64,000 bases of DNA from Flavobacterium aquidurense (GTDB lineage: Bacteria; Bacteroidota; Bacteroidia; Flavobacteriales; Flavobacteriaceae), in assembly GCF_001404985.1 (NCBI RefSeq), contig NZ_JRLF01000011.1, positions 1-64,000 on the forward strand. The letters run 5' to 3'. Positions 1 through 64,000 of the stretch are shown one piece after another (position 1 is the stretch's first letter; every line of letters begins with the position of its first letter). The position numbers and the translations under genes are program-made. Under the pieces are notes generated by a model. It was not told the origin of the DNA. It saw nothing but the letters and a program-made list of their open reading frames with translations, and ran no database searches.

Positions 1-2563
1 TATAATTGTCTGCCGGATTAAAAGTTACAATTCCTGTAGTTGTATTTAATGTCCAAACACCTTTAGCATCAGTATATGTTGTTTGAATACCTGGTAAAGC
101 TGGATTTAAATCTACAGTAAATTGTCCCGCTCCATTTACTGGGGCAGTTGGATTACCGTCTTCATCTGTATCATTAGAAAGTACATTTACAGTACCGTCA
201 GCACCATCTTCTGTTAAAGGAGAAGCACTAAGATCATCATCATTAGCAACCGGTGCGTGATTTACCGTTGCTGTAGCAGATCCTGAATTATTACCCGGAG
301 TTGGATCATTCTGTCCTCCAGAAATAGTAGCAGTATTGGCATAAGAACCAGTCGCATTCACTTTTGCTACAATACTAAGGGTTGCACTTCCTCCATTTGC
401 AAGATTTCCAATAGTCCAATTTGGTGCTAACCAGGTTCCTGTTGAAGGCGTTGCACTAACAAAAGTATAACCTGCGGGAAGCACATCGTTTACGGTAACT
501 CCAGTAGCACTACTTGGTCCCGCATTAGAAGCAGTAATCGTAAAGGTTACATCACTCCCTACATTATGCGTACCTGTACTTACAGTTTTAGTAACCGAAA
601 GATTAGTTTGTACTAAAGGTGTTGCTGTTGCACTATTATTTGCAGTATTTGTATCAGGATCATTTCCGGTAACGGTAGCTGTATTAGCATATGGTCCAGA
701 AGCATTTACGGTTGCTACAATCGATAAAGTTGCACTTGTACCATTTGTAAGACTGCCAACAGTCCAGTCTGGTGCTGTCCAGGTGGTTCCTGTTGAAGGT
801 GTTGCACTTACAAAAGTATAACCAGCAGGTAAAACATCATTTACCTTAACTCCGGTAGCTTTATACGGTCCATTATTTTTAGTTGTAATGGTAAAAGTAC
901 TGTTACTACCTACACTGGCATTAACATTATCGACTGTTTTTGTAACCTCTAAATCTATAGGACAAAGCGATGCTTCAAAAGTTCTGCTTGTTTCAGTAGG
1001 AGCTCCACAAGCATTTGCAACAGTATATTTAATTACCGCTGTACCTGCAGCAGTAAAATTTACTGTATTACCTGTTAAAGTTGCCGGACCGCTTACTACA
1101 CTTAATGTACCACCGGCCGGAGTTGGAGTTAATAAAACAGGATCACCAACACAATATTTAGAATCTGGTCCGCCACCTGTAGAAGCAGATTGAATAGCTG
1201 GATTCGATTCGGCACCACAAATTTGTACGGCAGCCGTCGCAAAAGTATAACTGGCTTCATTAGTAGAGGCATTTGTACCGTCACCCATACTACCACTAAT
1301 TCTATGACCTACATAACCAAATTTAGCTTCACAAGTTTTAACAATCATTGAGGTGTGACCTCCTGTTTCTACAGCAATAATATTATCTGCAGCAGTTAAA
1401 CCGTTAGGAATAACAGGGTCACTGTTACCGCCTGTAACACCAAGTAATAAACCGTTGTTCGTACCAAATGCATAAATGTTTTTATTACTGTTAAGTACAT
1501 TAATTGCACCATAGTTAAAATCATGTTCCTGTGGACTGAACCATTTAATATTGTTCATTACAGGACCCGTTGCAGAGTTATATCTAGGCTGAACCCATGC
1601 AAATCTATCAGTCGTTGTCCAATCCCCAAGTTGTTTATTACTATTTTTTCCTAAGGAATATAAATTACCATCAGTTGCCAAAATATAATAAGATCGTGTT
1701 GCAGAACTTCCTGACGAACCAATCATTTTTGGAGTTATTCCACTTGGCAATGTCATTTTTGCTGCTCTTGTCTGTGTCGTAAAGCCAGATGTATCACCTA
1801 ATAATGAGCTAGTTCCCCATACATAAACACTGCCATCAGATTTTAATGCCATAAGACCATCAGCGCTTCCTCTACAGGCAACAACACCAGTTAAAAAAGG
1901 ATTTCCGGTTTCTGAAGTTGTAACTCTATACCATGTTGTATTGTTTCCAGTTGCTCCATTACCCCTTGCATTTGGGATTTGTGAAATCACCCAAACATCT
2001 CCGCCACAAGTTGTTATAGCTAATGTTTTAAAAGTGGCAAACATCATTTTAACATCTCCGGGAGCCACACCTGTAGGCAAACCATTGGCATTACCGCCAA
2101 TTGCAATTTTTTGAAAAACTGAACTTGGAGTAAGCGTAGCATCAATTACAGCACCAGCTTTAGACCAGGCATATAAACCATCTGTCGCTAAAAGAATACC
2201 CTGAACATTACTAGATGAATTACTTCCCAGCGCCACTTTCAAAGGAACAGCACCAGTAGTTAAACCTGGAAAATTTGCTTTATTTATTGTTTTTGGGGCT
2301 AACTCATTTCCAGTTCCATTATTTGCAATTGTTTCTCCCCAAGTCTGAAAAGAGCCATCTGCAGTCCTGACAACTGTTGTATGCCAGCTCGAAACAAAAT
2401 TATCATACTCGATAGTTGCGGCATCATTATTTGAAGCGAATCCAAAATTTGATAAATCAGTAGTAGAACATCCTACTGGTGGTTTAGAACATTGAGCATT
2501 TGATATTTGGCTGAACGTGAAAAATACAAAAAACAAAAATATTGCTTTTTTAAAGTTCAGCAT
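1..2563 (-). CDS. Large secreted RCC1-like / DUF11 repeat protein (C-terminus beyond left edge)
   Basis: The frame is open from the ATG at 2563 to the left window edge, so only the N-terminal ~854 residues are visible. A signal peptide ([18 protein letters not shown], ending near NAQC) comes first. About 350 residues of RCC1-like repeats follow, with phrases such as [14 protein letters not shown] and [15 protein letters not shown], so a beta-propeller is likely. Then comes a Cys-bearing Ig/PKD-like stretch and at least two DUF11-type repeats ([28 protein letters not shown]). Proteins of this build in Flavobacteria are usually T9SS-exported surface proteins; the C-terminal sorting domain that would confirm this lies outside the window. 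It follows the 247-residue secreted protein by 41 bp on the same strand and is probably co-transcribed. Exact function is unknown. Confidence 0.85.
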
Positions 2564-2604
2564 TTGATTTACGGTAGCGTAATTTTTTATCATATATAAT
2601 ACAA

Positions 2605-3348
2605 TTATTTTATTATCTGACGAAGATTATAAGTTTGTACCTGATTATTAAAATCATAAAAATCAAACATCAAATAGGTTTCCCTACTGATCATTCCTGA
2701 TACTTTATATTTTAATAATTGAACTTTGTTAGTCAGTATAATCTCCTTTTCAACTGGTTGGGCAGTAAGTGAAACCTCTAATCCGGTAACCGACATACCT
2801 GGTGCAGATAATTTTGTAATCGAAGTGTTTTTAGTTACAATTTGTACAGGAACAGTGATTATTAAATCGTTATAATTTCTCCCTTTTTCTAATTTTTCTG
2901 AAAACTGTATTTTAGAAAAATCAAAAGATAATTTAACAGGCTCAACTTTTATACGAAATCTTTCTGCATACATTGGATGAATACATTCGTCATCATGCTT
3001 TTTATTTTCCTGAAAATGAATGTCATATTCACCAGTTTCATCAAATACATAATTATTAATTTCGTTTCCGTGCAAATTGACATTAATATTGCTTTGAGAA
3101 TTGGAAACGGTCCAGGATATTGAAGAATCAATATCTCCAAAATCAATTTTTTCACCAAAAGAAATCACTTTGTAGAATTGCGGACTCTGAAGGCTGAAAT
3201 TGTTTTGAGCTGTAGATTTAAAACTCAGAAATAAAATAATAAATAAAAAACAGGCTAACTGTTTTTTGCTGTCCAAACAGACCTGAAGCCTGTTCAAACC
3301 TCTTTTTTTATTAGCCGATAAATTTTTTAAATAAGTAAAGTTCCCCAT
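2605..3348 (-). CDS. Secreted protein of unknown function
   Basis: This encodes 247 residues from an ATG. A basic, polar stretch of ~30 residues precedes a hydrophobic segment ([18 protein letters not shown]) that looks like a signal peptide with cleavage after TAQ, so the annotated N-terminus may be too long. No internal Met lies before that segment. The mature part is beta-rich and of mixed charge, with GEYDIHF near the middle, and I recognise no family. It sits 41 bp upstream of the large adhesin-like gene on the same strand, so an accessory role for that surface protein is an inference from position only. Confidence 0.65.
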
Positions 3349-3502
3349 ATGTAAATAATTAAAATTCTGTAAAATGTAATTCGGGAAAATAATTTATCCC
3401 TGAATATTTTTATGATTGATATCAAATTATAATGACGCAATCAGCATTGTTTTTTATCTAATAAAATCCGTTTTCAGCAGGCAAAAAACCATAACAATTT
3501 TA

Positions 3503-3826
3503 CTACATACGTAAAGTGTGTAAAAAAGGTTTGTTGTCTGAGTTTTTTATTTTAATAACTGAAGGATGTAATTGAATAGAAATATCTGCTGCGAAAAATG
3601 ATCTGATTACAGATTTAATTTCACTGTTATAATTTTCCTGAAAAAGAAGAAATGGAAAATAGGGATCACTAAAAGTATTTTTTGAGTGATTTTGATTACG
3701 TTTTAAACCATTCCACATATGCAGAATTGTAAGGCTAATTTTTTGATAATACAGAGATGAAAAATATAGTGATACAAATAAAACTATACATCTTATAAAA
3801 CAATTGACCCTGCAGGTTGAAAACAT
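3503..3826 (-). CDS. Doubtful small ORF, 107 residues
   Basis: An ATG-started frame encodes 107 residues with a hydrophobic, Cys-containing N-terminus (about residues 8-36) that could be a signal or membrane segment, then a polar tail. I recognise no family or motif. It lies alone in an otherwise gene-free 850-bp AT-rich stretch, so it may be a chance frame. Confidence 0.25.
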   Translation of the reverse strand: MFSTCRVNCFIRCIVLFVSLYFSSLYYQKISLTILHMWNGLKRNQNHSKNTFSDPYFPFLLFQENYNSEIKSVIRSFFAADISIQLHPSVIKIKNSDNKPFLHTLRM

Positions 3827-4201
3827 AAAAACGAGATAATCGAAAAAGTTATTTTAAGCTGAATACCAAAATCAATTAAAACTGTTATAAAAAAAATTGC
3901 AATTTGGTAATAAGCCGTTAAACTCCACCATTACAGCAATTTATTTATTTCTATAGGTCTGAATATTATTTTTGGATCGTCAAATTTATATCAAAACATA
4001 ACCTGCTAATGGTCAATTAGGACATTTTTAAAAAGAAAAATAAAATGATTTATTTTGAAAGAAAATATTTATTTATACCACTTTTTCTATTTTTATAAAA
4101 CACTAAAAATCAAATAATTAATTTAAAACAGCAAAAAGTATTTTTTTTCAGTATTTTAGAAAAAATGAAGTCCGTTTTTGGAAAAAAAAATTTTGTGAAG
4201 A
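3827..4201. other. AT-rich intergenic stretch, nothing recognised
   Basis: The stretch is very AT-rich with many A and T runs. I see no open frame of useful length, no clear hairpin and no repeat shared with the rest of the window. It may hold the promoter of the doubtful 107-residue frame to its left. Confidence 0.4.
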
Positions 4202-5251
4202 TTAAAAACGCACCTCTGAAGGCAGTTGACCAAATCGTTTTTTAAAACTTGCAGCAAATCTACTGGCAGAATCATACCCTGTTAAAAGCGAAATATCCTG
4301 AATTTGAATATTCGAATTTTGAATTAACTGCATCGCTAAAACCATATTTTTTTCTTTATGATATCGCAACATCGAAAAGCCAAAAACAGTTTTAAAATTT
4401 GATTTTAATTTTGTGGGAGATGTATTTACTTCCTTTGCTATTGTTTCGATACCAAGAAATGGAAGATGCAGACTATGTAAGATTATTTTCTCGGCCTTTG
4501 CTACATTATGATAATCTGAATTGGTTAAGGAAACGTTATCCAATATACGGCTATCATCAAAAGAATTATTAAAAAACTCCGTGATCAGTTTCATTGATTT
4601 TTTCTTTAAAGCCGGTTTATCACTTTCAGTAGCATTTACATTTTCTATTGCATCAGATAATTCTTTGGCTAACGGATGAGCTTCCGGCACAATATCCAGC
4701 CAGGTATAAGAACCTTTGTTACCATCTAAAAACTTTTTGATCGCTTTTGACTGTTTGAATTTTTTTGAAGTAAAATTTTTACTGGCCCATTCCTTAGTTA
4801 TGGCAAAACTGAAAAACTTACCGTTTGAGCCTTCATAAAAATAACTTGATATCTCAGTATCTGGCTTGCTAAAAGTCCAGCAGGTACTTAAAAGTGTTAT
4901 TGGTGCAGCATCTTTTACCGGAAATTTATACTCAAACACAGAAAAAGTCAGTAAATAATATTCGCTTAAAACCTCTTTGTCATAATATGATTTTGTAACT
5001 AAATTTTCTTTGATATTCATGTACAAAGCCAAAAGCCAAAAACCATCTTCAATTTCCCTGTAATACATTTTGACTTTACAGAAAGAAGTTTTTAACGAAA
5101 GAAATTGTTTTAAAGGATTATGATTTATAATGGGAAGTTTTAATAAACTATCTACCATCATTTTAGGCGAATTAAATAAATAACGCAATTGATAAAGATC
5201 GTCTTTAAATAAAAAAAATGAATCTTTAATATGTTTAGTTACTTTATCCAA
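4202..5251 (-). CDS. AraC-family transcriptional regulator
   Basis: This encodes 349 residues. The last ~100 form an AraC/XylS double helix-turn-helix, ending in LTGYDSASRFAASFKKRFGQ then LPSEVRF, the family's C-terminal signature. The N-terminal ~240 residues do not look like the usual cupin sensor and I recognise no ligand domain. It is monocistronic. Its neighbours are the cloverleaf-element locus upstream and gene-poor DNA downstream. The siderophore locus begins ~0.75 kb away, and AraC regulators often control siderophore genes, but a link here is speculative. Confidence 0.85.
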   Translation of the reverse strand: MDKVTKHIKDSFFLFKDDLYQLRYLFNSPKMMVDSLLKLPIINHNPLKQFLSLKTSFCKVKMYYREIEDGFWLLALYMNIKENLVTKSYYDKEVLSEYYLLTFSVFEYKFPVKDAAPITLLSTCWTFSKPDTEISSYFYEGSNGKFFSFAITKEWASKNFTSKKFKQSKAIKKFLDGNKGSYTWLDIVPEAHPLAKELSDAIENVNATESDKPALKKKSMKLITEFFNNSFDDSRILDNVSLTNSDYHNVAKAEKIILHSLHLPFLGIETIAKEVNTSPTKLKSNFKTVFGFSMLRYHKEKNMVLAMQLIQNSNIQIQDISLLTGYDSASRFAASFKKRFGQLPSEVRF

Positions 5252-5332
5252 AGGCGTATATTTTAATTTATTACAGGAGTATATTTTACTAATTTAAAAA
5301 TTTCATCGCACATTACAAGAAATAAATGCATA

Positions 5333-5366
5333 AAAAAGCCAGTAAAGATATTTTTACCGGCTTTTT
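5333..5366. terminator. Hairpin with T-run, probably bidirectional
   Basis: An AAAAAGCC arm pairs with a GGCTTTTT arm across an interior GTAAA/TTTAC stem. Both strands end in a T-run. It separates the AraC gene from the small-gene/RNA locus to its right. Confidence 0.55.
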
Positions 5367-5466
5367 CTATTTATAAAATTAGATAACATATTGTTTTACA
5401 AAAATTAAGAAAACCTACTAATCACGAGGTTTATTTGGTATCTTCGCAGTCCTAAAAGTAAAGATT

Positions 5467-5583
5467 ATGAACTCAGAAAAAATTCTTGCCCGTGTGGTAT
5501 GGTGGCGGTATTGGAAACAACTGCAACGCTCTCTTTACAGCGTAGGACACCTAAGCTATACGGGTTTTATATCCTTAAAGTAA
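5467..5583 (+). CDS. Possible 38-residue Trp/Tyr-rich peptide overlapping an RNA element
   Basis: An ATG frame of 38 codons runs through the first cloverleaf-like element. Its product is rich in aromatic residues (ARVVWWRYWKQLQ). Its start context, AAAGTAAAGATTATGA, is almost the same as that of the next gene at 5589, which argues for translation. The second copy of the element at 5859-5931 has stop codons in this frame, so the sequence conservation is better explained by RNA structure. A leader peptide for the downstream gene is possible but unproven. Confidence 0.3.
   Translation: MNSEKILARVVWWRYWKQLQRSLYSVGHLSYTGFISLK
5489..5564 (+). ncRNA. Putative cloverleaf-like structured RNA, copy 1
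   Basis: This 76-nt element folds as a closing stem P1 (5489-5496 with 5557-5564, two G-U pairs), P2 (GGTG 5501-5504 with CACC 5548-5551), hairpin P3 (GCGGT 5505-5509 with ACTGC 5520-5524) and hairpin P4 (ACGC 5526-5529 with GCGT 5540-5543). The second copy keeps every pair despite substitutions, including a full G-C to A-T swap in P2. It is followed by TTTTATAT. It is tRNA-like in outline but has no anticodon arm or T-loop, and I cannot name a known family. Strand is assumed from the T-run and the neighbouring gene. Confidence 0.55.
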
Positions 5584-5588
5584 AGATT

Positions 5589-5822
5589 ATGAGTACAAAC
5601 ACCCTTTCAAAAGAAACCGAATTGCGTTTAAATGATTTCTTTAGCAATTCGATCGATCCTGAACTAATGGCAAAAACCATTAGAAAACTAAATTACGTTC
5701 TCGCCTTAAGCGTAATGCGAGATTGCGAAACCCTCGAAACCGAAAAAATAAACCTCGAACAAGGTTTTTACTGGTTAAACGAATTAGCAGAAATTTTAAA
5801 TCCTTATCTGGATGTTGAATAA
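5589..5822 (+). CDS. Small acidic protein of unknown function, 77 residues
   Basis: The start at 5589 (MSTNTLSKETELRL) is preferred because it has an AAAGTAAAGATT leader; a longer frame from 5499 would run through the structured element. The product is 77 residues, acidic and probably helical, with no signal peptide or membrane segment and a C-terminal NPYLDVE. I recognise no family. It lies between two copies of the cloverleaf-like element, so gene and elements may form one unit. Confidence 0.55.
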   Translation: MSTNTLSKETELRLNDFFSNSIDPELMAKTIRKLNYVLALSVMRDCETLETEKINLEQGFYWLNELAEILNPYLDVE

Positions 5823-5858
5823 TTAAACTTTTCAACGAACATTTAAAAAAATAATTTA

Positions 5859-5931
5859 CCCGTATGGTATGATGGCGGTATTGGTAACAACCGCAACGCA
5901 CTTTGTGGCGTAGGACATCTTAACATACGGG
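5859..5931 (+). ncRNA. Putative cloverleaf-like structured RNA, copy 2
   Basis: This 73-nt copy has a perfect 8-bp P1 (CCCGTATG 5859-5866 with CATACGGG 5924-5931), P2 GATG/CATC (5871-5874 with 5916-5919), P3 GCGGT/ACCGC (5875-5879 with 5890-5894) and P4 ACGC/GCGT (5896-5899 with 5908-5911). The P4 loop differs in length and sequence from copy 1. It is followed by TTTTATAT, as in copy 1. The next gene to the right ends here on the opposite strand, so this copy is not a 5' leader of a plus-strand gene in view. Confidence 0.55.
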
Positions 5932-5995
5932 TTTTATATTTCTCCTTTTTTATGCCCGCGCGAGCATACCGCTCGTGAACGCAATCAAGATAAAA

Positions 5996-7111
5996 CTATT
6001 CCAGATCAAAAATATTCCCTAAATGTTCTTCCATAATAAAATAGGGATTATCAGTTTGGGTTACAGCTCTCATATGTATTAAACTCGTTTTACTCATCAT
6101 TCGCAACATTTGGCGGCGTTCACATTTTACAATCTTACCGTTTTCTTCGCGTTGTCCGGCAATAAAAGCACTTCGTCCGTGTGCACATAAATGATTGTTT
6201 ACAAAAATAACATCGCCGGAATTTGGGATATATTCACTGTTTATAAGCTCTTTGGCCTCATTCCAGAACTCCTTCAAATTATACAAAGCCTCAGTAGTTT
6301 GTCCGGCATTTTCGTTGAATATTTGTTCAGCAGCATCAAAACGAATAAAAGGAAGTTCTCTATTCCCGTATAAAACAGATGCCAAAGGACCTGAAACTAC
6401 TTGTTCATAATCATAATTGGCATCTTTGGGACATTGATAAATTGGGTCAAATAACTTTTCCATAATGGGGTTCATTTCTCCATGAGAACGAATCGAATAT
6501 AAAGTCGACGGAACTCGTTCTTCATTTCTTAAATATAAAAAACTCAAAAAATCAGCCTGATTCAGTAAAAAAGCATCTTCAGTATGTACATACAAATCTG
6601 TTTTTGATCCTGAACCTGTTTGTGTTGCTGCCATTTTTTCATCCGGAATCACAGCATGCAAAAGACCTCCGCCCTTTCTCTGCGCATAATATTGCACTGG
6701 TTTTGATGGCACCGCACCGTGAAGAAGCGAACAAATAAAACCGTATTTATTCAGTTTTGCATAATCTGCTCCTTGCCAGTTTGGAGGTGTTGGTCCCAAA
6801 TCATCCTGATCGACCTCTAAAAGTCCCTGAAATACAATCGCACCATACTGATTTGCAGAAAAATCAGTACCAAACTGACTTAAAATTCTGCTAATGCGTT
6901 CCGGAAGCAATTGAAATGCATGAAGATGAAGAGCAGCTATATAATCCGGGTTTTCATAATGGTCAAATGCCTTTACCAAAAGGTTGCCCACATTCGACAA
7001 AATATTCCTCTCCTGAGGCGTTATTACTACGATTAATGGTTTTGTAGGAATCTCAAAATTTAAAACTGTTTCTGCAGGTCTTTCGTCTGCAATAATTGAT
7101 TGTGATTTCAT
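5996..7111 (-). CDS. Clavaminate-synthase-like Fe(II)/2-oxoglutarate oxygenase
   Basis: The ATG at 7111 gives 371 residues, close to VioC and AsnO-type amino-acid hydroxylases (~330-360); a longer frame would need a TTG at 7177. The iron-binding triad is visible as HxE in LYVHTEDAF (His176, Glu178) and a distal His in NNHLCAHGRSAF (His311), followed by an Arg-rich segment expected to hold 2-oxoglutarate. HxE rather than HxD is typical of the branch that beta- or gamma-hydroxylates free or carrier-bound amino acids. It is transcribed divergently from the siderophore operon across a 269-bp spacer, so it may hydroxylate a siderophore building block. The substrate cannot be read from sequence. 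Confidence 0.8.
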   Translation of the reverse strand: MKSQSIIADERPAETVLNFEIPTKPLIVVITPQERNILSNVGNLLVKAFDHYENPDYIAALHLHAFQLLPERISRILSQFGTDFSANQYGAIVFQGLLEVDQDDLGPTPPNWQGADYAKLNKYGFICSLLHGAVPSKPVQYYAQRKGGGLLHAVIPDEKMAATQTGSGSKTDLYVHTEDAFLLNQADFLSFLYLRNEERVPSTLYSIRSHGEMNPIMEKLFDPIYQCPKDANYDYEQVVSGPLASVLYGNRELPFIRFDAAEQIFNENAGQTTEALYNLKEFWNEAKELINSEYIPNSGDVIFVNNHLCAHGRSAFIAGQREENGKIVKCERRQMLRMMSKTSLIHMRAVTQTDNPYFIMEEHLGNIFDLE

Positions 7112-7273
7112 TTTTTCAATTCGTTTTTTAGTTATTAAAAGATAGGGGTTGTTAAAAAATAAATCATTTGTAATCAATACTATACAAAAACACCATCAAA
7201 AACTGTTAAGCCAATATGTACGGGCATTCGTATATTTTTTTTCACATTTATTTTTTTTATTCAGATTAATTTA

Positions 7274-7311
7274 TACATTTGTTGCGCACTATTTTTATTT
7301 ATTCTAAATAA
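7274..7311 (+). promoter_or_regulatory. Siderophore operon promoter with iron-box-like operator
   Basis: A TACATTTG box (7274-7281) matches the Bacteroidota -7 consensus TAnnTTTG. Ten bases on lies TTTTTATTTATTCTAAATAA (7292-7311), whose core TTATTTA-TTC-TAAATAA is a perfect inverted repeat. The same 20-mer with one mismatch and the same orientation lies just after the -7 box of the TonB receptor gene. This placement over the start of transcription suits a repressor such as Fur; the identity of the regulator is inferred. Confidence 0.55.
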
Positions 7312-7380
7312 TATTTACTTACAAATATATTTTTATTTCATTAAAATCAAAAGAATTTTCTTAAAAATTTTGAAAAAAAT

Positions 7381-8013
7381 ATGATAATTAGCAACGAAGC
7401 CAGTAAAATCAAGCAATCAGATTCTTCTGATAAATTAAAAAAGATTTCGAAGAATATTCGTAATAGAAGAAGCATATTCGCCAATGAGTTTGTAAAAAAA
7501 GAAATACCCAAAAACCTTCTCGACGAAATCCTGATTAATGCTACTTGGGCTCCAAATCATAAAATGACGGAGCCCTGGAGATTTATTGTTTTTAAAGGAA
7601 AATACCTCAAGCAATACGGAGAATATATGGCACATTATTACAAGGATTTTTATAATGAATTATCGCCTGAAGCCCAAAATGAGAAATTAAGTTATCTAAG
7701 AAACTATCCCTTAAATGCTGCCTGTATTATTGGGGTCGTAATGGTAAGAAACACTAAAATTGATCTCCCTGAATGGGAAGAGATCGCAGCAGTAGCATCT
7801 GCAGTGCAAAATATTGCACTTACCTGCACGGCACATAAAATTGGCAGTTACTGGAGTACCAAAGGCGTAGCGATAGATTATGTTGCTGAATTTGGTCTGG
7901 CAGAAAACGAAAAATCATTAGGTCTTCTCTATCTCGGTTATTATCCTGAAAGCTTAAAATCATCTAAAAAGAAAAGGACGCCTTTGTCTAAAAAAGTCAT
8001 TTACCTCGAGTAA
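7381..8013 (+). CDS. Nitroreductase-family flavoprotein
   Basis: This encodes 210 residues with the nitroreductase fold: NIRNRRSIFANEF at the N-terminus for FMN phosphate contact, LINATWAPNHKMTEPWRFIV as the conserved helix and strand, and AAVASAVQNIALTCTAHKIG in the middle. It is the first gene after the iron-box-like promoter, 32 bp before the decarboxylase, so it is part of the siderophore operon. Such proteins use NAD(P)H to reduce varied substrates. A role in reductive iron release or in biosynthesis is possible but not shown by sequence. Confidence 0.85.
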   Translation: MIISNEASKIKQSDSSDKLKKISKNIRNRRSIFANEFVKKEIPKNLLDEILINATWAPNHKMTEPWRFIVFKGKYLKQYGEYMAHYYKDFYNELSPEAQNEKLSYLRNYPLNAACIIGVVMVRNTKIDLPEWEEIAAVASAVQNIALTCTAHKIGSYWSTKGVAIDYVAEFGLAENEKSLGLLYLGYYPESLKSSKKKRTPLSKKVIYLE

Positions 8014-8045
8014 ATAATAACTAAAACCCCTAAATAAATACCACT

Positions 8046-9566
8046 ATGAATACCACACTAATCAATGAAGAAGTCGCTGAAAAAGGACTTTTGCCGGAAC
8101 AGGATTTGTATAAAGACATTTTTCATCAGAATTCCGGTACTGAATATGCTCAAGCTGTAAAATTAGCACAAGAACGTGTCTCTAATTTTCTTAAAAACAA
8201 CAAAAAGCCTTTTAGCGGCATCAGACCTGACGAAATCAGGTCAAAAGTCGAAGCTGTAGATTTTGCCTCGCCTCTGCCCGATTATGAAAGTCTGCTTGAT
8301 GAAGTCGATGAACTCTATGTAAAACATGCCACGGCATATCACCTTCCGGAATATATTGCACACTTAAACTGTCCTGTCGTAATACCAGCATTGGCGGCAG
8401 AAGTATTGATAAGTGCTATAAATTCATCTCAGGATACGTATGATCAAAGTGCGGGCGGAACCTTTATGGAGCGCAAACTTATAGACTGGACAAGCGAACA
8501 AATTGGGTATACTAAAGGCGACGGTATCTTTACAGCCGGAGGTTCTCAAAGCAATTTAATGGGATTGCTTTTAGCCAGGGATTATTATTCGTTAGAATAT
8601 CAAAAATGGAATATAAAACTGGAAGGTCTTCCTCCGGATGCTTCAAAATTCAGAGTTTTTGTTTCAGACAAAGCTCATTTTAGCAATCATAAAAATGCCT
8701 GGATTTTGGGTCTTGGAGAACAGGCAATTGTGCATGTTGGTGTGGATCAAAGATACCGTATGGATCCTGAAAAACTCGAAAAAGCAATTGCTCAGGAAAT
8801 AGAAAAAGGCAATATTCCAATTGCGATTACGGCAACTGCCGGTACGACAGATTTTGGAAACGTCGATCCGCTAAAAGCTATTGCTGATATTGCAAACCGC
8901 AATAATTTATGGCTTCACGTAGATGCAGCTTACGGTTGCGGATTATTGCTGACCGAGAAACACAGACATCTTTTAAACGGAATCGAACTCGCAGATTCTG
9001 TAACAATCGATTATCATAAATCATTTTTTCAGCCCATAAGCAGCAGTGCTTTTATTGTAAAAGACAAACTGCATCTTAATATTATCAAGCATCATGCTGA
9101 TTATCTGAATCCAAAGGAGCAGAACTACGATGCACTTCCGGCGCAAATCAATAAATCGATTATACAAAGTACACGTCGTTTTGATGCGCTCAAACTTTGG
9201 TTTACACTTCGTTATCTGGGCAAAGAAAAACTAGGACAGTTTACGGATACGATAATAGAAACAACCCAAAAAACTGCCGAAATCATTGAATCTGATGAAA
9301 ACTTTGAGCTTTTATGCCATTCAGATTTAGGCGTTTTAGTATTCAGGTATCTTGATGGCCCGGCTGAATCTACCTCTTGCGAAGTGAACCAGTATATAAA
9401 AGAAAAACTCTTTTTTAGCGGAGAAGTTTTAGTCGCCAGTACAAAAGTAAACGGAGAATTCTATTTGAAGTTCACCATTTTTAATCCGCTTACAACCCTA
9501 AACGATATCAAAAACATTCTTAACCTTATTAAACAAAATGGAAATGAATACCACAGACTTAACTAA
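8046..9566 (+). CDS. PLP-dependent amino-acid decarboxylase (DesA/RhbB-like)
   Basis: This encodes 506 residues of the group II decarboxylase family. The PLP lysine is Lys325 in DYHKSFFQPISSSA, a motif I associate with the siderophore lysine decarboxylase DesA; the upstream HVDAAYGCG carries the PLP-pyridine Asp. The enzyme should make the diamine backbone: cadaverine from lysine, or putrescine or diaminopropane from a shorter substrate. The motif favours lysine, but no 2,4-diaminobutyrate aminotransferase gene is nearby to help decide. Its last 29 bp overlap the next gene in another frame, pointing to translational coupling. Confidence 0.88.
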   Translation: MNTTLINEEVAEKGLLPEQDLYKDIFHQNSGTEYAQAVKLAQERVSNFLKNNKKPFSGIRPDEIRSKVEAVDFASPLPDYESLLDEVDELYVKHATAYHLPEYIAHLNCPVVIPALAAEVLISAINSSQDTYDQSAGGTFMERKLIDWTSEQIGYTKGDGIFTAGGSQSNLMGLLLARDYYSLEYQKWNIKLEGLPPDASKFRVFVSDKAHFSNHKNAWILGLGEQAIVHVGVDQRYRMDPEKLEKAIAQEIEKGNIPIAITATAGTTDFGNVDPLKAIADIANRNNLWLHVDAAYGCGLLLTEKHRHLLNGIELADSVTIDYHKSFFQPISSSAFIVKDKLHLNIIKHHADYLNPKEQNYDALPAQINKSIIQSTRRFDALKLWFTLRYLGKEKLGQFTDTIIETTQKTAEIIESDENFELLCHSDLGVLVFRYLDGPAESTSCEVNQYIKEKLFFSGEVLVASTKVNGEFYLKFTIFNPLTTLNDIKNILNLIKQNGNEYHRLN

Positions 9567-11985
9567 TTTTCGCCAACTGGCAGAACAGGTAAATTTTAAA
9601 TCCCTGATTAATTGTTACTGCAGGGAATTTAGTAATTGGAGCCGCTACGAAGGTATTCCGAAATACGATCAGACGCTGGCAGATTTTATGCAGACAATTG
9701 ATCACAGCTCATTTCTAAGATTCGATTTTACTGCGATTGGTCAGGAAGTTTTTGCACCGCTGACTTATTTTTCTGAAAGTGGCGTTCACTCTTTTGGTTT
9801 TCCAATTGTATCGTGCACAATTGCATCTGATGAATTCAGAGAAATAAATCCAATGGAATTTCTTGAACTTGTGAGCGAATATGCTAAAACAGATTATCCT
9901 GATATCGATGCACTTCCTACGCAAAAACGTATGGAAAACAGTATCGATAATCTGGCACTTTATCTGGAACATTATAAAAACAGCGATCATACAGCCAATA
10001 GTCCTGAGCAAACATTTATTGCATCTGAGCAATCATTGATTTTAGGACACACGGTTCATCCTTTGCCTAAAAGCAGAGAAGGTTTTACCAAAGACGAACT
10101 GCTGAAATATTCACCTGAAACCGGAGGGAAATTTGGTTTGCACTTTTTCCTGATTCATCCGGAGAATGTAATAGAAAAAAGCGCTGCAGATTATTTGATT
10201 ACAGATTATCTGAGAGAAGAAATCTTAAAATACGCAGATGCACATTCGAAAGAATTACTCGATTTTTATTCCAATTATAAAGTAGTTCCTGCTCATCCTT
10301 GGGAAGCTAATTATTTGTTAGATCAAAAGGAAGTAAAAGAAATGCAATCGAAGCAGCTTCTTTTTAGTTTAGGGCAATTTGGACCTTCGTACACAGCAAC
10401 TTCATCTGTTAGAACCGTCTATAATGCTGAAAGCGAATGGATGTATAAATTCTCTCTGCATGTAAAAATCACTAATTCATTTCGCGTTAATTACCTCCAT
10501 GAATTAAATCGTGGTTATGATGCAGCGCAACTCATGAAAACCAGTTGGGGAAAAGATATACAAAAAGAATATCCTCAAATACAGCTTATTACAGATCCTG
10601 CTTTTATCGCCGTTACTTATGATGATAAAATTATTGATGGTTTTAGTACAAGCGTTCGCCAAAATCCTTTTCATGGCGCTAATGCAAACAAAAATGTAAC
10701 GATGGTTGCTTCTCTTTGCCAGGATGGCGTTCTGGGCGAATCACCAAGAATACTAAATCTTATCAATGAAGCAGCCAAAAGACAAGATGCATCTGTAACA
10801 GATACCGCCCTATCATGGTTTAAGCAATATCTAAATATTACTATAACGCCGCTTATTGGTATTTTTAATAAATACGGATTTGGATCAGAATTTCATCAGC
10901 AAAATATGTTGGTAGAATTTGATGAAAATCTTTTTCCGGCCAAACTTTATTTTAGGGACAATCAGGGTTATTTTTTCCGTCAGGGAAAAGTGGAAGAACT
11001 CGAAAGCCTGATTCCGGATTTTGGTAAAGAAAGCAGATCGTTTATTGCCGAAAGCAGAATTATTGACTTCTGGGGATATTATCTTCTGGTAAACCACTTG
11101 TTTGGCGTAGTAAATATTCTGGGCAAAAATAAACTGGCCGACGAAACGACACTTCTTAATCTTATTTATGAAGCTCTTAAAAATGAAGAAGATATCGATA
11201 CTACAAGTATTGTAAGTCATTTTACCAATAGTGCAAAACTGGTTGTAAAAGGAAATCTGTTAACCAGTCTAAACAATATGGATGAAGCCAGTGCGCCAAG
11301 AACAAATCCTGCAGTTTATAAAAAATATCCTAACCCGCTAAACAAACATTTTTTCTCTAAAAAACTTATTAATCCAAAAGAGAATACGACCGTTTTCAGC
11401 CGCTTTTTCGAGAAAGAAAATGTAACTATAACCTTGCGTTCCGTAGATATTGACAAAGATATTGAGATGCTTCACGAATGGTTTCATCGCGAACATGCTT
11501 TGAAAATCTGGCAAATGAACTGGCCAATTCGCCAAATCGAAGCCTTTTACAGAATGTTACTTCCGGGAGATCATGGGCACAGTTTTATTGGTGAAGCAAA
11601 TGGAGTTCCTACTTTTAATATCGAAGTATATTGGGCAAGCCGTGATATTGTTGGAGATTATTATGATGTTCTGCCGTCAGATTATGGAACACATCAATTT
11701 ATCGCGCCAACAGATCCTAAACTAAAATACGGATCGCCGGCAACACAATCGATGATGGATTTTGTTTTTGGAGAACCAAAAGTTGGTAAAATGGTTGGCG
11801 AAGGATCTGTAGATTCTATTGCATCGATGATGAACAAAGCACACGTAGGTTTTAAAATCGAAAAAGTGATCGAAATGCCACATAAAAAAGCCAATCTTAA
11901 CTTTTGCTACAGAGAATGGTATTGGGCAAAATTTCCTGCTGCCAAAGATTTTCAAAACAATACAGTTTCAGCAACTCAAGTTTAA
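9538..11985 (+). CDS. IucA/IucC siderophore synthetase fused to GNAT acyltransferase
   Basis: This 815-residue protein joins two enzymes. Residues ~1-620 are an NRPS-independent siderophore (NIS) synthetase: PAHPWEANYLL, the basic substrate motif KFSLHVKITNSFRVNYLHEL, and EFHQQNMLVEF in place of the common HGQN. Residues ~640-815 match the IucB/RhbD-type N-hydroxyamine acyltransferase (LHEWFHREHALKIWQMNW; GEGSVDSIASMMN). The fusion could acylate N-hydroxydiamine and condense it with a carboxylate such as citrate. In rhizobactin 1021 loci these steps are separate adjacent genes in the same order (RhbC, RhbD). A second ATG at 9544 is an equally likely start. Both starts lie inside the decarboxylase gene. 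Confidence 0.88.
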   Translation: MEMNTTDLTNFRQLAEQVNFKSLINCYCREFSNWSRYEGIPKYDQTLADFMQTIDHSSFLRFDFTAIGQEVFAPLTYFSESGVHSFGFPIVSCTIASDEFREINPMEFLELVSEYAKTDYPDIDALPTQKRMENSIDNLALYLEHYKNSDHTANSPEQTFIASEQSLILGHTVHPLPKSREGFTKDELLKYSPETGGKFGLHFFLIHPENVIEKSAADYLITDYLREEILKYADAHSKELLDFYSNYKVVPAHPWEANYLLDQKEVKEMQSKQLLFSLGQFGPSYTATSSVRTVYNAESEWMYKFSLHVKITNSFRVNYLHELNRGYDAAQLMKTSWGKDIQKEYPQIQLITDPAFIAVTYDDKIIDGFSTSVRQNPFHGANANKNVTMVASLCQDGVLGESPRILNLINEAAKRQDASVTDTALSWFKQYLNITITPLIGIFNKYGFGSEFHQQNMLVEFDENLFPAKLYFRDNQGYFFRQGKVEELESLIPDFGKESRSFIAESRIIDFWGYYLLVNHLFGVVNILGKNKLADETTLLNLIYEALKNEEDIDTTSIVSHFTNSAKLVVKGNLLTSLNNMDEASAPRTNPAVYKKYPNPLNKHFFSKKLINPKENTTVFSRFFEKENVTITLRSVDIDKDIEMLHEWFHREHALKIWQMNWPIRQIEAFYRMLLPGDHGHSFIGEANGVPTFNIEVYWASRDIVGDYYDVLPSDYGTHQFIAPTDPKLKYGSPATQSMMDFVFGEPKVGKMVGEGSVDSIASMMNKAHVGFKIEKVIEMPHKKANLNFCYREWYWAKFPAAKDFQNNTVSATQV

Positions 11986-12003
11986 TTCATAAAAAATACC
12001 ACA

Positions 12004-13344
12004 ATGAGTACAGAAAAAATATACTCCGTAATCGGGATCGGAATTGGTCCTTTTAATCTTGGGCTTGCCGCTCTTATAGAACCTGTTGAAGAACTAACGG
12101 CACTGTTTTTTGATCAGTCAGAAAGTTTTGACTGGCATCCGGGACTTATGTTAAATAATGCGACGCTTCAGGTTCCGTTTTTAGGAGATTTGGTCACAAT
12201 GGCGGATCCTGCAAATAAATACAGCTTTCTTAATTACATTAAAGAAAGCGGTCGTTTATACAAATTTTATATCCGAGAAAATTTCTTCATTTACAGACGA
12301 GAATATAACGAATATTGCAAATGGGTTGCAAATCAATTGCCAAATTGCAAATTCTCGCATAAAGTAGTTTCGATTGATTACGTTGATGATCTTTATAAAA
12401 TAATGGTTATCAATACGCAAACTTGTATCACGGCTACGTATTATGCCAATAAAATTGTTTTAGGCACTGGAACTTCTCCACATATTCCAGACTTTATCGA
12501 TCACGAAGTTTTACCAAATGTAATTCACGCTTCAAAATACCTGAATTTCAAATCACGTATTAATAAAAATGCAGCCGTTACTATTATTGGTTCCGGACAA
12601 AGTGCAGCCGAAGTTTTCCGTGATCTTTTGCCTGAAACTGAGAATGGTTTACAGCTAAAATGGTTTACGCGTTCATCTCACTTTTTCCCTTTAGATAATA
12701 AATCAAAACTAACGCTTGAATTGACTTCACCGGAATATGTAGATCATTTTCATAGTCTTTCTGATGAAAAACGAAAACAGCTTTTGGCGAGACAACACGG
12801 ACTTTACAAAGGAATCGATCAGGAATTAATCAACGAAATCTTCGATAGTTTGTACGAAATGAGTTTAGAAGATAAACCTCTAAATGTAGAATTACGTTCG
12901 AATATGCGTCTGACTTCCGTTAACGAAGAAACTGACGGATCGTATAATCTGGATTTCATTCACACAGAATTAGACCAGCCTTTTGAAGATCAAACGGATT
13001 ATGTAATTCTGGCGACAGGATATAAATACAAAGAACCGGGAATTCTTGCAGGAATCGAAAGCAAAATCCAACGTTTAGAAAATGGTTTATTCAATGTAAA
13101 TCGCAATTATACTATTGACAAAAATGGTACGGATATTTTTGTTCAAAATGCTGAATTACACACACATGGCCTTTCGACTCCTGATCTGGGAATGGGCGCC
13201 TACAGAAATTCATGGATTATAAATCAACTGGCAAATCGTGAAGTTTATAAAGTCGAAAAACGAATTGCTTTTCAACAATTTGGCGTACAAAAAACCACGC
13301 AGGAATTGTCTGAAGCCAATGTTTTGGAATTAATAAACGAGTAA
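12004..13344 (+). CDS. Lysine/ornithine/diamine N-monooxygenase (SidA/IucD family)
   Basis: This encodes 446 residues, the usual length. The FAD motif IGIGIGPFNLGLAAL is at the N-terminus, the NADPH motif IIGSGQSAAEVF near residue 200, and the C-terminal signatures VILATGYKYKEPG and LSTPDLGMGAYRNSWII are present. The enzyme hydroxylates a terminal amine with NADPH and O2 to begin hydroxamate formation. It follows the fused synthetase by 18 bp. With a diamine-forming decarboxylase two genes upstream, a free diamine is the likelier substrate than lysine itself, as in DesB or RhbE. Confidence 0.92.
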   Translation: MSTEKIYSVIGIGIGPFNLGLAALIEPVEELTALFFDQSESFDWHPGLMLNNATLQVPFLGDLVTMADPANKYSFLNYIKESGRLYKFYIRENFFIYRREYNEYCKWVANQLPNCKFSHKVVSIDYVDDLYKIMVINTQTCITATYYANKIVLGTGTSPHIPDFIDHEVLPNVIHASKYLNFKSRINKNAAVTIIGSGQSAAEVFRDLLPETENGLQLKWFTRSSHFFPLDNKSKLTLELTSPEYVDHFHSLSDEKRKQLLARQHGLYKGIDQELINEIFDSLYEMSLEDKPLNVELRSNMRLTSVNEETDGSYNLDFIHTELDQPFEDQTDYVILATGYKYKEPGILAGIESKIQRLENGLFNVNRNYTIDKNGTDIFVQNAELHTHGLSTPDLGMGAYRNSWIINQLANREVYKVEKRIAFQQFGVQKTTQELSEANVLELINE

Positions 13345-13655
13345 CCAGTTGTGTATAATTCATAAAAAACATTTAACACATAGTCCTGACGGTCAATGTC
13401 GTTAAGTTAAGCTTTTTAGAGAATAAAATTAATCTCGCAAAGGCGCTAAGACGCAAAGGTTTAAGCTTCGCGAAATTTTTCTGAATAGGCTCCAGCTTTA
13501 GCTGGAGTTTATAAAAACCAATCTAAATGGCTTTACCCAAAAATACGCGATTTGGCTAAAGCCATCTAATTGTGTGCATTAAGTACCTCCAGCTAAAGCT
13601 GGAGGCTAATCAACAAACTAAAAAAAGCAATTAAATAATTAGAAAAACAACTAGG
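13345..13655. repeat. Intergenic spacer holding a three-hairpin interspersed repeat
   Basis: Bases ~13488-13609 hold three palindromes in a row: CTCCAGCTTTAGCTGGAG, an inner GGCT..AGCC pair, and CCTCCAGCTAAAGCTGGAGG. Related units lie at 19046-19170 and 29089-29209. Just upstream (13434-13460) is a second repeat type, CGCAAAGGCGCTAAGACGCA. The spacer interrupts an otherwise tight operon. I saw no convincing promoter in it. Confidence 0.7.
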
Positions 13656-15491
13656 ATGATAACCCCAGAAAACACATTCAAAGACGCACAGCATCTCAAT
13701 TCAGCGACTTGGGATAAAGTAAATCGAAACCTACTCGCTAAAAGCATTGCTGAATTAATGCGTGAAGATGTAGCGAAACCACAAATAATAAACACCGACG
13801 AAAATGGTCTTACCCATTTTATATTAGAAACTGACAAAGAGAATATTTATTACAGTTTTTCTGCCTATCCAAGATTCCTGAATTACTGGCATATTATCAA
13901 AGAAAGTATTCATAAAATCGAAAATGAAGTAAAACTGGATCACGTTGATGTTCCAAATTTCTTTATTGAACTTCAGGAAACTTTCGGGATTAACTCTTTT
14001 ACACTTGCCCATTATATTGAGGAATTGCTGCATACTTTATATGCCGATGCTTTTATTCATTCGAAACGTCGTTTGTCAGCTTCAAAGTTGGCCGATGCCG
14101 ATTTTCAAACCATCGAACACAGTCTCGACGGTCATCCGTGGGTAATTGTAAACAAAGGCCGAATAGGTTTTGACTCTGAAGATTACGAAAATTACACGCC
14201 TGAATCCGGTCAAAAAACACAATTGGTCTGGATTGCTGCTCATAAAAACAGAGCAACTTTGCGCCTTCAAACGGATATGAATGATGAGACTTTCTATGAA
14301 AATGAAATTGGTTCTGAAAAAATAGAAACCTTTAGAAACAAACTAATTCAGTCAAAAGTAAATCCGGACGATTATATTTTTATTCCCGTGCATTTATGGC
14401 AATGGCAAAATAAACTGGTTATGCAATTTGCTAATGATATTGCGTCTAAACATCTTATTCCGTTAGAATTAACCGAGGATATTTATAGTCCGCAACAAAG
14501 TATTCGCACTTTTTTTAATCAAAGCAAACCCAACAAACATTATGTAAAAACGTCGATGTCGATCTTAAACACAAGTCACATTAGAGGTTTGTGTCCCAAA
14601 CAATTGTCGATTGCGCCACGTCTTACAGAATATCTTAAAGATATACTTAGAAAAGACGAACACCTGCAAAAAATGGAAGTTGTGCTTTTAGGCGAAGTGG
14701 TTTCTGTTTCTTACACACATCCCAGTTACAGTAAAATTGTAAATCCGCCGTACCAATACAATGAGTATTTGGGTGCAATGTGGCGCGAGAGTCCTGTAAA
14801 CTCCCTGAAACACGGAGAAAATCTAATGACAATGGCGGCATTATTATATGTCGACGATCATGGCAAAAGCCTTGTAGAAGAACTGATTATAAAATCAGGA
14901 CTTTCTACAGAGCAATGGTTAAAAGCTTATATGAGAGCTTATCTTAAACCTGTGCTTCAAATTTATTATCAACACTCTTTATGCATCGATCCGCACGGAC
15001 AAAATGTAATTCTTATTCTAAAAGATTACGTTCCAACGCGTATTGCTTTGCAGGACTTTGTGGGCGATATTTTGATTAATGAAGAAGGAAAGAAAAAGCT
15101 TCCCCAGGAATTTATCGACAATATGTTTGTGGCTTCTCCAAATCCTGAAAATGCGCCATTAACGATTCTTATTGCTGTTTTTGATGCTTTTTTCAGATAC
15201 CTGAGTGATGTATTAATTACTTCAGCAAACTATTCTGAAACCTCTTTCTGGAATTGTGTTCACGATATTGTTTTAGAATATCAGCAGGAACATCCGGAAT
15301 TACAGGATATGTTTGATAAATACAATTTATTTATTCCGGAGTTTAAACGTCTAATTTTCAATAGCCGACGTTTGTATAATGGTTACGAAGAAACGGTTGG
15401 TTTTCCACACATGAAAAAAAGCGGTTTTATTCCAAATCCGCTGCATCAGTTGATTCATGAAGAAGTACTAACAGAAAAAGAAAACGCATGA
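13656..15491 (+). CDS. IucA/IucC-family siderophore synthetase (second copy)
   Basis: This encodes 611 residues, the standard length for a stand-alone NIS synthetase. Visible signatures are HPWVIVNKGRIGF, the ATP/substrate segment KTSMSILNTSHIRGLCPKQL and CIDPHGQNVILIL with the canonical HGQN. Such enzymes adenylate a carboxylate and couple it to an amine. With the fused IucA-type enzyme it gives the two-synthetase pattern known for citrate-dihydroxamate siderophores (aerobactin, rhizobactin 1021), although a DesD-type cyclising role cannot be excluded. Its stop overlaps the MATE start (ATGA at 15488), so the two are translationally coupled. Confidence 0.9.
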   Translation: MITPENTFKDAQHLNSATWDKVNRNLLAKSIAELMREDVAKPQIINTDENGLTHFILETDKENIYYSFSAYPRFLNYWHIIKESIHKIENEVKLDHVDVPNFFIELQETFGINSFTLAHYIEELLHTLYADAFIHSKRRLSASKLADADFQTIEHSLDGHPWVIVNKGRIGFDSEDYENYTPESGQKTQLVWIAAHKNRATLRLQTDMNDETFYENEIGSEKIETFRNKLIQSKVNPDDYIFIPVHLWQWQNKLVMQFANDIASKHLIPLELTEDIYSPQQSIRTFFNQSKPNKHYVKTSMSILNTSHIRGLCPKQLSIAPRLTEYLKDILRKDEHLQKMEVVLLGEVVSVSYTHPSYSKIVNPPYQYNEYLGAMWRESPVNSLKHGENLMTMAALLYVDDHGKSLVEELIIKSGLSTEQWLKAYMRAYLKPVLQIYYQHSLCIDPHGQNVILILKDYVPTRIALQDFVGDILINEEGKKKLPQEFIDNMFVASPNPENAPLTILIAVFDAFFRYLSDVLITSANYSETSFWNCVHDIVLEYQQEHPELQDMFDKYNLFIPEFKRLIFNSRRLYNGYEETVGFPHMKKSGFIPNPLHQLIHEEVLTEKENA

Positions 15492-16894
15492 AAGAAGCTA
15501 TTTTAAAAACACGCTCTTTTTTTGGTCTTCTAAGGCGTTCTCTTGCCGGAACCGAAAGTAATTTTACCTCCGGCAGCATCAACAAAACCATCATTTTGTT
15601 ATCTGTGCCAATGGTTGCAGAACTTTTGATGGAATCCTTATTTGTGTGTTCAAACCTGTTCTTTGTGAGTAGATTAGGCACAAATGCGATTTCTATTGCA
15701 GGAGCAACAACCACTTTTATTACCTTTTGTTATTCGGTTTCAATAGGCTTGGGAATCGCAGCATCGGCAATGATTTCGCGAAGAATTGGCGAGAAAAAAT
15801 TCAAAGCGGCAGGACAAACCGCCATGCAGGTTATTTATGCAACCACGCCAATTGCGATACTTATAAGTGTTATTTGTGCCATATGGACAACTGATATTAT
15901 GAGTGCCATGGGACTTTCTGACGCTATGGTTCAGGAAGGAACAACTTACGGAATCGTCATGTTTGCGTCAAGCGGATTTCTGATTCTGCGTATTGTCATC
16001 AACGGAATATTCCGCGGTGCCGGAGATGCTTCTACAGCTATGAGAATCCTTTGGCTTTCGAATGCGCTAAACATTGTATTGTGCCCGATATTTATTTTTG
16101 GCTGGGGACCAATTCCCGCTTACGGATTACTCGGTGTTGGATTAGCAACATTAATTGCCAGGGTTATTGGTGTGCTTTATCAGGCATGGTTTCTTCTAAG
16201 ACGCAAAACGGTTCTGAAAATAGGATTAGCACAGTTGGTATTTAATCTGGCAATTTTCAAAAGAGTTTTAAAACTCGCTTTTGGAGGAACGGTTCAGTTT
16301 ATTATTCCGGCTTCGAGTTGGGTGTTTATGATCAAAATCATGTCACATTTTGGACCTAATGCGCTTGCGGGATACATTCTGGCGCAACGGGTAACTTCGA
16401 TTGCGACAATGCCAGCCTGGGGATTAGGAAATGCAGCCGGAATATTAACCGGACAAAATCTTGGCGCCAAACAACCCGACAGAGCCGAAAAATCAGTTTG
16501 GAGAGCAGGAATGCTAAACATGGGGTTCTTGGTTTTAATTGGAATTTCGTGGATTTTTCTCGCTGTTCCTGTTGTAAAAATCTTTACAGATATTCCAGAA
16601 GTAATCTCATTTAGTACAAGGTACATTCATTTTATTTCTATGGCCTATATTCTTTTGGGATATACTATGGTAATTTCCAGGGCGCTCAACGCTGCCGGAG
16701 AAGTAAAAGTAGTCACCTGGCTTTATATTTTAATGTTTTATATCGTTCAGATTCCCCTCGCCTACGCTTTAGGAATTTCTTTTGAACTGGGATCAAATGG
16801 TGTTTTTACAGCCATTCTTGTTTCAGAAATTGTATTGGCTGTCGCCTGTATAATTGTCTTTAGAAAAGGAAAATGGAAGCATACTAAGGTTTAA
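15488..16894 (+). CDS. MATE-family efflux transporter
   Basis: This encodes 468 residues with about 12 hydrophobic segments in two similar halves (INKTIILLSVPMVAELLME early; FKRVLKLAFGGTVQFIIPAS for the second half). It is coupled by a 4-bp overlap to the siderophore synthetase, so export of the finished siderophore across the inner membrane is the natural reading. MATE pumps run on proton or sodium gradients. It is the only obvious exporter gene in the operon. Confidence 0.88.
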   Translation: MKEAILKTRSFFGLLRRSLAGTESNFTSGSINKTIILLSVPMVAELLMESLFVCSNLFFVSRLGTNAISIAGATTTFITFCYSVSIGLGIAASAMISRRIGEKKFKAAGQTAMQVIYATTPIAILISVICAIWTTDIMSAMGLSDAMVQEGTTYGIVMFASSGFLILRIVINGIFRGAGDASTAMRILWLSNALNIVLCPIFIFGWGPIPAYGLLGVGLATLIARVIGVLYQAWFLLRRKTVLKIGLAQLVFNLAIFKRVLKLAFGGTVQFIIPASSWVFMIKIMSHFGPNALAGYILAQRVTSIATMPAWGLGNAAGILTGQNLGAKQPDRAEKSVWRAGMLNMGFLVLIGISWIFLAVPVVKIFTDIPEVISFSTRYIHFISMAYILLGYTMVISRALNAAGEVKVVTWLYILMFYIVQIPLAYALGISFELGSNGVFTAILVSEIVLAVACIIVFRKGKWKHTKV

Positions 16895-16926
16895 AAAAAA
16901 AGTTTTACGCAGATTTTGGTGTGTTT

Positions 16927-17030
16927 TTGTCATTCCGAGGAACGAGGAATCTCCACAAGTAGCTCGACAATTTAAGAAAAATACTGTGCGTTAGTTTCTT
17001 GCGGAGATTCCTCGTTCCTCGGAATGACAA
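16927..17030. repeat. Long inverted repeat (family A, copy 1)
   Basis: Two perfect 28-bp arms (16927-16954 and 17003-17030; beginning TTGTCATTCCGAGGAACGAG) flank a 48-bp loop containing AGCTCGACAA. An outer ACGCAGATTT / AAATCTGCGT pair surrounds it. The arms resemble those at 17413-17516 and 35281-35382. No coding capacity is seen. It is a miniature palindromic repeat rather than an insertion sequence, and may also stop transcription after the MATE gene. Confidence 0.8.
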
Positions 17031-17115
17031 TAAAATCCGCTTAAATCTTTTGAAAATCTGCGTGAAAAAAATCAATACATAAAAACAATATCAATTTAAT
17101 TTAAATAAAAAAAAA

Positions 17116-17358
17116 ATGAGTACAATAGAACAATTACACGGAGTATTTGCAAGAGCTTTTGAAATTCCTGTTGAAGCAGTAAACGACGAATTAGAATATC
17201 AGGCTATAGCCGAATGGGATTCTATGAGCCATCTGGTTCTGGTTGAAGAACTGGAAAGTACGTATAATATCGCTATCGAAATGGAAGATATACTGGAAAT
17301 GGGAAGTGTAGCAAAAATTAAAGATATCCTTAAAAAATACGGATTCGAAATTAATTAA
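17116..17358 (+). CDS. Acyl carrier protein
   Basis: This encodes 80 residues with the phosphopantetheine site AEWDSMSHL (Ser36), in the class where W precedes DS rather than the fatty-acid ACP LGADS. Such ACPs usually carry aminoacyl or acyl groups in secondary metabolism. It lies between the siderophore exporter and an AMP-forming ligase that probably loads it. It is separated from the MATE gene by a 28-bp-arm inverted repeat, so it may have its own promoter. Confidence 0.88.
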   Translation: MSTIEQLHGVFARAFEIPVEAVNDELEYQAIAEWDSMSHLVLVEELESTYNIAIEMEDILEMGSVAKIKDILKKYGFEIN

Positions 17359-17653
17359 AACAACCTGTTAGACTTTTTAAACACATAGTTCCGAAGCTTT
17401 ATTAGCAACGTTTTTGTCATTTCGACGGAGGAGAAATCTCCGTGAGAAGCTCGACAAAGATTGGATTCTCGTTGCGGATTTACTTGCGAGGATTTCTCCT
17501 CCGTCGAAATGACAAAGCCTTTGCGACTTTGCGAGAAAATTTTGCCGATACAATAGTCAAAAAAAACTTCACTTAATCACATTGGACTTTGGTACTATGT
17601 GTTAAAACATTTTTCAATAATTACACTTAACCGATTAAAATAGACCTAAACTT
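17359..17653. repeat. Spacer with long inverted repeat (family A, copy 2)
   Basis: Perfect 26-bp arms at 17413-17438 and 17491-17516 (starting TTTGTCATTTCGACGGAGGA) enclose a loop with AGCTCGACAAAG. At 17517-17535 is GCCTTTGCGACTTTGCGAG, related to the repeat at 13434. No gene is seen. Confidence 0.75.
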
Positions 17654-19039
17654 ATGGAACTATACGATTTAATCCGAAAAAACGAAAAACTGATCTTTAC
17701 AGATTCGGGTACAGGAATTTCAAAATCTATTGCAGAAATGCACCAATCCTTAGAAATAGAAAACCTTCGTTCTGTCGTTTTTATATACAATGATAATCAG
17801 TTGCCGGCAATAGAAACATTACTGAACTTTTATCAAAGCAGGTATACAATTGCTTTATTAGGTATGGGTTTACTGGAAGATTTTAAGGAGAATTTAGAAC
17901 AAAAATATACTCCTTATTATATCTATGATCCAACCAGAACTGCTATAGAAGGTTATAGTGCGGTAAAAGCTTCGGATACGATTATATTATTTAAGCGCAA
18001 TGTAAATTTAATTTATCCGATACATGCCAAAACTAAACTTCTTTTAAGCACTTCCGGAACAACTGGCTCACCAAAATTCGTAAGACTTTCTGATGCAAAC
18101 CTGGTTCAGAATGCGAAGTCTATTATGGAATATATGCCTATAAAAACAGATGATGTGGTGCCTTTAAATGTGCCTATTAATTTTGTGTACGGCTTATCTA
18201 TTTTTACAACCAATTGTATCAAGGCAAATAAGATTGTATGTACGGATAAAGATGCTTTTCAGAAAGAATTCTGGGCAGATTTTAAAAAATACGGTTATTC
18301 TACTTTAGGCGGAGTCCCTTATTTTTATGAAATGTTGTATAGTATTGGCTTTTTCAAAAAAGATCATCCGTCACTACGATATCTTACGCACACCGGCGGC
18401 ATGTTAAACCAGAAACTCATCGAAGCAATTGCAGAATTCAGTGAGAAATTCGACAAACAATTCTTTGCTCAATATGGTCAGACAGAAGCTTGCGGAAGAA
18501 TGGCTTATCTGCCTCCAAAAGATCTCCTGAGAAAAGGAACATCGATTGGGTTGCCTGTCAAAAATGGAAAATTTGAGATCGATAACGAAACAGATGAACT
18601 GATTTATATTGGTCCAAATGTATTTGGCGGTTACGCTAACATCAGAGCCGATCTTCAGTTTTTTGAACAACAGGAAAAACTTCATACAGGAGACAAAGCC
18701 AGAAAAGACGATGAAGGTTATTACTATATTGTAGGCAGGATAAAAAGAATTGTAAAATTATTTGGTGTGAGGCTCAATCTTGATGAAACCGAATTACTTT
18801 TGAAAGATGCTTTGGGCGGACAAACTTTTATTTGTTTAGGAATCAATGATAAACATTTAGCCGTTATGTACACAGACCAAAATTTGAATAAAGAGTTAAT
18901 ACTAAAAGTCTTAAAAGCAAAACTGAACCTGCACGCCAGTTCTTTAAAAGTAATTTTTATAGAGGATGTGCCACTTACACCAAACGGAAAAGTGAATTAT
19001 CCATTACTTAAAGAATCGCTGGAAGTAAGTTATGCTTAG
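17654..19039 (+). CDS. AMP-forming acyl/aryl ligase (adenylation enzyme)
   Basis: This encodes 461 residues of the ANL superfamily: P-loop-like LLLSTSGTTGSPKFVRLS, AQYGQTEACGRMAYLPP, the hinge region GDKARKDDEGYYYIVGRIKR, and the catalytic lysine in PLTPNGKVNYP. It is short for an acyl-CoA synthetase (usually 500 or more) and has no fused carrier domain. The carrier is probably the ACP encoded ~300 bp upstream. Together they could activate an acyl or amino acid that decorates the siderophore, as the fatty tail does in rhizobactin 1021. Substrate unknown. Confidence 0.85.
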   Translation: MELYDLIRKNEKLIFTDSGTGISKSIAEMHQSLEIENLRSVVFIYNDNQLPAIETLLNFYQSRYTIALLGMGLLEDFKENLEQKYTPYYIYDPTRTAIEGYSAVKASDTIILFKRNVNLIYPIHAKTKLLLSTSGTTGSPKFVRLSDANLVQNAKSIMEYMPIKTDDVVPLNVPINFVYGLSIFTTNCIKANKIVCTDKDAFQKEFWADFKKYGYSTLGGVPYFYEMLYSIGFFKKDHPSLRYLTHTGGMLNQKLIEAIAEFSEKFDKQFFAQYGQTEACGRMAYLPPKDLLRKGTSIGLPVKNGKFEIDNETDELIYIGPNVFGGYANIRADLQFFEQQEKLHTGDKARKDDEGYYYIVGRIKRIVKLFGVRLNLDETELLLKDALGGQTFICLGINDKHLAVMYTDQNLNKELILKVLKAKLNLHASSLKVIFIEDVPLTPNGKVNYPLLKESLEVSYA

Positions 19040-19205
19040 TTTAAATAGACTCTTGATTTAGCTGGAAATATTTAAAAAGAAAGGAAAAATTGGGCTTTAG
19101 CCAAAATAATAATTTTGGCTAAAGCCTTTTTATAATCAATGCTATAACCTCTAGCTAAAGCAGGAGTCTATTCAAAAAAAAACAAAAAATATCGGTATTC
19201 AGTAT
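19040..19205. repeat. Three-hairpin interspersed repeat (family B, copy 2)
   Basis: TAGACTC at 19046 and GAGTCTA at 19164 close a unit with an inner GGCTTTAGCC..GGCTAAAGCC stem (19094-19129). It matches the unit inside the siderophore operon and that at 29089-29209. It lies between the convergent ligase and receptor genes and may act as a terminator for both. Confidence 0.7.
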
Positions 19206-19350
19206 TCACTTCAGTATTCAGTATTCAGTATTCAGTCACAGTCTCAGTTTACAGTACTGAGACTGTAAACTGAGACTGTAAACTGAGACTGTAAACTGAG
19301 ACTGTAAACTGAGACTGTAAACTGTGACTGTAAACTGTGACTATAACAAA
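19206..19350. repeat. 13-bp tandem repeat with inverted first unit
   Basis: About six head-to-tail copies of GACTGTAAACTGA (last ones ending T) span ~19258-19338. They are preceded by an inverted copy (CTCAGTTTACAGT, ~19242) and by TATTCAG repeated with a 7-bp period (~19210-19236). The array ends 10-20 bp from the stop codon of the receptor gene. There are no spacers, so it is not CRISPR. Confidence 0.85.
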
Positions 19351-19359
19351 GACTGTAGA

Positions 19360-21744
19360 CTAAAAACTATACCCAAGAGCCAGATTAAATCTTGATCCGT
19401 TTCCTCTTGTGTAGTTGGCATTTGTACCATAAAACTGAGAAGTTGTAGTATAATAATCCTTATTTAAAAGATTTTCGATTCCTAGTTTTACCCTAATTTG
19501 CTCTGTAACTTTATAAGCAGTTGCTAAATTCCATAAATTAAAAGATTTTATTGGCCCTTCTCCAATCGCGTACGCTCCTTTTGCATTTGGCAGGAAAACA
19601 TCGCGATCGCCCACACACATCCAGTATAGTTCTACATTTAATCTCTTATCACCATATTTTGCATAACCTGTTACTTTTGACGGAGGGATTCGGTTTGATT
19701 TTAAATAAATATCCGTAGGTCCGTAAAAATGTCCATCAGAATCTTTATCTCCTCTACCTTGTACATAGGCATAATTTCCACCAATTGTCAATTGTTTGAT
19801 AATTTGATAATCTGCCTGAACTTCATAACCCCAAACTCTTTCCGGTAAACGTTCAGCAACTAAATAACCATCAACCTGAACCAGATTTGTACCCAATTTT
19901 GAAGTACTGAAATAATAAGCGGCACTTAAATTTAATTTTCCTAACTGACTGCTAAAACCGCCTTCATAATTATTAACGATAATAGGTTTGGTTTGTAGTT
20001 TTGATACTGCATCTTCTTTTGCATTGGTCAGAACCCTGCCTAAATCAAACACGGAGAAAGATTGAGAAAAACTCACAAAAGGGTTAAAAAACTTAAATCT
20101 TGAATATCTGATTCCTGTATTAAAAACAAAAGCATCATATGTAAGATCCCCGCCTTTTACTGCAATACTTCCTGCACCGTTTGCTCCAGTGGCAAGTGTA
20201 TTATAATCATCAATATTTATTTTAATGTTTTCAGCACGTAAGCCTGCTTTTACTGTAAAATCGCTAAAAAGCTGTGTTGTCAATTGTGCATAAGGAGCCA
20301 GATTAACCATATTTATATTTGGTACCCAAACTCTGCCATCAACCAGTTTTTGATTGGTTTTGTCATTCAGCAAATCAAAACCATATGTTACATCTCCTGA
20401 AAAGTTTGAAGAAACTGTAAATGGTGAATTCAAATAAACCCTTAAACCTTTTTTAGCCGATGCTGTTTGAGATTGTCCGCTTCCGTAGAAAAAAGTAGAA
20501 TTAGAAAATATCGTTAAAAAATCCTGAAAATATAAATTTGCCGTTAAAGACGTATTTCCAAAAATTTGCCTGTTTACATATTGCAGATTTGCATTGTGAT
20601 TGTAACGTGTTCCTTCATCTACTCCTGGCCTGTTTCCTAAAACACCAATTGCAGGACTTACTCCGTACACCCCATTTTTAAGTATAAAATCAGAATCCTG
20701 ATTAGAACTGAAGTAATTGTACATCAATTCTATTCTTTGCTTGTCTGTTAAATCGTAACCTGCTTTAGTAAAAATATTATAAGTTTTGGTTTCCCCCAAT
20801 CCATATTCAGGAGAAATAACTTCTCCTTCTCCATCGCGAAAAACACCTGTTTTTTCATAAGTTCCACCAACGATATAATTGAATTTATTTATTTTTCCAT
20901 AAAACTGCTGGTTAAATCTGTATCCCGCTGTACTATCTCCTTTTATGTTTCCGCTCGTTCCTGCCTCGCTGTATCCTGCAAATTTCTTTTGGGTTTTACC
21001 TGATTTTGTTATGTAGTTTATCAATCCGCCATCAGCCCCATTTCCATAAATGGCTGTTGCACCTTTGATCACTTCGATACGTTCGATTACAGATGGATCA
21101 ATAGAACGAATTTCTCTTCCTGCAGATTTTAATGGTGTCGATTGCGGAATTCCGTCAATCAGAACCAAAGGATTTCTTCCGCGAAGTGTTTGCCCGTAAT
21201 TTCCAGTATTGTTTGTTGCTGATCCTAAACCCGGAACTGCATAAGCCACGATATTGGCAATATTAGGACTCACGATAGATAAATCGTCTATATCCTTAGT
21301 ATTAATTATGGTTACAGAAGAGGGTGTTTTTGATAAAGTTTCGACCTTTCTGCTTGCCGAAACGATAATTTCATCAAGCTGATCGCCGCTTTTTTCTGAA
21401 ACCTCCTCAACTTTGCCTGAAAATTGTAATTGCAGGTTTACATCGGCTATTTCATTATTTACAACCGTAACTTGCTTTTCGATAACTTCATAGCCCGGCA
21501 AAGATACCTCCAAGGTATAAATGTTTTCTGCTACTTTATTAAATCTAAAACTGCCGTCGCTATTAGTAACCGTTTTGTATTTTGAATTTTTAAGAATAAT
21601 GGTTGCTCCTGAAGCTGATTTTCTGTCAGAAGTAGTTATAGAACCTTTTATTTTACCACTGGTTTGTTGTGCAAAAGAAAAGACTGAAAATAAAAAGCTA
21701 ATAATAAATAAAAAATGTGATGTTCTTAAACTAAGATATTTCAT
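19360..21744 (-). CDS. TonB-dependent siderophore receptor
   Basis: This encodes 794 residues: signal peptide (HFLFIISFLFSVFSFAQ), a carboxypeptidase-regulatory-like beta domain (~30-110), plug (~130-245, with LRGRNPLVLIDGIPQSTPLK and IERIEVIKGATAIYGNGADG) and a beta-barrel ending in LALGYSF with the terminal Phe expected of outer-membrane barrels. It takes up ferric siderophore using TonB energy. It converges with the siderophore operon, and its promoter carries the same 20-bp iron-box-like site, so it is the likely cognate receptor. Confidence 0.93.
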   Translation of the reverse strand: MKYLSLRTSHFLFIISFLFSVFSFAQQTSGKIKGSITTSDRKSASGATIILKNSKYKTVTNSDGSFRFNKVAENIYTLEVSLPGYEVIEKQVTVVNNEIADVNLQLQFSGKVEEVSEKSGDQLDEIIVSASRKVETLSKTPSSVTIINTKDIDDLSIVSPNIANIVAYAVPGLGSATNNTGNYGQTLRGRNPLVLIDGIPQSTPLKSAGREIRSIDPSVIERIEVIKGATAIYGNGADGGLINYITKSGKTQKKFAGYSEAGTSGNIKGDSTAGYRFNQQFYGKINKFNYIVGGTYEKTGVFRDGEGEVISPEYGLGETKTYNIFTKAGYDLTDKQRIELMYNYFSSNQDSDFILKNGVYGVSPAIGVLGNRPGVDEGTRYNHNANLQYVNRQIFGNTSLTANLYFQDFLTIFSNSTFFYGSGQSQTASAKKGLRVYLNSPFTVSSNFSGDVTYGFDLLNDKTNQKLVDGRVWVPNINMVNLAPYAQLTTQLFSDFTVKAGLRAENIKINIDDYNTLATGANGAGSIAVKGGDLTYDAFVFNTGIRYSRFKFFNPFVSFSQSFSVFDLGRVLTNAKEDAVSKLQTKPIIVNNYEGGFSSQLGKLNLSAAYYFSTSKLGTNLVQVDGYLVAERLPERVWGYEVQADYQIIKQLTIGGNYAYVQGRGDKDSDGHFYGPTDIYLKSNRIPPSKVTGYAKYGDKRLNVELYWMCVGDRDVFLPNAKGAYAIGEGPIKSFNLWNLATAYKVTEQIRVKLGIENLLNKDYYTTTSQFYGTNANYTRGNGSRFNLALGYSF

Positions 21745-21773
21745 TGATTTTTAAATTTGGTTAGTATTTGTCT

Positions 21774-21806
21774 TTATTTAGAATGAATAAAAACAGCGCA
21801 AAAGTA
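21774..21806 (-). promoter_or_regulatory. Receptor promoter with iron-box-like operator
   Basis: Read on the minus strand, a TACTTTTG -7 box (21806-21799) is followed after 5 bases by TTTTTATTCATTCTAAATAA (21793-21774), 19/20 identical and co-oriented with the site in the siderophore operon promoter. A looser relative, ATTTATTCTATAGAAT (~21840-21855, plus strand), lies further upstream. Confidence 0.55.
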
Positions 21807-21855
21807 AAAATTAATAATCGTTTAACAAGAAATATTTCTATTTATTCTATAGAAT

Positions 21856-22218
21856 TTCCAATATCAGTTGTTTTACAATACAGCATATCAGCTAGTTTAT
21901 TGATGAAAGTGTTATATTTACTATAATTCAAAAAATCAATACTTACAAAACAGGATTACAGACCCGAAAAAATTAATCAGAAATATAGTCGTTTAATTGC
22001 TACTCTTTTTTTATTTAAAAATAATGTTTCCTTATTCTCAAATTTTAGAGGGATATTTTTTAAAAGACATTGTATACTTAGTCTAAATAAGCATAAATTT
22101 GCTGCAGAATTTTAGTCACTCTATTATAAGATTAACAAAATCTTTGCTGAATCTATTTTATTAACTGTAATACTCCACACTTTACAACTTATAAACAGAT
22201 TTAAAAAATAGCATATTT
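21856..22218. promoter_or_regulatory. Spacer upstream of the PepSY gene with a weaker iron-box-like site
   Basis: TATACTTAGTCTAAATAA at 22073-22090 matches the last 18 bases of the shared operator at 15 positions, in the same orientation as the PepSY gene that starts 128 bp on. The remainder of the stretch is AT-rich with nothing else recognised. Confidence 0.35.
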
Positions 22219-23331
22219 ATGAAGAAAGGATTTAAAAAAAACATTGGATTATTACACTTATGGCTTGGCCTGGGTTCAGGTTTAATTGTTTTTATAGCGG
22301 CATTAACCGGAAGTATTTTAGTATTTGAAAAAGAAATCGACAAAGCCATAAATCCTGAATACTATACGGTTACTACAATTGGCACTACTAAAAAAACCAT
22401 CGATTATTGTACAGACATACTCCAGAAACACTATTCGATAAAAAAGATTACCCGAATCTATACTTTTAATGATCCTGCCCGAACTATTCAGGTCCTGGGA
22501 AAAGATGCTGATAAAAAAGCACAATTTTTTTCTATTGATCCATACACCGGAAAAGTTCTGGCAACAACGCCTCAGGAAAGCCGGTTTTTTGTTGTAGTCC
22601 TTTCTATACACAGACAATTGTTAATGGGTGATTTTGGAGAAATTATCACAGGAAGTTCATGTCTCATCTTTGCTTTTATGCTTATTTCCGGTATGATTTT
22701 GTGGTGGCCAAAAAAGATAAAAAACCTGAAACAAAGGTTAACTGTTAAATGGGGCGCTTCTTTTAAAAGGGTCAATTGGGATTTTCATTCGACTTTTGGT
22801 TTTTACAGCTTCTTAATTTTATTGCTTATTTCCCTAACCGGATTATCATTCGCTTTTAGCTGGTTTCAGGATGGTGTTTATTTTCTGGCTGACGGAACGA
22901 CCAAAAAACCATCGGCAAAAGTAAAAAACCCAACAAAAATAGATCCCAAACTAAACAATACGGCCTTTTATCAAAGTATTTACAATGCTGCAGACAGTAT
23001 TTTTCCGTACAAGGGGAATATCCAGATCAGGATGCCGGTTGATACCATTAATAGTATTTTAGTATTAAAAGAATATTCAGAAAAAACAATTCCCAATCAA
23101 TCGAGCGCCGCTTATTTTGACAAATATACAGCCGCGGAAATTGAGGCAAGACCTTATGAAAAATTTTCAAACGGAGACAAAATAAGACGTTTGAACTACC
23201 CTATTCATACCGGAAGTATTTACGGATTGCCAACGAAGATCATCGCATTTTTAGTCTCTCTTTTTGCCTTAACCTTACCTGTTACAGGATTATTAATATG
23301 GTTGGGGAAAAAGAAAAAACAGAAAAAGTAA
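22219..23331 (+). CDS. PepSY-associated transmembrane protein (PiuB-like)
   Basis: This encodes 370 residues with four hydrophobic segments (~12-35, ~145-167, ~190-215, ~340-362) and a large periplasmic loop. The first segment, LLHLWLGLGSGLIVFIAALTG, has the His and the TGSILVFEKEID tail typical of the PepSY_TM family. Members are often iron-regulated inner-membrane proteins encoded beside TonB receptors and proposed to reduce imported ferric siderophore. Its place beside the receptor and a possible iron box agree with that. Catalysis cannot be shown from sequence. Confidence 0.85.
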   Translation: MKKGFKKNIGLLHLWLGLGSGLIVFIAALTGSILVFEKEIDKAINPEYYTVTTIGTTKKTIDYCTDILQKHYSIKKITRIYTFNDPARTIQVLGKDADKKAQFFSIDPYTGKVLATTPQESRFFVVVLSIHRQLLMGDFGEIITGSSCLIFAFMLISGMILWWPKKIKNLKQRLTVKWGASFKRVNWDFHSTFGFYSFLILLLISLTGLSFAFSWFQDGVYFLADGTTKKPSAKVKNPTKIDPKLNNTAFYQSIYNAADSIFPYKGNIQIRMPVDTINSILVLKEYSEKTIPNQSSAAYFDKYTAAEIEARPYEKFSNGDKIRRLNYPIHTGSIYGLPTKIIAFLVSLFALTLPVTGLLIWLGKKKKQKK

Positions 23332-23336
23332 ACTTA

Positions 23337-23377
23337 AAAAGGGCGAAAGAAAAATTTTTCTTTCGCCCTTTTTAAAT
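23337..23377. terminator. Strong hairpin terminator after the PepSY gene
   Basis: AAAGGGCGAAAGAAAAA pairs with TTTTTCTTTCGCCCTTT, with T-runs on both strands. It separates convergent genes and probably serves both. Confidence 0.85.
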
Positions 23378-23426
23378 CGTTTTTCATGTAAATAAAATTC
23401 AGCTTTGTTTTTGGGAATTATGAAAT

Positions 23427-24641
23427 TTAAGACTTAATCGGATTTACTGCAAGATTCTGTACTCTGTATCGGTTGAAAATCATGAAAACTACAACTACAA
23501 TAAAGATTAGTGAAATGTTAGCGAACCCCAATAATAACTGACTTTTTACGGCATATAAATTTACAAAACCATAGCTAAATAAGGAGCTTAACATATAGGT
23601 TCCTCCGCCTGTAAGCCCGCTTGCCACTCCGGCATTTTTAGAAAAACGACTGAGACAATAACCATAAATATTATTAAAAATAAACCCGCCACAAACATTG
23701 ATTCCCATCGTAAAACCTATCAATGTATAAATATTACTGGTTATAGAAGCGGTAGAAATCATCAGCAATACCAGAATAACCTGTACCGTTACGGCAATTG
23801 TCACTTTGTTGGCAAGTGGTTTATGAATCAATGACTTGGCAATAATACCACCTGTCATAACAGCGAGACCGGACAACAAAGAACTGTAACCTGTTGTAAT
23901 GGCTGAATATCCCAATACGCGTTCTACAATAAAAGGACTCGATAAACTATAAACGACTACAAGACCAAAACAGATCGCAAGAATCAAAACCCCTAAAGTA
24001 AAATCACCTGATTTTAGCATTCCGGAATAGGTTTGTGCAATGGTTTTTAGCTTAAATGGATGAAAATATTTTAAAGATTCTCCACTATATAAAAGTTCTA
24101 AAATCAGAAAAAGAAATGATAATCCGCCAAGGAAATAAAAATTGGATCTCCAGCCAAAACTATGTTCTAAGTATCCTCCTAAAAAAGGCGCCATAATGGG
24201 TGCACAAGCCCAAATAATAGAAAATAAACTAATATAACTTTTGAGTTTTTCGCCTGAATAAAGATCAACAAAATAAGCACGTTTTGCAATTACAATAAAA
24301 GCAATGGCAATTCCCTGAATGATACGCATGGCATAAATAACATAAATATCAGGAACCAAAGCAATGACAAAACTGGTAACCGAAAATACGGCAAGCGACG
24401 CAATATTAATTTTAAAACGTCCGAAACTGTCGAGGATACTGCCTATAAAAATCTGGCTTACGCCGAGGCTAAACATAAAGAAAACAAGCGAAAGCTGAAT
24501 AGCTCCCGCTGAAACATGCAAATCTTTTGCCATGGCAGGAAGCGAAGGCAAATAAATATCTGTTGCAAATCCGGATAACGGAATAAGTGACAAGGCTAAT
24601 AAGGTACTGAAGCCCTTATGATTTTCTTTTAAATTTCTCAT
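23427..24641 (-). CDS. MFS drug-efflux transporter (Bcr/CflA-like)
   Basis: This encodes 404 residues with about 12 membrane segments. The start GFATDIYLPSLPAMAKDL is the Bcr/CflA signature (D in helix 1), followed by IFIGSILDSFGRFKI as MFS motif A. It exports small molecules by proton antiport. It is 60 bp downstream of the TetR gene on the same strand, with a 16-bp palindrome between the two, so it is the probable target of that repressor. A siderophore export role is conceivable from position but not needed. Confidence 0.88.
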   Translation of the reverse strand: MRNLKENHKGFSTLLALSLIPLSGFATDIYLPSLPAMAKDLHVSAGAIQLSLVFFMFSLGVSQIFIGSILDSFGRFKINIASLAVFSVTSFVIALVPDIYVIYAMRIIQGIAIAFIVIAKRAYFVDLYSGEKLKSYISLFSIIWACAPIMAPFLGGYLEHSFGWRSNFYFLGGLSFLFLILELLYSGESLKYFHPFKLKTIAQTYSGMLKSGDFTLGVLILAICFGLVVVYSLSSPFIVERVLGYSAITTGYSSLLSGLAVMTGGIIAKSLIHKPLANKVTIAVTVQVILVLLMISTASITSNIYTLIGFTMGINVCGGFIFNNIYGYCLSRFSKNAGVASGLTGGGTYMLSSLFSYGFVNLYAVKSQLLLGFANISLIFIVVVVFMIFNRYRVQNLAVNPIKS

Positions 24642-24666
24642 TTTTTAAAATTAATTAGTATTAAAA

Positions 24667-24682
24667 TAGACCGATCGGTCTA
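24667..24682. promoter_or_regulatory. TetR operator upstream of the MFS gene
   Basis: TAGACCGATCGGTCTA is a perfect 16-bp palindrome, 25 bp before the MFS start. Its core GACCG..CGGTC matches the site upstream of the tetR gene itself at 25309-25322. Confidence 0.75.
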
Positions 24683-24700
24683 TAAAAGTTCAAAAAAAAA

Positions 24701-25282
24701 CTACAATACATAGTTTTCGAATTCGGTTTTTATACTGTCCAGAACAATTTTCATCTGATCATCACTTCCTAAAATTTTTCTACATAAAATAGCTCCTTCA
24801 ATCATAGCAAAAACTTTGATGCTAAAATGCTCCGGATTTATAGCTGCTGACAATTCTTTATTATTGATACCATCTTCGACTAAAGTAAAAAATCTGTTTT
24901 GGGCAGAACGAATGGCTTTTTTTACCTGTTCTTTCATGGCAGGATTGGTATCGTCTGCTTCTGCTCCAAAATTCAAAATCGGACAACCGTCTTCCGTATT
25001 TGTATCATTGGCATACACATTCAACAAATTAAAAAGTTTCTCTTTTGCCGATTTTCCTTCAGCTACAGCTGTATTTAATTTTGCAGCGAGTTGGGATCTT
25101 AAATAAAGAAATGATTCTTTGCAAATCTCTTCCTTGTTCTCAAAATTTCCGTAAATACCTCCTTTTGCAAGTTTTGTCGCTTCCATAATATCAGTCAATG
25201 AAGTACCCGCCATTCCCTTTTTGTTGATTATAGGAGCCGATGCTTCAATAATAAATTGTCTGGTTCTTTCTGCTTTACTCAT
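24701..25282 (-). CDS. TetR/AcrR-family repressor
   Basis: This encodes 193 residues. The N-terminal HTH is clear (TRQFIIEASAPIINKKGMAG, then TSLTDIMEATKLAKGGIYGN, FENK), and the C-terminal ligand domain contains CPILNFGAEADDTNPAM. It resembles the TetR at 42565-43164 along its length, including CP.LNFG.EADDTNP, so the two are paralogues. AGACCG-TT-CGGTCT lies 26 bp before its start and a related palindrome precedes the MFS gene, which indicates autorepression and control of the pump. Confidence 0.9.
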   Translation of the reverse strand: MSKAERTRQFIIEASAPIINKKGMAGTSLTDIMEATKLAKGGIYGNFENKEEICKESFLYLRSQLAAKLNTAVAEGKSAKEKLFNLLNVYANDTNTEDGCPILNFGAEADDTNPAMKEQVKKAIRSAQNRFFTLVEDGINNKELSAAINPEHFSIKVFAMIEGAILCRKILGSDDQMKIVLDSIKTEFENYVL

Positions 25283-25308
25283 CGCTTTTAATTTGAGAGA
25301 ACAAATTT

Positions 25309-25322
25309 AGACCGTTCGGTCT
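25309..25322. promoter_or_regulatory. TetR operator upstream of tetR
   Basis: AGACCGTTCGGTCT, arms AGACCG/CGGTCT around TT, lies 26 bp upstream of the repressor start. Confidence 0.75.
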
Positions 25323-25421
25323 TTATTCGCAAATATTTTAACTTTTATTTTGCAATGGCCCACAGATTTACGGATTTAATGGGTTGATATGGGGTTTTAT
25401 TTTTTTAATATTTATCATTCA

Positions 25422-25462
25422 CGACAAACCCGACAGGTTTTAAAAACCTGTCGGGTTTGTAA
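25422..25462. terminator. Long hairpin terminator after the SLAC1-like gene
   Basis: ACAAACCCGACAGGTTTT pairs perfectly with AAAACCTGTCGGGTTTGT, with one or two A between. It lies downstream of the channel gene stop at 25496. A related hairpin (AAACCCGACA/TGTCGGGTTT) occurs at 35520-35541. Confidence 0.75.
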
Positions 25463-25495
25463 CATGCAACATATCTCAAACCGTAAATAAACGAT

Positions 25496-26491
25496 TTATT
25501 TCGGAAAATAATTACCTTTCAAAACAAGTTTTACAGAACCTATTGCAACAGCTAAAACGACAATATTCATCAGACAAAATATAATTATTGCTAGTACTGA
25601 AACGGTAAAATCACCGTTTTTCAAAGCAAAAACAGAAAGTCCCTGAGATAATGTGGCAATCCCAAAAGTATATGCCCAATATCCTGGTGCAAAAGTTTGC
25701 TCTCTAAGCCATTTTATGGCAAAAGTTATAGCTACAAAAATGAATAATGCATATCCCATTAAACCATAAACAATAGGAATGCTTAAATTATTACCACATA
25801 AAACCTGATACGCTACAAATAAAATTACTGCCGGCGCCATGTAGATTCCCATAAAATTTCTGGTTTTCGATCCAAGTCCGCCAACGGTTAATTGTTGTGT
25901 AATTACAGAATCCATGATAAGCCACGAAATAGTTCCGATTCCAAGAAGTACATATCCGTAATTCGTGTAGCCTAATAATCCGGCTACAAGTGCATTTACT
26001 AAGATGCTTGCTGTAAATGTCAGGAATAATGATGGTGTTGTATGTTCGGTTTGACGTTCTTGTGTCCATAAACCCGAAAGTTTATAAGCACCGTAAATAA
26101 GATTTAAGATTGATCCTGTCCAAAACAAAAAAACAGCAATAGACAAACTATAAATATGAACTGCAATTGCCATTAATATGATAGATTCCGGAATCAAAGC
26201 CAGAAACGAAGATTGTACAGGATCGTTGAACTCTGTTATAGCTAATTTTCTGTGCTTGATCCATTTGTTGCAATACAAGATAAGCCACCATACAAATGAA
26301 ATCACTGCTAATCCTTCTAAAACTTCGCCAATATAAAAAGGCAAATTCCATAAGGAAGAGGCATTTCTCCAGGCATTTCCGGTTTCGGCTAATCCTAATG
26401 TCATGGCAAAAAATGATGCCGGAGCAATTGGCAATGTACTCTTTTGTTTTTGAAATTCTTGTTGTGCGGTTGTGTCTGCTAATTTGTTCAT
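25496..26491 (-). CDS. SLAC1/TehA-family anion channel or transporter
   Basis: The start MNKLADTTAQQ at 26491 is preferred over one 10 codons upstream. About 330 residues with ten hydrophobic segments follow. LPIAPASFFAMTLGLAETGN at the start of helix 1 is the TehA/SLAC1 pattern. Members conduct small anions or dicarboxylates, and some were named for tellurite resistance. An AraC gene is divergent across a 93-bp spacer and could control it. Confidence 0.8.
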   Translation of the reverse strand: MNKLADTTAQQEFQKQKSTLPIAPASFFAMTLGLAETGNAWRNASSLWNLPFYIGEVLEGLAVISFVWWLILYCNKWIKHRKLAITEFNDPVQSSFLALIPESIILMAIAVHIYSLSIAVFLFWTGSILNLIYGAYKLSGLWTQERQTEHTTPSLFLTFTASILVNALVAGLLGYTNYGYVLLGIGTISWLIMDSVITQQLTVGGLGSKTRNFMGIYMAPAVILFVAYQVLCGNNLSIPIVYGLMGYALFIFVAITFAIKWLREQTFAPGYWAYTFGIATLSQGLSVFALKNGDFTVSVLAIIIFCLMNIVVLAVAIGSVKLVLKGNYFPK

Positions 26492-26584
26492 TATTAAAAT
26501 ATTTAATTTAACTTTGAGCAAAATTATACTGATTTAAACAATTTTAAACTGTAATATCATTCGTTAATTTAGTAATATCCTGTT

Positions 26585-27424
26585 ATGGTAAAGAACAATA
26601 TATACCTGCCTTATGAAGTTGTTTTTAAAGAAATAAATGAATCGCTGCATACAGAAGCAGGTAATAATTTCTTTGAATTGCTTTATATTGTTTCAGGAAC
26701 AGGAATTCAAATCATCAATGAAAACCGATTATCATACGAGCCCGGTCATCTTTTTTTGATTACGCCTCAGGATTCCCATTCGTTAGAAATCAATAGTTCA
26801 ACTGTTATTTTTCAATTGCGTTTTACTGATATTTATATTAAAAATGGTCCTTTTACTTCTAATAATCTTTACAAATTAGAATATATCCTGCAACATGCCC
26901 ATCATCAGCCGGGTTGTATTCTTAAAAGAATTACAGATAAGAATCTCGTTCATCCGGTTATTGAAGCGATCCGGCACGAATATTATAATCCAACTTTATA
27001 TAATACAGAGCTGATTCAGTTATTAATCAATACTTTGATTGTTATTATTGCCCGAAATATATCTGAATATCTTCCGGAAAACATCAACAAACAATCTGAT
27101 GCAAAAGCACATACGCTTCTAGAATATATTCAAACTCACATTTATGAGCCAGAAAAGTTGAGTGTAACGGTTATGAGTGAGAAATTTGGAATTTCAGAAA
27201 CGTATCTTGGAAGGTATTTTAAAAAACAAGCGAATGAAACGCTGCAGGATTATATCTCAAAATACCGAATAAAACTGGTCGAAAACCGATTGCTTTATAG
27301 TGATTTGCGTGTGGGAGAGATTGCAAATGAACTGGGTTTTAATGATGAAAGTCATTTGAATAAAATATTCAAAAAACACAGAGGTACTACTCCATCTGCT
27401 TTTAGAAAAAATAAGGTGAAATAA
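26585..27424 (+). CDS. AraC-family regulator with cupin sensor
   Basis: This encodes 279 residues: an N-terminal cupin-like sensor (FFELLYIVSGTGIQIINENR, LITPQDSHSLEI) and a C-terminal AraC double HTH (KLSVTVMSEKFGISETYLGR then FKKQANETLQDYISKYRI; ANELGFNDESHLNKIFKKHR). It is divergent from the SLAC1-like gene and lies 200 bp before the DoxX-like gene, whose promoter has two GTCCGTTT-type direct repeats. It is therefore a good candidate for the regulator that reads those repeats here and at the hydrolase promoters. Confidence 0.9.
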   Translation: MVKNNIYLPYEVVFKEINESLHTEAGNNFFELLYIVSGTGIQIINENRLSYEPGHLFLITPQDSHSLEINSSTVIFQLRFTDIYIKNGPFTSNNLYKLEYILQHAHHQPGCILKRITDKNLVHPVIEAIRHEYYNPTLYNTELIQLLINTLIVIIARNISEYLPENINKQSDAKAHTLLEYIQTHIYEPEKLSVTVMSEKFGISETYLGRYFKKQANETLQDYISKYRIKLVENRLLYSDLRVGEIANELGFNDESHLNKIFKKHRGTTPSAFRKNKVK

Positions 27425-27520
27425 TTCTATTCTAATCCACACATTTTAATCTAATTAAGAATACTTATTTCTAAATTTTATTTAATACAATAACTTCAAA
27501 ATTAAATCAACTTACAGATT

Positions 27521-27594
27521 GTCTGTTTCAACTTTTAAATCGTCCGTTTCAGCATAATTTCAATTTAAACTTAATGGCTTATGGCGCAAATTTG
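27521..27594 (+). promoter_or_regulatory. AraC-type paired direct repeats and -7 box before the DoxX gene
   Basis: Half-sites GTCTGTTT (27521-27528) and GTCCGTTT (27542-27549) are 21 bp apart start to start. After 37 bp comes CAAATTTG (27587-27594), a near match to TAnnTTTG. The same spacing recurs upstream of the hydrolases at 33041 and 35126. Confidence 0.6.
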
Positions 27595-27625
27595 TCCTGT
27601 AAATCAAACTTAAAAAATAGAAATC

Positions 27626-28030
27626 ATGAGTACAAAAACAACAAAAATTATTTACTGGACCGGAATCGTATTAACTTCTTTATGGTTTGGTGCGAGTGGC
27701 TTTTTTGAGCTAACCACAAACCCAATTGTTTGGAAAATTACACAACAACTGGGATATCCTGAACATTTTATTTATTTACTTGGCGTGATGAAAGTTGCAG
27801 GAGTAATTACTTTATTAGTACCAAATAAATTATTAAGATTGAAAGAATGGGTATTTGCAGGAATCTTTTTTGATATCATTTTTGCTTTCTTTTCTAAACT
27901 TGCCGTATTGGGTTTTCCTGCCACTATCGATGCTATAATTGCTTTTATAATGGTAAGTGTAACTTACATTATGTTTAGAAAATTGTATGAGGCAACTTAT
28001 AGCACAAAAGACTACATTACTTCCCTATAA
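27626..28030 (+). CDS. DoxX-like membrane protein
   Basis: This encodes 134 residues with four hydrophobic segments (IIYWTGIVLTSLWFGASGFF; LLGVMKVAGVITLLV; a third near WVFAGIFFDIIFAFF; a last at AIIAFIMVSVTYIMF). This is the four-helix DoxX_2 pattern. The family is common in Bacteroidota and function is poorly known; some members are linked to sulfur or oxidative stress. Its promoter belongs to the three-member GTCCGTTT group. Confidence 0.8.
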   Translation: MSTKTTKIIYWTGIVLTSLWFGASGFFELTTNPIVWKITQQLGYPEHFIYLLGVMKVAGVITLLVPNKLLRLKEWVFAGIFFDIIFAFFSKLAVLGFPATIDAIIAFIMVSVTYIMFRKLYEATYSTKDYITSL

Positions 28031-28050
28031 ATCAAACAATTACCAAATAG

Positions 28051-28085
28051 AAAAAGTGCTTAAGATTTTTTCTTAGGCATTTTTT
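28051..28085 (+). terminator. Hairpin terminator after the DoxX gene
   Basis: TGCTTAAGA pairs with TCTTAGGCA (one G-T), flanked by A-run and T-run. Confidence 0.65.
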
Positions 28086-28120
28086 CTACTGCTATAATCA
28101 ATAATTTAAAATATAACACA

Positions 28121-28915
28121 ATGAAAAATACTCTTTTAACAGCTGCAATACTATCGCTTTCAGGGCTATTCTCCCTTAATTGTTTTATGTTTCCGGACAG
28201 TTATGAAGAACTAACCGGAAAATTAAAATCAGAAAAAATTAAAGCTGAAACCTCTAATAATAACGGATTTGCGGTTGTAGAACTTTTTACTTCTGAAGGA
28301 TGTTCGAGCTGTCCTCCTGCCGATGAATTGATGGCAAAATTACAGAACGAAACTAAAGATCAAAACGTTTATTTTCTGGCGTATCATGTTGATTATTGGA
28401 ATCGTCTGGGCTGGAAAGATCAATTTAGTTCAAACGAATTTACCGTTCGCCAGCAACAATACCAAAACTGGCTGAATCTTTATGTCATGTATACACCGCA
28501 ATTTATCATAAACGGAACTACAGAATTTGCAGGCTATAATGAAGCAAGTCTTTCAAAAAAGATTTCTGATGCGATAACAATCAGACAAAATGTCGATCTG
28601 GAGATTGCAACGATAAATTCTGACAAAGATTCCCTGACAATTGATTATAAAACGAATCTTGTTGAGAAAAATACCAACTTGTTTATTACTACAATTCAAA
28701 AAGAAGCTATTTCGCAAGTAAAACGTGGCGAAAATAAAGGAAACACTTTGCATCATGTTCAGATTGTGAGACAGCTTAAAAGTTTTTCTTTAAAAAAAGA
28801 AGGGAAAATTGCAATTGAAAAACCGGCAAACTTCAACACAAAAGATTGGGAATTAATTGCTTTTATTCAAAATACTTCAACCGGGAAAATTTCCGCTGCT
28901 GCAAAAGTTAATTAG
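28121..28915 (+). CDS. DUF1223 thioredoxin-fold secreted protein
   Basis: This encodes 264 residues with an N-terminal hydrophobic segment (TAAILSLSGLFSLNCFMF) that could be a signal or lipoprotein anchor. FAVVELFTSEGCSSCPPADE carries the CSSC motif of DUF1223, a thioredoxin-like family usually exported, and YTPQFIINGTTEFAGYN contains the cis-Pro loop. Role unknown; thiol-disulfide chemistry in the envelope is the family-level expectation. It follows a terminator, so it is probably transcribed separately from the DoxX gene. Confidence 0.82.
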   Translation: MKNTLLTAAILSLSGLFSLNCFMFPDSYEELTGKLKSEKIKAETSNNNGFAVVELFTSEGCSSCPPADELMAKLQNETKDQNVYFLAYHVDYWNRLGWKDQFSSNEFTVRQQQYQNWLNLYVMYTPQFIINGTTEFAGYNEASLSKKISDAITIRQNVDLEIATINSDKDSLTIDYKTNLVEKNTNLFITTIQKEAISQVKRGENKGNTLHHVQIVRQLKSFSLKKEGKIAIEKPANFNTKDWELIAFIQNTSTGKISAAAKVN

Positions 28916-29214
28916 AAATAAGTATTGCCCACGAATTGCACGGATTTAAACAGATATTCACTGATTATTATTTTTTAAAGAATTAATAATCAGTTTTTTT
29001 ATGCCACAGATTAAAACAATTAAAAAGATTTGTATTGGATCCCGTGAATTTTTTATACCGCAGATTTCGAAAAGTTTGTTTAAGTGGTATCCAGCTTTAG
29101 CTGGATTTAAATATTGTAATTACATAAGAGGCTTTAGCCAAAAAATTGCATTTGGCTAAAGCCCTTAGTTGAGATACAATTTATTCCTCTAGCTTAAGCT
29201 AGAGGAAATTCAGA
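28916..29214. repeat. Spacer with three-hairpin repeat (family B, copy 3)
   Basis: Bases 29089-29209 contain ATCCAGCTTTAGCTGGAT, the inner pair GGCTTTAGCC..GGCTAAAGCC and CCTCTAGCTTAAGCTAGAGG. It is the same arrangement as at 13488 and 19046. It lies at the 3' end of the minus-strand response-regulator gene. Confidence 0.75.
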
Positions 29215-29982
29215 TTACCTATTCTCTAACCAACTCAAAAATGCAGTGGCTTTGTCTTTACCAACTAATAATTTTTCTTCTGTTGGGATTGTTAATTTGA
29301 TGATTAGTTTGCGCGAGAAATAATGTTCTGCTTCTCTTATCGCCGAAAAGTTAACCAGATATTGCCTGTTGGTCCTGAAAAACTGAGTTGGAGATAAAAG
29401 TTTATGAACCTCATCCAGGGATTGCGTAATTTGATATTCGACCTTATCAAAAGTCATGATGGTCGGGGTTTCATTTTTAATATAGAAAAAAGCAATATTC
29501 TCTGTAAGAACGGTTTGATATTTATTATTTTTAAAAACCAAAAAACTGCTCTTTCCGGTATTCTCGCCGGTTCTGGTTAATAAATAATCAAAATCAGGCA
29601 TGGCTTTTTTATTCCTTTGAAAGAAATTTTTCAATTCTCCTGCTTTTTTAATCGCCTGAGCAATACTTTCGCGTGAGAATGGTTTCAGTACATAATCAAT
29701 TCCGTTAGATTTAAAAGCTTCGATCGCATAATCGTCAAATGCCGTACAGAATATTACGGGCGATAAAACCTCAACGTTTTTGAAAATTTCAAAACATAAA
29801 CCGTCCGCCAGCTGTATATCCATAAAAATAAGGTCCGGCTGATCATTCTCTGATAAATAACTCACAGCACCGTCTATACTCTGAATATACGATAAAATTT
29901 GGGCATCAGGTCTGATACTCAAAATAAGCTGACCAAGTGCTTTGGCCGTTTTTACTTCATCTTCAATTATTACGATAGTCAT
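29215..29982 (-). CDS. LytTR-type response regulator
   Basis: This encodes 255 residues: a receiver domain (IVIIEDEVKTAKALG; phospho-Asp in LIFMDIQLADG; Lys in YVLKPFSRESI) and a C-terminal LytTR DNA-binding domain (ending PTQFFRTNRQYLVNFSAI and LIIKLTIPTEEKLLVGKDK). Its start lies inside the end of the histidine-kinase gene (20-bp overlap), so the two form a coupled two-component pair. Target genes are not evident. Confidence 0.92.
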   Translation of the reverse strand: MTIVIIEDEVKTAKALGQLILSIRPDAQILSYIQSIDGAVSYLSENDQPDLIFMDIQLADGLCFEIFKNVEVLSPVIFCTAFDDYAIEAFKSNGIDYVLKPFSRESIAQAIKKAGELKNFFQRNKKAMPDFDYLLTRTGENTGKSSFLVFKNNKYQTVLTENIAFFYIKNETPTIMTFDKVEYQITQSLDEVHKLLSPTQFFRTNRQYLVNFSAIREAEHYFSRKLIIKLTIPTEEKLLVGKDKATAFLSWLENR

Positions 29983-30979
29983 AAATCATGGGTATTTTTA
30001 CTTTAAAAATAGTTTCATTTTTCTCGATTTCAATTTCCTTGTGAATCAAATGCGAAAAACGCTGATTGATATTGTCTAATCCGACTCCGGTAGAAAATAC
30101 ACCTCTTTTTAGCTGTATTTTATTTTCGATTACTAAAAAATCACCTTCGGTATATAATTTTATATGCAAGGGTTTGTCTAAGGAAACCACATTGTGTTTT
30201 ATACAGTTTTCGATTAGTAATTGCAACGTAAAGGGCGGAACAGCAGAATCGTATTGTCTTTCGTCGATTTGATTTTCTAAAACAAATCCGTCCTCAAAAC
30301 GGGCTTTCAAAAGATAAACATAAGAATCCAGGATCTGAAGTTCTTCTCGAAGCGGAATCAAATCCATCTTTCTGCTTTCAAGTGTAAAGCGATAAAAATC
30401 AGATAATTTTAATATAAAATCAGAACTCTGAGGATCCTGAATATCCACCATCGATTTTAAGGTATTCAGACTATTAAACAAAAAATGCGGATTAACCTGT
30501 TGTTTTAAAAGTTCGTATTGTGCACCCAGGTTTACGGTTTTTGTACGTTCCAGTTCTACGCCCATTTGCTGGGTTTGATAGTTTTGAAAAAGCAAATGCA
30601 AAAACATATATACAATCAAATTGATCAAAACCCCTCTTAATTCAAACATAATTGGAGCGTCCATTTTTGAAATCTGAAAAAGTTCCTGATGCCCAATTAC
30701 CAAAATAACCATCACCAAAATACCCATTATCACACTTAGTAATAATTTCCAGTTGAATAAACTTTGGTTCGTGCGCTGCGAAGAAAATTTAGGCAAACTA
30801 TACATGTTGTAATACCATATAAAAATGGAAAACAATAATGTGATCGAAGAGTTTATAATAATGTCGCCGGATGTAGAATCGGCATCAAATAATTTAGGTA
30901 TCGAAGCAAGAATTGCCAATGCTATAGAACTTCCCCATATTACTTTAGGAGAAACCTGAAAGCGTTTTACTTTTTCCAT
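29963..30979 (-). CDS. LytS/YehU-type sensor histidine kinase
   Basis: This encodes 338 residues with four hydrophobic segments in the first ~145, then the His_kinase motif QQVNPHFLFNSLNTLKSMVD with the phosphorylated His in NPHFLFN, and an HATPase region (PPFTLQLLIENCIKHNV; GVGLDNINQRF). No extracellular ligand domain is present, as is usual for this class. It forms one transcription unit with the overlapping LytTR regulator. Confidence 0.92.
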   Translation of the reverse strand: MEKVKRFQVSPKVIWGSSIALAILASIPKLFDADSTSGDIIINSSITLLFSIFIWYYNMYSLPKFSSQRTNQSLFNWKLLLSVIMGILVMVILVIGHQELFQISKMDAPIMFELRGVLINLIVYMFLHLLFQNYQTQQMGVELERTKTVNLGAQYELLKQQVNPHFLFNSLNTLKSMVDIQDPQSSDFILKLSDFYRFTLESRKMDLIPLREELQILDSYVYLLKARFEDGFVLENQIDERQYDSAVPPFTLQLLIENCIKHNVVSLDKPLHIKLYTEGDFLVIENKIQLKRGVFSTGVGLDNINQRFSHLIHKEIEIEKNETIFKVKIPMIYDYRNN

Positions 30980-31564
30980 ATTTTGTATTTATTTTTAATC
31001 TTGCTTTGGTAAAGATAGAATATTTTAAAAGTATTTTTCTATCTGAAAATGCGTTCTTAATTATAAAAAAAAGACTCTGTTTTACTATTAATCTATATCA
31101 ATTAATACTTTATATAACACATTCAAAATAATTGAATTTATGATCTTAATATGATTATTTTTATGTTTTATAAGTCTTTAATAATAACTCCATTTTAAAT
31201 TTTATAGGCATTTTTCTTGTTACAAATAGCGTAACAACGACAATCAATGCAGAAGGATGAACTTTTGAAAGGAGTATTTAGAATTGAAATGAGTTTTTTT
31301 ATTAATAATAAATTAGAAAATATAGCCAATCCAAGTATTTGATCATTTATAAATTGTATCACCTTATCTAAACTATTACTAGAATACAATTTAGTATTAG
31401 ATTTTGCAAAAAAAAATGCTTTTAAATGATACTATAAAAAAATATTTCACATCAAGATGCAAAGAAAAACAAACAAAGGATAAAACTTACCGTCTTACGT
31501 CTGCTCAAGAATAATGATGTAAAATAAAAACCTCTCCAGTCGAAGAGGTTTTTTGTTTTTGTCA
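30980..31564. other. Intergenic region, mostly featureless
   Basis: The 585-bp spacer is AT-rich. The only clear signal is the hairpin at 31526-31555. A 64-codon minus-strand frame near 31195-31389 starts with TTG and has no recognised family; I did not call it. Confidence 0.5.
31526..31555. terminator. Hairpin terminator after ohr
   Basis: AAACCTC pairs with GAGGTTT with a T-run on both sides. It is 10 bp past the ohr stop codon (minus strand). Confidence 0.75.
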
Positions 31565-31975
31565 TTACAGAATATTAATCGTAACATTAATATTTCCTCT
31601 TGTAGCTTTAGAATAAGGACAAGTTTGGTGCGCTGCATCTGTTAGTTTTCTGGCGACTTCAGGATCGATTCCCGGAAGACTTACATTAAGACGTGCCTGC
31701 AGAGAATATTCTCCATCTGCAACACACAAATCTACCTCTGCATCTACTGCTGTTTCTGCCGGAACTTTGATTCCTAATTTTGAAGCCGCAATTCCCATTG
31801 CTCCAATAAAACAAGCAGACCATCCTGCTGCAAAAAGCTGTTCCGGATTTGTTCCCGGACGAGATGTTCCCGGTGAACTCAGTTTAATGTTTAATTGCTC
31901 ATCTGAACTTAAAGAAGCTCCTTCGCGACCACCTGTTGTATGTGTTTTTCCTGTGTACAATACTTTTGTTTCCAT
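31565..31975 (-). CDS. ohr: Organic hydroperoxide resistance protein (Ohr)
   Basis: This encodes 136 residues. The two redox cysteines of Ohr are visible: Cys55 in AAGWSACFIGAMG and Cys119 in AHQTCPYSKATRGN. The N-terminal METKVLYTGKTHTTGGREG also fits. It detoxifies organic hydroperoxides as a thiol peroxidase. It follows the alpha/beta hydrolase by 49 bp and may share its promoter. No OhrR-type repressor lies directly beside it; the nearest MarR gene is ~9 kb away. Confidence 0.93.
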   Translation of the reverse strand: METKVLYTGKTHTTGGREGASLSSDEQLNIKLSSPGTSRPGTNPEQLFAAGWSACFIGAMGIAASKLGIKVPAETAVDAEVDLCVADGEYSLQARLNVSLPGIDPEVARKLTDAAHQTCPYSKATRGNINVTINIL

Positions 31976-32024
31976 GATTTTTAATTTTAGACTTAAGATT
32001 TTAAATTATTTTATATTTGAATGT

Positions 32025-33041
32025 TTATCGGGTTACATCAATGATCGCCTGAGCAAATGCTTTTGGATCTTCTTGAGGAACATTGTGCCCGATTCCTTTT
32101 AAGATTCTGTGTTCGTATTTACCGATGAATTTATTGGCGTAGGCTTTTCCATCGGCGAAAGCTCCATCAAAATCACTTGCGATTGTAATAGTCGGAACTT
32201 TTATTGCTGGTCGTGCCGCTAATTTCTTTTCTAAACTATCGTATTTAGTTTCGCCTGCTTCCAGAGATTGGCGCCATCTGTAATTGTGAATTACGATTGC
32301 CACATGATCGGGATTATCAAAAGATCGTGCCGTTTGATCGTAAGTTGCTTTGTCAAAATTCCATAGCGGAGAAGCAATTTTCCAGATTAGCTTATTAAAT
32401 TCATAAGTGTTTTGGCTGTAGCCGAGTTTTCCTCTTTCTGTAGCAAAATAATATTGATACCACCATCCCAATTCGGCTTGAGGAGATAACGGTTTTAAAT
32501 TGGATTCCAGGTTCACTACCAGATATCCACTTACAGAAACCAATCCGTTTAGGCGTTCCGGCCAAAGTGCTGCCATAACTACTGCTGTTCTTGCTCCCCA
32601 ATCGAATCCGCCAATAATGGCTTTATCAATTTTTAGTGCATCCATAAAAGCAATAATATCACTTGCCAATGCTGCCTGCTGTCCGTTTCTAAAAGTCTCT
32701 TTAGAGAGGAAAGTTGTTGTTCCTGATCCTCTTAAATACGGTGTAAGAACTCTGTATCCTTTTGAAACTAAAATAGGAACTACCTCATTATAACTGTGAA
32801 TATCGTAAGGCCATCCGTGAAGCAAGATTACCGGAATTCCTGTTGAAGATCCTGCTTCTGTGTATCCAACATTTAATAATCCGGCATTGATTTGTTTTAA
32901 GGTTCCAAGAGCACTTGCTGTCGTTATTTGTTTTGCAGATTGTGCATTTACAAATGTCATCGTAAAAAATAAAGCAGCGATCAAAAGCATTTTAGATGCT
33001 ATTTTAGTAAAGCTGTTTTTGTTTATTGGTGTTGTTTTCAT
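32025..33041 (-). CDS. Secreted alpha/beta hydrolase (epoxide hydrolase/dehalogenase-like)
   Basis: This encodes 338 residues with an N-terminal signal peptide (LLIAALFFTMTFVNAQ). The fold shows the oxyanion motif VILLHGWPYD, an Asp nucleophile in GGFDWGARTAV (G-F-D-W-G rather than G-x-S-x-G) and the catalytic His in GIGHNVPQE. An Asp nucleophile is typical of epoxide hydrolases and haloalkane dehalogenases. Substrate unknown. Its promoter shares paired GTCCGTTT repeats with the DoxX gene and with the other hydrolase at 33825. Confidence 0.88.
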   Translation of the reverse strand: MKTTPINKNSFTKIASKMLLIAALFFTMTFVNAQSAKQITTASALGTLKQINAGLLNVGYTEAGSSTGIPVILLHGWPYDIHSYNEVVPILVSKGYRVLTPYLRGSGTTTFLSKETFRNGQQAALASDIIAFMDALKIDKAIIGGFDWGARTAVVMAALWPERLNGLVSVSGYLVVNLESNLKPLSPQAELGWWYQYYFATERGKLGYSQNTYEFNKLIWKIASPLWNFDKATYDQTARSFDNPDHVAIVIHNYRWRQSLEAGETKYDSLEKKLAARPAIKVPTITIASDFDGAFADGKAYANKFIGKYEHRILKGIGHNVPQEDPKAFAQAIIDVTR

Positions 33042-33085
33042 GATTATTATTTTTTAATGGTTTGATTATTAGTTTATTTCTTCGT

Positions 33086-33159
33086 CAAAAGTATTGCGAT
33101 AACAACCGCTGTACAATTAGAAAATAGCTCAAACGGACGAAGTACAACCTGAAACGGAC
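33086..33159 (-). promoter_or_regulatory. AraC-type paired direct repeats and -7 box before the hydrolase
   Basis: On the minus strand, GTCCGTTT (33159-33152) and GTCCGTTT (33138-33131) are 21 bp apart. After 37 bp comes TACTTTTG (33093-33086), a perfect TAnnTTTG box, ~45 bp before the start codon. Confidence 0.7.
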
Positions 33160-33178
33160 AAACCAAAATCTGAGTTTT

Positions 33179-33580
33179 TTATTTTTTCAGTACCAGAATA
33201 GGTTTTCCTTTTTCAACGATATAAGTAGCCAGTTCAGAAGCTTTAGTATTCGTATGATTCTTTGCTGAGTGATACTTTCCTGCGGGAATAAAAAGTACTT
33301 CTCCTGCTTTTAAGGTTACCGGAGCTTCATCCTCAATCTGATATTCTAACGCGCCTTCAAGCACATAGATAACTTCTTCTCCCGGATGGGCATGTTTCCC
33401 AAACGCGGTATGAGCATCAAAATCAATTCTGGCCTGAACCATTTCTTTCCCCGGAATACTTAATTTGTGTTGTTGTAAATCCGTTCGTTTTATTCCGTTT
33501 TGTTGTGCCTGAGCGTTCGATGGGGCGAATAATGTAATAAGTCCTACGATCATCATTGCGTATATTTTATTTGTTTTCAT
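33179..33580 (-). CDS. Secreted cupin-domain protein
   Basis: This encodes 133 residues with a signal peptide (MIVGLITLFAPSNAQAQ) and a single cupin barrel: FDAHTAFGKHAHPGEEVIYVLEG (the HxH..E metal site) and VLFIPAGKYHSAKNH. Such small exported cupins are frequent beside hydrolase and stress genes, and a metal-dependent activity is possible. It lies between the two alpha/beta hydrolases on the same strand, but spacers of 137 and 244 bp suggest separate promoters. Confidence 0.85.
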   Translation of the reverse strand: MKTNKIYAMMIVGLITLFAPSNAQAQQNGIKRTDLQQHKLSIPGKEMVQARIDFDAHTAFGKHAHPGEEVIYVLEGALEYQIEDEAPVTLKAGEVLFIPAGKYHSAKNHTNTKASELATYIVEKGKPILVLKK

Positions 33581-33824
33581 TTTTTCATTTTTTAGTTTTT
33601 GATTACGTGTTAAATATTATTTCACGCAGATTTAAAAAGATTTAAGCGGATAACTGCAGATTAATTTTAATGAAAATCTAAAATTAAATCTGTTCCAATC
33701 TGTCAACCGAGCGATAGCGAACAGGCGAAGCAAATCTGCGTGAACCAAAATTATTTTAATCTTAATAATTCTATCTGACTCTTTGTCAAAGTCACGAAAC
33801 CTATTAGATATATTCTACTATTGC
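33581..33824. repeat. Spacer with imperfect ACGCAGATTT inverted repeat (family D)
   Basis: TTTCACGCAGATTTAAAAAG (33620) is mirrored by CAAATCTGCGTGAA (~33730). Similar pairs occur at ~16905-17066, ~38950 and ~42327-42445. No gene is seen. Confidence 0.6.
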
Positions 33825-35126
33825 TTATTTTCTCAATGATTTAAAAGCGGCACGAAGTTCTTCAGTAAAAAGTTGTGGTTCTTCCCAGGAAGCAAAATGA
33901 CCTCCTTTTGATACTTCATTAAAATAGATCAGGTTTTTATAACTTTTCTCTGTCCAGCTTTTTGGTGCCTGATAAATTTCTCCAGGAAAAACAGTTACTG
34001 CAACCGGAATTTTTATATCGTTTGTTTTTTGTTCTGCCACATTAAAGTTGTTGGTATTATTTTCCCAATACAATTGTGCCGATGAATTTGCGGTATTTGT
34101 CAACCAATACAAAGTAATATCATCGAGCATTTCGTCTTTTGTAAGCGATTTTTCTGCGTTTCCGCCACTATAAGTCCATTCGTTGAATTTGTCAAGGAAA
34201 AACGAAGCCAATCCCACTGGAGAATCCGTAAGTCCGTAGCCTAAAGTCTGAGGACGCGTTACCATCATTCCGGCATAACCACCGCCTTTGGTATATAATT
34301 TATTAAGAGATACAAAAGCGGCTTTTTCCTTAACCGATAATCCTGCAGGAGCGGGATCTCCGTCTTTTAATGCTTTCGCAATATCAGCAGGAACTGTTGC
34401 CGGCATATTTACATGAATTCCCAATAATCCTTGCGGAGCCTGACGCGCCATAGCATCTGCAATCACAGAACCCCAATCGCCTCCTTGAGACACATAGTTT
34501 TTGTATCCTAAACGTTTCATTAAAACATCCCACGCATTTCCTATTTTTTCCGGTCCCCAGCCTGTTCCTGTTGGTTTTTCTGAGAAGCCATAACCGGGCA
34601 TTGACGGAATTACAAGATCAAAGGCGTCTTCGGCTTTTCCTCCATAAGCGGTAGGATCTGTTAACGGACCAATTACTTTTAAAAGTTCAAAGAAAGATCC
34701 CGGCCAGCCATGAGTAATTATTAATGGTAATGCATTTTTATATTTTGATTTGATGTGAATGAACTGAATGTCTAATCCATCGATATTGGTTACAAATTGA
34801 GGTAATGCATTTAGTTTGACTTCCGTTTTACGCCAGTCATAAGTAGTTCCCCAATATTGTACAAGGTTTTGAATTTGCTGTAATTTAACTCCTTGCGACT
34901 GATCTGTAACGGTTTCTTTATCCGGCCATCTAGTAGCATTTACACGAGTGCGAAGGTCAGTTATGGCTTCCTGAGAAACACTAATGTGATACGGACGGAT
35001 TGACTCTGCATCATTTTTAGTTTTTGACTGATCTTTTTGTGCAAATCCGGTTGCTGCAATCATCATAAATGTTCCTGCTGCAATTGCGTTCAGGAATGTC
35101 TTTTTGTTTTTGTGAATTGTTTCCAT
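33825..35126 (-). CDS. Secreted epoxide hydrolase with EHN domain
   Basis: This encodes 433 residues: signal peptide (AIAAGTFMMIAATGFAQ), the N-terminal EHN domain (~45-150; IRPYHISVSQEAITDLRTRV and RWPDKETVTD), then an alpha/beta hydrolase core with LIITHGWPGSF, Asp nucleophile in SQGGDWGSVIAD and the His in KGGHFASWEEP. This is the microsomal/juvenile-hormone epoxide hydrolase architecture, here exported to the periplasm. It is a member of the GTCCGTTT promoter group. Confidence 0.9.
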   Translation of the reverse strand: METIHKNKKTFLNAIAAGTFMMIAATGFAQKDQSKTKNDAESIRPYHISVSQEAITDLRTRVNATRWPDKETVTDQSQGVKLQQIQNLVQYWGTTYDWRKTEVKLNALPQFVTNIDGLDIQFIHIKSKYKNALPLIITHGWPGSFFELLKVIGPLTDPTAYGGKAEDAFDLVIPSMPGYGFSEKPTGTGWGPEKIGNAWDVLMKRLGYKNYVSQGGDWGSVIADAMARQAPQGLLGIHVNMPATVPADIAKALKDGDPAPAGLSVKEKAAFVSLNKLYTKGGGYAGMMVTRPQTLGYGLTDSPVGLASFFLDKFNEWTYSGGNAEKSLTKDEMLDDITLYWLTNTANSSAQLYWENNTNNFNVAEQKTNDIKIPVAVTVFPGEIYQAPKSWTEKSYKNLIYFNEVSKGGHFASWEEPQLFTEELRAAFKSLRK

Positions 35127-35606
35127 TTTGATTTTAAATTATGTTATTGTGATTAATTTCTTTGTCAAAAGTATCTCGACAATACACGGTTTAAAATCAG
35201 TAAATAGTCTAAACGGGCGAAGTTGAACCCGAAACGGACATTGTGAAAGTTGAAAGTTTTAAAACGATTTTAAAGTACTATTGTCATTTCGACGAAGGAG
35301 AAATCACACGAGAAATTCCGCATGCCACATCCCCAATCTTTGTCGAATTACGTGTGTGATCTCTCCTTCGTCGAGATGACAAACTTTTGCTTACATTATC
35401 TTTGTCAAAGTTTAAAACTTTGACAAAGGTTTGCGCAATCTTTGACGAGCAACTTGTGGAGATTCTTCGTTCCTCAGAATGACAAATATTGTCGACAACT
35501 TTGTGTTACAGCATTTATAAACCCGACAACTGTCGGGTTTGGCAGAACTATTATAAATGAAAAAAGACCACCTTTTGGGCAGCCTCTTATATTTTTTTAT
35601 ATCTAT
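35127..35606. repeat. Spacer with regulatory repeats, family A inverted repeat and a terminator
   Basis: Three items are seen. An AraC-type site lies at 35166-35239. An imperfect ~30-bp-arm inverted repeat (35281-35310 with 35351-35382, starting TTGTCATTTCGACGAAGGAG) follows, with a solo arm-like fragment at ~35455-35483. A terminator-like hairpin AAACCCGACA/TGTCGGGTTT is at 35520-35541. No gene is seen. Confidence 0.75.
35166..35239 (-). promoter_or_regulatory. AraC-type paired direct repeats and -7 box before the EHN epoxide hydrolase
   Basis: On the minus strand, GTCCGTTT (35239-35232) and GCCCGTTT (35218-35211), period 21 bp, then 37 bp, then TACTTTTG (35173-35166). The spacing is identical to that of the site at 33086-33159. 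Confidence 0.7.
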
Positions 35607-36692
35607 TTATCCCTTCAAATCATCAAAATAAGCATTCGTTTCTTCTATAAGAGAATGCATCAATTCTTTGGCTTTGGTATGTTTTAAAATTGGAGCAATT
35701 TGTCCGCCCCAAAATAAAATCATATCCCATTTTTGCTGATCAAGTGCAGCTTTTCGCAATGGCGATATCAGTGTAGTTTGCAACGGAAATGGCAGAACAT
35801 TTTCTTCCTTGCCTGAAATTTCCCTGGCAATTCTACTCGTTAATCCCCTGCCTAAACGTCCTGTGTAAGCCTTGGATAAAGTGGTATATTTTGCTGCATC
35901 AGAGAATAACATTTCTTTGTGAATTGGTAATGCATTCGATTCATCGCAAGCCAAAAACGCAGTTCCAACCTGAACGGCACTTGCCCCTAAAGCCAGTGCT
36001 GCAGCAACTCCTTTTCCGTTTGCGATTCCGCCCGCAGCAATAATTGGTGTTTTTACTTTTTCACGAATGAGCTGCAACAACACAAAAGTTCCTGTTAAAG
36101 ATGATTCGGCTGAAGCCAAAAACGAAGGTCGGTGTCCGCCTGCTTCAAAACCCGATGCAATAATCATATCTACTCCCGCTGCTTCCAAGAAAATAGCTTC
36201 GTCTAAAGTTGTTGCAGCACCAACAGTTGCAATTCCGGATCGTCGGCATTGCTCTAAAACATCGGCCGAAGGAACGCCAAACATAAAGCTGAATACTTTT
36301 GGTTTTACATCTAAAATTACCTCTAATTGATTTTCAAATCTGGATTGAAATGGTGATGGTTTTTCCGGTAACGGAATCCCAACTTCATCAAAATAAGGTT
36401 TAAAAAATTCCGTTGTTTTCTTATACTGTTCGTCTGATAAACCAGATTGCGGAATATCATGATCTGATACCCAGAGATTGATGTTATACGGTTTATCTGT
36501 TGCCGCTTTTAATTTTTTGTCTACATCAAATATTTCCTGAGGAGACATTGTATAAGCTCCATATCCTCCAAGTCCTCCCGCGTTTGAAACCGCAGCAGTT
36601 AATTCTACTGTTGACAAGTTTCCGCCAAATGGTCCTTGCATGATCGGATAATCAATGCCTAATAATTTCGTAGCTTTTGTATTGTACCACAT
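35607..36692 (-). CDS. Nitronate monooxygenase (NMO/2-nitropropane dioxygenase family)
   Basis: This encodes 361 residues of the FMN TIM-barrel family: YPIMQGPFGGNLSTVELTAA at the start, IIASGFEAGGHRPSF in the middle, and the phosphate-binding IIAAGGIANGKGVAAALALG followed by GASAVQVGTAFLA. The enzyme oxidises alkyl nitronates such as propionate 3-nitronate. It is the last gene of a five-gene run, 18 bp after the NTF2-like gene. Confidence 0.88.
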   Translation of the reverse strand: MWYNTKATKLLGIDYPIMQGPFGGNLSTVELTAAVSNAGGLGGYGAYTMSPQEIFDVDKKLKAATDKPYNINLWVSDHDIPQSGLSDEQYKKTTEFFKPYFDEVGIPLPEKPSPFQSRFENQLEVILDVKPKVFSFMFGVPSADVLEQCRRSGIATVGAATTLDEAIFLEAAGVDMIIASGFEAGGHRPSFLASAESSLTGTFVLLQLIREKVKTPIIAAGGIANGKGVAAALALGASAVQVGTAFLACDESNALPIHKEMLFSDAAKYTTLSKAYTGRLGRGLTSRIAREISGKEENVLPFPLQTTLISPLRKAALDQQKWDMILFWGGQIAPILKHTKAKELMHSLIEETNAYFDDLKG

Positions 36693-36710
36693 TATTTCTA
36701 CGTTTTAAAG

Positions 36711-37160
36711 TTATTGGCTTACATCTGTCAACATTTTATTGACGATGAACCATTTTCCGTTAATGTTATGGAAAGATAAAAAATCCCGATAATTAAAGTC
36801 ATACATTTTAACATTAATTTCGGCTGTCGCTATTGAATTTACTACATTAATCTTCAGGATTTCTCCCTTAAAAGGTTTTCCGGAATCTTTAGGGCTTTGT
36901 CTGTTTTTTACACCATCAAGATAAAGATCTACCGTTTTAAAATAAGGCTGCCCTTTTATATCTCCAAAAAGTAAAGCGCCTTCATAAAAAATACTTCCTA
37001 AACGTATTTCATCTCCTTCGTAAATTCCTTTAAAATAATAATTTTCTAATGCATCAGTAATTGCTGATACGTCTGCCTGATTTTCCATTTTAGTGTTATT
37101 TTGAGCTTTTATGCCCTGCAAAGTACAGAGCATAAAAGCAATTAATAAAATAGTTTTCAT
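36711..37160 (-). CDS. Secreted NTF2-like (lumazine-binding-like) protein
   Basis: This encodes 149 residues with a short signal peptide (LLIAFMLCTLQGIKAQ) and an NTF2-like cone: ADVSAITDALENYYFKGIYE early and ISTAEI-type strands ending in NINGKWFIVNKML. Such proteins are common in Bacteroidota as small exported ligand binders or hydroxynitrile-type enzymes. No catalytic residue can be assigned. It starts 4 bp after the SDR stop. Confidence 0.8.
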   Translation of the reverse strand: MKTILLIAFMLCTLQGIKAQNNTKMENQADVSAITDALENYYFKGIYEGDEIRLGSIFYEGALLFGDIKGQPYFKTVDLYLDGVKNRQSPKDSGKPFKGEILKINVVNSIATAEINVKMYDFNYRDFLSFHNINGKWFIVNKMLTDVSQ

Positions 37161-37164
37161 TTAA

Positions 37165-37896
37165 TTATAAGTTATGTCCAGCGCCTTTACCACCGTCAAC
37201 ATTGATGATTGAACCGGTAATAAAACTGCTTTTTGCAACAGTATATACCATCTCAGCCACATCGTCAATCTCTCCTACTCTGTTTACCAGATGTAATCCG
37301 GCACTTTGATCTGCTTTATCACCGTGCATTGGTGTACGTATAACGCCGGGAGCTATCGTATTGATACGAATATTTTGTTTGCCAAATTCGGCTGCTAACT
37401 GAATCGTTAAGGCATGAATAGCGCCTTTGCTTGATACAGGAGCCGAAGCCGGCCATCCGCCTAATCCGTGGTTCACCAAAGGTGTTCCAATGTTTATTAC
37501 AACACCATCTTGTTGTTTCAACATTTGCGGAATAACTGATTGTGTAGTAAAATAAGTTCCTTTTAGGTTTGTGGTCAAAAATTTATCCAGATAAGCTTCA
37601 TCAACTTCAAGGAATGGTTTGCTGTCGAAGATTCCGGCATTGTTGACCAATACATCTACAGAACCAAATTTTTCTAAAGCGATTTTTACCAATTCTTCTC
37701 CCGTTTGTTTTTTGCTCACGTCTCCGGCAAACATTGCCAGATTATCTCCTGCTCCAAATTCGTTGTAAGCACTTTTTAATGCATCCGGCGTTAATGAATT
37801 GATCACCACATTGTCACCTCTGTCCAGAAAGTATTTAGCGATTCCTTTTCCAATTCCGGATGCTGCTCCGGTAACGATTATAGTTTGTTTTTTCAT
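37165..37896 (-). CDS. SDR-fold oxidoreductase lacking the usual catalytic Ser and Tyr
   Basis: This encodes 243 residues with an intact NAD(P) site (VTGAASGIGKGIAKYF) and NNAG (VLVNNAGIF). At the active site the usual Ser is replaced (VVINIGTPLVN) and the YxxxK motif reads PVSSK (WPASAPVSSKGAIHAL), with Pro where Tyr should be. The fold and the lysine are kept. This may be a non-canonical or inactive SDR, or one with a shifted catalytic residue. It is third in the operon, 5 bp after the tautomerase gene. Confidence 0.85.
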   Translation of the reverse strand: MKKQTIIVTGAASGIGKGIAKYFLDRGDNVVINSLTPDALKSAYNEFGAGDNLAMFAGDVSKKQTGEELVKIALEKFGSVDVLVNNAGIFDSKPFLEVDEAYLDKFLTTNLKGTYFTTQSVIPQMLKQQDGVVINIGTPLVNHGLGGWPASAPVSSKGAIHALTIQLAAEFGKQNIRINTIAPGVIRTPMHGDKADQSAGLHLVNRVGEIDDVAEMVYTVAKSSFITGSIINVDGGKGAGHNL

Positions 37897-37901
37897 GATA
37901 T

Positions 37902-38120
37902 TTATTTTTTATCGGCAGTGATGCCTTTTTCTCTTAATACTGATACCTGATCTCCTGCGTAACCCCAATCGTCGAGTTCGATTTCCTGAATTACAACGTG
38001 GGTCAAATGCGGATCTTTGTTTAATACATCGGTAATCAAATTTGTGATTCCGCTTATTAATTCTTGTTTTTGCTCGCGGGTAACGCCTTCGCGGGTCAAT
38101 TCGATTTTTACGTAAGGCAT
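37902..38120 (-). CDS. 4-oxalocrotonate tautomerase-like protein
   Basis: The start at 38120 gives MPYVKIELTREG, so Pro1 is exposed after Met removal, the catalytic residue of this family; longer frames would bury it. The protein is 72 residues, with LISGITNLITDVLNKDPH as the usual amphipathic helix and VVIQEIELDDWGYAG before the C-terminus. Members tautomerise enols or dehalogenate. It starts 4 bp after the YceI gene. Confidence 0.88.
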   Translation of the reverse strand: MPYVKIELTREGVTREQKQELISGITNLITDVLNKDPHLTHVVIQEIELDDWGYAGDQVSVLREKGITADKK

Positions 38121-38124
38121 GGCT

Positions 38125-38679
38125 TTAGTTTTTAGATTGTGCTGAAAATGTAGCTTCGGCAGTAATATTAAAATCCAACTCAAAGTCGTTGTAAATTAAT
38201 GTATCGCCTAAATCTTTGAAGAAATTTCCTGAACGAAATTTGATATCGTATTTGGTACGGTCAATGATCAGTTTACCGGCAAGATAAAGTGTGTTTTGAT
38301 TGCTTTTTACTTCGGTTTCAAAACCAACAAGATGTGTGATGTCTTTTATGGTAAGATTACCTTCAAGATAATAAGTATGGTTTGAAACTTCTTTTACAGA
38401 AAGAATATCAAATGCTGCAGTTGGGAATTTTTCGATAGAGAAAAAATCATCTGATGCCAGGTGCCCTGCAAATTGTGCATTTGTATCCGGATCTGTCACA
38501 TCCAGAATCTTTATTGTGGAGGTATTAATAACAATATTTCCACCATTTATTTTTCCGTCATTCAAAATAAAATGACCTTCTTTGATACCAATTGTACCAT
38601 TGTGTGCACCGGTAACTTTTCTACCAGTCCAATCGATGTTACTGTTTGAACTATCGATTTTAAAATTTGTTGTTTCCAT
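38125..38679 (-). CDS. YceI-like lipocalin-type protein
   Basis: This encodes 184 residues without a signal peptide. The pattern FKIDSSNSNIDWTGRKVTGA, HNGTIGIKEGHF, and HLASDDFFSIEKFPTAAFDI is the YceI family, a lipocalin-like barrel that binds isoprenoid or other hydrophobic molecules. It is the first gene of the run YceI, tautomerase, SDR, NTF2-like, NMO with spacers of 4-18 bp. Confidence 0.9.
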   Translation of the reverse strand: METTNFKIDSSNSNIDWTGRKVTGAHNGTIGIKEGHFILNDGKINGGNIVINTSTIKILDVTDPDTNAQFAGHLASDDFFSIEKFPTAAFDILSVKEVSNHTYYLEGNLTIKDITHLVGFETEVKSNQNTLYLAGKLIIDRTKYDIKFRSGNFFKDLGDTLIYNDFELDFNITAEATFSAQSKN

Positions 38680-39006
38680 TTTTATTGTATTTAAAAGTAC
38701 AATACAAAGGAACGGCGAGTATGAAAATTGGTTACGTGATGTAGATCACAATATTTTTTTTTTAGGTTCAGAGGTGCAAAGGTTCAGAGGGACAAAGATT
38801 TTGTTTCGCGCTGGTTTTTTACTTATTGTTGATTTTCTTATCTCACTAATTTTTTAATAGAGCAAAGGTGCAAAGCTTCTGTTTCAAAGATTGTGCAGGT
38901 TTAGTTTTAGAATTAGTTCTTAATAAAACATTTGCGTTTATCTGCTTAAATCTTTTTAAATCTGCGTGAAACAAAATCCTCTAAATCTATGCCCCAAAAA
39001 AAAACT
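38680..39006. other. Spacer upstream of the YceI operon
   Basis: This presumably holds the promoter of the five-gene operon. GTTCAGAGGTGCAAAGGTTC (38766) and a family D fragment, AAATCTGCGTGAAAC (~38960), are present. No gene or clear operator is recognised. Confidence 0.5.
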
Positions 39007-39579
39007 TTATGGATTATATAATCTACTCAGGGTTTCTCTTGAAACTCCTAAATAAGCGGCAATTAAATGCTTGGGAACCAAATTGTAAAGTTGCGGATAT
39101 AATGCCAATAGTTCTTCGTAACGAATTTTGACATTATTATTCATAAAAGATAAAAGGCGTTTTTGAGAAGCGATATATCCTTTATTGGTTCTCCAACGGA
39201 AAAAATGTTCAACCTGATGAAATTCTTCACAAAGTTTCTCTCGATCACCGTTCGAAAGGCAAAGTAATTCGACATCTGTAATGCAATCTACATTTATGGT
39301 TGCAGGAGTTTGATTGTACAAAGCTGTATAATCAGATGTCCACCAGGTTGGCATCGCAAATTGAAGAATGTACATTTTGATCTCATCATTGATAAAAAAA
39401 GCTTTCAGACAACCTGAAATTACAAAATACTCACAATCGACTTTATCCCCTGCTCCAATAATTGTCTGGCCTTTTTTGAAAGACTGAGGTTTAAAATGTG
39501 AAAAGAAATAATCGAATTGATCGTCTGTCAACGAAGCCGTTTTGGCGATATGCTGTTGTAGGATTTCTTTGGAGTCCAT
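39007..39579 (-). CDS. Crp/Fnr-family regulator
   Basis: This encodes 190 residues: a cyclic-nucleotide-binding-like barrel (FKKGQTIIGAGDKVDCEYFV, VDCITDVELLCLS) and a C-terminal HTH (LVPKHLIAAYLGVSRETLSR). No cysteines are placed for an iron-sulfur cluster, so it is not a classical Fnr. This Bacteroidota type often controls neighbouring stress or oxidoreductase genes. It lies 328 bp from the YceI operon start, and control of that operon is plausible. Confidence 0.88.
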   Translation of the reverse strand: MDSKEILQQHIAKTASLTDDQFDYFFSHFKPQSFKKGQTIIGAGDKVDCEYFVISGCLKAFFINDEIKMYILQFAMPTWWTSDYTALYNQTPATINVDCITDVELLCLSNGDREKLCEEFHQVEHFFRWRTNKGYIASQKRLLSFMNNNVKIRYEELLALYPQLYNLVPKHLIAAYLGVSRETLSRLYNP

Positions 39580-39817
39580 TTTTTTTTAAGATACTAAGTT
39601 GCTAAGTCTCTAAGATTCTAAGTTTTTGAAAAAGGATCAAAAGTACTGAGTTTTTGAGTTGCTAAGTTACTGAGTTTTTTTTGAAAGGTTAAAAGATGCA
39701 AAGTTTTTGACCTGATTATTATTTATCAAAACATCTTTTATAATGCAAAAAAAGACACATTGCTATGCGCCACTACAATAAAAACTTAGCAACTCATAAT
39801 CTTAGAGACTTAGAACC

Positions 39818-40561
39818 CTAAACTAAAACCATCCCGCCATCCATAATAAAGTCGGCTCCGGTGATGAATTTTGAGGATTCACTGCTAAGATATGCAACCA
39901 TTTTGGCAACATCTTCAGAGGTTCCCATTTGTTTTAACGGCACTTTATCGACCACTACATCCATAATGTTTTTAACGGTTTCTTTATCTAAACCAACTTT
40001 GTTCATAACCTCAGTTTCTGTTGGACCGGGACTAACGGAATTTACTCTGATTTTTCTTGGCGCCAATTCTAAAGCAGCCGATTTCATTACAGAATTAATG
40101 GCTGTTTTGCTCGAAGAATAAATCGATGATCCGGGACCGGGCATACTTGCCGTGTTAGAAGAAAGAAAAACGACTGATGCCCCGTCTTTTAGTATTGGAA
40201 TAAATTTGCTTAGGGTAAAATATGCACCTTTGAAATTTACATTTATGATACTGTCAAATAATGTTTCTGTGGCTTGTTCTATATTTCCTAATCCGGCAAT
40301 TCCTGCATTAATAAAAAGAATATCGACAGTACCAAAATCTTCTTTTACTTTTAATGCCAGATTTTCGATATCAGCAATATTAGACTGATCTGCAACAATG
40401 GCTTTTACTCCTAACTCAAGAGCCGCTTTATCTATGGCTTCTTTTCTGCGGCCCGTAATAATAACGGTTGCACCTTGTTGTTTTAATTGTTTTGCTGTTG
40501 CGTAACCTATCCCGCTATTTCCGCCTGTGATAACTGCAACTTTATGATTTAAATTGTCCAT
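39818..40561 (-). CDS. Short-chain dehydrogenase/reductase
   Basis: This encodes 247 residues with TGGNSGIGYATAKQL for NAD(P), NAGIAGLG, and the complete Ser/YxxxK catalytic set (VVFLSSNTASMPGPGSSIYS, YSSSK). RRKEA following strand 2 suggests NADPH preference. It is divergent from the HxlR regulator gene. Three identical 17-mers in the shared spacer suggest HxlR controls it. Confidence 0.9.
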   Translation of the reverse strand: MDNLNHKVAVITGGNSGIGYATAKQLKQQGATVIITGRRKEAIDKAALELGVKAIVADQSNIADIENLALKVKEDFGTVDILFINAGIAGLGNIEQATETLFDSIINVNFKGAYFTLSKFIPILKDGASVVFLSSNTASMPGPGSSIYSSSKTAINSVMKSAALELAPRKIRVNSVSPGPTETEVMNKVGLDKETVKNIMDVVVDKVPLKQMGTSEDVAKMVAYLSSESSKFITGADFIMDGGMVLV

Positions 40562-40656
40562 TTTTTATGTTTTAAAAATTAATAGGACAAAGTTAGATCT
40601 GAAAACATATTGCTTTTTTAATGGTATCACAGAGTATACTTAAATGCTTTTTTTAC

Positions 40657-40788
40657 CATATAAGTGATATAAGTTCATTTAAATTTGGAACGTTAAAACA
40701 GCAAGTGCTTATAATTCCTTATATCACTTATATGATTTAAAAGAATCCAATTCGCACTAGCTCATAATTTTCTTATATCACTTATATG
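40657..40788. promoter_or_regulatory. Three identical 17-mers between SDR and HxlR genes
   Basis: CTTATATCACTTATATG occurs at 40657-40673 (minus strand), 40718-40734 and 40772-40788 (both plus). Each holds two TTATAT half-sites separated by CAC. Position between a divergent gene pair and exact conservation suggest operators for the HxlR-family regulator. Confidence 0.6.
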
Positions 40789-40829
40789 GTGAAAAAAAAT
40801 GTTTTTATATATTAGTTTAAAAAATTGTT

Positions 40830-41171
40830 ATGGAAAGAAATCAGAAAGAAGAGTTTCAGGCGCTTCAGGATACATTATATGTCTTGGGAGGAAAATGGAA
40901 ATTGCCAATCATAAATTCGATCTGTAACGGAAACAATCGTTTTAAGGAAATCCAGCAGAGTATTCCCGGAATTACATCCCGAATGTTATCGAAAGAACTT
41001 AAGGATATGGAACTTAATAATCTGGTAAAAAGAACCGAGGATCGTGATGCAAAAGTGCCAATACTTTATGAATCTACTCCTTATTGTCAATCTTTTGGCC
41101 CCATTATAACCGAAATGATCAATTGGGGGATTTCACATAGAAAACATATTAAAAACAGAGTAGAGAAATAA
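40830..41171 (+). CDS. HxlR-family transcriptional regulator
   Basis: This encodes 113 residues with the HxlR winged helix: LYVLGGKWKLPIINSICNGN, NRFKEIQQSIPGITSRMLSK and ELKDMELNNLVKRTEDRDAK. Members often sense electrophiles or oxidants and control an adjacent reductase. It is divergent from the SDR gene at 39818-40561, with a 268-bp spacer holding three identical 17-mers. Confidence 0.9.
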   Translation: MERNQKEEFQALQDTLYVLGGKWKLPIINSICNGNNRFKEIQQSIPGITSRMLSKELKDMELNNLVKRTEDRDAKVPILYESTPYCQSFGPIITEMINWGISHRKHIKNRVEK

Positions 41172-41270
41172 ATTACAATCGGGAAGCCCTCCAACTTCGG
41201 CCTTGGTGATAATAGAAAAAATCTTGGTCCCGATAGCTATCGAAGATAACGACTTAAGAAACCTTTGAAC

Positions 41271-41750
41271 CTATTCTTCGCTTTTTAACTGCAACGCTCT
41301 TTGCAAAAAGCTTTGATGCATTAATTTGGTTTCGGCTTCGTTAATCGCCTGAAGTAAATTGTTTTGATTGTCTGCTATTTCTTTAAGAACGCTGGACATT
41401 ACATCCCAGACAGGTTTCATTTTCACAATCAGTTCCTGCCCTTTTGGTGTAAGTGAGATCAATCTTTTACGCTCGTCTACTTTGTCTTTTTTAGAACGAA
41501 TTAGCTTTTGTTTTTCAAGTTCCTTTAATAAACTAATGGTCGAAGGATGTGTGTAACCTATTTCGTTTGCAATTTCTACAACGCTCAAAACTTCTTTATG
41601 ATGCAAAGTATAAACTACCGGAAACCATTTGGGTTCAAAGTCGATTCCGTATGATTTATAAAATAGTGCACCATCTTTTCGCAATTGCTCACTAAGACGC
41701 TGTAATCGTGTTGAAATGGCTAAAATCCCTGATTCATCAATTATATTCAT
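41271..41750 (-). CDS. MarR-family regulator
   Basis: The ATG at 41750 (MNIIDESGILAISTRLQRL) is preferred over one at 41777, which would overlap the upstream gene by 25 bp. The ~159-residue protein has the MarR winged helix (SVVEIANEIGYTHPSTISLL, KLIRSKKDKVDERKRLISLT). It is 3 bp downstream of the GNAT gene, so both are probably in one transcript. Targets are not evident. Confidence 0.85.
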   Translation of the reverse strand: MNIIDESGILAISTRLQRLSEQLRKDGALFYKSYGIDFEPKWFPVVYTLHHKEVLSVVEIANEIGYTHPSTISLLKELEKQKLIRSKKDKVDERKRLISLTPKGQELIVKMKPVWDVMSSVLKEIADNQNNLLQAINEAETKLMHQSFLQRALQLKSEE

Positions 41751-41752
41751 CG

Positions 41753-42244
41753 TTACTTTTTTAGTTTTAAATGACAAAATACATTGTCGGCACTCATTAC
41801 AGGAAAAGTATTTGGAAGCGATTCTTTCTCGATTCGTATAAAATTATTTCTTTCATAAAAACGCAAAGCAGCTTCGAGTACTGTTATTGTTCCCAAATAT
41901 AAATCTTCAATTTGATTTTTGGTGCAATAATCAACCAAAGTGTCTAATAATTTCTGTGCAATAGAAAATTCTTTACCGCGATATTCCTTCTTCACAAACA
42001 TTTTTCTAATGGCGGCCTGGGTATCGTTAAATTTCACTAAAGCAATTGTTCCCACCAATTCATCATCTACAAAAGCGCCCCAAAAGTGACCTCCGCCTTC
42101 ATAATAAAAGTTTTTTATGTTTAATAAATCCGGTTGGTCTTCGATGGTGATAGGAACATTAAATTCTTTTTGCTGAATGTTTAAAATTAAATCTACGATT
42201 TCCCTAGAATATTTATTTTCGATTGGAATAATTTGTGGTTTCAT
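41753..42244 (-). CDS. GNAT-family N-acetyltransferase
   Basis: This encodes 163 residues with the acetyl-CoA loop region FVKKEYRGKEFSIAQKLLDT and the C-terminal ALRFYERNNFIRIEKESLP. VDDELVGTIALVKF is the usual central strand pair. Substrate unknown. It forms a tight pair with the MarR gene, an arrangement often seen in Bacteroidota. Confidence 0.88.
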   Translation of the reverse strand: MKPQIIPIENKYSREIVDLILNIQQKEFNVPITIEDQPDLLNIKNFYYEGGGHFWGAFVDDELVGTIALVKFNDTQAAIRKMFVKKEYRGKEFSIAQKLLDTLVDYCTKNQIEDLYLGTITVLEAALRFYERNNFIRIEKESLPNTFPVMSADNVFCHLKLKK

Positions 42245-42564
42245 ATTTTTTGAATTTATTACACAAAACTACGTAGTTAAATACATAAATAAAAATATTT
42301 CATTGAAAATTGATATTTTTTTGTTTCACGCAGATTAAAAAAAAGATTTAAGCAGATATCGCAGATTATTTTTATTATTCTTTGTCAGTAGCAAATTTGT
42401 AAAATCTCTTTAAATCAGGTCAAATCAGCAGAATCTGTGTGAAATACACTTTGTACTTTGTCAAATTATTTGAATCAGATTCAAACACGAAATGTGAAAA
42501 TTATCATAAAAAATCAAATTATTTTGTTTTTATGACCAATCGGTCATATATTTGTACTCGATAA
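42245..42564. other. Spacer with family D repeat and TetR operator
   Basis: TTTCACGCAGATT (42325) and an imperfect mirror, AATCTGTGTGAAAT (~42431), form a family D unit. ATGACCAATCGGTCAT at 42532-42547 is the operator noted separately. Nothing else is seen. Confidence 0.6.
42532..42547. promoter_or_regulatory. TetR operator upstream of the second tetR
   Basis: ATGACCAATCGGTCAT is an imperfect palindrome of the form ATGACC-N4-GGTCAT, 17 bp before the regulator start. Confidence 0.75.
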
Positions 42565-43164
42565 ATGAAAAATATCATGACAAAGGGAGAAGAAACCAGA
42601 CAATTCATTATAGAAAAAGCAGCACCTATTTTTAACACAAAAGGAATTGCTGCAACCGCTATGAGTGATATTATGGAGGCTACAAAATTGTCTAAAGGCA
42701 GTATGTATGTACATTTTGAAAACAAAGATGTTCTTGCCTGCGCTGCGGTAGATCATAATATGAAAATATTAGGTGATAAACTTTTATCTGCCATAAGCAA
42801 AAGCAAAACCGCAAAAGAAGAACTTTATACTTATATCGATTTTTTTAGCAATGCTGTAAATCCCCCACTTACCGGTGGTTGCCCGTTATTGAATTTTGGA
42901 ACAGAGGCTGATGATACCAATCCCGTTGTAAAAGAGAAAATCAATAAAGGCTGTAATGCTAATCAGCAATTATTGGCAAGTATTATTAGTAAAGGAATTG
43001 CCAACGGAGAATTTAAACCAGAATGGAATGCCGAAGAGTTTGCAGTCGTTATGTTTGCAATGATGGAAGGCGGTCACCTTATTTCAAGAATGTCTGGAAG
43101 TAATGATAAGATGAAAGTCATAATCAAAACCCTAAAAAAAATAATAGAGGAAAACACACTCTAA
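42565..43164 (+). CDS. TetR/AcrR-family repressor (paralogue of the 24701 gene)
   Basis: This encodes 199 residues (an ATG four codons in is also possible). The HTH reads TRQFIIEKAAPIFNTKGIAA, SDIMEATKLSKGSMYVHFEN, and the ligand domain shares CPLLNFGTEADDTNPVV with the TetR at 24701-25282. Palindromes ATGACC..GGTCAT before this gene and before the downstream SDR gene point to autorepression and SDR control. The flanking bases of its sites differ from those of the paralogue's sites, so the two regulators may be insulated from each other. Confidence 0.9.
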   Translation: MKNIMTKGEETRQFIIEKAAPIFNTKGIAATAMSDIMEATKLSKGSMYVHFENKDVLACAAVDHNMKILGDKLLSAISKSKTAKEELYTYIDFFSNAVNPPLTGGCPLLNFGTEADDTNPVVKEKINKGCNANQQLLASIISKGIANGEFKPEWNAEEFAVVMFAMMEGGHLISRMSGSNDKMKVIIKTLKKIIEENTL

Positions 43165-43181
43165 TTTTTTTTTATCATAAA

Positions 43182-43199
43182 AATGACCGAACGGTCATT
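43182..43199. promoter_or_regulatory. TetR operator upstream of the SDR gene
   Basis: AATGACCGAACGGTCATT, an 18-bp palindrome with AA centre, lies 53 bp before the SDR start and shares its core with 42532-42547. Confidence 0.78.
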
Positions 43200-43252
43200 A
43201 ATAAATAAAAATATAATCAACAATTTATAATCACCAACTAATATTAAACATC

Positions 43253-44065
43253 ATGTCAAAAACAATTTTAATTTCAGGAGCATCAAAAGGGTTTGGAAGA
43301 GCCTGGGCAGAAGCATTTTTAGCAAAAGGATACAATGTAGCAGCAACAGCGAGAAATATTGATACTCTGGCCGACTTAAAAGCACAATACGGTGACGCAA
43401 TTTTGCCTTTGAGCTTAGACGTAAATAACCGCGAAGATTCATTTGCTGTTGTAGAAAAAGTAAAACAACATTTTGGTACAATTGATATCCTGATTAATAA
43501 TGCAGGTTATGCACAAAACGGAGCCGTTGAAGAAGCCAGCGAAACAGAAGCCAGAGCACAATTTGAAACGAATTTCTTTGGTACTCTTTGGTTAACTCAA
43601 GCTGTTTTGCCTATTATGAGAAATCAAAAAAGCGGTCATATCATACAGGTTTCTTCAATTTTAGGAATAACAACCTTACCAAATTTAGGACTTTATAATG
43701 CTTCGAAATTTGCTGTAGAAGGTCTTACTGAAACATTATCACAAGAAGTTAAACAATTTGGAATCAATGTAACGCTGGTTGAACCAAATGGATATGTTAC
43801 GGATATTTGGGGTAACGGATTCAATAGTAAAAGCATCGACGCTTATGACGGAATTAGAAAAGCAATAGAAGAAGGACATGATCCTGACACTTTCGGGAAA
43901 ACAAGTGCTACAGTTCCGGCAATTGTAAAACTGGTTGAAGCTGAAAATCCTCCTTTACGTCTATTTTTAGGAAAAGTAGCCTTGCCGTTTGCAAAACAAA
44001 TATACGAGCAAAAATTAGCAACATGGGAAGAATGGGCTGACGTATCTGTAGCAGCTCACGGATAA
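43253..44065 (+). CDS. Short-chain dehydrogenase/reductase (classical)
   Basis: This encodes 270 residues with ISGASKGFGRAWAEAFLAKG (cofactor site), ILINNAGYAQNG and the catalytic Ser and YxxxK (VSSILGITTLPNLGLYNASK). The longer C-terminal tail resembles SDRs acting on bulky ketones. It follows the TetR gene by 88 bp and has a TetR operator in its promoter. Substrate unknown. Confidence 0.9.
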   Translation: MSKTILISGASKGFGRAWAEAFLAKGYNVAATARNIDTLADLKAQYGDAILPLSLDVNNREDSFAVVEKVKQHFGTIDILINNAGYAQNGAVEEASETEARAQFETNFFGTLWLTQAVLPIMRNQKSGHIIQVSSILGITTLPNLGLYNASKFAVEGLTETLSQEVKQFGINVTLVEPNGYVTDIWGNGFNSKSIDAYDGIRKAIEEGHDPDTFGKTSATVPAIVKLVEAENPPLRLFLGKVALPFAKQIYEQKLATWEEWADVSVAAHG

Positions 44066-44089
44066 TTTTTTTAAAATTTTATATAGCAC

Positions 44090-44123
44090 AAAGGGTGAAA
44101 GTCATTAAACTTTTACCCTTTTT
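44090..44123 (+). terminator. Hairpin terminator after the SDR gene
   Basis: AAAGGGTGAAAG pairs with CTTTTACCCTTT and is followed by TT. Confidence 0.8.
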
Positions 44124-44229
44124 GTTGTTTTTATAATTTAAACAAAGGACTTAGAAAAAAAATGAAATTATGTAAATTCTGAAGAAAATTATATAACTAA
44201 TTGTCCTGATTTTAAAATAATTTCATGCA

Positions 44230-44610
44230 ATGAAAAATACTGTAATTTTATTAGTAGATGACGACGAGGATGACTGCGAACTTTTTATCGCAGCAATAGC
44301 TTCTTTGAATAAAAATATCATCACTACTATTTCCAATAATTCATTAGAAGCATTAAATAACTTAAAAGCAGCAACAGTCTTGCCTGACTTTATATTTCTG
44401 GATATGCAGATGCCTTATCTTAGCGGAGCAGAATTCATACAGCAATTGAGACAAATTCCTGAACTTAACAAAATTCAGCTTGTTGTTTATTCATCACATA
44501 CACACGATACATTAAAAAAGTTAACCAACGAATTTGACTCAGTACAAATATTTACCAAACCTAATAATTTTCAGGAATTGGTAAGGACACTGGATAACAT
44601 AATTGGATAA
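44230..44610 (+). CDS. Single-domain response regulator
   Basis: This encodes 126 residues, only a receiver: acidic pocket ILLVDDDEDDCELFI, phospho-Asp in FIFLDMQMPYLSG, the Thr/Ser in LVVYSSHTH and Lys in IFTKPNNFQE. There is no output domain, as in the Rcp1/CheY-like proteins of Bacteroidota that pair with hybrid kinases. No kinase gene is adjacent, so the partner is unknown. Confidence 0.88.
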   Translation: MKNTVILLVDDDEDDCELFIAAIASLNKNIITTISNNSLEALNNLKAATVLPDFIFLDMQMPYLSGAEFIQQLRQIPELNKIQLVVYSSHTHDTLKKLTNEFDSVQIFTKPNNFQELVRTLDNIIG

Positions 44611-44705
44611 GAAATCATGTAACATTTAAGGAAAAAAGTATAAATTCTAAACTTGTCTAAGTCAGTAACTTTGGGTAAAGTTTTACCACTAACACCTTAA
44701 CTGCT

Positions 44706-45317
44706 ATGCTGCTGCAATTTATCTCCAACTTATTTGAAAGCAATGAACCTGATCAAAATCAATATGATATTGTCATTCAGATCAATGATAAAGTTTCACC
44801 TGCAGATAAACGAAATCTTTATCTGTTACCTTTAAATGATTTTTTAACTTCAAAAAATTATGGTGAGATTTCCGGTGGCGGAATTCTTAAGGAGGAACCG
44901 GGAGAAATTATTTTTTGCGATATTCATGTCAAATTTCATCAGGAAAAAATAAATGAAAATATCTTAAAAGATATCATGATTTATCTTGAGGATTGTGGTG
45001 CTCCAAAGGGATCAAAGATCATTATCGAAAAAACACATCAGGAAATTCCGTTTGGTAAAAACGAAGGAATTGCCATTTATCTGGATGGAGAAAACTCAGA
45101 AGAAAAAAATCAGGAAACTTATAATCTAGATTTCGTTCAGTCTGAAATTTCAAGAAGAACAAATACTACACAATCTGCTGAAAGATTCTGGAAAGGAAAT
45201 TCGACAACAGGATTATACTTTTATGGGCAATCTTACGAAAAAATGAAAGATGAAATATCACATTTTATGAGTTCATATCCTTTGTATAAAAGTGCGAGAA
45301 TTGCTCAAATAGCTTAA
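44706..45317 (+). CDS. Unknown conserved-looking protein upstream of DNA-repair genes
   Basis: This encodes 203 residues. No signal peptide, membrane segment or known motif is evident. The middle holds an alternating strand pattern (GEIIFCDIHVKFHQEKINEN; GAPKGSKIIIEKTHQEI) and the C-terminus is helical (SYEKMKDEISHFMSSYPLYK). Its stop lies 7 bp before the MBL exonuclease gene on the same strand, so it is probably co-transcribed with the ligase-associated repair cluster. Any role in repair is inferred from position alone. Confidence 0.65.
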   Translation: MLLQFISNLFESNEPDQNQYDIVIQINDKVSPADKRNLYLLPLNDFLTSKNYGEISGGGILKEEPGEIIFCDIHVKFHQEKINENILKDIMIYLEDCGAPKGSKIIIEKTHQEIPFGKNEGIAIYLDGENSEEKNQETYNLDFVQSEISRRTNTTQSAERFWKGNSTTGLYFYGQSYEKMKDEISHFMSSYPLYKSARIAQIA

Positions 45318-45324
45318 TAAAGTT

Positions 45325-46362
45325 ATGAAAGTCCCACTATTAGCATTCAACGATAAAGGCATATATTGCCAGCAGGCAGATGTATATCTTGATCCGTGGC
45401 GTCCGGTTACAAATGCCATCATTACGCACGGTCATGCAGATCACTCGCGTTGGGGACATCAAAATTATATCACGCATCATACGAATGTACCTATCATAAA
45501 ACACCGTCTTGGCGATATTAACGTTACAGGAAAAGACTGGAACGAGACTTTTACTGTAAATGGTGTAAAGTTTTCCCTTCATCCTGCAGGTCATATTATA
45601 GGTTCTGCACAAATACGGGTAGAATATAAAGGTGAAGTCTGGGTTTTTACAGGCGATTATAAAACCGAAGATGACGGAATCTCGACTCCATACGAGGTTG
45701 TAAAATGCAACTCTTTTATAACAGAATGTACTTTTGGATTACCTGCTTTTAAGTGGACTCCACAGGCTGAAGTAATGACGGACATCAATAATTGGTGGGC
45801 AGAAAATCGTGCCGAAGGAAAAACATCTGTCTTATTTGGATATTCATTAGGAAAAGCGCAACGTTTATTAAAATACCTCGACACGAATATTGGCACAATA
45901 TACACGCATGGCGCAATCGAAAACATGACCGAAGTTTTAAGACCAATGGTTCATTTTCCGCCAACAACAAGAGTAACACCAGCAACTAAAAAAGAAGATT
46001 TACTGGGGAGTATTGTTCTTGCTCCACCAAGCGCTCATGGCTCTACATGGATTAGAAAAATGACGCCTTTTGTTACCGGTTCTGCAAGCGGATGGATGAC
46101 TTTTCGTGGTGCAAGACGACGACGCGCCGTAGACAGGGGTTTCGTTTTAAGCGATCACTGCGACTGGACAGGTTTACTCGAAAGCATTAAAGCAACCGGA
46201 GCCGAAAAAGTAATTTGTACACACGGTTATTCAGATATATTCTCTAAATATCTTCAGGAATTAGGATATGATGCCAGAACTGCTCATACTCAATATGAAG
46301 GTGAATTAGGAGAAATGGATTCTAAAAAAGATGTTGAGGAAGAAATAGGTAGATTAGAATAA
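45325..46362 (+). CDS. Ligase-associated MBL-fold DNA exonuclease
   Basis: This encodes 345 residues of the metallo-beta-lactamase/beta-CASP superfamily: HxHxDH in ITHGHADHSRWGHQ, LHPAGHIIGSAQI, WVFTGDYKTEDDG, and a late His in LSDHCDWTGLLES and ICTHGY. It matches the exonuclease that travels with the bacterial ATP-dependent ligase and Lhr-like helicase. It is the first recognised member of that cluster here. Confidence 0.9.
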   Translation: MKVPLLAFNDKGIYCQQADVYLDPWRPVTNAIITHGHADHSRWGHQNYITHHTNVPIIKHRLGDINVTGKDWNETFTVNGVKFSLHPAGHIIGSAQIRVEYKGEVWVFTGDYKTEDDGISTPYEVVKCNSFITECTFGLPAFKWTPQAEVMTDINNWWAENRAEGKTSVLFGYSLGKAQRLLKYLDTNIGTIYTHGAIENMTEVLRPMVHFPPTTRVTPATKKEDLLGSIVLAPPSAHGSTWIRKMTPFVTGSASGWMTFRGARRRRAVDRGFVLSDHCDWTGLLESIKATGAEKVICTHGYSDIFSKYLQELGYDARTAHTQYEGELGEMDSKKDVEEEIGRLE

Positions 46363-46499
46363 AGAATATAGAGAATAGAAAATAGAAAATAGATTAAAGA
46401 GCCAAGAAGCTAGAAGGAAGAGAATACTTTTAATCAGTTCGTTTTCTCTATTGAATCTTCAGTCTTGTCTCTTGCATCTCTTTAAAAAAATAAGAAAAA

Positions 46500-48101
46500 A
46501 TGAAAAACTTTGCCGAACTTATAAAAGCGCTTGACAGTTCTAATAAAACTTCGGTAAAAGTAGATGCTTTGACCAATTATTTCATGAATGCGAGTAATGA
46601 AGATAAGGTCTGGACGATTGCAATTCTTTCGCATCGTCGTCCGCCAAGACCGGTTAATACTACATTATTGCGATTATGGGCAAATGAACTTGCTAATATT
46701 CCACTTTGGCTGTTTGAAGAAAGTTACCATATTGTAGGGGATTTAGCTGAAACAATAGCTTTGGTAATCCCAACTACAAAAGAACATTCTGATAAAAGTT
46801 TAACTGAATATCTTCAGGAAATTATTGCCCTGAAAAAGAAAACGGATATCGAGAAAAAAGAATATCTGCACGAGAACTGGCTGGCATTAAATTATTATGA
46901 ACGTTTTGTTTTTACCAAATTAATTACCGGAAGCTTCAGAATCGGTGTAAGCCAGAAATTGATGACACGTGCGCTTTCAAAAGCTGAAAACATTGATGAA
47001 GATGCTCTTGCACATAAATTGATGGGCGACTGGAATCCAAATACCATCACATTTCAGGAATTAATTTTAGACGAAAAAAACAGCGATTATTTATCAAAAC
47101 CTTTTCCGTTTTACCTCGCCTATCCTATCGAAGGAGAACCAGCAAATCTGGGAAATCCAGAAGATTGGAGTGCGGAACACAAATGGGACGGAATTCGATC
47201 GCAAACTATTATTCGTGATAATGAAATTTTTGTCTGGAGCCGAGGCGAAGAATTAGTAACTGATAAATATCCGGAATTTGCTTCTTTCATTGGTATAATT
47301 CCTGATGGAACTGTAATCGATGGGGAAATTCTACCGTTTATCGAAAACGAAATCGGAACTTTTAATGATCTCCAAACCAGAATTGGACGAAAAACAGTCT
47401 CGGCTGCAATCCTGAAAAAATCACCGGTAATTATAAAAGCATACGATTTATTAGAATGGAAAGGTCAGGATATTCGAAATCTTCCTTTTGAGGAAAGACG
47501 TATATTATTAGAGCAATTATATGAAGATATTAAACACAACGATATCCCGCTGCAACTTTCAGAACGAGTAAAATTTTCGACCTGGGAAGAATTAACAGAA
47601 GAAAGATTGCGTTCCCGCGAAATGAGAAGCGAGGGTTTAATGATCAAGAGAAAAGATTCTCCTTATCTCGTGGGAAGAAAAAAAGGCGATTGGTGGAAAT
47701 GGAAAATTGAACCTTTGGTAATTGATGCTGTTCTTACGTATGCTATGCGCGGGCACGGACGACGCTCGAATTTATTTACCGATTATACTTTTGCCTTATG
47801 GCAGAATAACGAAAATAACGAACGTGAATTAGTGACATTTGCTAAAGCTTATTCAGGTCTAACAGATGCCGAATTTAGAATGGTAGATGATTGGATTAAG
47901 AAAAACACACTGGAAAGATTTGGTCCTGTTCGAAGCGTAACGCCACAATTGGTTTTTGAAATTGGTTTTGAAGGAATTGCACTTTCTAAGCGACATAAAA
48001 GCGGAATTGCAACTCGGTTTCCGCGGATTTTAAGATGGCGACATGATAAAAAAATAGAGGAAGCAAATTCTATTGAGGATTTGAAAGATATGATTCTATA
48101 G
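46500..48101 (+). CDS. ATP-dependent DNA ligase (LigB-type, cluster-associated)
   Basis: This encodes 533 residues with an N-terminal alpha-helical DNA-binding domain (~1-190), nucleotidyltransferase domain with adenylation site EHKWDGIR (Lys228), VIDGEI and GLMIKRKDSPY, WWKWKIEP and an OB-fold C-terminus. The family seals nicks using ATP. It is distinct from the essential NAD-dependent LigA and belongs to the ligase-associated DNA-damage-response set with the exonuclease, helicase and PdeM genes around it. Confidence 0.93.
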   Translation: MKNFAELIKALDSSNKTSVKVDALTNYFMNASNEDKVWTIAILSHRRPPRPVNTTLLRLWANELANIPLWLFEESYHIVGDLAETIALVIPTTKEHSDKSLTEYLQEIIALKKKTDIEKKEYLHENWLALNYYERFVFTKLITGSFRIGVSQKLMTRALSKAENIDEDALAHKLMGDWNPNTITFQELILDEKNSDYLSKPFPFYLAYPIEGEPANLGNPEDWSAEHKWDGIRSQTIIRDNEIFVWSRGEELVTDKYPEFASFIGIIPDGTVIDGEILPFIENEIGTFNDLQTRIGRKTVSAAILKKSPVIIKAYDLLEWKGQDIRNLPFEERRILLEQLYEDIKHNDIPLQLSERVKFSTWEELTEERLRSREMRSEGLMIKRKDSPYLVGRKKGDWWKWKIEPLVIDAVLTYAMRGHGRRSNLFTDYTFALWQNNENNERELVTFAKAYSGLTDAEFRMVDDWIKKNTLERFGPVRSVTPQLVFEIGFEGIALSKRHKSGIATRFPRILRWRHDKKIEEANSIEDLKDMIL

Positions 48102-48460
48102 GGATTGTTGTTTATACAAATAGCACGCGGATGACGCGGATTCTCTAAAGAGAAAACACGGATGGGCGCGGATTTTTTATTTTTCTATCCGTATTTTTTT
48201 TCATCAAGAACGCTCCAGCGGAGTCTTATATTTATAGAAATAAAGATGAAATATAAAAAAAGCTCCAGCGGAGCAATATATTAATTTTCTAATATATGCG
48301 AAACTATGTCACCCCAACGGGGCTTTAATAAATACATTAAAAAATTTCTATAAATATGCCGGCTGGGACTTAATTAAAAAACGTATTTCTTAATTTTTTT
48401 AGCACAGTTAAACTCAATGAACCTTAATATCTTAATGGTAAAAAAACAATAGCAAAACAA
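48102..48460. repeat. Spacer with palindromic repeats (GCTCCAGCGGAGC family)
   Basis: CGCTCCAGCGGAGTC (48211), AGCTCCAGCGGAGCA (48261) and CACCCCAACGGGGCTTTAAT (48311) are short palindromes in a row. A degenerate ACGCGGATGACGCGGATT lies at ~48124. The spacer splits the ligase and helicase genes of the cluster. Confidence 0.65.
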
Positions 48461-50920
48461 ATGAATAGAGAGCAACTTTTTTCTGTAGCAAATGATTGGT
48501 TTCAGCATCAGGGATGGAAACCGTTTCCGTTCCAGACACAAACCTGGACTGCTTTTTTACAAGGAAAAAATGGTTTACTAAACGCTCCTACCGGAAGCGG
48601 AAAAACCTATGCGCTCTGGTTGCCTATTGTTTTAGACTATATAAAAAACAATCCCAATTATAAAACAAAACATACTCCGGGACTTAAAGCGATCTGGATT
48701 ACGCCATTACGTTCACTTTCGGTAGAAATAAAACAGGCTGCAGAAAGAGTGGTAAATGATTTAGGAACTAAAATGACTGTCGGAATTCGTTCAGGAGATA
48801 CTTCTGCAAGCGAAAGAGCAAAGCAAAAAGGCAAAATGCCCGATTTATTGGTAACAACTCCAGAGAGTTTACAATTGCTTTTGGCAACAAAAGGTTACGA
48901 TAAAATCTTTGGTAATTGTACGGCAATTGTCATTGATGAATGGCACGAATTATTAGGCACAAAAAGAGGCGTTCAGACTGAACTGGCTTTATCCCGACTA
49001 AAAACGATTGCTCCTAAAATGCGAATCTGGGGAATTTCGGCTACGATTGGAAATTTGCAGCAAGCTCAGGAAGTCTTACTTGGAGTGGATTCAGAAGCGT
49101 ATCATAATTCGGTTTTAATCAAAGCACAGATTCATAAAAAAATAAAGGTTATTTCGATTATTCCGGATAAGATGGAAACGTATCCGTGGCGCGGACATAT
49201 GGGTCTGCATCTTATTGATGAGGTTGCTAAAATTGTAAAAGCCAGTAAAACTACTTTAATTTTTACCAATGTACGATCTGCCTGTGAAATATGGTTCCAG
49301 CGATTGCTCGAAAAATATCCTGAGTTTGCGGGAGAAATGGCGATGCATCACGGAAGTATAAATAGGGAAACGAGACTTTGGGTCGAACAAGCAATCAGAG
49401 ATGAGGAATTAAAGGTTGTAGTTTGTACATCAAGTCTTGACCTGGGAGTTGACTTTGCTCCTGTAGAAACCATTATTCAGGTTGGAGGTCCTAAAGGTGT
49501 TGCACGTTTTTTGCAAAGGGCCGGACGAAGCGGACATCAACCGGGGAAGGAAAGTGTTATTTATTTTCTGGCAACACACGCTATCGAATTAATCGAAGCA
49601 TCGGCATTAAAAAAAGCAGTTGAAGAAAATGTTATCGAAGATCGTGTTCCGTATCTAAACAGTTGGGATGTTTTGGTGCAATATCTCAATACTTTAGCTG
49701 TTTCTGATGGGTTTATTCCTGATGAAATCTATAAGGAAGTAAAAGCTACCTTTTGTTACCAGGCAATGACGGAAGAAAACTGGAATTGGATTTTGAATTT
49801 CATTACTAACGGAAGTCAGAGCTTACAGGCATATGATGAATATAAAAAGGTAGAAATTGACGAAGACGGACGTTATAAAATAAACAGCCGATTAATTGCC
49901 ATGCATCACAGAATGCAAATTGGGACTATTGTGGGCGACGCGGTTATAAATGTAAAATTTATGAGCGGCGGTTATATAGGAACTATTGAGGAATGGTTTG
50001 TATCTAAATTAAAACCCGGAGATACCTTTATTTTTGCCGGTAAACATCTTGAATTATTCAGGATCAGAAATATGCAGGTTTTGGTACGAAAAGCTGATCC
50101 CAAAAAGAAATCGAAAGTGGTAAGCTGGATGGGCGGACGAATGGCACTTTCTGCACAAATGAGCGAATTGCTGCGTCAGGAATTGTATCGCGCCAATACT
50201 GATAATTTATCTCCGGAATTAAAGGCATTAAAACCTTTATTTGCGAGACAAAGGAAAGAATCTATCGTTCCGGGAGATGATCAGTTTTTGATAGAAACCT
50301 TTAAAACGAGAGAAGGATATCATGCCATTTTTTATCCTTTTGAAGGTCGTTTTGTACATGAAGCTTTAGCCAGTTTATTAGCTTACAGAATTAGTTTATT
50401 ATTGCCTATCAGTTTTTCATTGGCGTATAATGACTATGGATTTGAACTACTCTCGGATCAGGAAATTGACATGCAGAATGTTCTGGATAATAATTTGTTT
50501 TCTACCGAATATGTGCATCATGATTTGCAAAAAAGTTTGAATGCGACTGAAATGGCAAGACGAAAATTCAGGGATATTGCCGTAATTGCAGGTTTGGTGT
50601 TTACAGGTTTTCCGGGAAAAATGGTAAAGACAAAACATTTGCAAAGCGGTTCACAATTGTTATTTGAAGTTTTCAGGGATTACGAACCTGATAATTTATT
50701 ATTTCAGCAAGCGTATCGTGAAACCTTTGAGCATCAGTTAGAAGAAGGACGTTTAATTTTAGCTTTGGAGCGAATAAACAATCAGGAAATTGTCTGGAAA
50801 TCCTGTTTAAAACCAACTCCTTTTAGTTTTCCGTTAATCACAGACAGACTACGGGAAAAATTATCGAGTGAGACGTTAGCAGAACGAATTAAAAAAATGA
50901 CAGCTTCGTATATGAAGTAA
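48461..50920 (+). CDS. Ligase-associated DEXH-box helicase (Lhr-like)
   Basis: This encodes 819 residues: Walker A NAPTGSGKTYALW (Lys48), TTPESLQLL, DEWH box (AIVIDEWHELLG), SATIGNL, and the second RecA motifs VVCTSSLDLGVDF and FLQRAGRSGHQPGKES, followed by a long C-terminal Lhr-core-like region. Its length matches the ~820-residue cluster-associated helicases rather than full Lhr. It probably unwinds or remodels DNA ends for the exonuclease and ligase. It is followed after 5 bp by the PdeM gene. Confidence 0.93.
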   Translation: MNREQLFSVANDWFQHQGWKPFPFQTQTWTAFLQGKNGLLNAPTGSGKTYALWLPIVLDYIKNNPNYKTKHTPGLKAIWITPLRSLSVEIKQAAERVVNDLGTKMTVGIRSGDTSASERAKQKGKMPDLLVTTPESLQLLLATKGYDKIFGNCTAIVIDEWHELLGTKRGVQTELALSRLKTIAPKMRIWGISATIGNLQQAQEVLLGVDSEAYHNSVLIKAQIHKKIKVISIIPDKMETYPWRGHMGLHLIDEVAKIVKASKTTLIFTNVRSACEIWFQRLLEKYPEFAGEMAMHHGSINRETRLWVEQAIRDEELKVVVCTSSLDLGVDFAPVETIIQVGGPKGVARFLQRAGRSGHQPGKESVIYFLATHAIELIEASALKKAVEENVIEDRVPYLNSWDVLVQYLNTLAVSDGFIPDEIYKEVKATFCYQAMTEENWNWILNFITNGSQSLQAYDEYKKVEIDEDGRYKINSRLIAMHHRMQIGTIVGDAVINVKFMSGGYIGTIEEWFVSKLKPGDTFIFAGKHLELFRIRNMQVLVRKADPKKKSKVVSWMGGRMALSAQMSELLRQELYRANTDNLSPELKALKPLFARQRKESIVPGDDQFLIETFKTREGYHAIFYPFEGRFVHEALASLLAYRISLLLPISFSLAYNDYGFELLSDQEIDMQNVLDNNLFSTEYVHHDLQKSLNATEMARRKFRDIAVIAGLVFTGFPGKMVKTKHLQSGSQLLFEVFRDYEPDNLLFQQAYRETFEHQLEEGRLILALERINNQEIVWKSCLKPTPFSFPLITDRLREKLSSETLAERIKKMTASYMK

Positions 50921-50925
50921 TATTT

Positions 50926-51561
50926 ATGACTATTACAATACAAAATCAAACGTTTATTTTACATCCAAGTGGGGCTTTATTTTGGGAAACCAGAAAATTG
51001 CTTTTGATATCTGATGTGCATTTAGGGAAAGTATCCCATTTTAGAAAACACGGCGTAGCGATTCCCAATAATGTGGTTTCGGAAAATTTTAAACGTTTGA
51101 CTGATATCGTAGATTTTTTTAAACCTGAAAAAATTATTTTCCTGGGAGATTTATTTCATAGTACAAAAAATACCGAATGGGATTTATTCGAAAAATGGGT
51201 AGATTGCTGCACCAATAAAATTATACTTATTGCAGGAAATCACGATATTATCGATAAAAAACATTACACTAAAATTGATATAGATGTTGTAGAATCCCTT
51301 GAGGTAGACGACTTTTTATTAACCCATCATCCCACAATAAAAGAAGGTTTTTTTAATTTTTCAGGACATATCCATCCCGGAATTATTCTTCGGGGTTTTG
51401 GAGCACAATCTTTAAAACTGCCTTGTTTCTTTCAGAAAGAAAATCAAATGATTTTGGCTGCTTTTGGTGAATTTACCGGAAAACATGTTCTAAAACCACA
51501 GGAAAACGATATTGTTTATGCTATTGCAAATGATGAAGTTATAAGGATCAATCTAAATTGA
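50926..51561 (+). CDS. pdeM: Ligase-associated metallophosphoesterase PdeM
   Basis: This encodes 211 residues with all calcineurin-like motifs: LLISDVHLGKVSHFRKHG, IIFLGDLFH, LIAGNHD, and GHIHP in FNFSGHIHPGI. In this cluster it is annotated as the DNA-damage-response endonuclease PdeM. It follows the helicase gene by 5 bp and overlaps the convergent gene at 51553 by 9 bp at the 3' ends. Confidence 0.9.
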   Translation: MTITIQNQTFILHPSGALFWETRKLLLISDVHLGKVSHFRKHGVAIPNNVVSENFKRLTDIVDFFKPEKIIFLGDLFHSTKNTEWDLFEKWVDCCTNKIILIAGNHDIIDKKHYTKIDIDVVESLEVDDFLLTHHPTIKEGFFNFSGHIHPGIILRGFGAQSLKLPCFFQKENQMILAAFGEFTGKHVLKPQENDIVYAIANDEVIRINLN

Positions 51562-52059
51562 TTTTTTAAAGTAAAGCTGTTTTTGATCGGTATCACGGGT
51601 AGTATCATTTTTATAATTGAATTCCTCATATCCCAAAGATTTTAAAGTTTCTATTAATACAGTATCAATTTGAAAAGCTTTTGCCCAAATTAAATCATAT
51701 TTTCTTTGTAAAGCGACTTCTTCGGCACGTTTAAAAAGTACTATTATATCTTCAGTATTGAAGTAAACAATATGATCTGTGCCCATTGGTTTATTGGCAT
51801 CGAGATTTTGATTAGAGAGTCGGGATGAATTCAGTTTCATAAAAGATAACGGATTTTCGCCATCATACGCCATTAACATTTCAACCGAAAAATCATTTTG
51901 TATTTTGAATAACTTATGGCTCGAAAGATTTTCCTGAGCATACTTCTCTCCTATTTCTTTAGAGGAAGCAAATAAAGCTGAGTAGAATTTCAGCGCTTTT
52001 TCTTCCATCCAAACTACATTATCGTTTATGATTACTACAAATTTTGCAACTTTAGACAT
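51553..52059 (-). CDS. Probable GNAT-like acetyltransferase
   Basis: This encodes 168 residues. The order of segments suits a GNAT fold (ENPLSFMKLNSSRLSN; EEVALQRKYDLIWAKAFQID; ETLKSLGYEEFNYKND), although the acetyl-CoA loop is weak. It is convergent with pdeM. Substrate unknown and family call moderate. Confidence 0.6.
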   Translation of the reverse strand: MSKVAKFVVIINDNVVWMEEKALKFYSALFASSKEIGEKYAQENLSSHKLFKIQNDFSVEMLMAYDGENPLSFMKLNSSRLSNQNLDANKPMGTDHIVYFNTEDIIVLFKRAEEVALQRKYDLIWAKAFQIDTVLIETLKSLGYEEFNYKNDTTRDTDQKQLYFKKSI

Positions 52060-52221
52060 ATTTATATTGTTTTATTATAATGCAAAGTTGAGATGATTTG
52101 ATTGATTAGGAAAGAGCTAAATGTCTTGTAACTTGTTCGAAAAGTCGGGAGTTTTATTTCTCATTCCTCGAAATGACAAACTTTGTGTTAATATAATTTT
52201 ATTTATATGCTAAATTATATT

Positions 52222-53085
52222 TCAGACATTCTTTTTGCGGTATTCTAAAGGGGAAATTCCCTCACATTTTTTAAAAAACCTGCCAAATCCCGATTGATTG
52301 GGAAAATTTAAAGTATCACTAATCTGGCTAATGGTTAAATCCTTGTTCTGAAGCAATACTTTGGCTTCCAGAACAACAATATCATCAATCCATTCGCTGG
52401 CTGTTTTCCCGCTGTTATTCTTGATTACTTCTGATAAATATTTGCGGGTTACATTCAATTCATCTGCATAATACTGAACAGATCGCTTGTTTATAAACTC
52501 TTTGGAAAGTAGTTCTTTAAATTTTTCGAATAGCGGATTTTGAGCCGAATCATCAGGAGATATTTGTTTGATGAAATCAAGTTCGTAAATTAAAATATAG
52601 AGATATCCTCTAAATATTGAAGGCTGATGAGTAGAATTATTGTCCAGCGATTGTCGTAGCAGTGAAAAGATTTGCTCGAACTTAATTTTGTTCTTCTTAT
52701 TCAGATTAAAAACATGCATTTCACTATTTTCGAAAAATTCATATTGCGACAAAAAGAAAATATTAGCCTGATTGTGCAGAAAAAATTGCGGTTTAAAAAA
52801 AATAATATCAATTAAAATTTCGTCACTGTATTTTGTAAAACTTCTAATTACAGATGGTCCTAATGTAAGTATTGCCGGAGCGTGAATTATAACTTTTTTT
52901 AGTTTACTCTGCATTACAATACTTCCTTTTCTCAAAAATTCGATTGCATAGCTTTCTGCCCGATATGGTTCGCTGATATAAGGATGATCCTGCGCCTGAA
53001 TGTAAAAATAATCAGTATTACTGTCAGCATTAGCAAACAAACTCTTATGATGTTCGAGCGAGTATGTTGTAATTTTATTCTTCAA
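52222..53085 (-). CDS. AraC-family regulator
   Basis: This encodes 287 residues, read from a TTG start because no ATG lies near the N-terminus and a TGA stop is in frame six codons before. It has an N-terminal cupin-like sensor (AILTLGPSVIRSFTKYSDEI) and a C-terminal AraC HTH (YYADELNVTRKYLSEVIKNN; LNFPNQSGFGRFFKKCEGIS then PLEYRKK). Targets are not evident, but it is a second candidate for the GTCCGTTT sites. Confidence 0.85.
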   Translation of the reverse strand: MKNKITTYSLEHHKSLFANADSNTDYFYIQAQDHPYISEPYRAESYAIEFLRKGSIVMQSKLKKVIIHAPAILTLGPSVIRSFTKYSDEILIDIIFFKPQFFLHNQANIFFLSQYEFFENSEMHVFNLNKKNKIKFEQIFSLLRQSLDNNSTHQPSIFRGYLYILIYELDFIKQISPDDSAQNPLFEKFKELLSKEFINKRSVQYYADELNVTRKYLSEVIKNNSGKTASEWIDDIVVLEAKVLLQNKDLTISQISDTLNFPNQSGFGRFFKKCEGISPLEYRKKNV

Positions 53086-53141
53086 TTGTGTTAGGTTTAA
53101 TCAATATCAAATATAGTCAACCATTTATCCATAACAAAAAA

Positions 53142-53163
53142 AATGGCGCCATACAGCGCCATT
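53142..53163 (-). terminator. Hairpin terminator after the sugar dehydrogenase gene
   Basis: On the minus strand, AATGGCGC..GCGCCATT is followed by a run of eight T. Confidence 0.85.
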
Positions 53164-53212
53164 ATCTTATCAAGAGTCAAAATTCTCTTTTGTCTATTCT
53201 CTTTATTCTATA

Positions 53213-54439
53213 TTACTTTTTGTCGATTTTATAAAGTCTTCCAGCATCAGTAATAGCATATAAAGCTCCGTCGTTTCCTTGCGTTACGTCTCTAAAACGT
53301 TGATTTTCGGAAGCAAGAAGTCTTTCTTCACCAATTACTTTATTGTCTTTTATGGCAAGACGCACGATATGCATTCCGCTTAGAGCGCCGATAAATAAGT
53401 TATTTTGCCATTCCGGAACACGATTACCTGTATAAAAAGTCATTCCGCTTGGCGAAACTACCGGATCCCAATAGTAAACCGGTTGTTCTAAACCATCTTG
53501 TTGCTGAATTCCTGCACCAATTTTTTCACCTGTATATTCTATTCCGTAAGTTATTGTAGGCCATCCGTAATTTGCACCCGGTTTTATACGGTTAATTTCG
53601 TCGCCACCACGTGGTCCATGCTCAGCAAGCCAGATTTCGTTCGTAACAGGATTAAGGGCTAAACCTTGTGGGTTTCTATGCCCAATAGAATATAATTCAG
53701 GTAAAGCTCCGGTTTGCGTAAAAGTAGGATTTCCCGTTGCCGGCTGTCCGTCTTTTGTTATTCTGATAACTTTACCAAGAGCAGCAGTAACTGATTGTGC
53801 TAATGGTCTGGTTTCTAATACAGATCTTTCTCCTGTACTGACTATAAGAGAGCCGGTTTTATCAAAAAGAATACGTCCTCCATAATGAAGCGTACTTGGA
53901 TTAGCAGGTTTTGCTCTGTATATTATTGTTGCGCCTTCGATTGTTTTTTCATCTGCTGATAATTTTCCTTTGGCCACAGCCGTATTATTTCCGCCTGTAG
54001 TTGCTTCAGCAAAAACCCAATATATCATTCGGTTTGTAGTAAAATCAGGATCAATACATAATCCTAATAAACCTCCCTGATTAGCAGCATTTACAGCAGG
54101 AATACCAGTAATAGGTGTACTCAAAACTCCGGCTGTTGTCGCGATACGCATTGTACCTGTTTTTTCTGTAATCAATAATCTTCCGTCAGGAAGTGTTTTT
54201 ATTCCCCATGGGCTTGATAAAGCCGTAGCAATAGCAACTCCTTCATAAGGTGTATTGGTTTGGATGCCGTTAATACGGGTTTGTCCCTCAAATGCAGGTT
54301 TATAAGTTGTATTGGCAGCAGTACCTTCTACGGGATTAGTAGTTGTGCCTGGATTTACATCGACTTCTTTATCGTTAGAGCAGCTAAATAATGTCATTAG
54401 CACACTTGAAACAATAGCAATCTGGTTAATATTTCTCAT
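53213..54439 (-). CDS. PQQ-dependent sugar dehydrogenase-like lipoprotein
   Basis: This encodes 408 residues. The N-terminus ends in a lipobox (LMTLFSCSNDKEV), so it is probably a lipoprotein. The six-bladed propeller of soluble aldose/glucose dehydrogenase is clear: GIKTLPDGRLLITEKTGTMR, HYGGRILFDKTGSLIVSTGE, IGHRNPQGLALNP, WLAEHGPRGGDEINRI and GANYGWPTITYG. It would oxidise aldoses in the periplasm or at the cell surface with PQQ and calcium. No PQQ synthesis genes are in view. It is divergent from the GntR gene. Confidence 0.9.
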   Translation of the reverse strand: MRNINQIAIVSSVLMTLFSCSNDKEVDVNPGTTTNPVEGTAANTTYKPAFEGQTRINGIQTNTPYEGVAIATALSSPWGIKTLPDGRLLITEKTGTMRIATTAGVLSTPITGIPAVNAANQGGLLGLCIDPDFTTNRMIYWVFAEATTGGNNTAVAKGKLSADEKTIEGATIIYRAKPANPSTLHYGGRILFDKTGSLIVSTGERSVLETRPLAQSVTAALGKVIRITKDGQPATGNPTFTQTGALPELYSIGHRNPQGLALNPVTNEIWLAEHGPRGGDEINRIKPGANYGWPTITYGIEYTGEKIGAGIQQQDGLEQPVYYWDPVVSPSGMTFYTGNRVPEWQNNLFIGALSGMHIVRLAIKDNKVIGEERLLASENQRFRDVTQGNDGALYAITDAGRLYKIDKK

Positions 54440-54618
54440 AGTTTTGGGGTTTTAAATATTTAAAAAATTATCAGTTGTAGTGATTCTAAATTTAGAACAA
54501 AACAAAAATCTTAAATCTAAAATAAAAGCCGTTATATAATTTATGAGAAAAGTTATACGATTTTAATATCTATAATGCTGTTTCTAATTTTTTTTGATAA
54601 TTTATTAATAATAATTTT

Positions 54619-54646
54619 TAAGTTTGCAATCATCAGATGATATGAT
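54619..54646 (+). promoter_or_regulatory. gntR promoter overlapped by an operator
   Basis: The -7 box TAAGTTTG (54619-54626) is followed by ATCAGATGATATGAT (54632-54646), which would cover the transcription start. The same 15-mer with one change lies before the downstream MFS gene. Confidence 0.65.
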
Positions 54647-54655
54647 AATACAATT

Positions 54656-55318
54656 ATGGCATTAATCAATAAAAAATCGCTGGCTGAAGAAGTTGCTTCA
54701 AAATTACAAGAGCAGATCTCTTTAGGCCATTACAAACTCAATGAGAAATTACCTATTGAGGCTGAACTAATGAAAAGTTTTGGCGTTGGCAGATCTTCGA
54801 TTAGAGAAGCTATGAAGTTACTGGCCAATTCAGGATTACTGCGCATTCAGCAAGGAGTTGGTACATTTGTGCAGGAAGTCAGAACAACACGTGAACCTAT
54901 GGATCAGAGATTAATGCGTGCCAATGTTCAGGATTTAGATGAGGTAAGACAATTATTAGAATTAAAGATTGCCGAAAAAGCAGCCATTAACAGATCTGAA
55001 GATGACATAATTGCCATGAAAATGCACTTACAAAACAGAATGGCCGCTGCTAACAGAGGTTTACTTGAAGAATGCATAGAAGCCGACATACAATTTCATA
55101 TCGCCATTGCAGAAGCATCAAAAAATGAAATTCTTGCCGATTTATATAAATCTGCTTCTGTACATCTTAAAAAAGGATTTCTTCATCTTTATCCGGATAC
55201 CAAAATATTTCAGGATACTTATGCAATACATGAGCAGCTTTTAAATAGTATCATAGCACAAGATTCTAAAAAAGCCTGGAACACAGTTGCAAAAATCATA
55301 GGACATATTAATTACTAA
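54656..55318 (+). CDS. FadR-type GntR regulator
   Basis: This encodes 220 residues: an N-terminal winged helix (EEVASKLQEQISLGHYKLNE, AELMKSFGVGRSSIREAMKL, GLLRIQQGVGTFV) and a helical FCD ligand domain with the metal-site residues expected of the FadR/VanR branch (ADIQFHIAIAEASKN, IHEQLL). FCD regulators usually sense small organic acids or sugars acids. Palindromes at its own and at the MFS promoter imply local control. Confidence 0.9.
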   Translation: MALINKKSLAEEVASKLQEQISLGHYKLNEKLPIEAELMKSFGVGRSSIREAMKLLANSGLLRIQQGVGTFVQEVRTTREPMDQRLMRANVQDLDEVRQLLELKIAEKAAINRSEDDIIAMKMHLQNRMAAANRGLLEECIEADIQFHIAIAEASKNEILADLYKSASVHLKKGFLHLYPDTKIFQDTYAIHEQLLNSIIAQDSKKAWNTVAKIIGHINY

Positions 55319-55334
55319 TTTTTTACCCAAATTC

Positions 55335-55349
55335 ATCAGATGATCTGAT
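55335..55349. promoter_or_regulatory. GntR operator before the MFS gene
   Basis: ATCAGAT-G-ATCTGAT is a perfect palindrome around its centre, between the gntR stop and the MFS start at 55358. It matches 54632-54646 at 14 of 15 positions. Confidence 0.7.
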
Positions 55350-55357
55350 ATTAAAGC

Positions 55358-56584
55358 ATGAAAACAAATACCATTGAACAGTCGAAACATTTAGCACAGC
55401 AAACTATTTTTTCCATTTTATTTACTATTAGCTTTACACATTTTCTTAACGATATGCTGCAGGCGGTAGTTCCGGCCGTATATCCTATTATCAAGGAAAA
55501 ATTTCACTTAACCTTTACTGACATTGGGTTAATTACTTTGACTTACCAGCTTACAGCATCGATATTACAGCCTTTCGTAGGATTTTATACAGATAGAAAA
55601 CCGCGACCATATTCATTGGCAATTGCAATGGTTTTTACCTTAGTTGGCTTGGCTGCAGTAGCTGTGGCTTCCAGCTTCATTAATATCTTGCTTGCCGTAA
55701 GTTTAATTGGTATTGGATCTTCTATATTTCATCCTGAATCTTCGAGGGTGGCACATTTGGCTTCGGGAGGAAAAAGAGGTTTGGCACAATCTATTTTTCA
55801 ATTGGGAGGAAATGCAGGAAGTGCTGTCGGACCTTTGCTTGCCGCAATAATTGTGGTGCCTTACGGACAATTTAATATTATTTGGTTTTGTATTGCTGCT
55901 GTGTTAGGAATTGTTATTCTTTCAGGAGTTGCAAAATGGTATCAGGAACATTTAAACCTTAAAGCATTAAATAAAACTGCAGTAAAAGAAGAAATTCATC
56001 ATTCACTTTCCAGAAAAAAAGTAATCTTTTCATTGGGTATTTTATTGGTTCTTATATTTTCCAAATATTTTTATATGGCAAGTATGACAAGCTATTATAC
56101 TTTTTATCTTATCGATAAATTTCATTTGTCTGTACAGGAATCTCAAGTGTATCTTTTTGCTTTTATGGGTGCTGTAGCTGCCGGTACATTATTTGGCGGA
56201 CCTTTAGGAGATCGTTTTGGACGTAAATATATTATTTGGATTTCTATATTAGGCGTTGCTCCTTTTACATTATTACTGCCTTATGTTTCTCTTTTCTGGA
56301 CCGGAATATTATCGGTGATTATTGGTTTAATTATCTCATCTGCTTTCTCAGCAATTTTAGTTTATGCAACAGAGCTTGTTCCGGGAAAAGTTGGATTAAT
56401 TGCCGGACTTTTCTTTGGGTTAGCTTTCGGAATGGGCGGATTAGGTTCTGCGATTTTAGGAAAATTAGCCGATAATACGAGCATTGAATATGTTTTTAAA
56501 GTATGTGCTTTCCTCCCTTTGATAGGAATTTTGACAAGTTTGCTTCCTAATATCGAAGGAAACAAAAAACATCAAAACAATTAA
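55358..56584 (+). CDS. MFS transporter (Fsr/fosmidomycin-resistance-like)
   Basis: This encodes 408 residues with about 12 membrane segments. SFTHFLNDMLQAVVPAVYPI and ASILQPFVGFYTDRKPRPYS resemble the Fsr group; ESSRVAHLASGGKRGLAQS and FGGPLGDRFGRKYI are also typical. It probably exports a small molecule sensed by the GntR regulator encoded just upstream. A 15-bp palindrome lies 8 bp before its start. Confidence 0.88.
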   Translation: MKTNTIEQSKHLAQQTIFSILFTISFTHFLNDMLQAVVPAVYPIIKEKFHLTFTDIGLITLTYQLTASILQPFVGFYTDRKPRPYSLAIAMVFTLVGLAAVAVASSFINILLAVSLIGIGSSIFHPESSRVAHLASGGKRGLAQSIFQLGGNAGSAVGPLLAAIIVVPYGQFNIIWFCIAAVLGIVILSGVAKWYQEHLNLKALNKTAVKEEIHHSLSRKKVIFSLGILLVLIFSKYFYMASMTSYYTFYLIDKFHLSVQESQVYLFAFMGAVAAGTLFGGPLGDRFGRKYIIWISILGVAPFTLLLPYVSLFWTGILSVIIGLIISSAFSAILVYATELVPGKVGLIAGLFFGLAFGMGGLGSAILGKLADNTSIEYVFKVCAFLPLIGILTSLLPNIEGNKKHQNN

Positions 56585-56620
56585 ATAAAAGAATAAATTA
56601 TTGCTTACTAATTCAAATTA

Positions 56621-56655
56621 AAAAAGCGCTAAATCTACTGACTTAGCGCTTTTTT
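56621..56655. terminator. Bidirectional hairpin terminator
   Basis: AAAAAGCGCTAA pairs with TTAGCGCTTTTT between the convergent MFS and metQ genes. Confidence 0.85.
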
Positions 56656-56683
56656 GTTTGCATTAAAATTCGATATATTTTTA

Positions 56684-57502
56684 TTACCAGCCTTTTACAG
56701 CTCCGCCTTTAAATTCACGAATTGCTGCTTGTTCTACTTCTGCCGATTGAAAAGCTTGTAAAAACTGCTTTACCTTTTCTTCATTTTTATTGTCTTCACG
56801 ACTTACTACTAAGTTTACATAAGGAGAATCTTTATCCTCAACAAACAAGGCATCACGAGATGGGACTAATCCTGCCTGAGAAGCAAAAGTATTATTGATA
56901 ATTGCAATTGTTACGTTTTCATCATCAAGTGCTCGTGGCAATTGAGGTGCTTCTAATTCTAAAATTTTAAGATTTTTAGGATTACTGACAATATCTGTAA
57001 CTTTTGGCAATAAACCAATTCCTGGTTTAAGTTTCAATAAACCATTTTTCTCTAATAACAATAACGAACGTCCTCCGTTTGTTGGATCATTTGGGATAAT
57101 AACAGTGCTTTCATTTTTTAATTCTGTAAGACTCTTTATCTTTTTAGAATAAGCCGCAATTGGGTAAATAAATGTTTTCCCGATAATTGCCAATTTATAT
57201 CCGCGTTGTTTAGATTGCTCATCAAGATATGGTTTGTGCTGAAAAGCGTTTGCATCAATATCTCCCTGGCTCAAAGCTTCATTAGGAATTACATAATCGT
57301 TAAAGGAAATTAGTTCTACTTCTAATCCGTATTTTTCTTTTGCTACTTTTTTAGCCGCTTCTGCCACCTTATATTCCGGTCCGGTTGCAACTCCAACTTT
57401 TATGTGGTGCGGATCATTGTTTTTGCTTTTTCCGCAATTTGCCAATGATAATGTAAAGGCAACAATACCCGCTATTTTCAAAAAATTTAATCTAATATTC
57501 AT
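56684..57502 (-). CDS. metQ: Methionine ABC transporter substrate-binding lipoprotein MetQ
   Basis: This encodes 272 residues with a lipobox (FTLSLANCGKSK) and the NlpA/MetQ pattern: HIKVGVATGPEYKVAEAAKK, GLEVELISFNDYVIPNEALS, DIDANAFQHKPYLDEQ and IPNDPTNGGRSLLLLEKNGL. It binds methionine (often D- and L-) for the MetNI transporter. It follows metI by 36 bp. Confidence 0.93.
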   Translation of the reverse strand: MNIRLNFLKIAGIVAFTLSLANCGKSKNNDPHHIKVGVATGPEYKVAEAAKKVAKEKYGLEVELISFNDYVIPNEALSQGDIDANAFQHKPYLDEQSKQRGYKLAIIGKTFIYPIAAYSKKIKSLTELKNESTVIIPNDPTNGGRSLLLLEKNGLLKLKPGIGLLPKVTDIVSNPKNLKILELEAPQLPRALDDENVTIAIINNTFASQAGLVPSRDALFVEDKDSPYVNLVVSREDNKNEEKVKQFLQAFQSAEVEQAAIREFKGGAVKGW

Positions 57503-57538
57503 TCTCTTATTTTTTAATTTTTAATTCTTAATTGATAT

Positions 57539-58192
57539 CTATCTATGGTCAAATCTTTTGGATAAAAAGTCACCGGTAAACTGAATTATAAATACCAAAA
57601 GTACCAGTAAAGCTAAAACCGAATTCATAGTTACGGCATCATAACCAATGTATCCGTATTGATATCCTACTTGTCCTAAACCACCAGCACCAACAGCACC
57701 ACCCATTGCAGAATATCCTACAAGTGTAATTAATGTTATAGAAGCTGCGTTTATTAAAGATGGCAAAGCTTCCGGTAGCAATACTTTGTATACGATCTGG
57801 AAAGGTGTTGCACCCAAAGCTCTTGCTGCTTCGATTAATCCTGAAGGCAATCCTAAAAGACTATTTTCTACAAGTCTGGCAATAAATGGAGCGGCACCAA
57901 TACTTAAAGGAACAAGTGCTGCACTTACACCAATAGAAGTTCCTACCAATGCACGTGTAAACGGAATCATCCAGACAATTAATATAATGAACGGAATTGA
58001 ACGAAAAATATTCACCAAAACCGATAAAGTCCTGTTTAAAACCGGTTGATCCAGAATTTGATTTTTTCGGGTAAGAAAAAGCAAAATACCGGTTGGAAGT
58101 CCCAATACAAAACCAAAAAATCCCGAAACAAATGTCATCACGATGGTTTCCCAGGTTCCTTTTAATAATAAGTCAATAATTGAATCAGACAT
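57539..58192 (-). CDS. metI: Methionine ABC transporter permease MetI
   Basis: This encodes 217 residues with five hydrophobic segments and the EAA loop [13 protein letters not shown] following [20 protein letters not shown]. It starts inside the end of metN (8-bp overlap), so the operon order is metN, metI, metQ. Confidence 0.93.
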
Positions 58193-59216
58193 AACCTATA
58201 ATTTCTGTTTTAATATGTTTAGAAATAAAATACTCAATTGCAGCTTCATAATTCTCGCGCTTTCCCGACAGTTCAATCAGCATAACGCCAAAATTTACAT
58301 CTCCGGCCTGATCCATTTGTGCACTAACAATCTTAAAGTTAGTATCAAACAATCGCGAAACTTCAGAAATAACGGGCTCATTAACAGATTTTCCAGTCAT
58401 TTCAAGTCTCAACAACGGATTTAAGCCTTCGCGATCTTCTTTTTGTAACCTTTCCTGATACACTCTTGGAATATCAAGATGAAGTGAAGACGCGATAAAT
58501 TCTTTTGTTAATTCATGTTTAGGATCGGCAAAAATTTCGCCTACACTTCCCTGTTCTATCAGTTTTCCGTGGCTGATTACAGCAACCTCATCACAAATCG
58601 ATTTCACAACTTCCATCTGGTGTGTGATCAAAAGAATCGTAATGTTCAAACGACGATTAATATCTTTTAATAAATTTAGGATAGATCTTGTAGTTGCCGG
58701 ATCAAGCGCACTTGTAGCTTCGTCGCACAACAATACTTTTGGGTTATTTGCCAATGTTCTGGCAATGGCAACTCTTTGTTTTTGACCTCCTGAAAGGCTT
58801 GCAGGATAATCATTTGCTTTTTCAGCCAAACCTACCAATTGCAGTAATTCTAAAACACGAGTCTGAATATCTCCTTTTGGAACTCCAACAAGCTCCAACG
58901 GAAAAGCCACATTCTCAAAAACTGTACGTGATGAAAGCAAATTAAAATGCTGAAAAATCATTCCTATTTGTCTTCTTTCAATCGCAAGCTGTGCATTTGA
59001 TAATTGTATCAAAGATTTTCCGTCAACGATAATTTCTCCTGAAGTTGGTCTTTCCAGCAAGTTTACACAACGAATTAAAGTACTTTTTCCAGCTCCCGAA
59101 GTTCCAATTACACCAAAGATTTTTCCAGGTGGAACTTTAAGCGAAACATCGGACAAAGCCGAAACAATTCGGTTTTTCTGATGAAAATTCTTGGTGACAT
59201 TTTTTAGTTCAATCAT
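58185..59216 (-). CDS. metN: Methionine ABC transporter ATP-binding protein MetN
   Basis: The start at 59216 ([11 protein letters not shown]) fits the family better than one 12 codons upstream. It is ~343 residues: Walker [14 protein letters not shown], signature [14 protein letters not shown], Walker [17 protein letters not shown], and a C-terminal NIL/ACT-like regulatory domain (~265-343) that in E. coli MetN binds methionine to slow transport. A leader peptide and terminator precede the gene. Confidence 0.93.
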
Positions 59217-59291
59217 TTTTTTATTCAAGTTAAGTCTGATATCTACAGACATAAATACTTAGCGGTTCTGAAATTGCCAAAATAAAATCAA

Positions 59292-59320
59292 AAAGCCTTT
59301 CATAAATATTGAAAGGCTTT
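59292..59320 (-). terminator. Putative attenuator terminator between leader peptide and metN
   Basis: On the minus strand, AAAGCCTTTC-N9-GAAAGGCTTT (10-bp perfect stem) is followed by TTGATTTTATTTT. It lies 76 bp before the metN start and 20 bp after the leader-peptide stop. The AAGCC of its first arm is complementary to GGCTT at 59353-59349 in the last codons of the leader. Confidence 0.7.
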
Positions 59321-59340
59321 AGAAATAAATAATTTTATTT

Positions 59341-59427
59341 TTATATATAAGCCAGTTTATACCATTGCATAGTTCCACAACAATTGTTGCAGCTATAATA
59401 ATTGGTATTCTGGTTATTGTTTTTCAT
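59341..59427 (-). CDS. Putative Cys-rich 28-residue leader peptide of metNIQ
   Basis: An ATG frame of 28 codons begins 9 bp after a TAAATTTG -7 box (59443-59436; TTG at 59464-59462, 18-bp spacer), so the transcript would be almost leaderless. The product includes YYSCNNCCGTMQWYKLAYI: three Cys and one internal Met. It is followed by a terminator hairpin and then metN, the layout of a translation-coupled attenuator. Cysteine shortage, or sulfur amino-acid supply generally, would be the sensed signal. No experiment or search supports this yet. Confidence 0.55.
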   Translation of the reverse strand: MKNNNQNTNYYSCNNCCGTMQWYKLAYI

Positions 59428-59435
59428 TGCTGCGG

Positions 59436-59464
59436 CAAATTTAAAGAGATAATTTGAATTTCAA
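59436..59464 (-). promoter_or_regulatory. metNIQ leader promoter
   Basis: On the minus strand, TTG (59464-59462), 18 bp, then TAAATTTG (59443-59436), a full match to the Bacteroidota -7 consensus. Confidence 0.6.
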
Positions 59465-59521
59465 TGCAAAAAATCATAAACTTTTTTTACCCTATCAATC
59501 TAATAGACTGTTTTAGGCATT

Positions 59522-59600
59522 GGAGCTGTTTCCTGCTGTCTGCTGTATCTTTACTTGCTTAAAGAAAGCAAGCAAAGGATGCCGCTCCCATCAGGGCTAT
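59522..59600. repeat. Structured intergenic element of a type I associate with Flavobacteria
   Basis: The stretch contains GGAGCTGTTTCCTGCTGTC, a central hairpin (CTTGCTT 59554-59560 with AAGCAAG 59566-59572) flanked by TCTTT/AAAGGA, and GATGCCGCTCCCATCAGGGC. From memory, sequences of this outline recur between genes in Flavobacteria. Function unknown; it could be an RNA element or an extragenic palindrome. Only one copy is in the window. Confidence 0.45.
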
Positions 59601-59684
59601 TGAACTAGTTTTTACAACAACTATTCTTTTTATAGACAAGCATTACAGATTTAAATATATTTTCGTGATAATCTTTTATAAAAA

Positions 59685-59714
59685 AAGCAAACCCTATAAT
59701 AAATAGGGTTTGCT
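59685..59714 (-). terminator. Hairpin terminator after the PorP/SprF gene
   Basis: AGCAAACCCTA pairs with TAGGGTTTGCT. On the minus strand it is followed by TTTTTTTATAAAAG. It lies ~70 bp past the stop codon. Confidence 0.8.
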
Positions 59715-59780
59715 AATTCTCAAAAAAAAACCAAAGTGTTCAATAAAAATCCCAAGTCTTTTCTATAAATAACTAAACTA

Positions 59781-60704
59781 CTATTCTAAAAATTTATAAC
59801 GAAGTCCCAATTCAAAAACATCATTTGCGAAAGCACCTGAGTTGCCTATATAATTGGAATAAGACAAAAAGATTCCTAATTTTTCCAGTGAAATTCCAAA
59901 AGAACCTGAGATTACTTCATTAGTATGATACATAGCAGATATATTCATATGGTACTCCGGCATATTAAAATTTGTTCCTATATCTAATATATCCTTATAT
60001 CCTCTGATACCTCTAAAAGCAACAAGAGGTTCAATATTAAAGTCGTTAATCCTGCTGGATACATACAACTTATAACTTATGGCAGAATAAAACACCTGAT
60101 TGTCTATATATTTCCTTTCCCCATTATCATTATCAAAAAAAACATTGTTCAAATTTGGAACAGCAGCCTGAATGGTTAATAATTTTGAGGTATATGAAAT
60201 ACCAAAATCGCCATCTAAAGCTCCTCCTTCATCAAAATTCTGAACCGAAGGATCGTCAATATTACCATTAATCTTGCTTTTATCAAGAGATAAAAATCGG
60301 GCTCCAAGCGAAAGTCCGAAATTTATTTTTTGATCCTCTCCGTCAATTGGCAAATGATAGGCAAAAGTTCCCAAAATTCTTGAGTTGGTAATCAAACCTG
60401 CTCTGTCACTATTAAAATTAAGACCGTAAGCAAGTCTGCTATCCGGGTTATATTCTGCAGTTGCATACATTAGAACCGGATTTCCGGGCACCTGATTCCA
60501 TTGTCTCTGGTACCCAATATTTAAGTTCACACCTTTATTTAACCCCGCCATCGCAGGATTTCCCAAATATTGATTTTGGTAATACATGGCTTCAAATTTG
60601 TTTAATTGTGCATTAGCCAAGTTTGTAAACAAGAATAGTACACTCAAAAACAAGATTGGCCTGATAGTCGATAATCTCATAAATATTTTTTTACTTGTAT
60701 TCAT
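59781..60704 (-). CDS. PorP/SprF-family T9SS outer-membrane protein
   Basis: The ATG at 60704 gives ~307 residues; a longer frame would need a TTG. It has a signal peptide (PILFLSVLFLFTNLANAQ), then FEAMYYQNQYLGNPAMAGLN and LNIGYQRQWNQVPGNPVLMY, the PorP/SprF signature, and a beta-barrel ending LGLRYKFLE. SprF is needed for export of the SprB adhesin in Flavobacterium johnsoniae, and SprF-like proteins are commonly encoded after their cognate type B cargo. Here the gene lies 56 bp after a giant adhesin gene, so it is the likely dedicated partner. Confidence 0.9.
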   Translation of the reverse strand: MNTSKKIFMRLSTIRPILFLSVLFLFTNLANAQLNKFEAMYYQNQYLGNPAMAGLNKGVNLNIGYQRQWNQVPGNPVLMYATAEYNPDSRLAYGLNFNSDRAGLITNSRILGTFAYHLPIDGEDQKINFGLSLGARFLSLDKSKINGNIDDPSVQNFDEGGALDGDFGISYTSKLLTIQAAVPNLNNVFFDNDNGERKYIDNQVFYSAISYKLYVSSRINDFNIEPLVAFRGIRGYKDILDIGTNFNMPEYHMNISAMYHTNEVISGSFGISLEKLGIFLSYSNYIGNSGAFANDVFELGLRYKFLE

Positions 60705-60760
60705 ATCTATATGGTTATGATATAACAATTTTATTATTTTAAACTTTTTAGCTCTGGATC

Positions 60761-63700
60761 TTAATCCCTGATCACGGTAATAAATCCTTTGATTTTAGGT
60801 AAATTATCTCCCAGATCAATTAGATAATAGTAAGTATCATTATTTAGCGGAGAACCACTGTAAGATCCATCCCATTCATTACTGTATGACTTTTTAGAAT
60901 ACACTATTCGACCCGCTCTGTCGTATACCGTCACAGTATTATTTGGGTACAAAACAATATCCTTAATTTCCCAGAAATCATTTTTTCCATCTCCATTTGG
61001 CGAGAGAATATTATTTGCTGTAACCTGATCCGGTGAAGCACCTTTATATACAGTAATAGTATAGGTTTGCTTTGTTACACCATCTTGAGCTGTAATTATT
61101 GTCTGAATGATATTCTCTCCTAATTTCAGCGCGATTGGCGTACTTTGAACTGAATTCGATACAGGTAATCCGTTTACAGTTATTTTAGATGCAGGATCCG
61201 TAACGGTTGGAGTAACTGTTATAGAATTTACATCATACTTAACAGCTGCACTATAATTATATACATCTGATTCGAATTCTGGATTTAATGTGCCTTCACT
61301 AATGGTTAAATCAGATAAAGAGGCCGTATCAGAACTTTCCCTTGTAACATTTAGAATGTATGTTTTGGTCGTTAAACCATCTTCTGAAGTTACTTTTATA
61401 GCTATTGTATTCAATCCTGCCAATAAAGGAACTGAAGTTATAGATCCGCCATTTGAAACTATAATTCCATTGATTGTTATTGTTGCCAAAGGATCATCAG
61501 ACGTCACTGTTATTGTCTCTGTGTCAACATTACTTCCTACAGTTACATTATATAAAAGAACATCTGGTGAGAAAGCAGGAGTTAAAACTCCGTTATTAAT
61601 AGTAAGACTTGCTAACTTAACATCGTTCGCAGATGTTACAGTCAACACTCCCGTAACATATATAATGCTGTAATTAGAATCTATCGCACCACTTGCTGTA
61701 ATAGCATAAACCCCTACTGGACTTGTTGCATTTGCAATAGTAGAAATAGTTGGCGCAGTGGATAAACTTGTAACTGTATCCCCATTTACAAAACCATTAT
61801 AACTTGCTGTTAACATAGGATTTGGCATGCCATAAGCTCTTGTTTTATTATCAGCCGTAATGGTCAAAGTTGCCTGGGTTACTGTTAAACTTCCCGCAAC
61901 ATAACTAATGATGTAATTGTTATTTACCGCTCCAATTGCCGTAATTGGGTATGTTCCCACAATGCTGGCATTATCCGCTGTTGTGGTGATTGTTGGCGGA
62001 GTCGTTAAACTCGTTGCCGTATCGCCGTTTACAAATCCCGCATAACTTGCCGTTAAAGTCGGATTTGCTGAACCATACGTTTTGGTTTGCGCATCGGCTG
62101 TAATGGTCAAAGTTGCCTGGGTTACCGTCAAACTTCCCGCAACATAACTGATGCTGTAATTGTCATTTACCGCTCCAGTTGCCGTGATTGGGTATGTTCC
62201 CACAATGCTGGCATTATCCGCGGTTGTGGTGATTGTTGGCGGAGTCGTTATACTCGCCGAAGTATCCCCGTTTACAAATCCAGCATAACTTGCAGTTAAG
62301 GTAGGATTTACCGATCCGTAAATTTTGGTTTGCGCATCGGCTGTAATGGTCAAAGTTGCCTGAGTTACTGTCAAGCTTCCCGCAACATAATTGATGATGT
62401 AATTATCATTCACCGCTCCTATTGCCATGATTGGATAGGTTCCCACAATACTGGCATTATCCGCGGTTGTGGTGATTGTTGGCGGAGTCGTTATACTCGC
62501 CGAAGTATCCCCATTTACAAATCCCGCATAACTTGCCGTTAAAGTCGGATTTGCTGAACCGTACGTTTTGGTTTGCGCATCGGCTGTAATGGTTAAAGTT
62601 GCCTGGGTTACCGTCAAACTTCCCGCAACATAACTGATGCTGTAATTGTCATTTACCGCTCCTGTTGCCGTGATTGGGTATGTTCCCACAATGCTGGTAT
62701 TATCCGCTGTTGTGGTAATTGTTGGAGGAGTTGATAAACTTGCCGAAGTATCGCCGTTTACAAATCCTGCATAACTTGCCGTTAAAGTCGGGTTTGCTGA
62801 TCCGTAGATTTTGGTTTGCACATCAGCCGTAATGGTCAAAGTTGCCTGAGTTACTGTCAAACTTCCTGCAACATAATTGATGATGTAATTATCATTCACC
62901 GCTCCTGTTGCCGTGATTGGATAGCTTCCCACAATACTGGCATTATCAGCTGTTGTGGTAATAGTTGGCAGAGTCGTTAAACTTGCCGAAGTATCACCAT
63001 TTACAAATCCTGTATAACTTGCTGTTAAGATAGGATTCGCTGAACCGTAAGTTTTGGTTTGCGCATCTGCCGTGATGATCAAAGTTGCCTGTGTTACTGT
63101 CAAACTTCCTGCAACATAACTGATGATGTAATTGTCATTCACCGCTCCGATAGCCGTGATTGGATAACTTCCAACAATACTTGCATTATCTGCAGTTGTG
63201 GTAATAGTTGGCAGAGTCGTTAAACTTGCCGAAGTATCGCCGTTTACAAATCCTGCATAACTTGCCGTTAAGGTAGGGTTTGCTGATCCGTAAGTTTTGG
63301 TTTGCACATCGGCAGTGATGGTCAAAGTTGACTGGGTTACTGTCAAACTTCCCGCAACATAACTGATGATATAATTGTCATTTACCGCTCCAGTTGCCGT
63401 GATTGGATAGGTTCCCACAATGCTGGCATTATCCGCGGTTGTGGTGATTGTTGGCGGAGTCGTTAAACTCGCTGCTGTATCGCCGTTTACAAATCCCCCA
63501 TAACTTCCCGTTAAAGTTGGGTTTGCTGATCCGTAAGTTTTGGTTTGTGCATCTGCCGTGATGGTCAAAGTTGCTGGATTAACAGTTAAAGTCCCATCAG
63601 TATATTCAATCGTATAATTTGCACTAACTGCACCACTTGCCGTTACGGGATACGTTCCAACTGGACTACTTTGAACAGCTGTCGTGGTAATTGTTGGCAA

Positions 63701-64000
63701 GGTTGTTAAACTGGTCTCTGTATCGCCGTTCACAAAACCAACATAACTAACTGTCAAAGCAGGATTTATATCTCCGTATATTTTATTTTGATTATTTGCA
63801 ACAATCGTCAATAAAGTTGTAGCAGTTACAGTTAATGTTCCATCAATATGATTAATTATATAATTAGAATCTGTTGTTCCACTTACTGTAATTGGATATG
63901 TTCCAACAGAACTTGCCGCGGTAGCCGATGTGCTAATCGTTGTTTGCGTGGTTAAACTTGACACTGTATCTCCGTTTACAAATCCTGCATAACTTGCCGT
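60761..64000 (-). CDS. Giant T9SS type B surface protein with MBG repeats (N-terminus beyond right edge)
   Basis: The frame is open from 60761 to the right edge, so at least 1,080 C-terminal residues are visible. Nine MBG-type domains of ~81 residues stand in tandem (LTITADAQTKTYGSANPTLT, ASYAGFVNGDT). Two cadherin-like beta-sandwich domains follow (LASLTINNGVLTPAFSPDV; LSDLTISEGTLNPEFESDV). The end is a gliding-motility-type sorting domain (NILSPNGDGKNDFWEI; VYDRAGRIVYSKKSYSNEWD). This is the type B T9SS signal, usually paired with a PorP/SprF protein, which is encoded next. It probably acts as an adhesin. Confidence 0.92.
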   Translation of the reverse strand, partial: TASYAGFVNGDTVSSLTTQTTISTSATAASSVGTYPITVSGTTDSNYIINHIDGTLTVTATTLLTIVANNQNKIYGDINPALTVSYVGFVNGDTETSLTTLPTITTTAVQSSPVGTYPVTASGAVSANYTIEYTDGTLTVNPATLTITADAQTKTYGSANPTLTGSYGGFVNGDTAASLTTPPTITTTADNASIVGTYPITATGAVNDNYIISYVAGSLTVTQSTLTITADVQTKTYGSANPTLTASYAGFVNGDTSASLTTLPTITTTADNASIVGSYPITAIGAVNDNYIISYVAGSLTVTQATLIITADAQTKTYGSANPILTASYTGFVNGDTSASLTTLPTITTTADNASIVGSYPITATGAVNDNYIINYVAGSLTVTQATLTITADVQTKIYGSANPTLTASYAGFVNGDTSASLSTPPTITTTADNTSIVGTYPITATGAVNDNYSISYVAGSLTVTQATLTITADAQTKTYGSANPTLTASYAGFVNGDTSASITTPPTITTTADNASIVGTYPIMAIGAVNDNYIINYVAGSLTVTQATLTITADAQTKIYGSVNPTLTASYAGFVNGDTSASITTPPTITTTADNASIVGTYPITATGAVNDNYSISYVAGSLTVTQATLTITADAQTKTYGSANPTLTASYAGFVNGDTATSLTTPPTITTTADNASIVGTYPITAIGAVNNNYIISYVAGSLTVTQATLTITADNKTRAYGMPNPMLTASYNGFVNGDTVTSLSTAPTISTIANATSPVGVYAITASGAIDSNYSIIYVTGVLTVTSANDVKLASLTINNGVLTPAFSPDVLLYNVTVGSNVDTETITVTSDDPLATITINGIIVSNGGSITSVPLLAGLNTIAIKVTSEDGLTTKTYILNVTRESSDTASLSDLTISEGTLNPEFESDVYNYSAAVKYDVNSITVTPTVTDPASKITVNGLPVSNSVQSTPIALKLGENIIQTIITAQDGVTKQTYTITVYKGASPDQVTANNILSPNGDGKNDFWEIKDIVLYPNNTVTVYDRAGRIVYSKKSYSNEWDGSYSGSPLNNDTYYYLIDLGDNLPKIKGFITVIRD
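61850..63570. repeat. Tandem 243-bp coding repeats (MBG domains)
   Basis: About seven units of 243 bp (81 codons) are nearly identical at the DNA level, for example ACTCGCCGAAGTATCCCCGT near 62250 and, with one change, near 62495. Flanking units at each end are more diverged. High identity implies recent unequal recombination or gene conversion. Confidence 0.9.

Follow-up and report, generated by a model that had tools for sequence, protein, structure and literature searches.

A probable ribosome-mediated transcription attenuator with methionine and cysteine codons ahead of the metNIQ operon of Flavobacterium

The stretch of DNA analyzed here (the window) comprises 64,000 nucleotides of Flavobacterium aquidurense (assembly GCF_001404985.1, contig NZ_JRLF01000011.1, positions 1 to 64,000 of the forward strand), and its minus strand codes for a methionine ABC transporter in the order metN-metI-metQ. 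All three genes exceed the curated NCBIfam cut-offs: metN (58185..59216), the ATPase, which includes a NIL domain (TIGR02314, 545.6 bits, cut-off 499.7), metI (57539..58192), the permease (NF008049, 380.9 bits, cut-off 212), and metQ (56684..57502), the substrate-binding lipoprotein (NF008285, 430 bits, cut-off 374). The start of metN is most likely at 59216, although the listed ORF opens at 59252.

Upstream of metN, the minus strand of 59216-59464 carries all the features that a previous sequence-only reading of this DNA had described. A near-leaderless ORF of 28 codons (59341..59427; MKNNNQNTNYYSCNNCCGTMQWYKLAYI, then a stop codon at 59343-59341) codes for a peptide with three Cys, in the arrangement SCNNCC, and one internal Met. 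It is preceded by a putative promoter (59436..59464), which we take to be of the Bacteroidota type, whose TAAATTTG box (59443-59436) lies 8 nt ahead of the leader ATG and whose TTG (59464-59462) lies another 18 nt upstream. An intrinsic terminator hairpin with a T-rich tail (59292..59320; segments 3 and 4) begins 20 nt past the stop codon, before metN; position and tail are as previously described, but we count 11 pairs, closing a loop of 7, and not 10. A consensus scan of 59180-59760 gave two terminator-like sites, against a mean of 0.3 in shuffled sequences. The last leader codons contain CTGGCTT (59349..59355; segment 2), a candidate antiterminator strand proposed from the conservation of GGCT and from ribosome-cover geometry, and its GGCTT (59353-59349) is indeed complementary to AAGCC (59319-59315) in the first arm of the terminator. 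Two further elements emerge from the comparisons described below, namely the putative control codons C13 N N C16 C17 G T M20 (59368..59391), where most relatives have MMCC...M, and CCAG in codons 5-6 (59410..59413; segment 1), a candidate protector strand whose partner would be the CTGG of segment 2.

Taken by itself, the leader peptide of the window is only mildly unusual: at least four non-start Met and Cys codons occur in 1.1% of shuffled ORFs, and at least three Cys in 0.8%. A search of other genomes with its 28 residues returned one good relative (L003) and otherwise weak matches. For this reason, the MetN protein, not the leader, served as the query against 398 genomes of Flavobacterium. 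A close MetN (E<=1e-100) is present in 75 of these genomes, and 74 of the loci are testable because their upstream region is kept, the remaining one (L201) ending at a contig edge. With a leader finder that required one Cys, 12-45 codons and a gap of up to 22 nt between box and ATG, 62 of the 74 testable metN loci yielded a leader ORF that comes right behind a TAnnTTTG box and ahead of a terminator. The gap from TA..TTTG to ATG is 8 nt in every one of the 62 leaders, which represent 61 distinct sequences; F. araucananum DSM 24704, F. hercynium DSM 18292 and F. pectinovorum DSM 6368 (L032-L034) are among the species that carry it. The leader is absent from the other 12 loci, where MetN is 55-75% identical to that of the window, against at least 88% in the 62 leader-bearing loci. 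The conservation of leader ORF and hairpin among relatives, which the sequence-only reading had put forward as a check, is therefore borne out in this genus, and it is this conservation across genomes, more than the composition of a single peptide, that excludes chance.

A family-wide search with MetN in 249 genomes of 235 genera gave only the window's own protein at E<=1e-110. A profile of the Flavobacterium leaders gave 60 matches at E<=0.05 in 249 genomes, of which the 36 at E<=2.9e-6 all coincide with metN leaders. The 24 weaker matches (E 0.004-0.05) were checked for the presence of a TA..TTTG box and a short ORF as well as for Met/Cys content, and one passed, an orphan leader in genome G004 (L342, G004:C20:9150-9700, minus strand; L366); the hairpin test of this screen missed the long-loop terminator of G004 and so says nothing against hairpins at the other 23 places. 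The orphan (MRNKSQNTIPYDCNTIMCYMYDLLYEQAFYGLVS) lies away from metN and has a promoter box, an operator-like ATTCTATAGAAT upstream and a AAGCCTTTT...AAAAGGCTTTTT hairpin downstream. In the 5.1 kb read at this place, none of the ORFs looked like a met gene, the next ORF downstream presumably codes for a glutamate-type dehydrogenase, and G004's own metN (L192), 75% identical, is without leader. In the simplest reading, the orphan is perhaps a remnant of a lost metN locus; perhaps it is instead a free-standing RNA. Such a unit away from metN would also suit a functional small protein, for example a Cys/Met metal-binding peptide with the hairpin as its own terminator, and so would the fact that a short ORF with a conserved Met/Cys cluster comes with a promoter and a terminator of its own. 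We regard a small protein as very improbable, however, since the C-terminal part of the peptide is dispensable (the Flavobacterium ORFs range from 22 to 32 codons while GGCT stays), the leader peptide has no Pfam or NCBIfam match, and the strong profile matches all sit at metN.

The aligned Flavobacterium leaders follow the pattern MKNxNQNM.NYY...MMCC..VM...DLA.I, with the core ..YY..MMCCxxVM... Among the 61 distinct leaders, the conserved columns hold Met in 57, Cys in 59, Cys in 55 and the late Met in 55, and the motifs MM, M-C and CC occur in 46, 56 and 53, respectively. The codon for the first motif Cys varies synonymously (TGC in 41, TGT in 18), and Met and Cys account for 21% of non-start residues, against 5% in letter-shuffled ORFs. 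Most other columns are variable, the conserved ones being Gln6 (55 of 61, within segment 1), Tyr12 (54 of 61) and the LA of segment 2. The window's leader and its close relatives L127, L128, L129 and L131 lack the Met before the Cys, and SCNNCC is thus a derived form, belonging to a small clade in which the Met pair was lost. An alignment across relatives had been suggested to look for a conserved hairpin and SCxxCC peptide with synonymous codon change: the hairpin and the Cys, with their TGC/TGT exchanges, are conserved, whereas the SCxxCC form itself belongs to this small clade.

The Met and Cys columns fit the regulated pathway, the operon being metNIQ, and they support Met plus Cys as the putative control codons, with the window's species leaning to Cys; these would also be the amino acids sensed. 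The leader had previously been proposed as a Cys-responsive attenuator, and of this the attenuator is retained but Cys as the sole signal is not, since the Met columns are as conserved as those of Cys. The same attenuator keyed to cysteine alone, with incidental Met codons, would agree with the window's own leader, which has three Cys and a single late Met in a clade that lost the Met pair, and with the presence of at least one Cys in every leader read, though the Flavobacterium finder required one. Given the Met columns in this genus (57 and 55 of 61, against 59 and 55 for Cys), and given that the operon codes for a methionine importer, we consider a response to cysteine alone unlikely, and the leaders of a second genus, presented below, argue in the same direction.

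GGCT is kept in all 62 Flavobacterium leaders. In 52 of them it is part of the final codons and takes one of two registers with respect to the stop; in the other 10 it falls outside the ORF, its start being 6-10 nt beyond the first stop-codon base. Since it is kept also in these 10 loci, whose ORF ends before it, GGCT would act as RNA and not as coding sequence. The GCCTTTC of the terminator begins 21-43 nt past the stop, and GGC:GCC is part of the minimum-energy fold of 62/62 leaders when the second terminator arm is left out, so the complementarity first noticed in the window is upheld across the genus. In the alignment, 99.3% of terminator cells are paired, with A-U to G-C changes and 4 cells changed on both sides, a number that 0 of 500 shuffles reach. 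Covariation cannot test the antiterminator, GGCTT:AAGCC, because it has only 5 bp and is nearly invariant (98.0% of cells paired), and its own partners pair no better than permuted ones (-7.22 vs -7.31). The mean duplex energy is -14.65 kcal/mol for the terminator and -7.22 kcal/mol for the antiterminator; with a terminator so much more stable, the switch must be kinetic, acting before the second arm is made. We rejected the AU-rich spacer as an extension of the antiterminator, as it adds no significant pairing (median z 0.19).

We tentatively propose a further pairing, absent from the sequence-only reading, in which CCAG of codons 5-6 may act as a protector by binding CTGG. Of its cells, 82.8% are paired, a value that 12 of 500 shuffles attain and that falls to 64.5% or less once the helix is slid; two pairs have double changes, matched by 19 of 500 shuffles. 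With permuted partners, the mean duplex is weaker, at -6.65 instead of -6.85, and 1 of 300 permutations is as low. RNAalifold, applied to the leader from ATG to segment 2, gave no consensus structure and did not recover CCAG:CTGG.

A terminator ahead of a methionine transporter gene is also the layout of SAM riboswitch and T-box switches. Another RNA switch of this kind, or a plain terminator next to an ORF that arose by chance, would therefore look similar in outline. At the gathering score, no Rfam family, T-box and SAM riboswitch included, was found on the window leader; at E<=1, a search of two related loci gave two chance-level matches to unrelated families, both in L154 and none in L230. 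The frame and codons of the ORF are, moreover, conserved in two genera, and we give such a switch hardly any weight.

We then modelled the leader with a ribosome on it, counting 15 nt from the first base of the P-site codon to the front edge of the ribosome and folding the downstream RNA up to the end of the first terminator arm. For a ribosome stalled with the second Cys in the A site (or, where CC is missing, as in 8 of 62 leaders, the codon that follows the last Cys), GGCT lies 9-18 nt ahead of the ribosome (median 17), and the predicted pairing probability of segments 2:3 averages 0.93 over the 62 leaders, with a range of 0 to 1, a leader in which the first base of GGCT is covered being scored as zero by construction. 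A stall with the late Met in the A site gives a mean of 0.94 (57 leaders). When the ribosome has reached the stop codon, GGCT lies entirely beneath it in 58 of 62 leaders; of the other four, one has three bases covered and three have two, so that at least half of GGCT is covered in 62/62. With no ribosome, the antiterminator pairing in Flavobacterium is predicted at 0.27 on average, while GGCT pairs upstream at 0.51. In these models, the folding with and without ribosome is that of a classical attenuator, and the earlier suggestion that a ribosome stalled at the Cys codons would free GGCTT, and one at the stop would cover it, agrees with both folding and geometry in silico.

An analogous leader exists outside Flavobacterium. 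With one leader as query, a similarity search at E<=0.05 matched 96 of 118 genomes in the genus of Chryseobacterium taiwanense (L080), and the leaders of 72 of these were read. Their consensus, MKxxFKNNSxxKHxINxMMMYCCMPxxxxxCG, is unlike the Flavobacterium sequence. Of 71 distinct leaders, 70 contain MM, 68 contain CM and 42 contain CC, with the limit that the parser for 38 of these demanded MM or CM (it was applied to the later 40 leaders, of which L269 and L295 were unparsed and left out); this predominance of MM over CC speaks against cysteine as the sole signal. A profile of these leaders, run against 346 genomes of the order, matched 33 genomes at E<=1e-8, all under one genus label. Six places with weak matches in the second genus or the order were inspected: L341 is a true low-scoring leader, and the other five showed no leader with terminator by eye, a short MMKYC peptide being present in L336.

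The end of the ORF in this second genus (GTGGTTGACCTT) is complementary to the first arm of the terminator (AAGGCTTTACCAC), so that the architecture and the pairing between leader end and terminator recur with other letters. The resulting 12-pair antiterminator is paired in 89.2% of cells, against 37-53% when slid (63 distinct sequences), a percentage not above that of shuffles (109/500). Four of its pairs are changed on both sides, which 0 of 500 shuffles show; these represent only 4 cells in three leaders (GUGG:CCAC, AUGG:CCAU and GGAG:CUCC are examples), and the helix slid by +1 also has 4 such pairs. Own partners pair better than permuted ones in 500/500 trials, in controls that ignore relatedness. 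In the terminator, 99.7% of cells are paired and both sides have changed in 17 of them, a count that 0/500 shuffles reach. When the ribosome is placed at the stop codon, no antiterminator pairing is left in 34/34 leaders, and when it is placed at the last Cys the predicted pairing averages 0.73 (0.36-0.80). The unoccupied leader already favours the antiterminator (0.63), and a protector is for this reason not evident in this genus.

Alignment of 29 leaders from the second genus shows no variation at two Met positions or at the Pro that follows CM, and this Pro may help the ribosome to stall. This degree of constraint goes beyond what control codons need, and would be in line with nascent-peptide arrest, in which MMMYCCMP stalls in the exit tunnel on a small molecule (Met or SAM) and drives the same RNA switch. 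Flavobacterium leaders are without such a Pro, however, and outside Met and Cys their columns mostly vary, Gln6, Tyr12 and the LA of segment 2 excepted; arrest on excess would also have the wrong sign for an importer. We therefore find nascent-peptide arrest distinctly improbable. In a part of the second genus (L078, L234 and others), the attenuator would control an additional gene, as an EamA-like gene lies between leader and metN: by a text-heuristic tag, it is seemingly next after the leader in 10 of 34 loci, and in L078 the gene at 1442-2485 is EamA by Pfam and is followed by the metN, metI and metQ ORFs.

Upstream of the window's promoter lies an imperfect 7-7-7 palindrome, AGTCTAT-N7-ATAGGGT (59489..59509, minus strand), which we regard as a candidate operator. 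Its consensus across both genera is AGTCTAY-N7-RTAGACT. For 61 of 62 Flavobacterium leaders, the best-matching site is 70-73 nt ahead of the ATG and has 1-5 mismatches, whereas the reversed pattern, used as a control, has 5-6 mismatches in 56 of 62; in the second genus, 34/34 loci match with 0-2 mismatches. Among the 12 leaderless loci, 10 have a match (at most 3 mismatches, counted with no control) within 400 nt, one of which, L193, has a different sequence. Counted over the whole genome at 3 mismatches, the palindrome is below its control (382 vs 745), and the operator is accordingly proposed from position and conservation. The conserved palindrome suggests a second, protein-mediated layer of control, as a candidate site for a sulfur regulator.

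Other features of the window are recorded here for completeness. Just upstream of the candidate operator is a Flavo-1 RNA (RF01705, 69.9 bits; 59525-59602, minus strand). No Flavo-1 was seen by eye in the 400 nt of the F. hercynium and F. pectinovorum loci (L033, L034), and it is for this reason probably unrelated to the attenuator. About 84 nt further upstream there is a second strong terminator-like hairpin of 12 pairs (59686-59714, minus strand). Two c4-2 RNAs (RF02944) lie close together on the plus strand (5488-5567 and 5858-5934). A long ORF of 1067 aa (60761-63964, minus strand) consists of highly similar tandem repeats (YGSANPTLTASYAGFVNGDT...), and its C-terminal end is, we presume, a gliding/secretion-type C-terminal domain.

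The locus brings together a short ORF conserved in frame, control codons that match the pathway, a terminator, an antiterminator that excludes it, and masking and freeing of that antiterminator in silico. In our view, it is likely that a classical ribosome-mediated transcription attenuator controls metNIQ by reading the supply of charged Met-tRNA and Cys-tRNA, and the comparison among genomes lends strong support to the attenuator. RNA polymerase would start just ahead of the leader ATG, with a ribosome trailing it. When Met and Cys are ample, the ribosome would reach the stop codon and cover CTGGCTT, the downstream hairpin would form, and transcription would stop before metN. When either is short, the ribosome would stall at MMCC...M (C-NN-CC...M in the window genome), short of GGCT, and GGCTT could then pair with AAGCC, block the terminator and allow the transporter to be made. 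The peptide, its spacing and the hairpin are conserved, and in silico the two pairings exclude each other and the masking geometry fits; we infer that the leader ORF is translated, that transcription terminates at the hairpin in vivo and that Met and Cys are the amino acids to which it responds.

One point against this mechanism is that Met shortage would slow initiation of the leader too. It raises the question of how a Met-short cell could initiate the leader and yet stall at its internal Met codons. Whether Flavobacterium and the genus of C. taiwanense, with unrelated leader sequences, both possess a sensor of sulfur supply that reads two amino acids, Met with Cys, while still being fMet-initiated, is a proposition on which we are evenly divided. 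If the attenuator operates as proposed, methionine would join the amino acids read by leader-peptide attenuation, transcription and translation would have to be coupled in Bacteroidota tightly enough for attenuation, and an MM..C sensor could gradually become one for Cys alone, as the window's clade would illustrate. The leader would then offer a compact and genetically tractable test of this coupling in Bacteroidota, and the natural series MMM, MM, IM and NN before CC would be a way to measure the effect of control codons on the response.

Several known systems resemble the metNIQ leader in part. Canestrari and colleagues are said to have described, in 2020, Cys-rich leader ORFs of mycobacterial cys operons. 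T-box and riboswitch RNAs read tRNA or ligand directly and have no leader peptide, unlike the metNIQ leader, and in Lactococcus lactis a riboswitch reportedly acts on a methionine transporter. One comparative study predicts trp attenuators in Corynebacterium and Streptomyces as well as Cys-rich leader ORFs without terminators in Actinobacteria (mycobacterial cys operons), and gives no conserved RNA structure upstream of actinobacterial methionine operons (PMC1262725). The mycobacterial ORFs and the metNIQ leader are alike in being short, (near-)leaderless, rich in Cys codons and upstream of sulfur genes. However, the mycobacterial ORFs have their Cys runs near the stop and no conserved terminator hairpin (PMC1262725), whereas the metNIQ leader has a conserved terminator and antiterminator and places its Cys mid-ORF together with Met, which sets it outside the mycobacterial type.

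For the Firmicutes, a second study reports that in Lactobacillus sakei a methionine transporter is preceded by a T-box, and notes that, at the time, Proteobacteria and Actinobacteria were the only groups with known leader-peptide systems, to which it adds the Firmicutes (PMC2965389). The Firmicutes switches share with the metNIQ leader control at the RNA level ahead of a methionine transporter. The His leader peptides of hisS/hisZ in Bacilli (PMC2965389) likewise extend attenuators beyond Proteobacteria and Actinobacteria, with another amino acid, phylum and gene. In Bacteroides, short ORFs in 5' UTRs that are reminiscent of leader peptides, and unvalidated, are mentioned in a third source (PMC7366714). 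Among the matches listed from the open-access literature, there was no attenuator with Met codons and none in Flavobacteriia; Lopatovskaya et al. (2010) might cover Bacteroidota. As the literature compared is mostly open-access, we provisionally regard the Met control codons and the Bacteroidota case as new, the mechanism of attenuation being already known.

The closest parallel is that of the trp/his-type ribosome-mediated attenuators, which occur in Proteobacteria. These share with the metNIQ leader an ORF with cognate codons, a terminator, an alternative antiterminator and masking at the stop codon. The metNIQ leader differs from them in that Met and Cys are used together, in its occurrence in Bacteroidota, in its near-leaderless ORF, in an antiterminator of 5 bp (in Flavobacterium), and in having an importer as its target.
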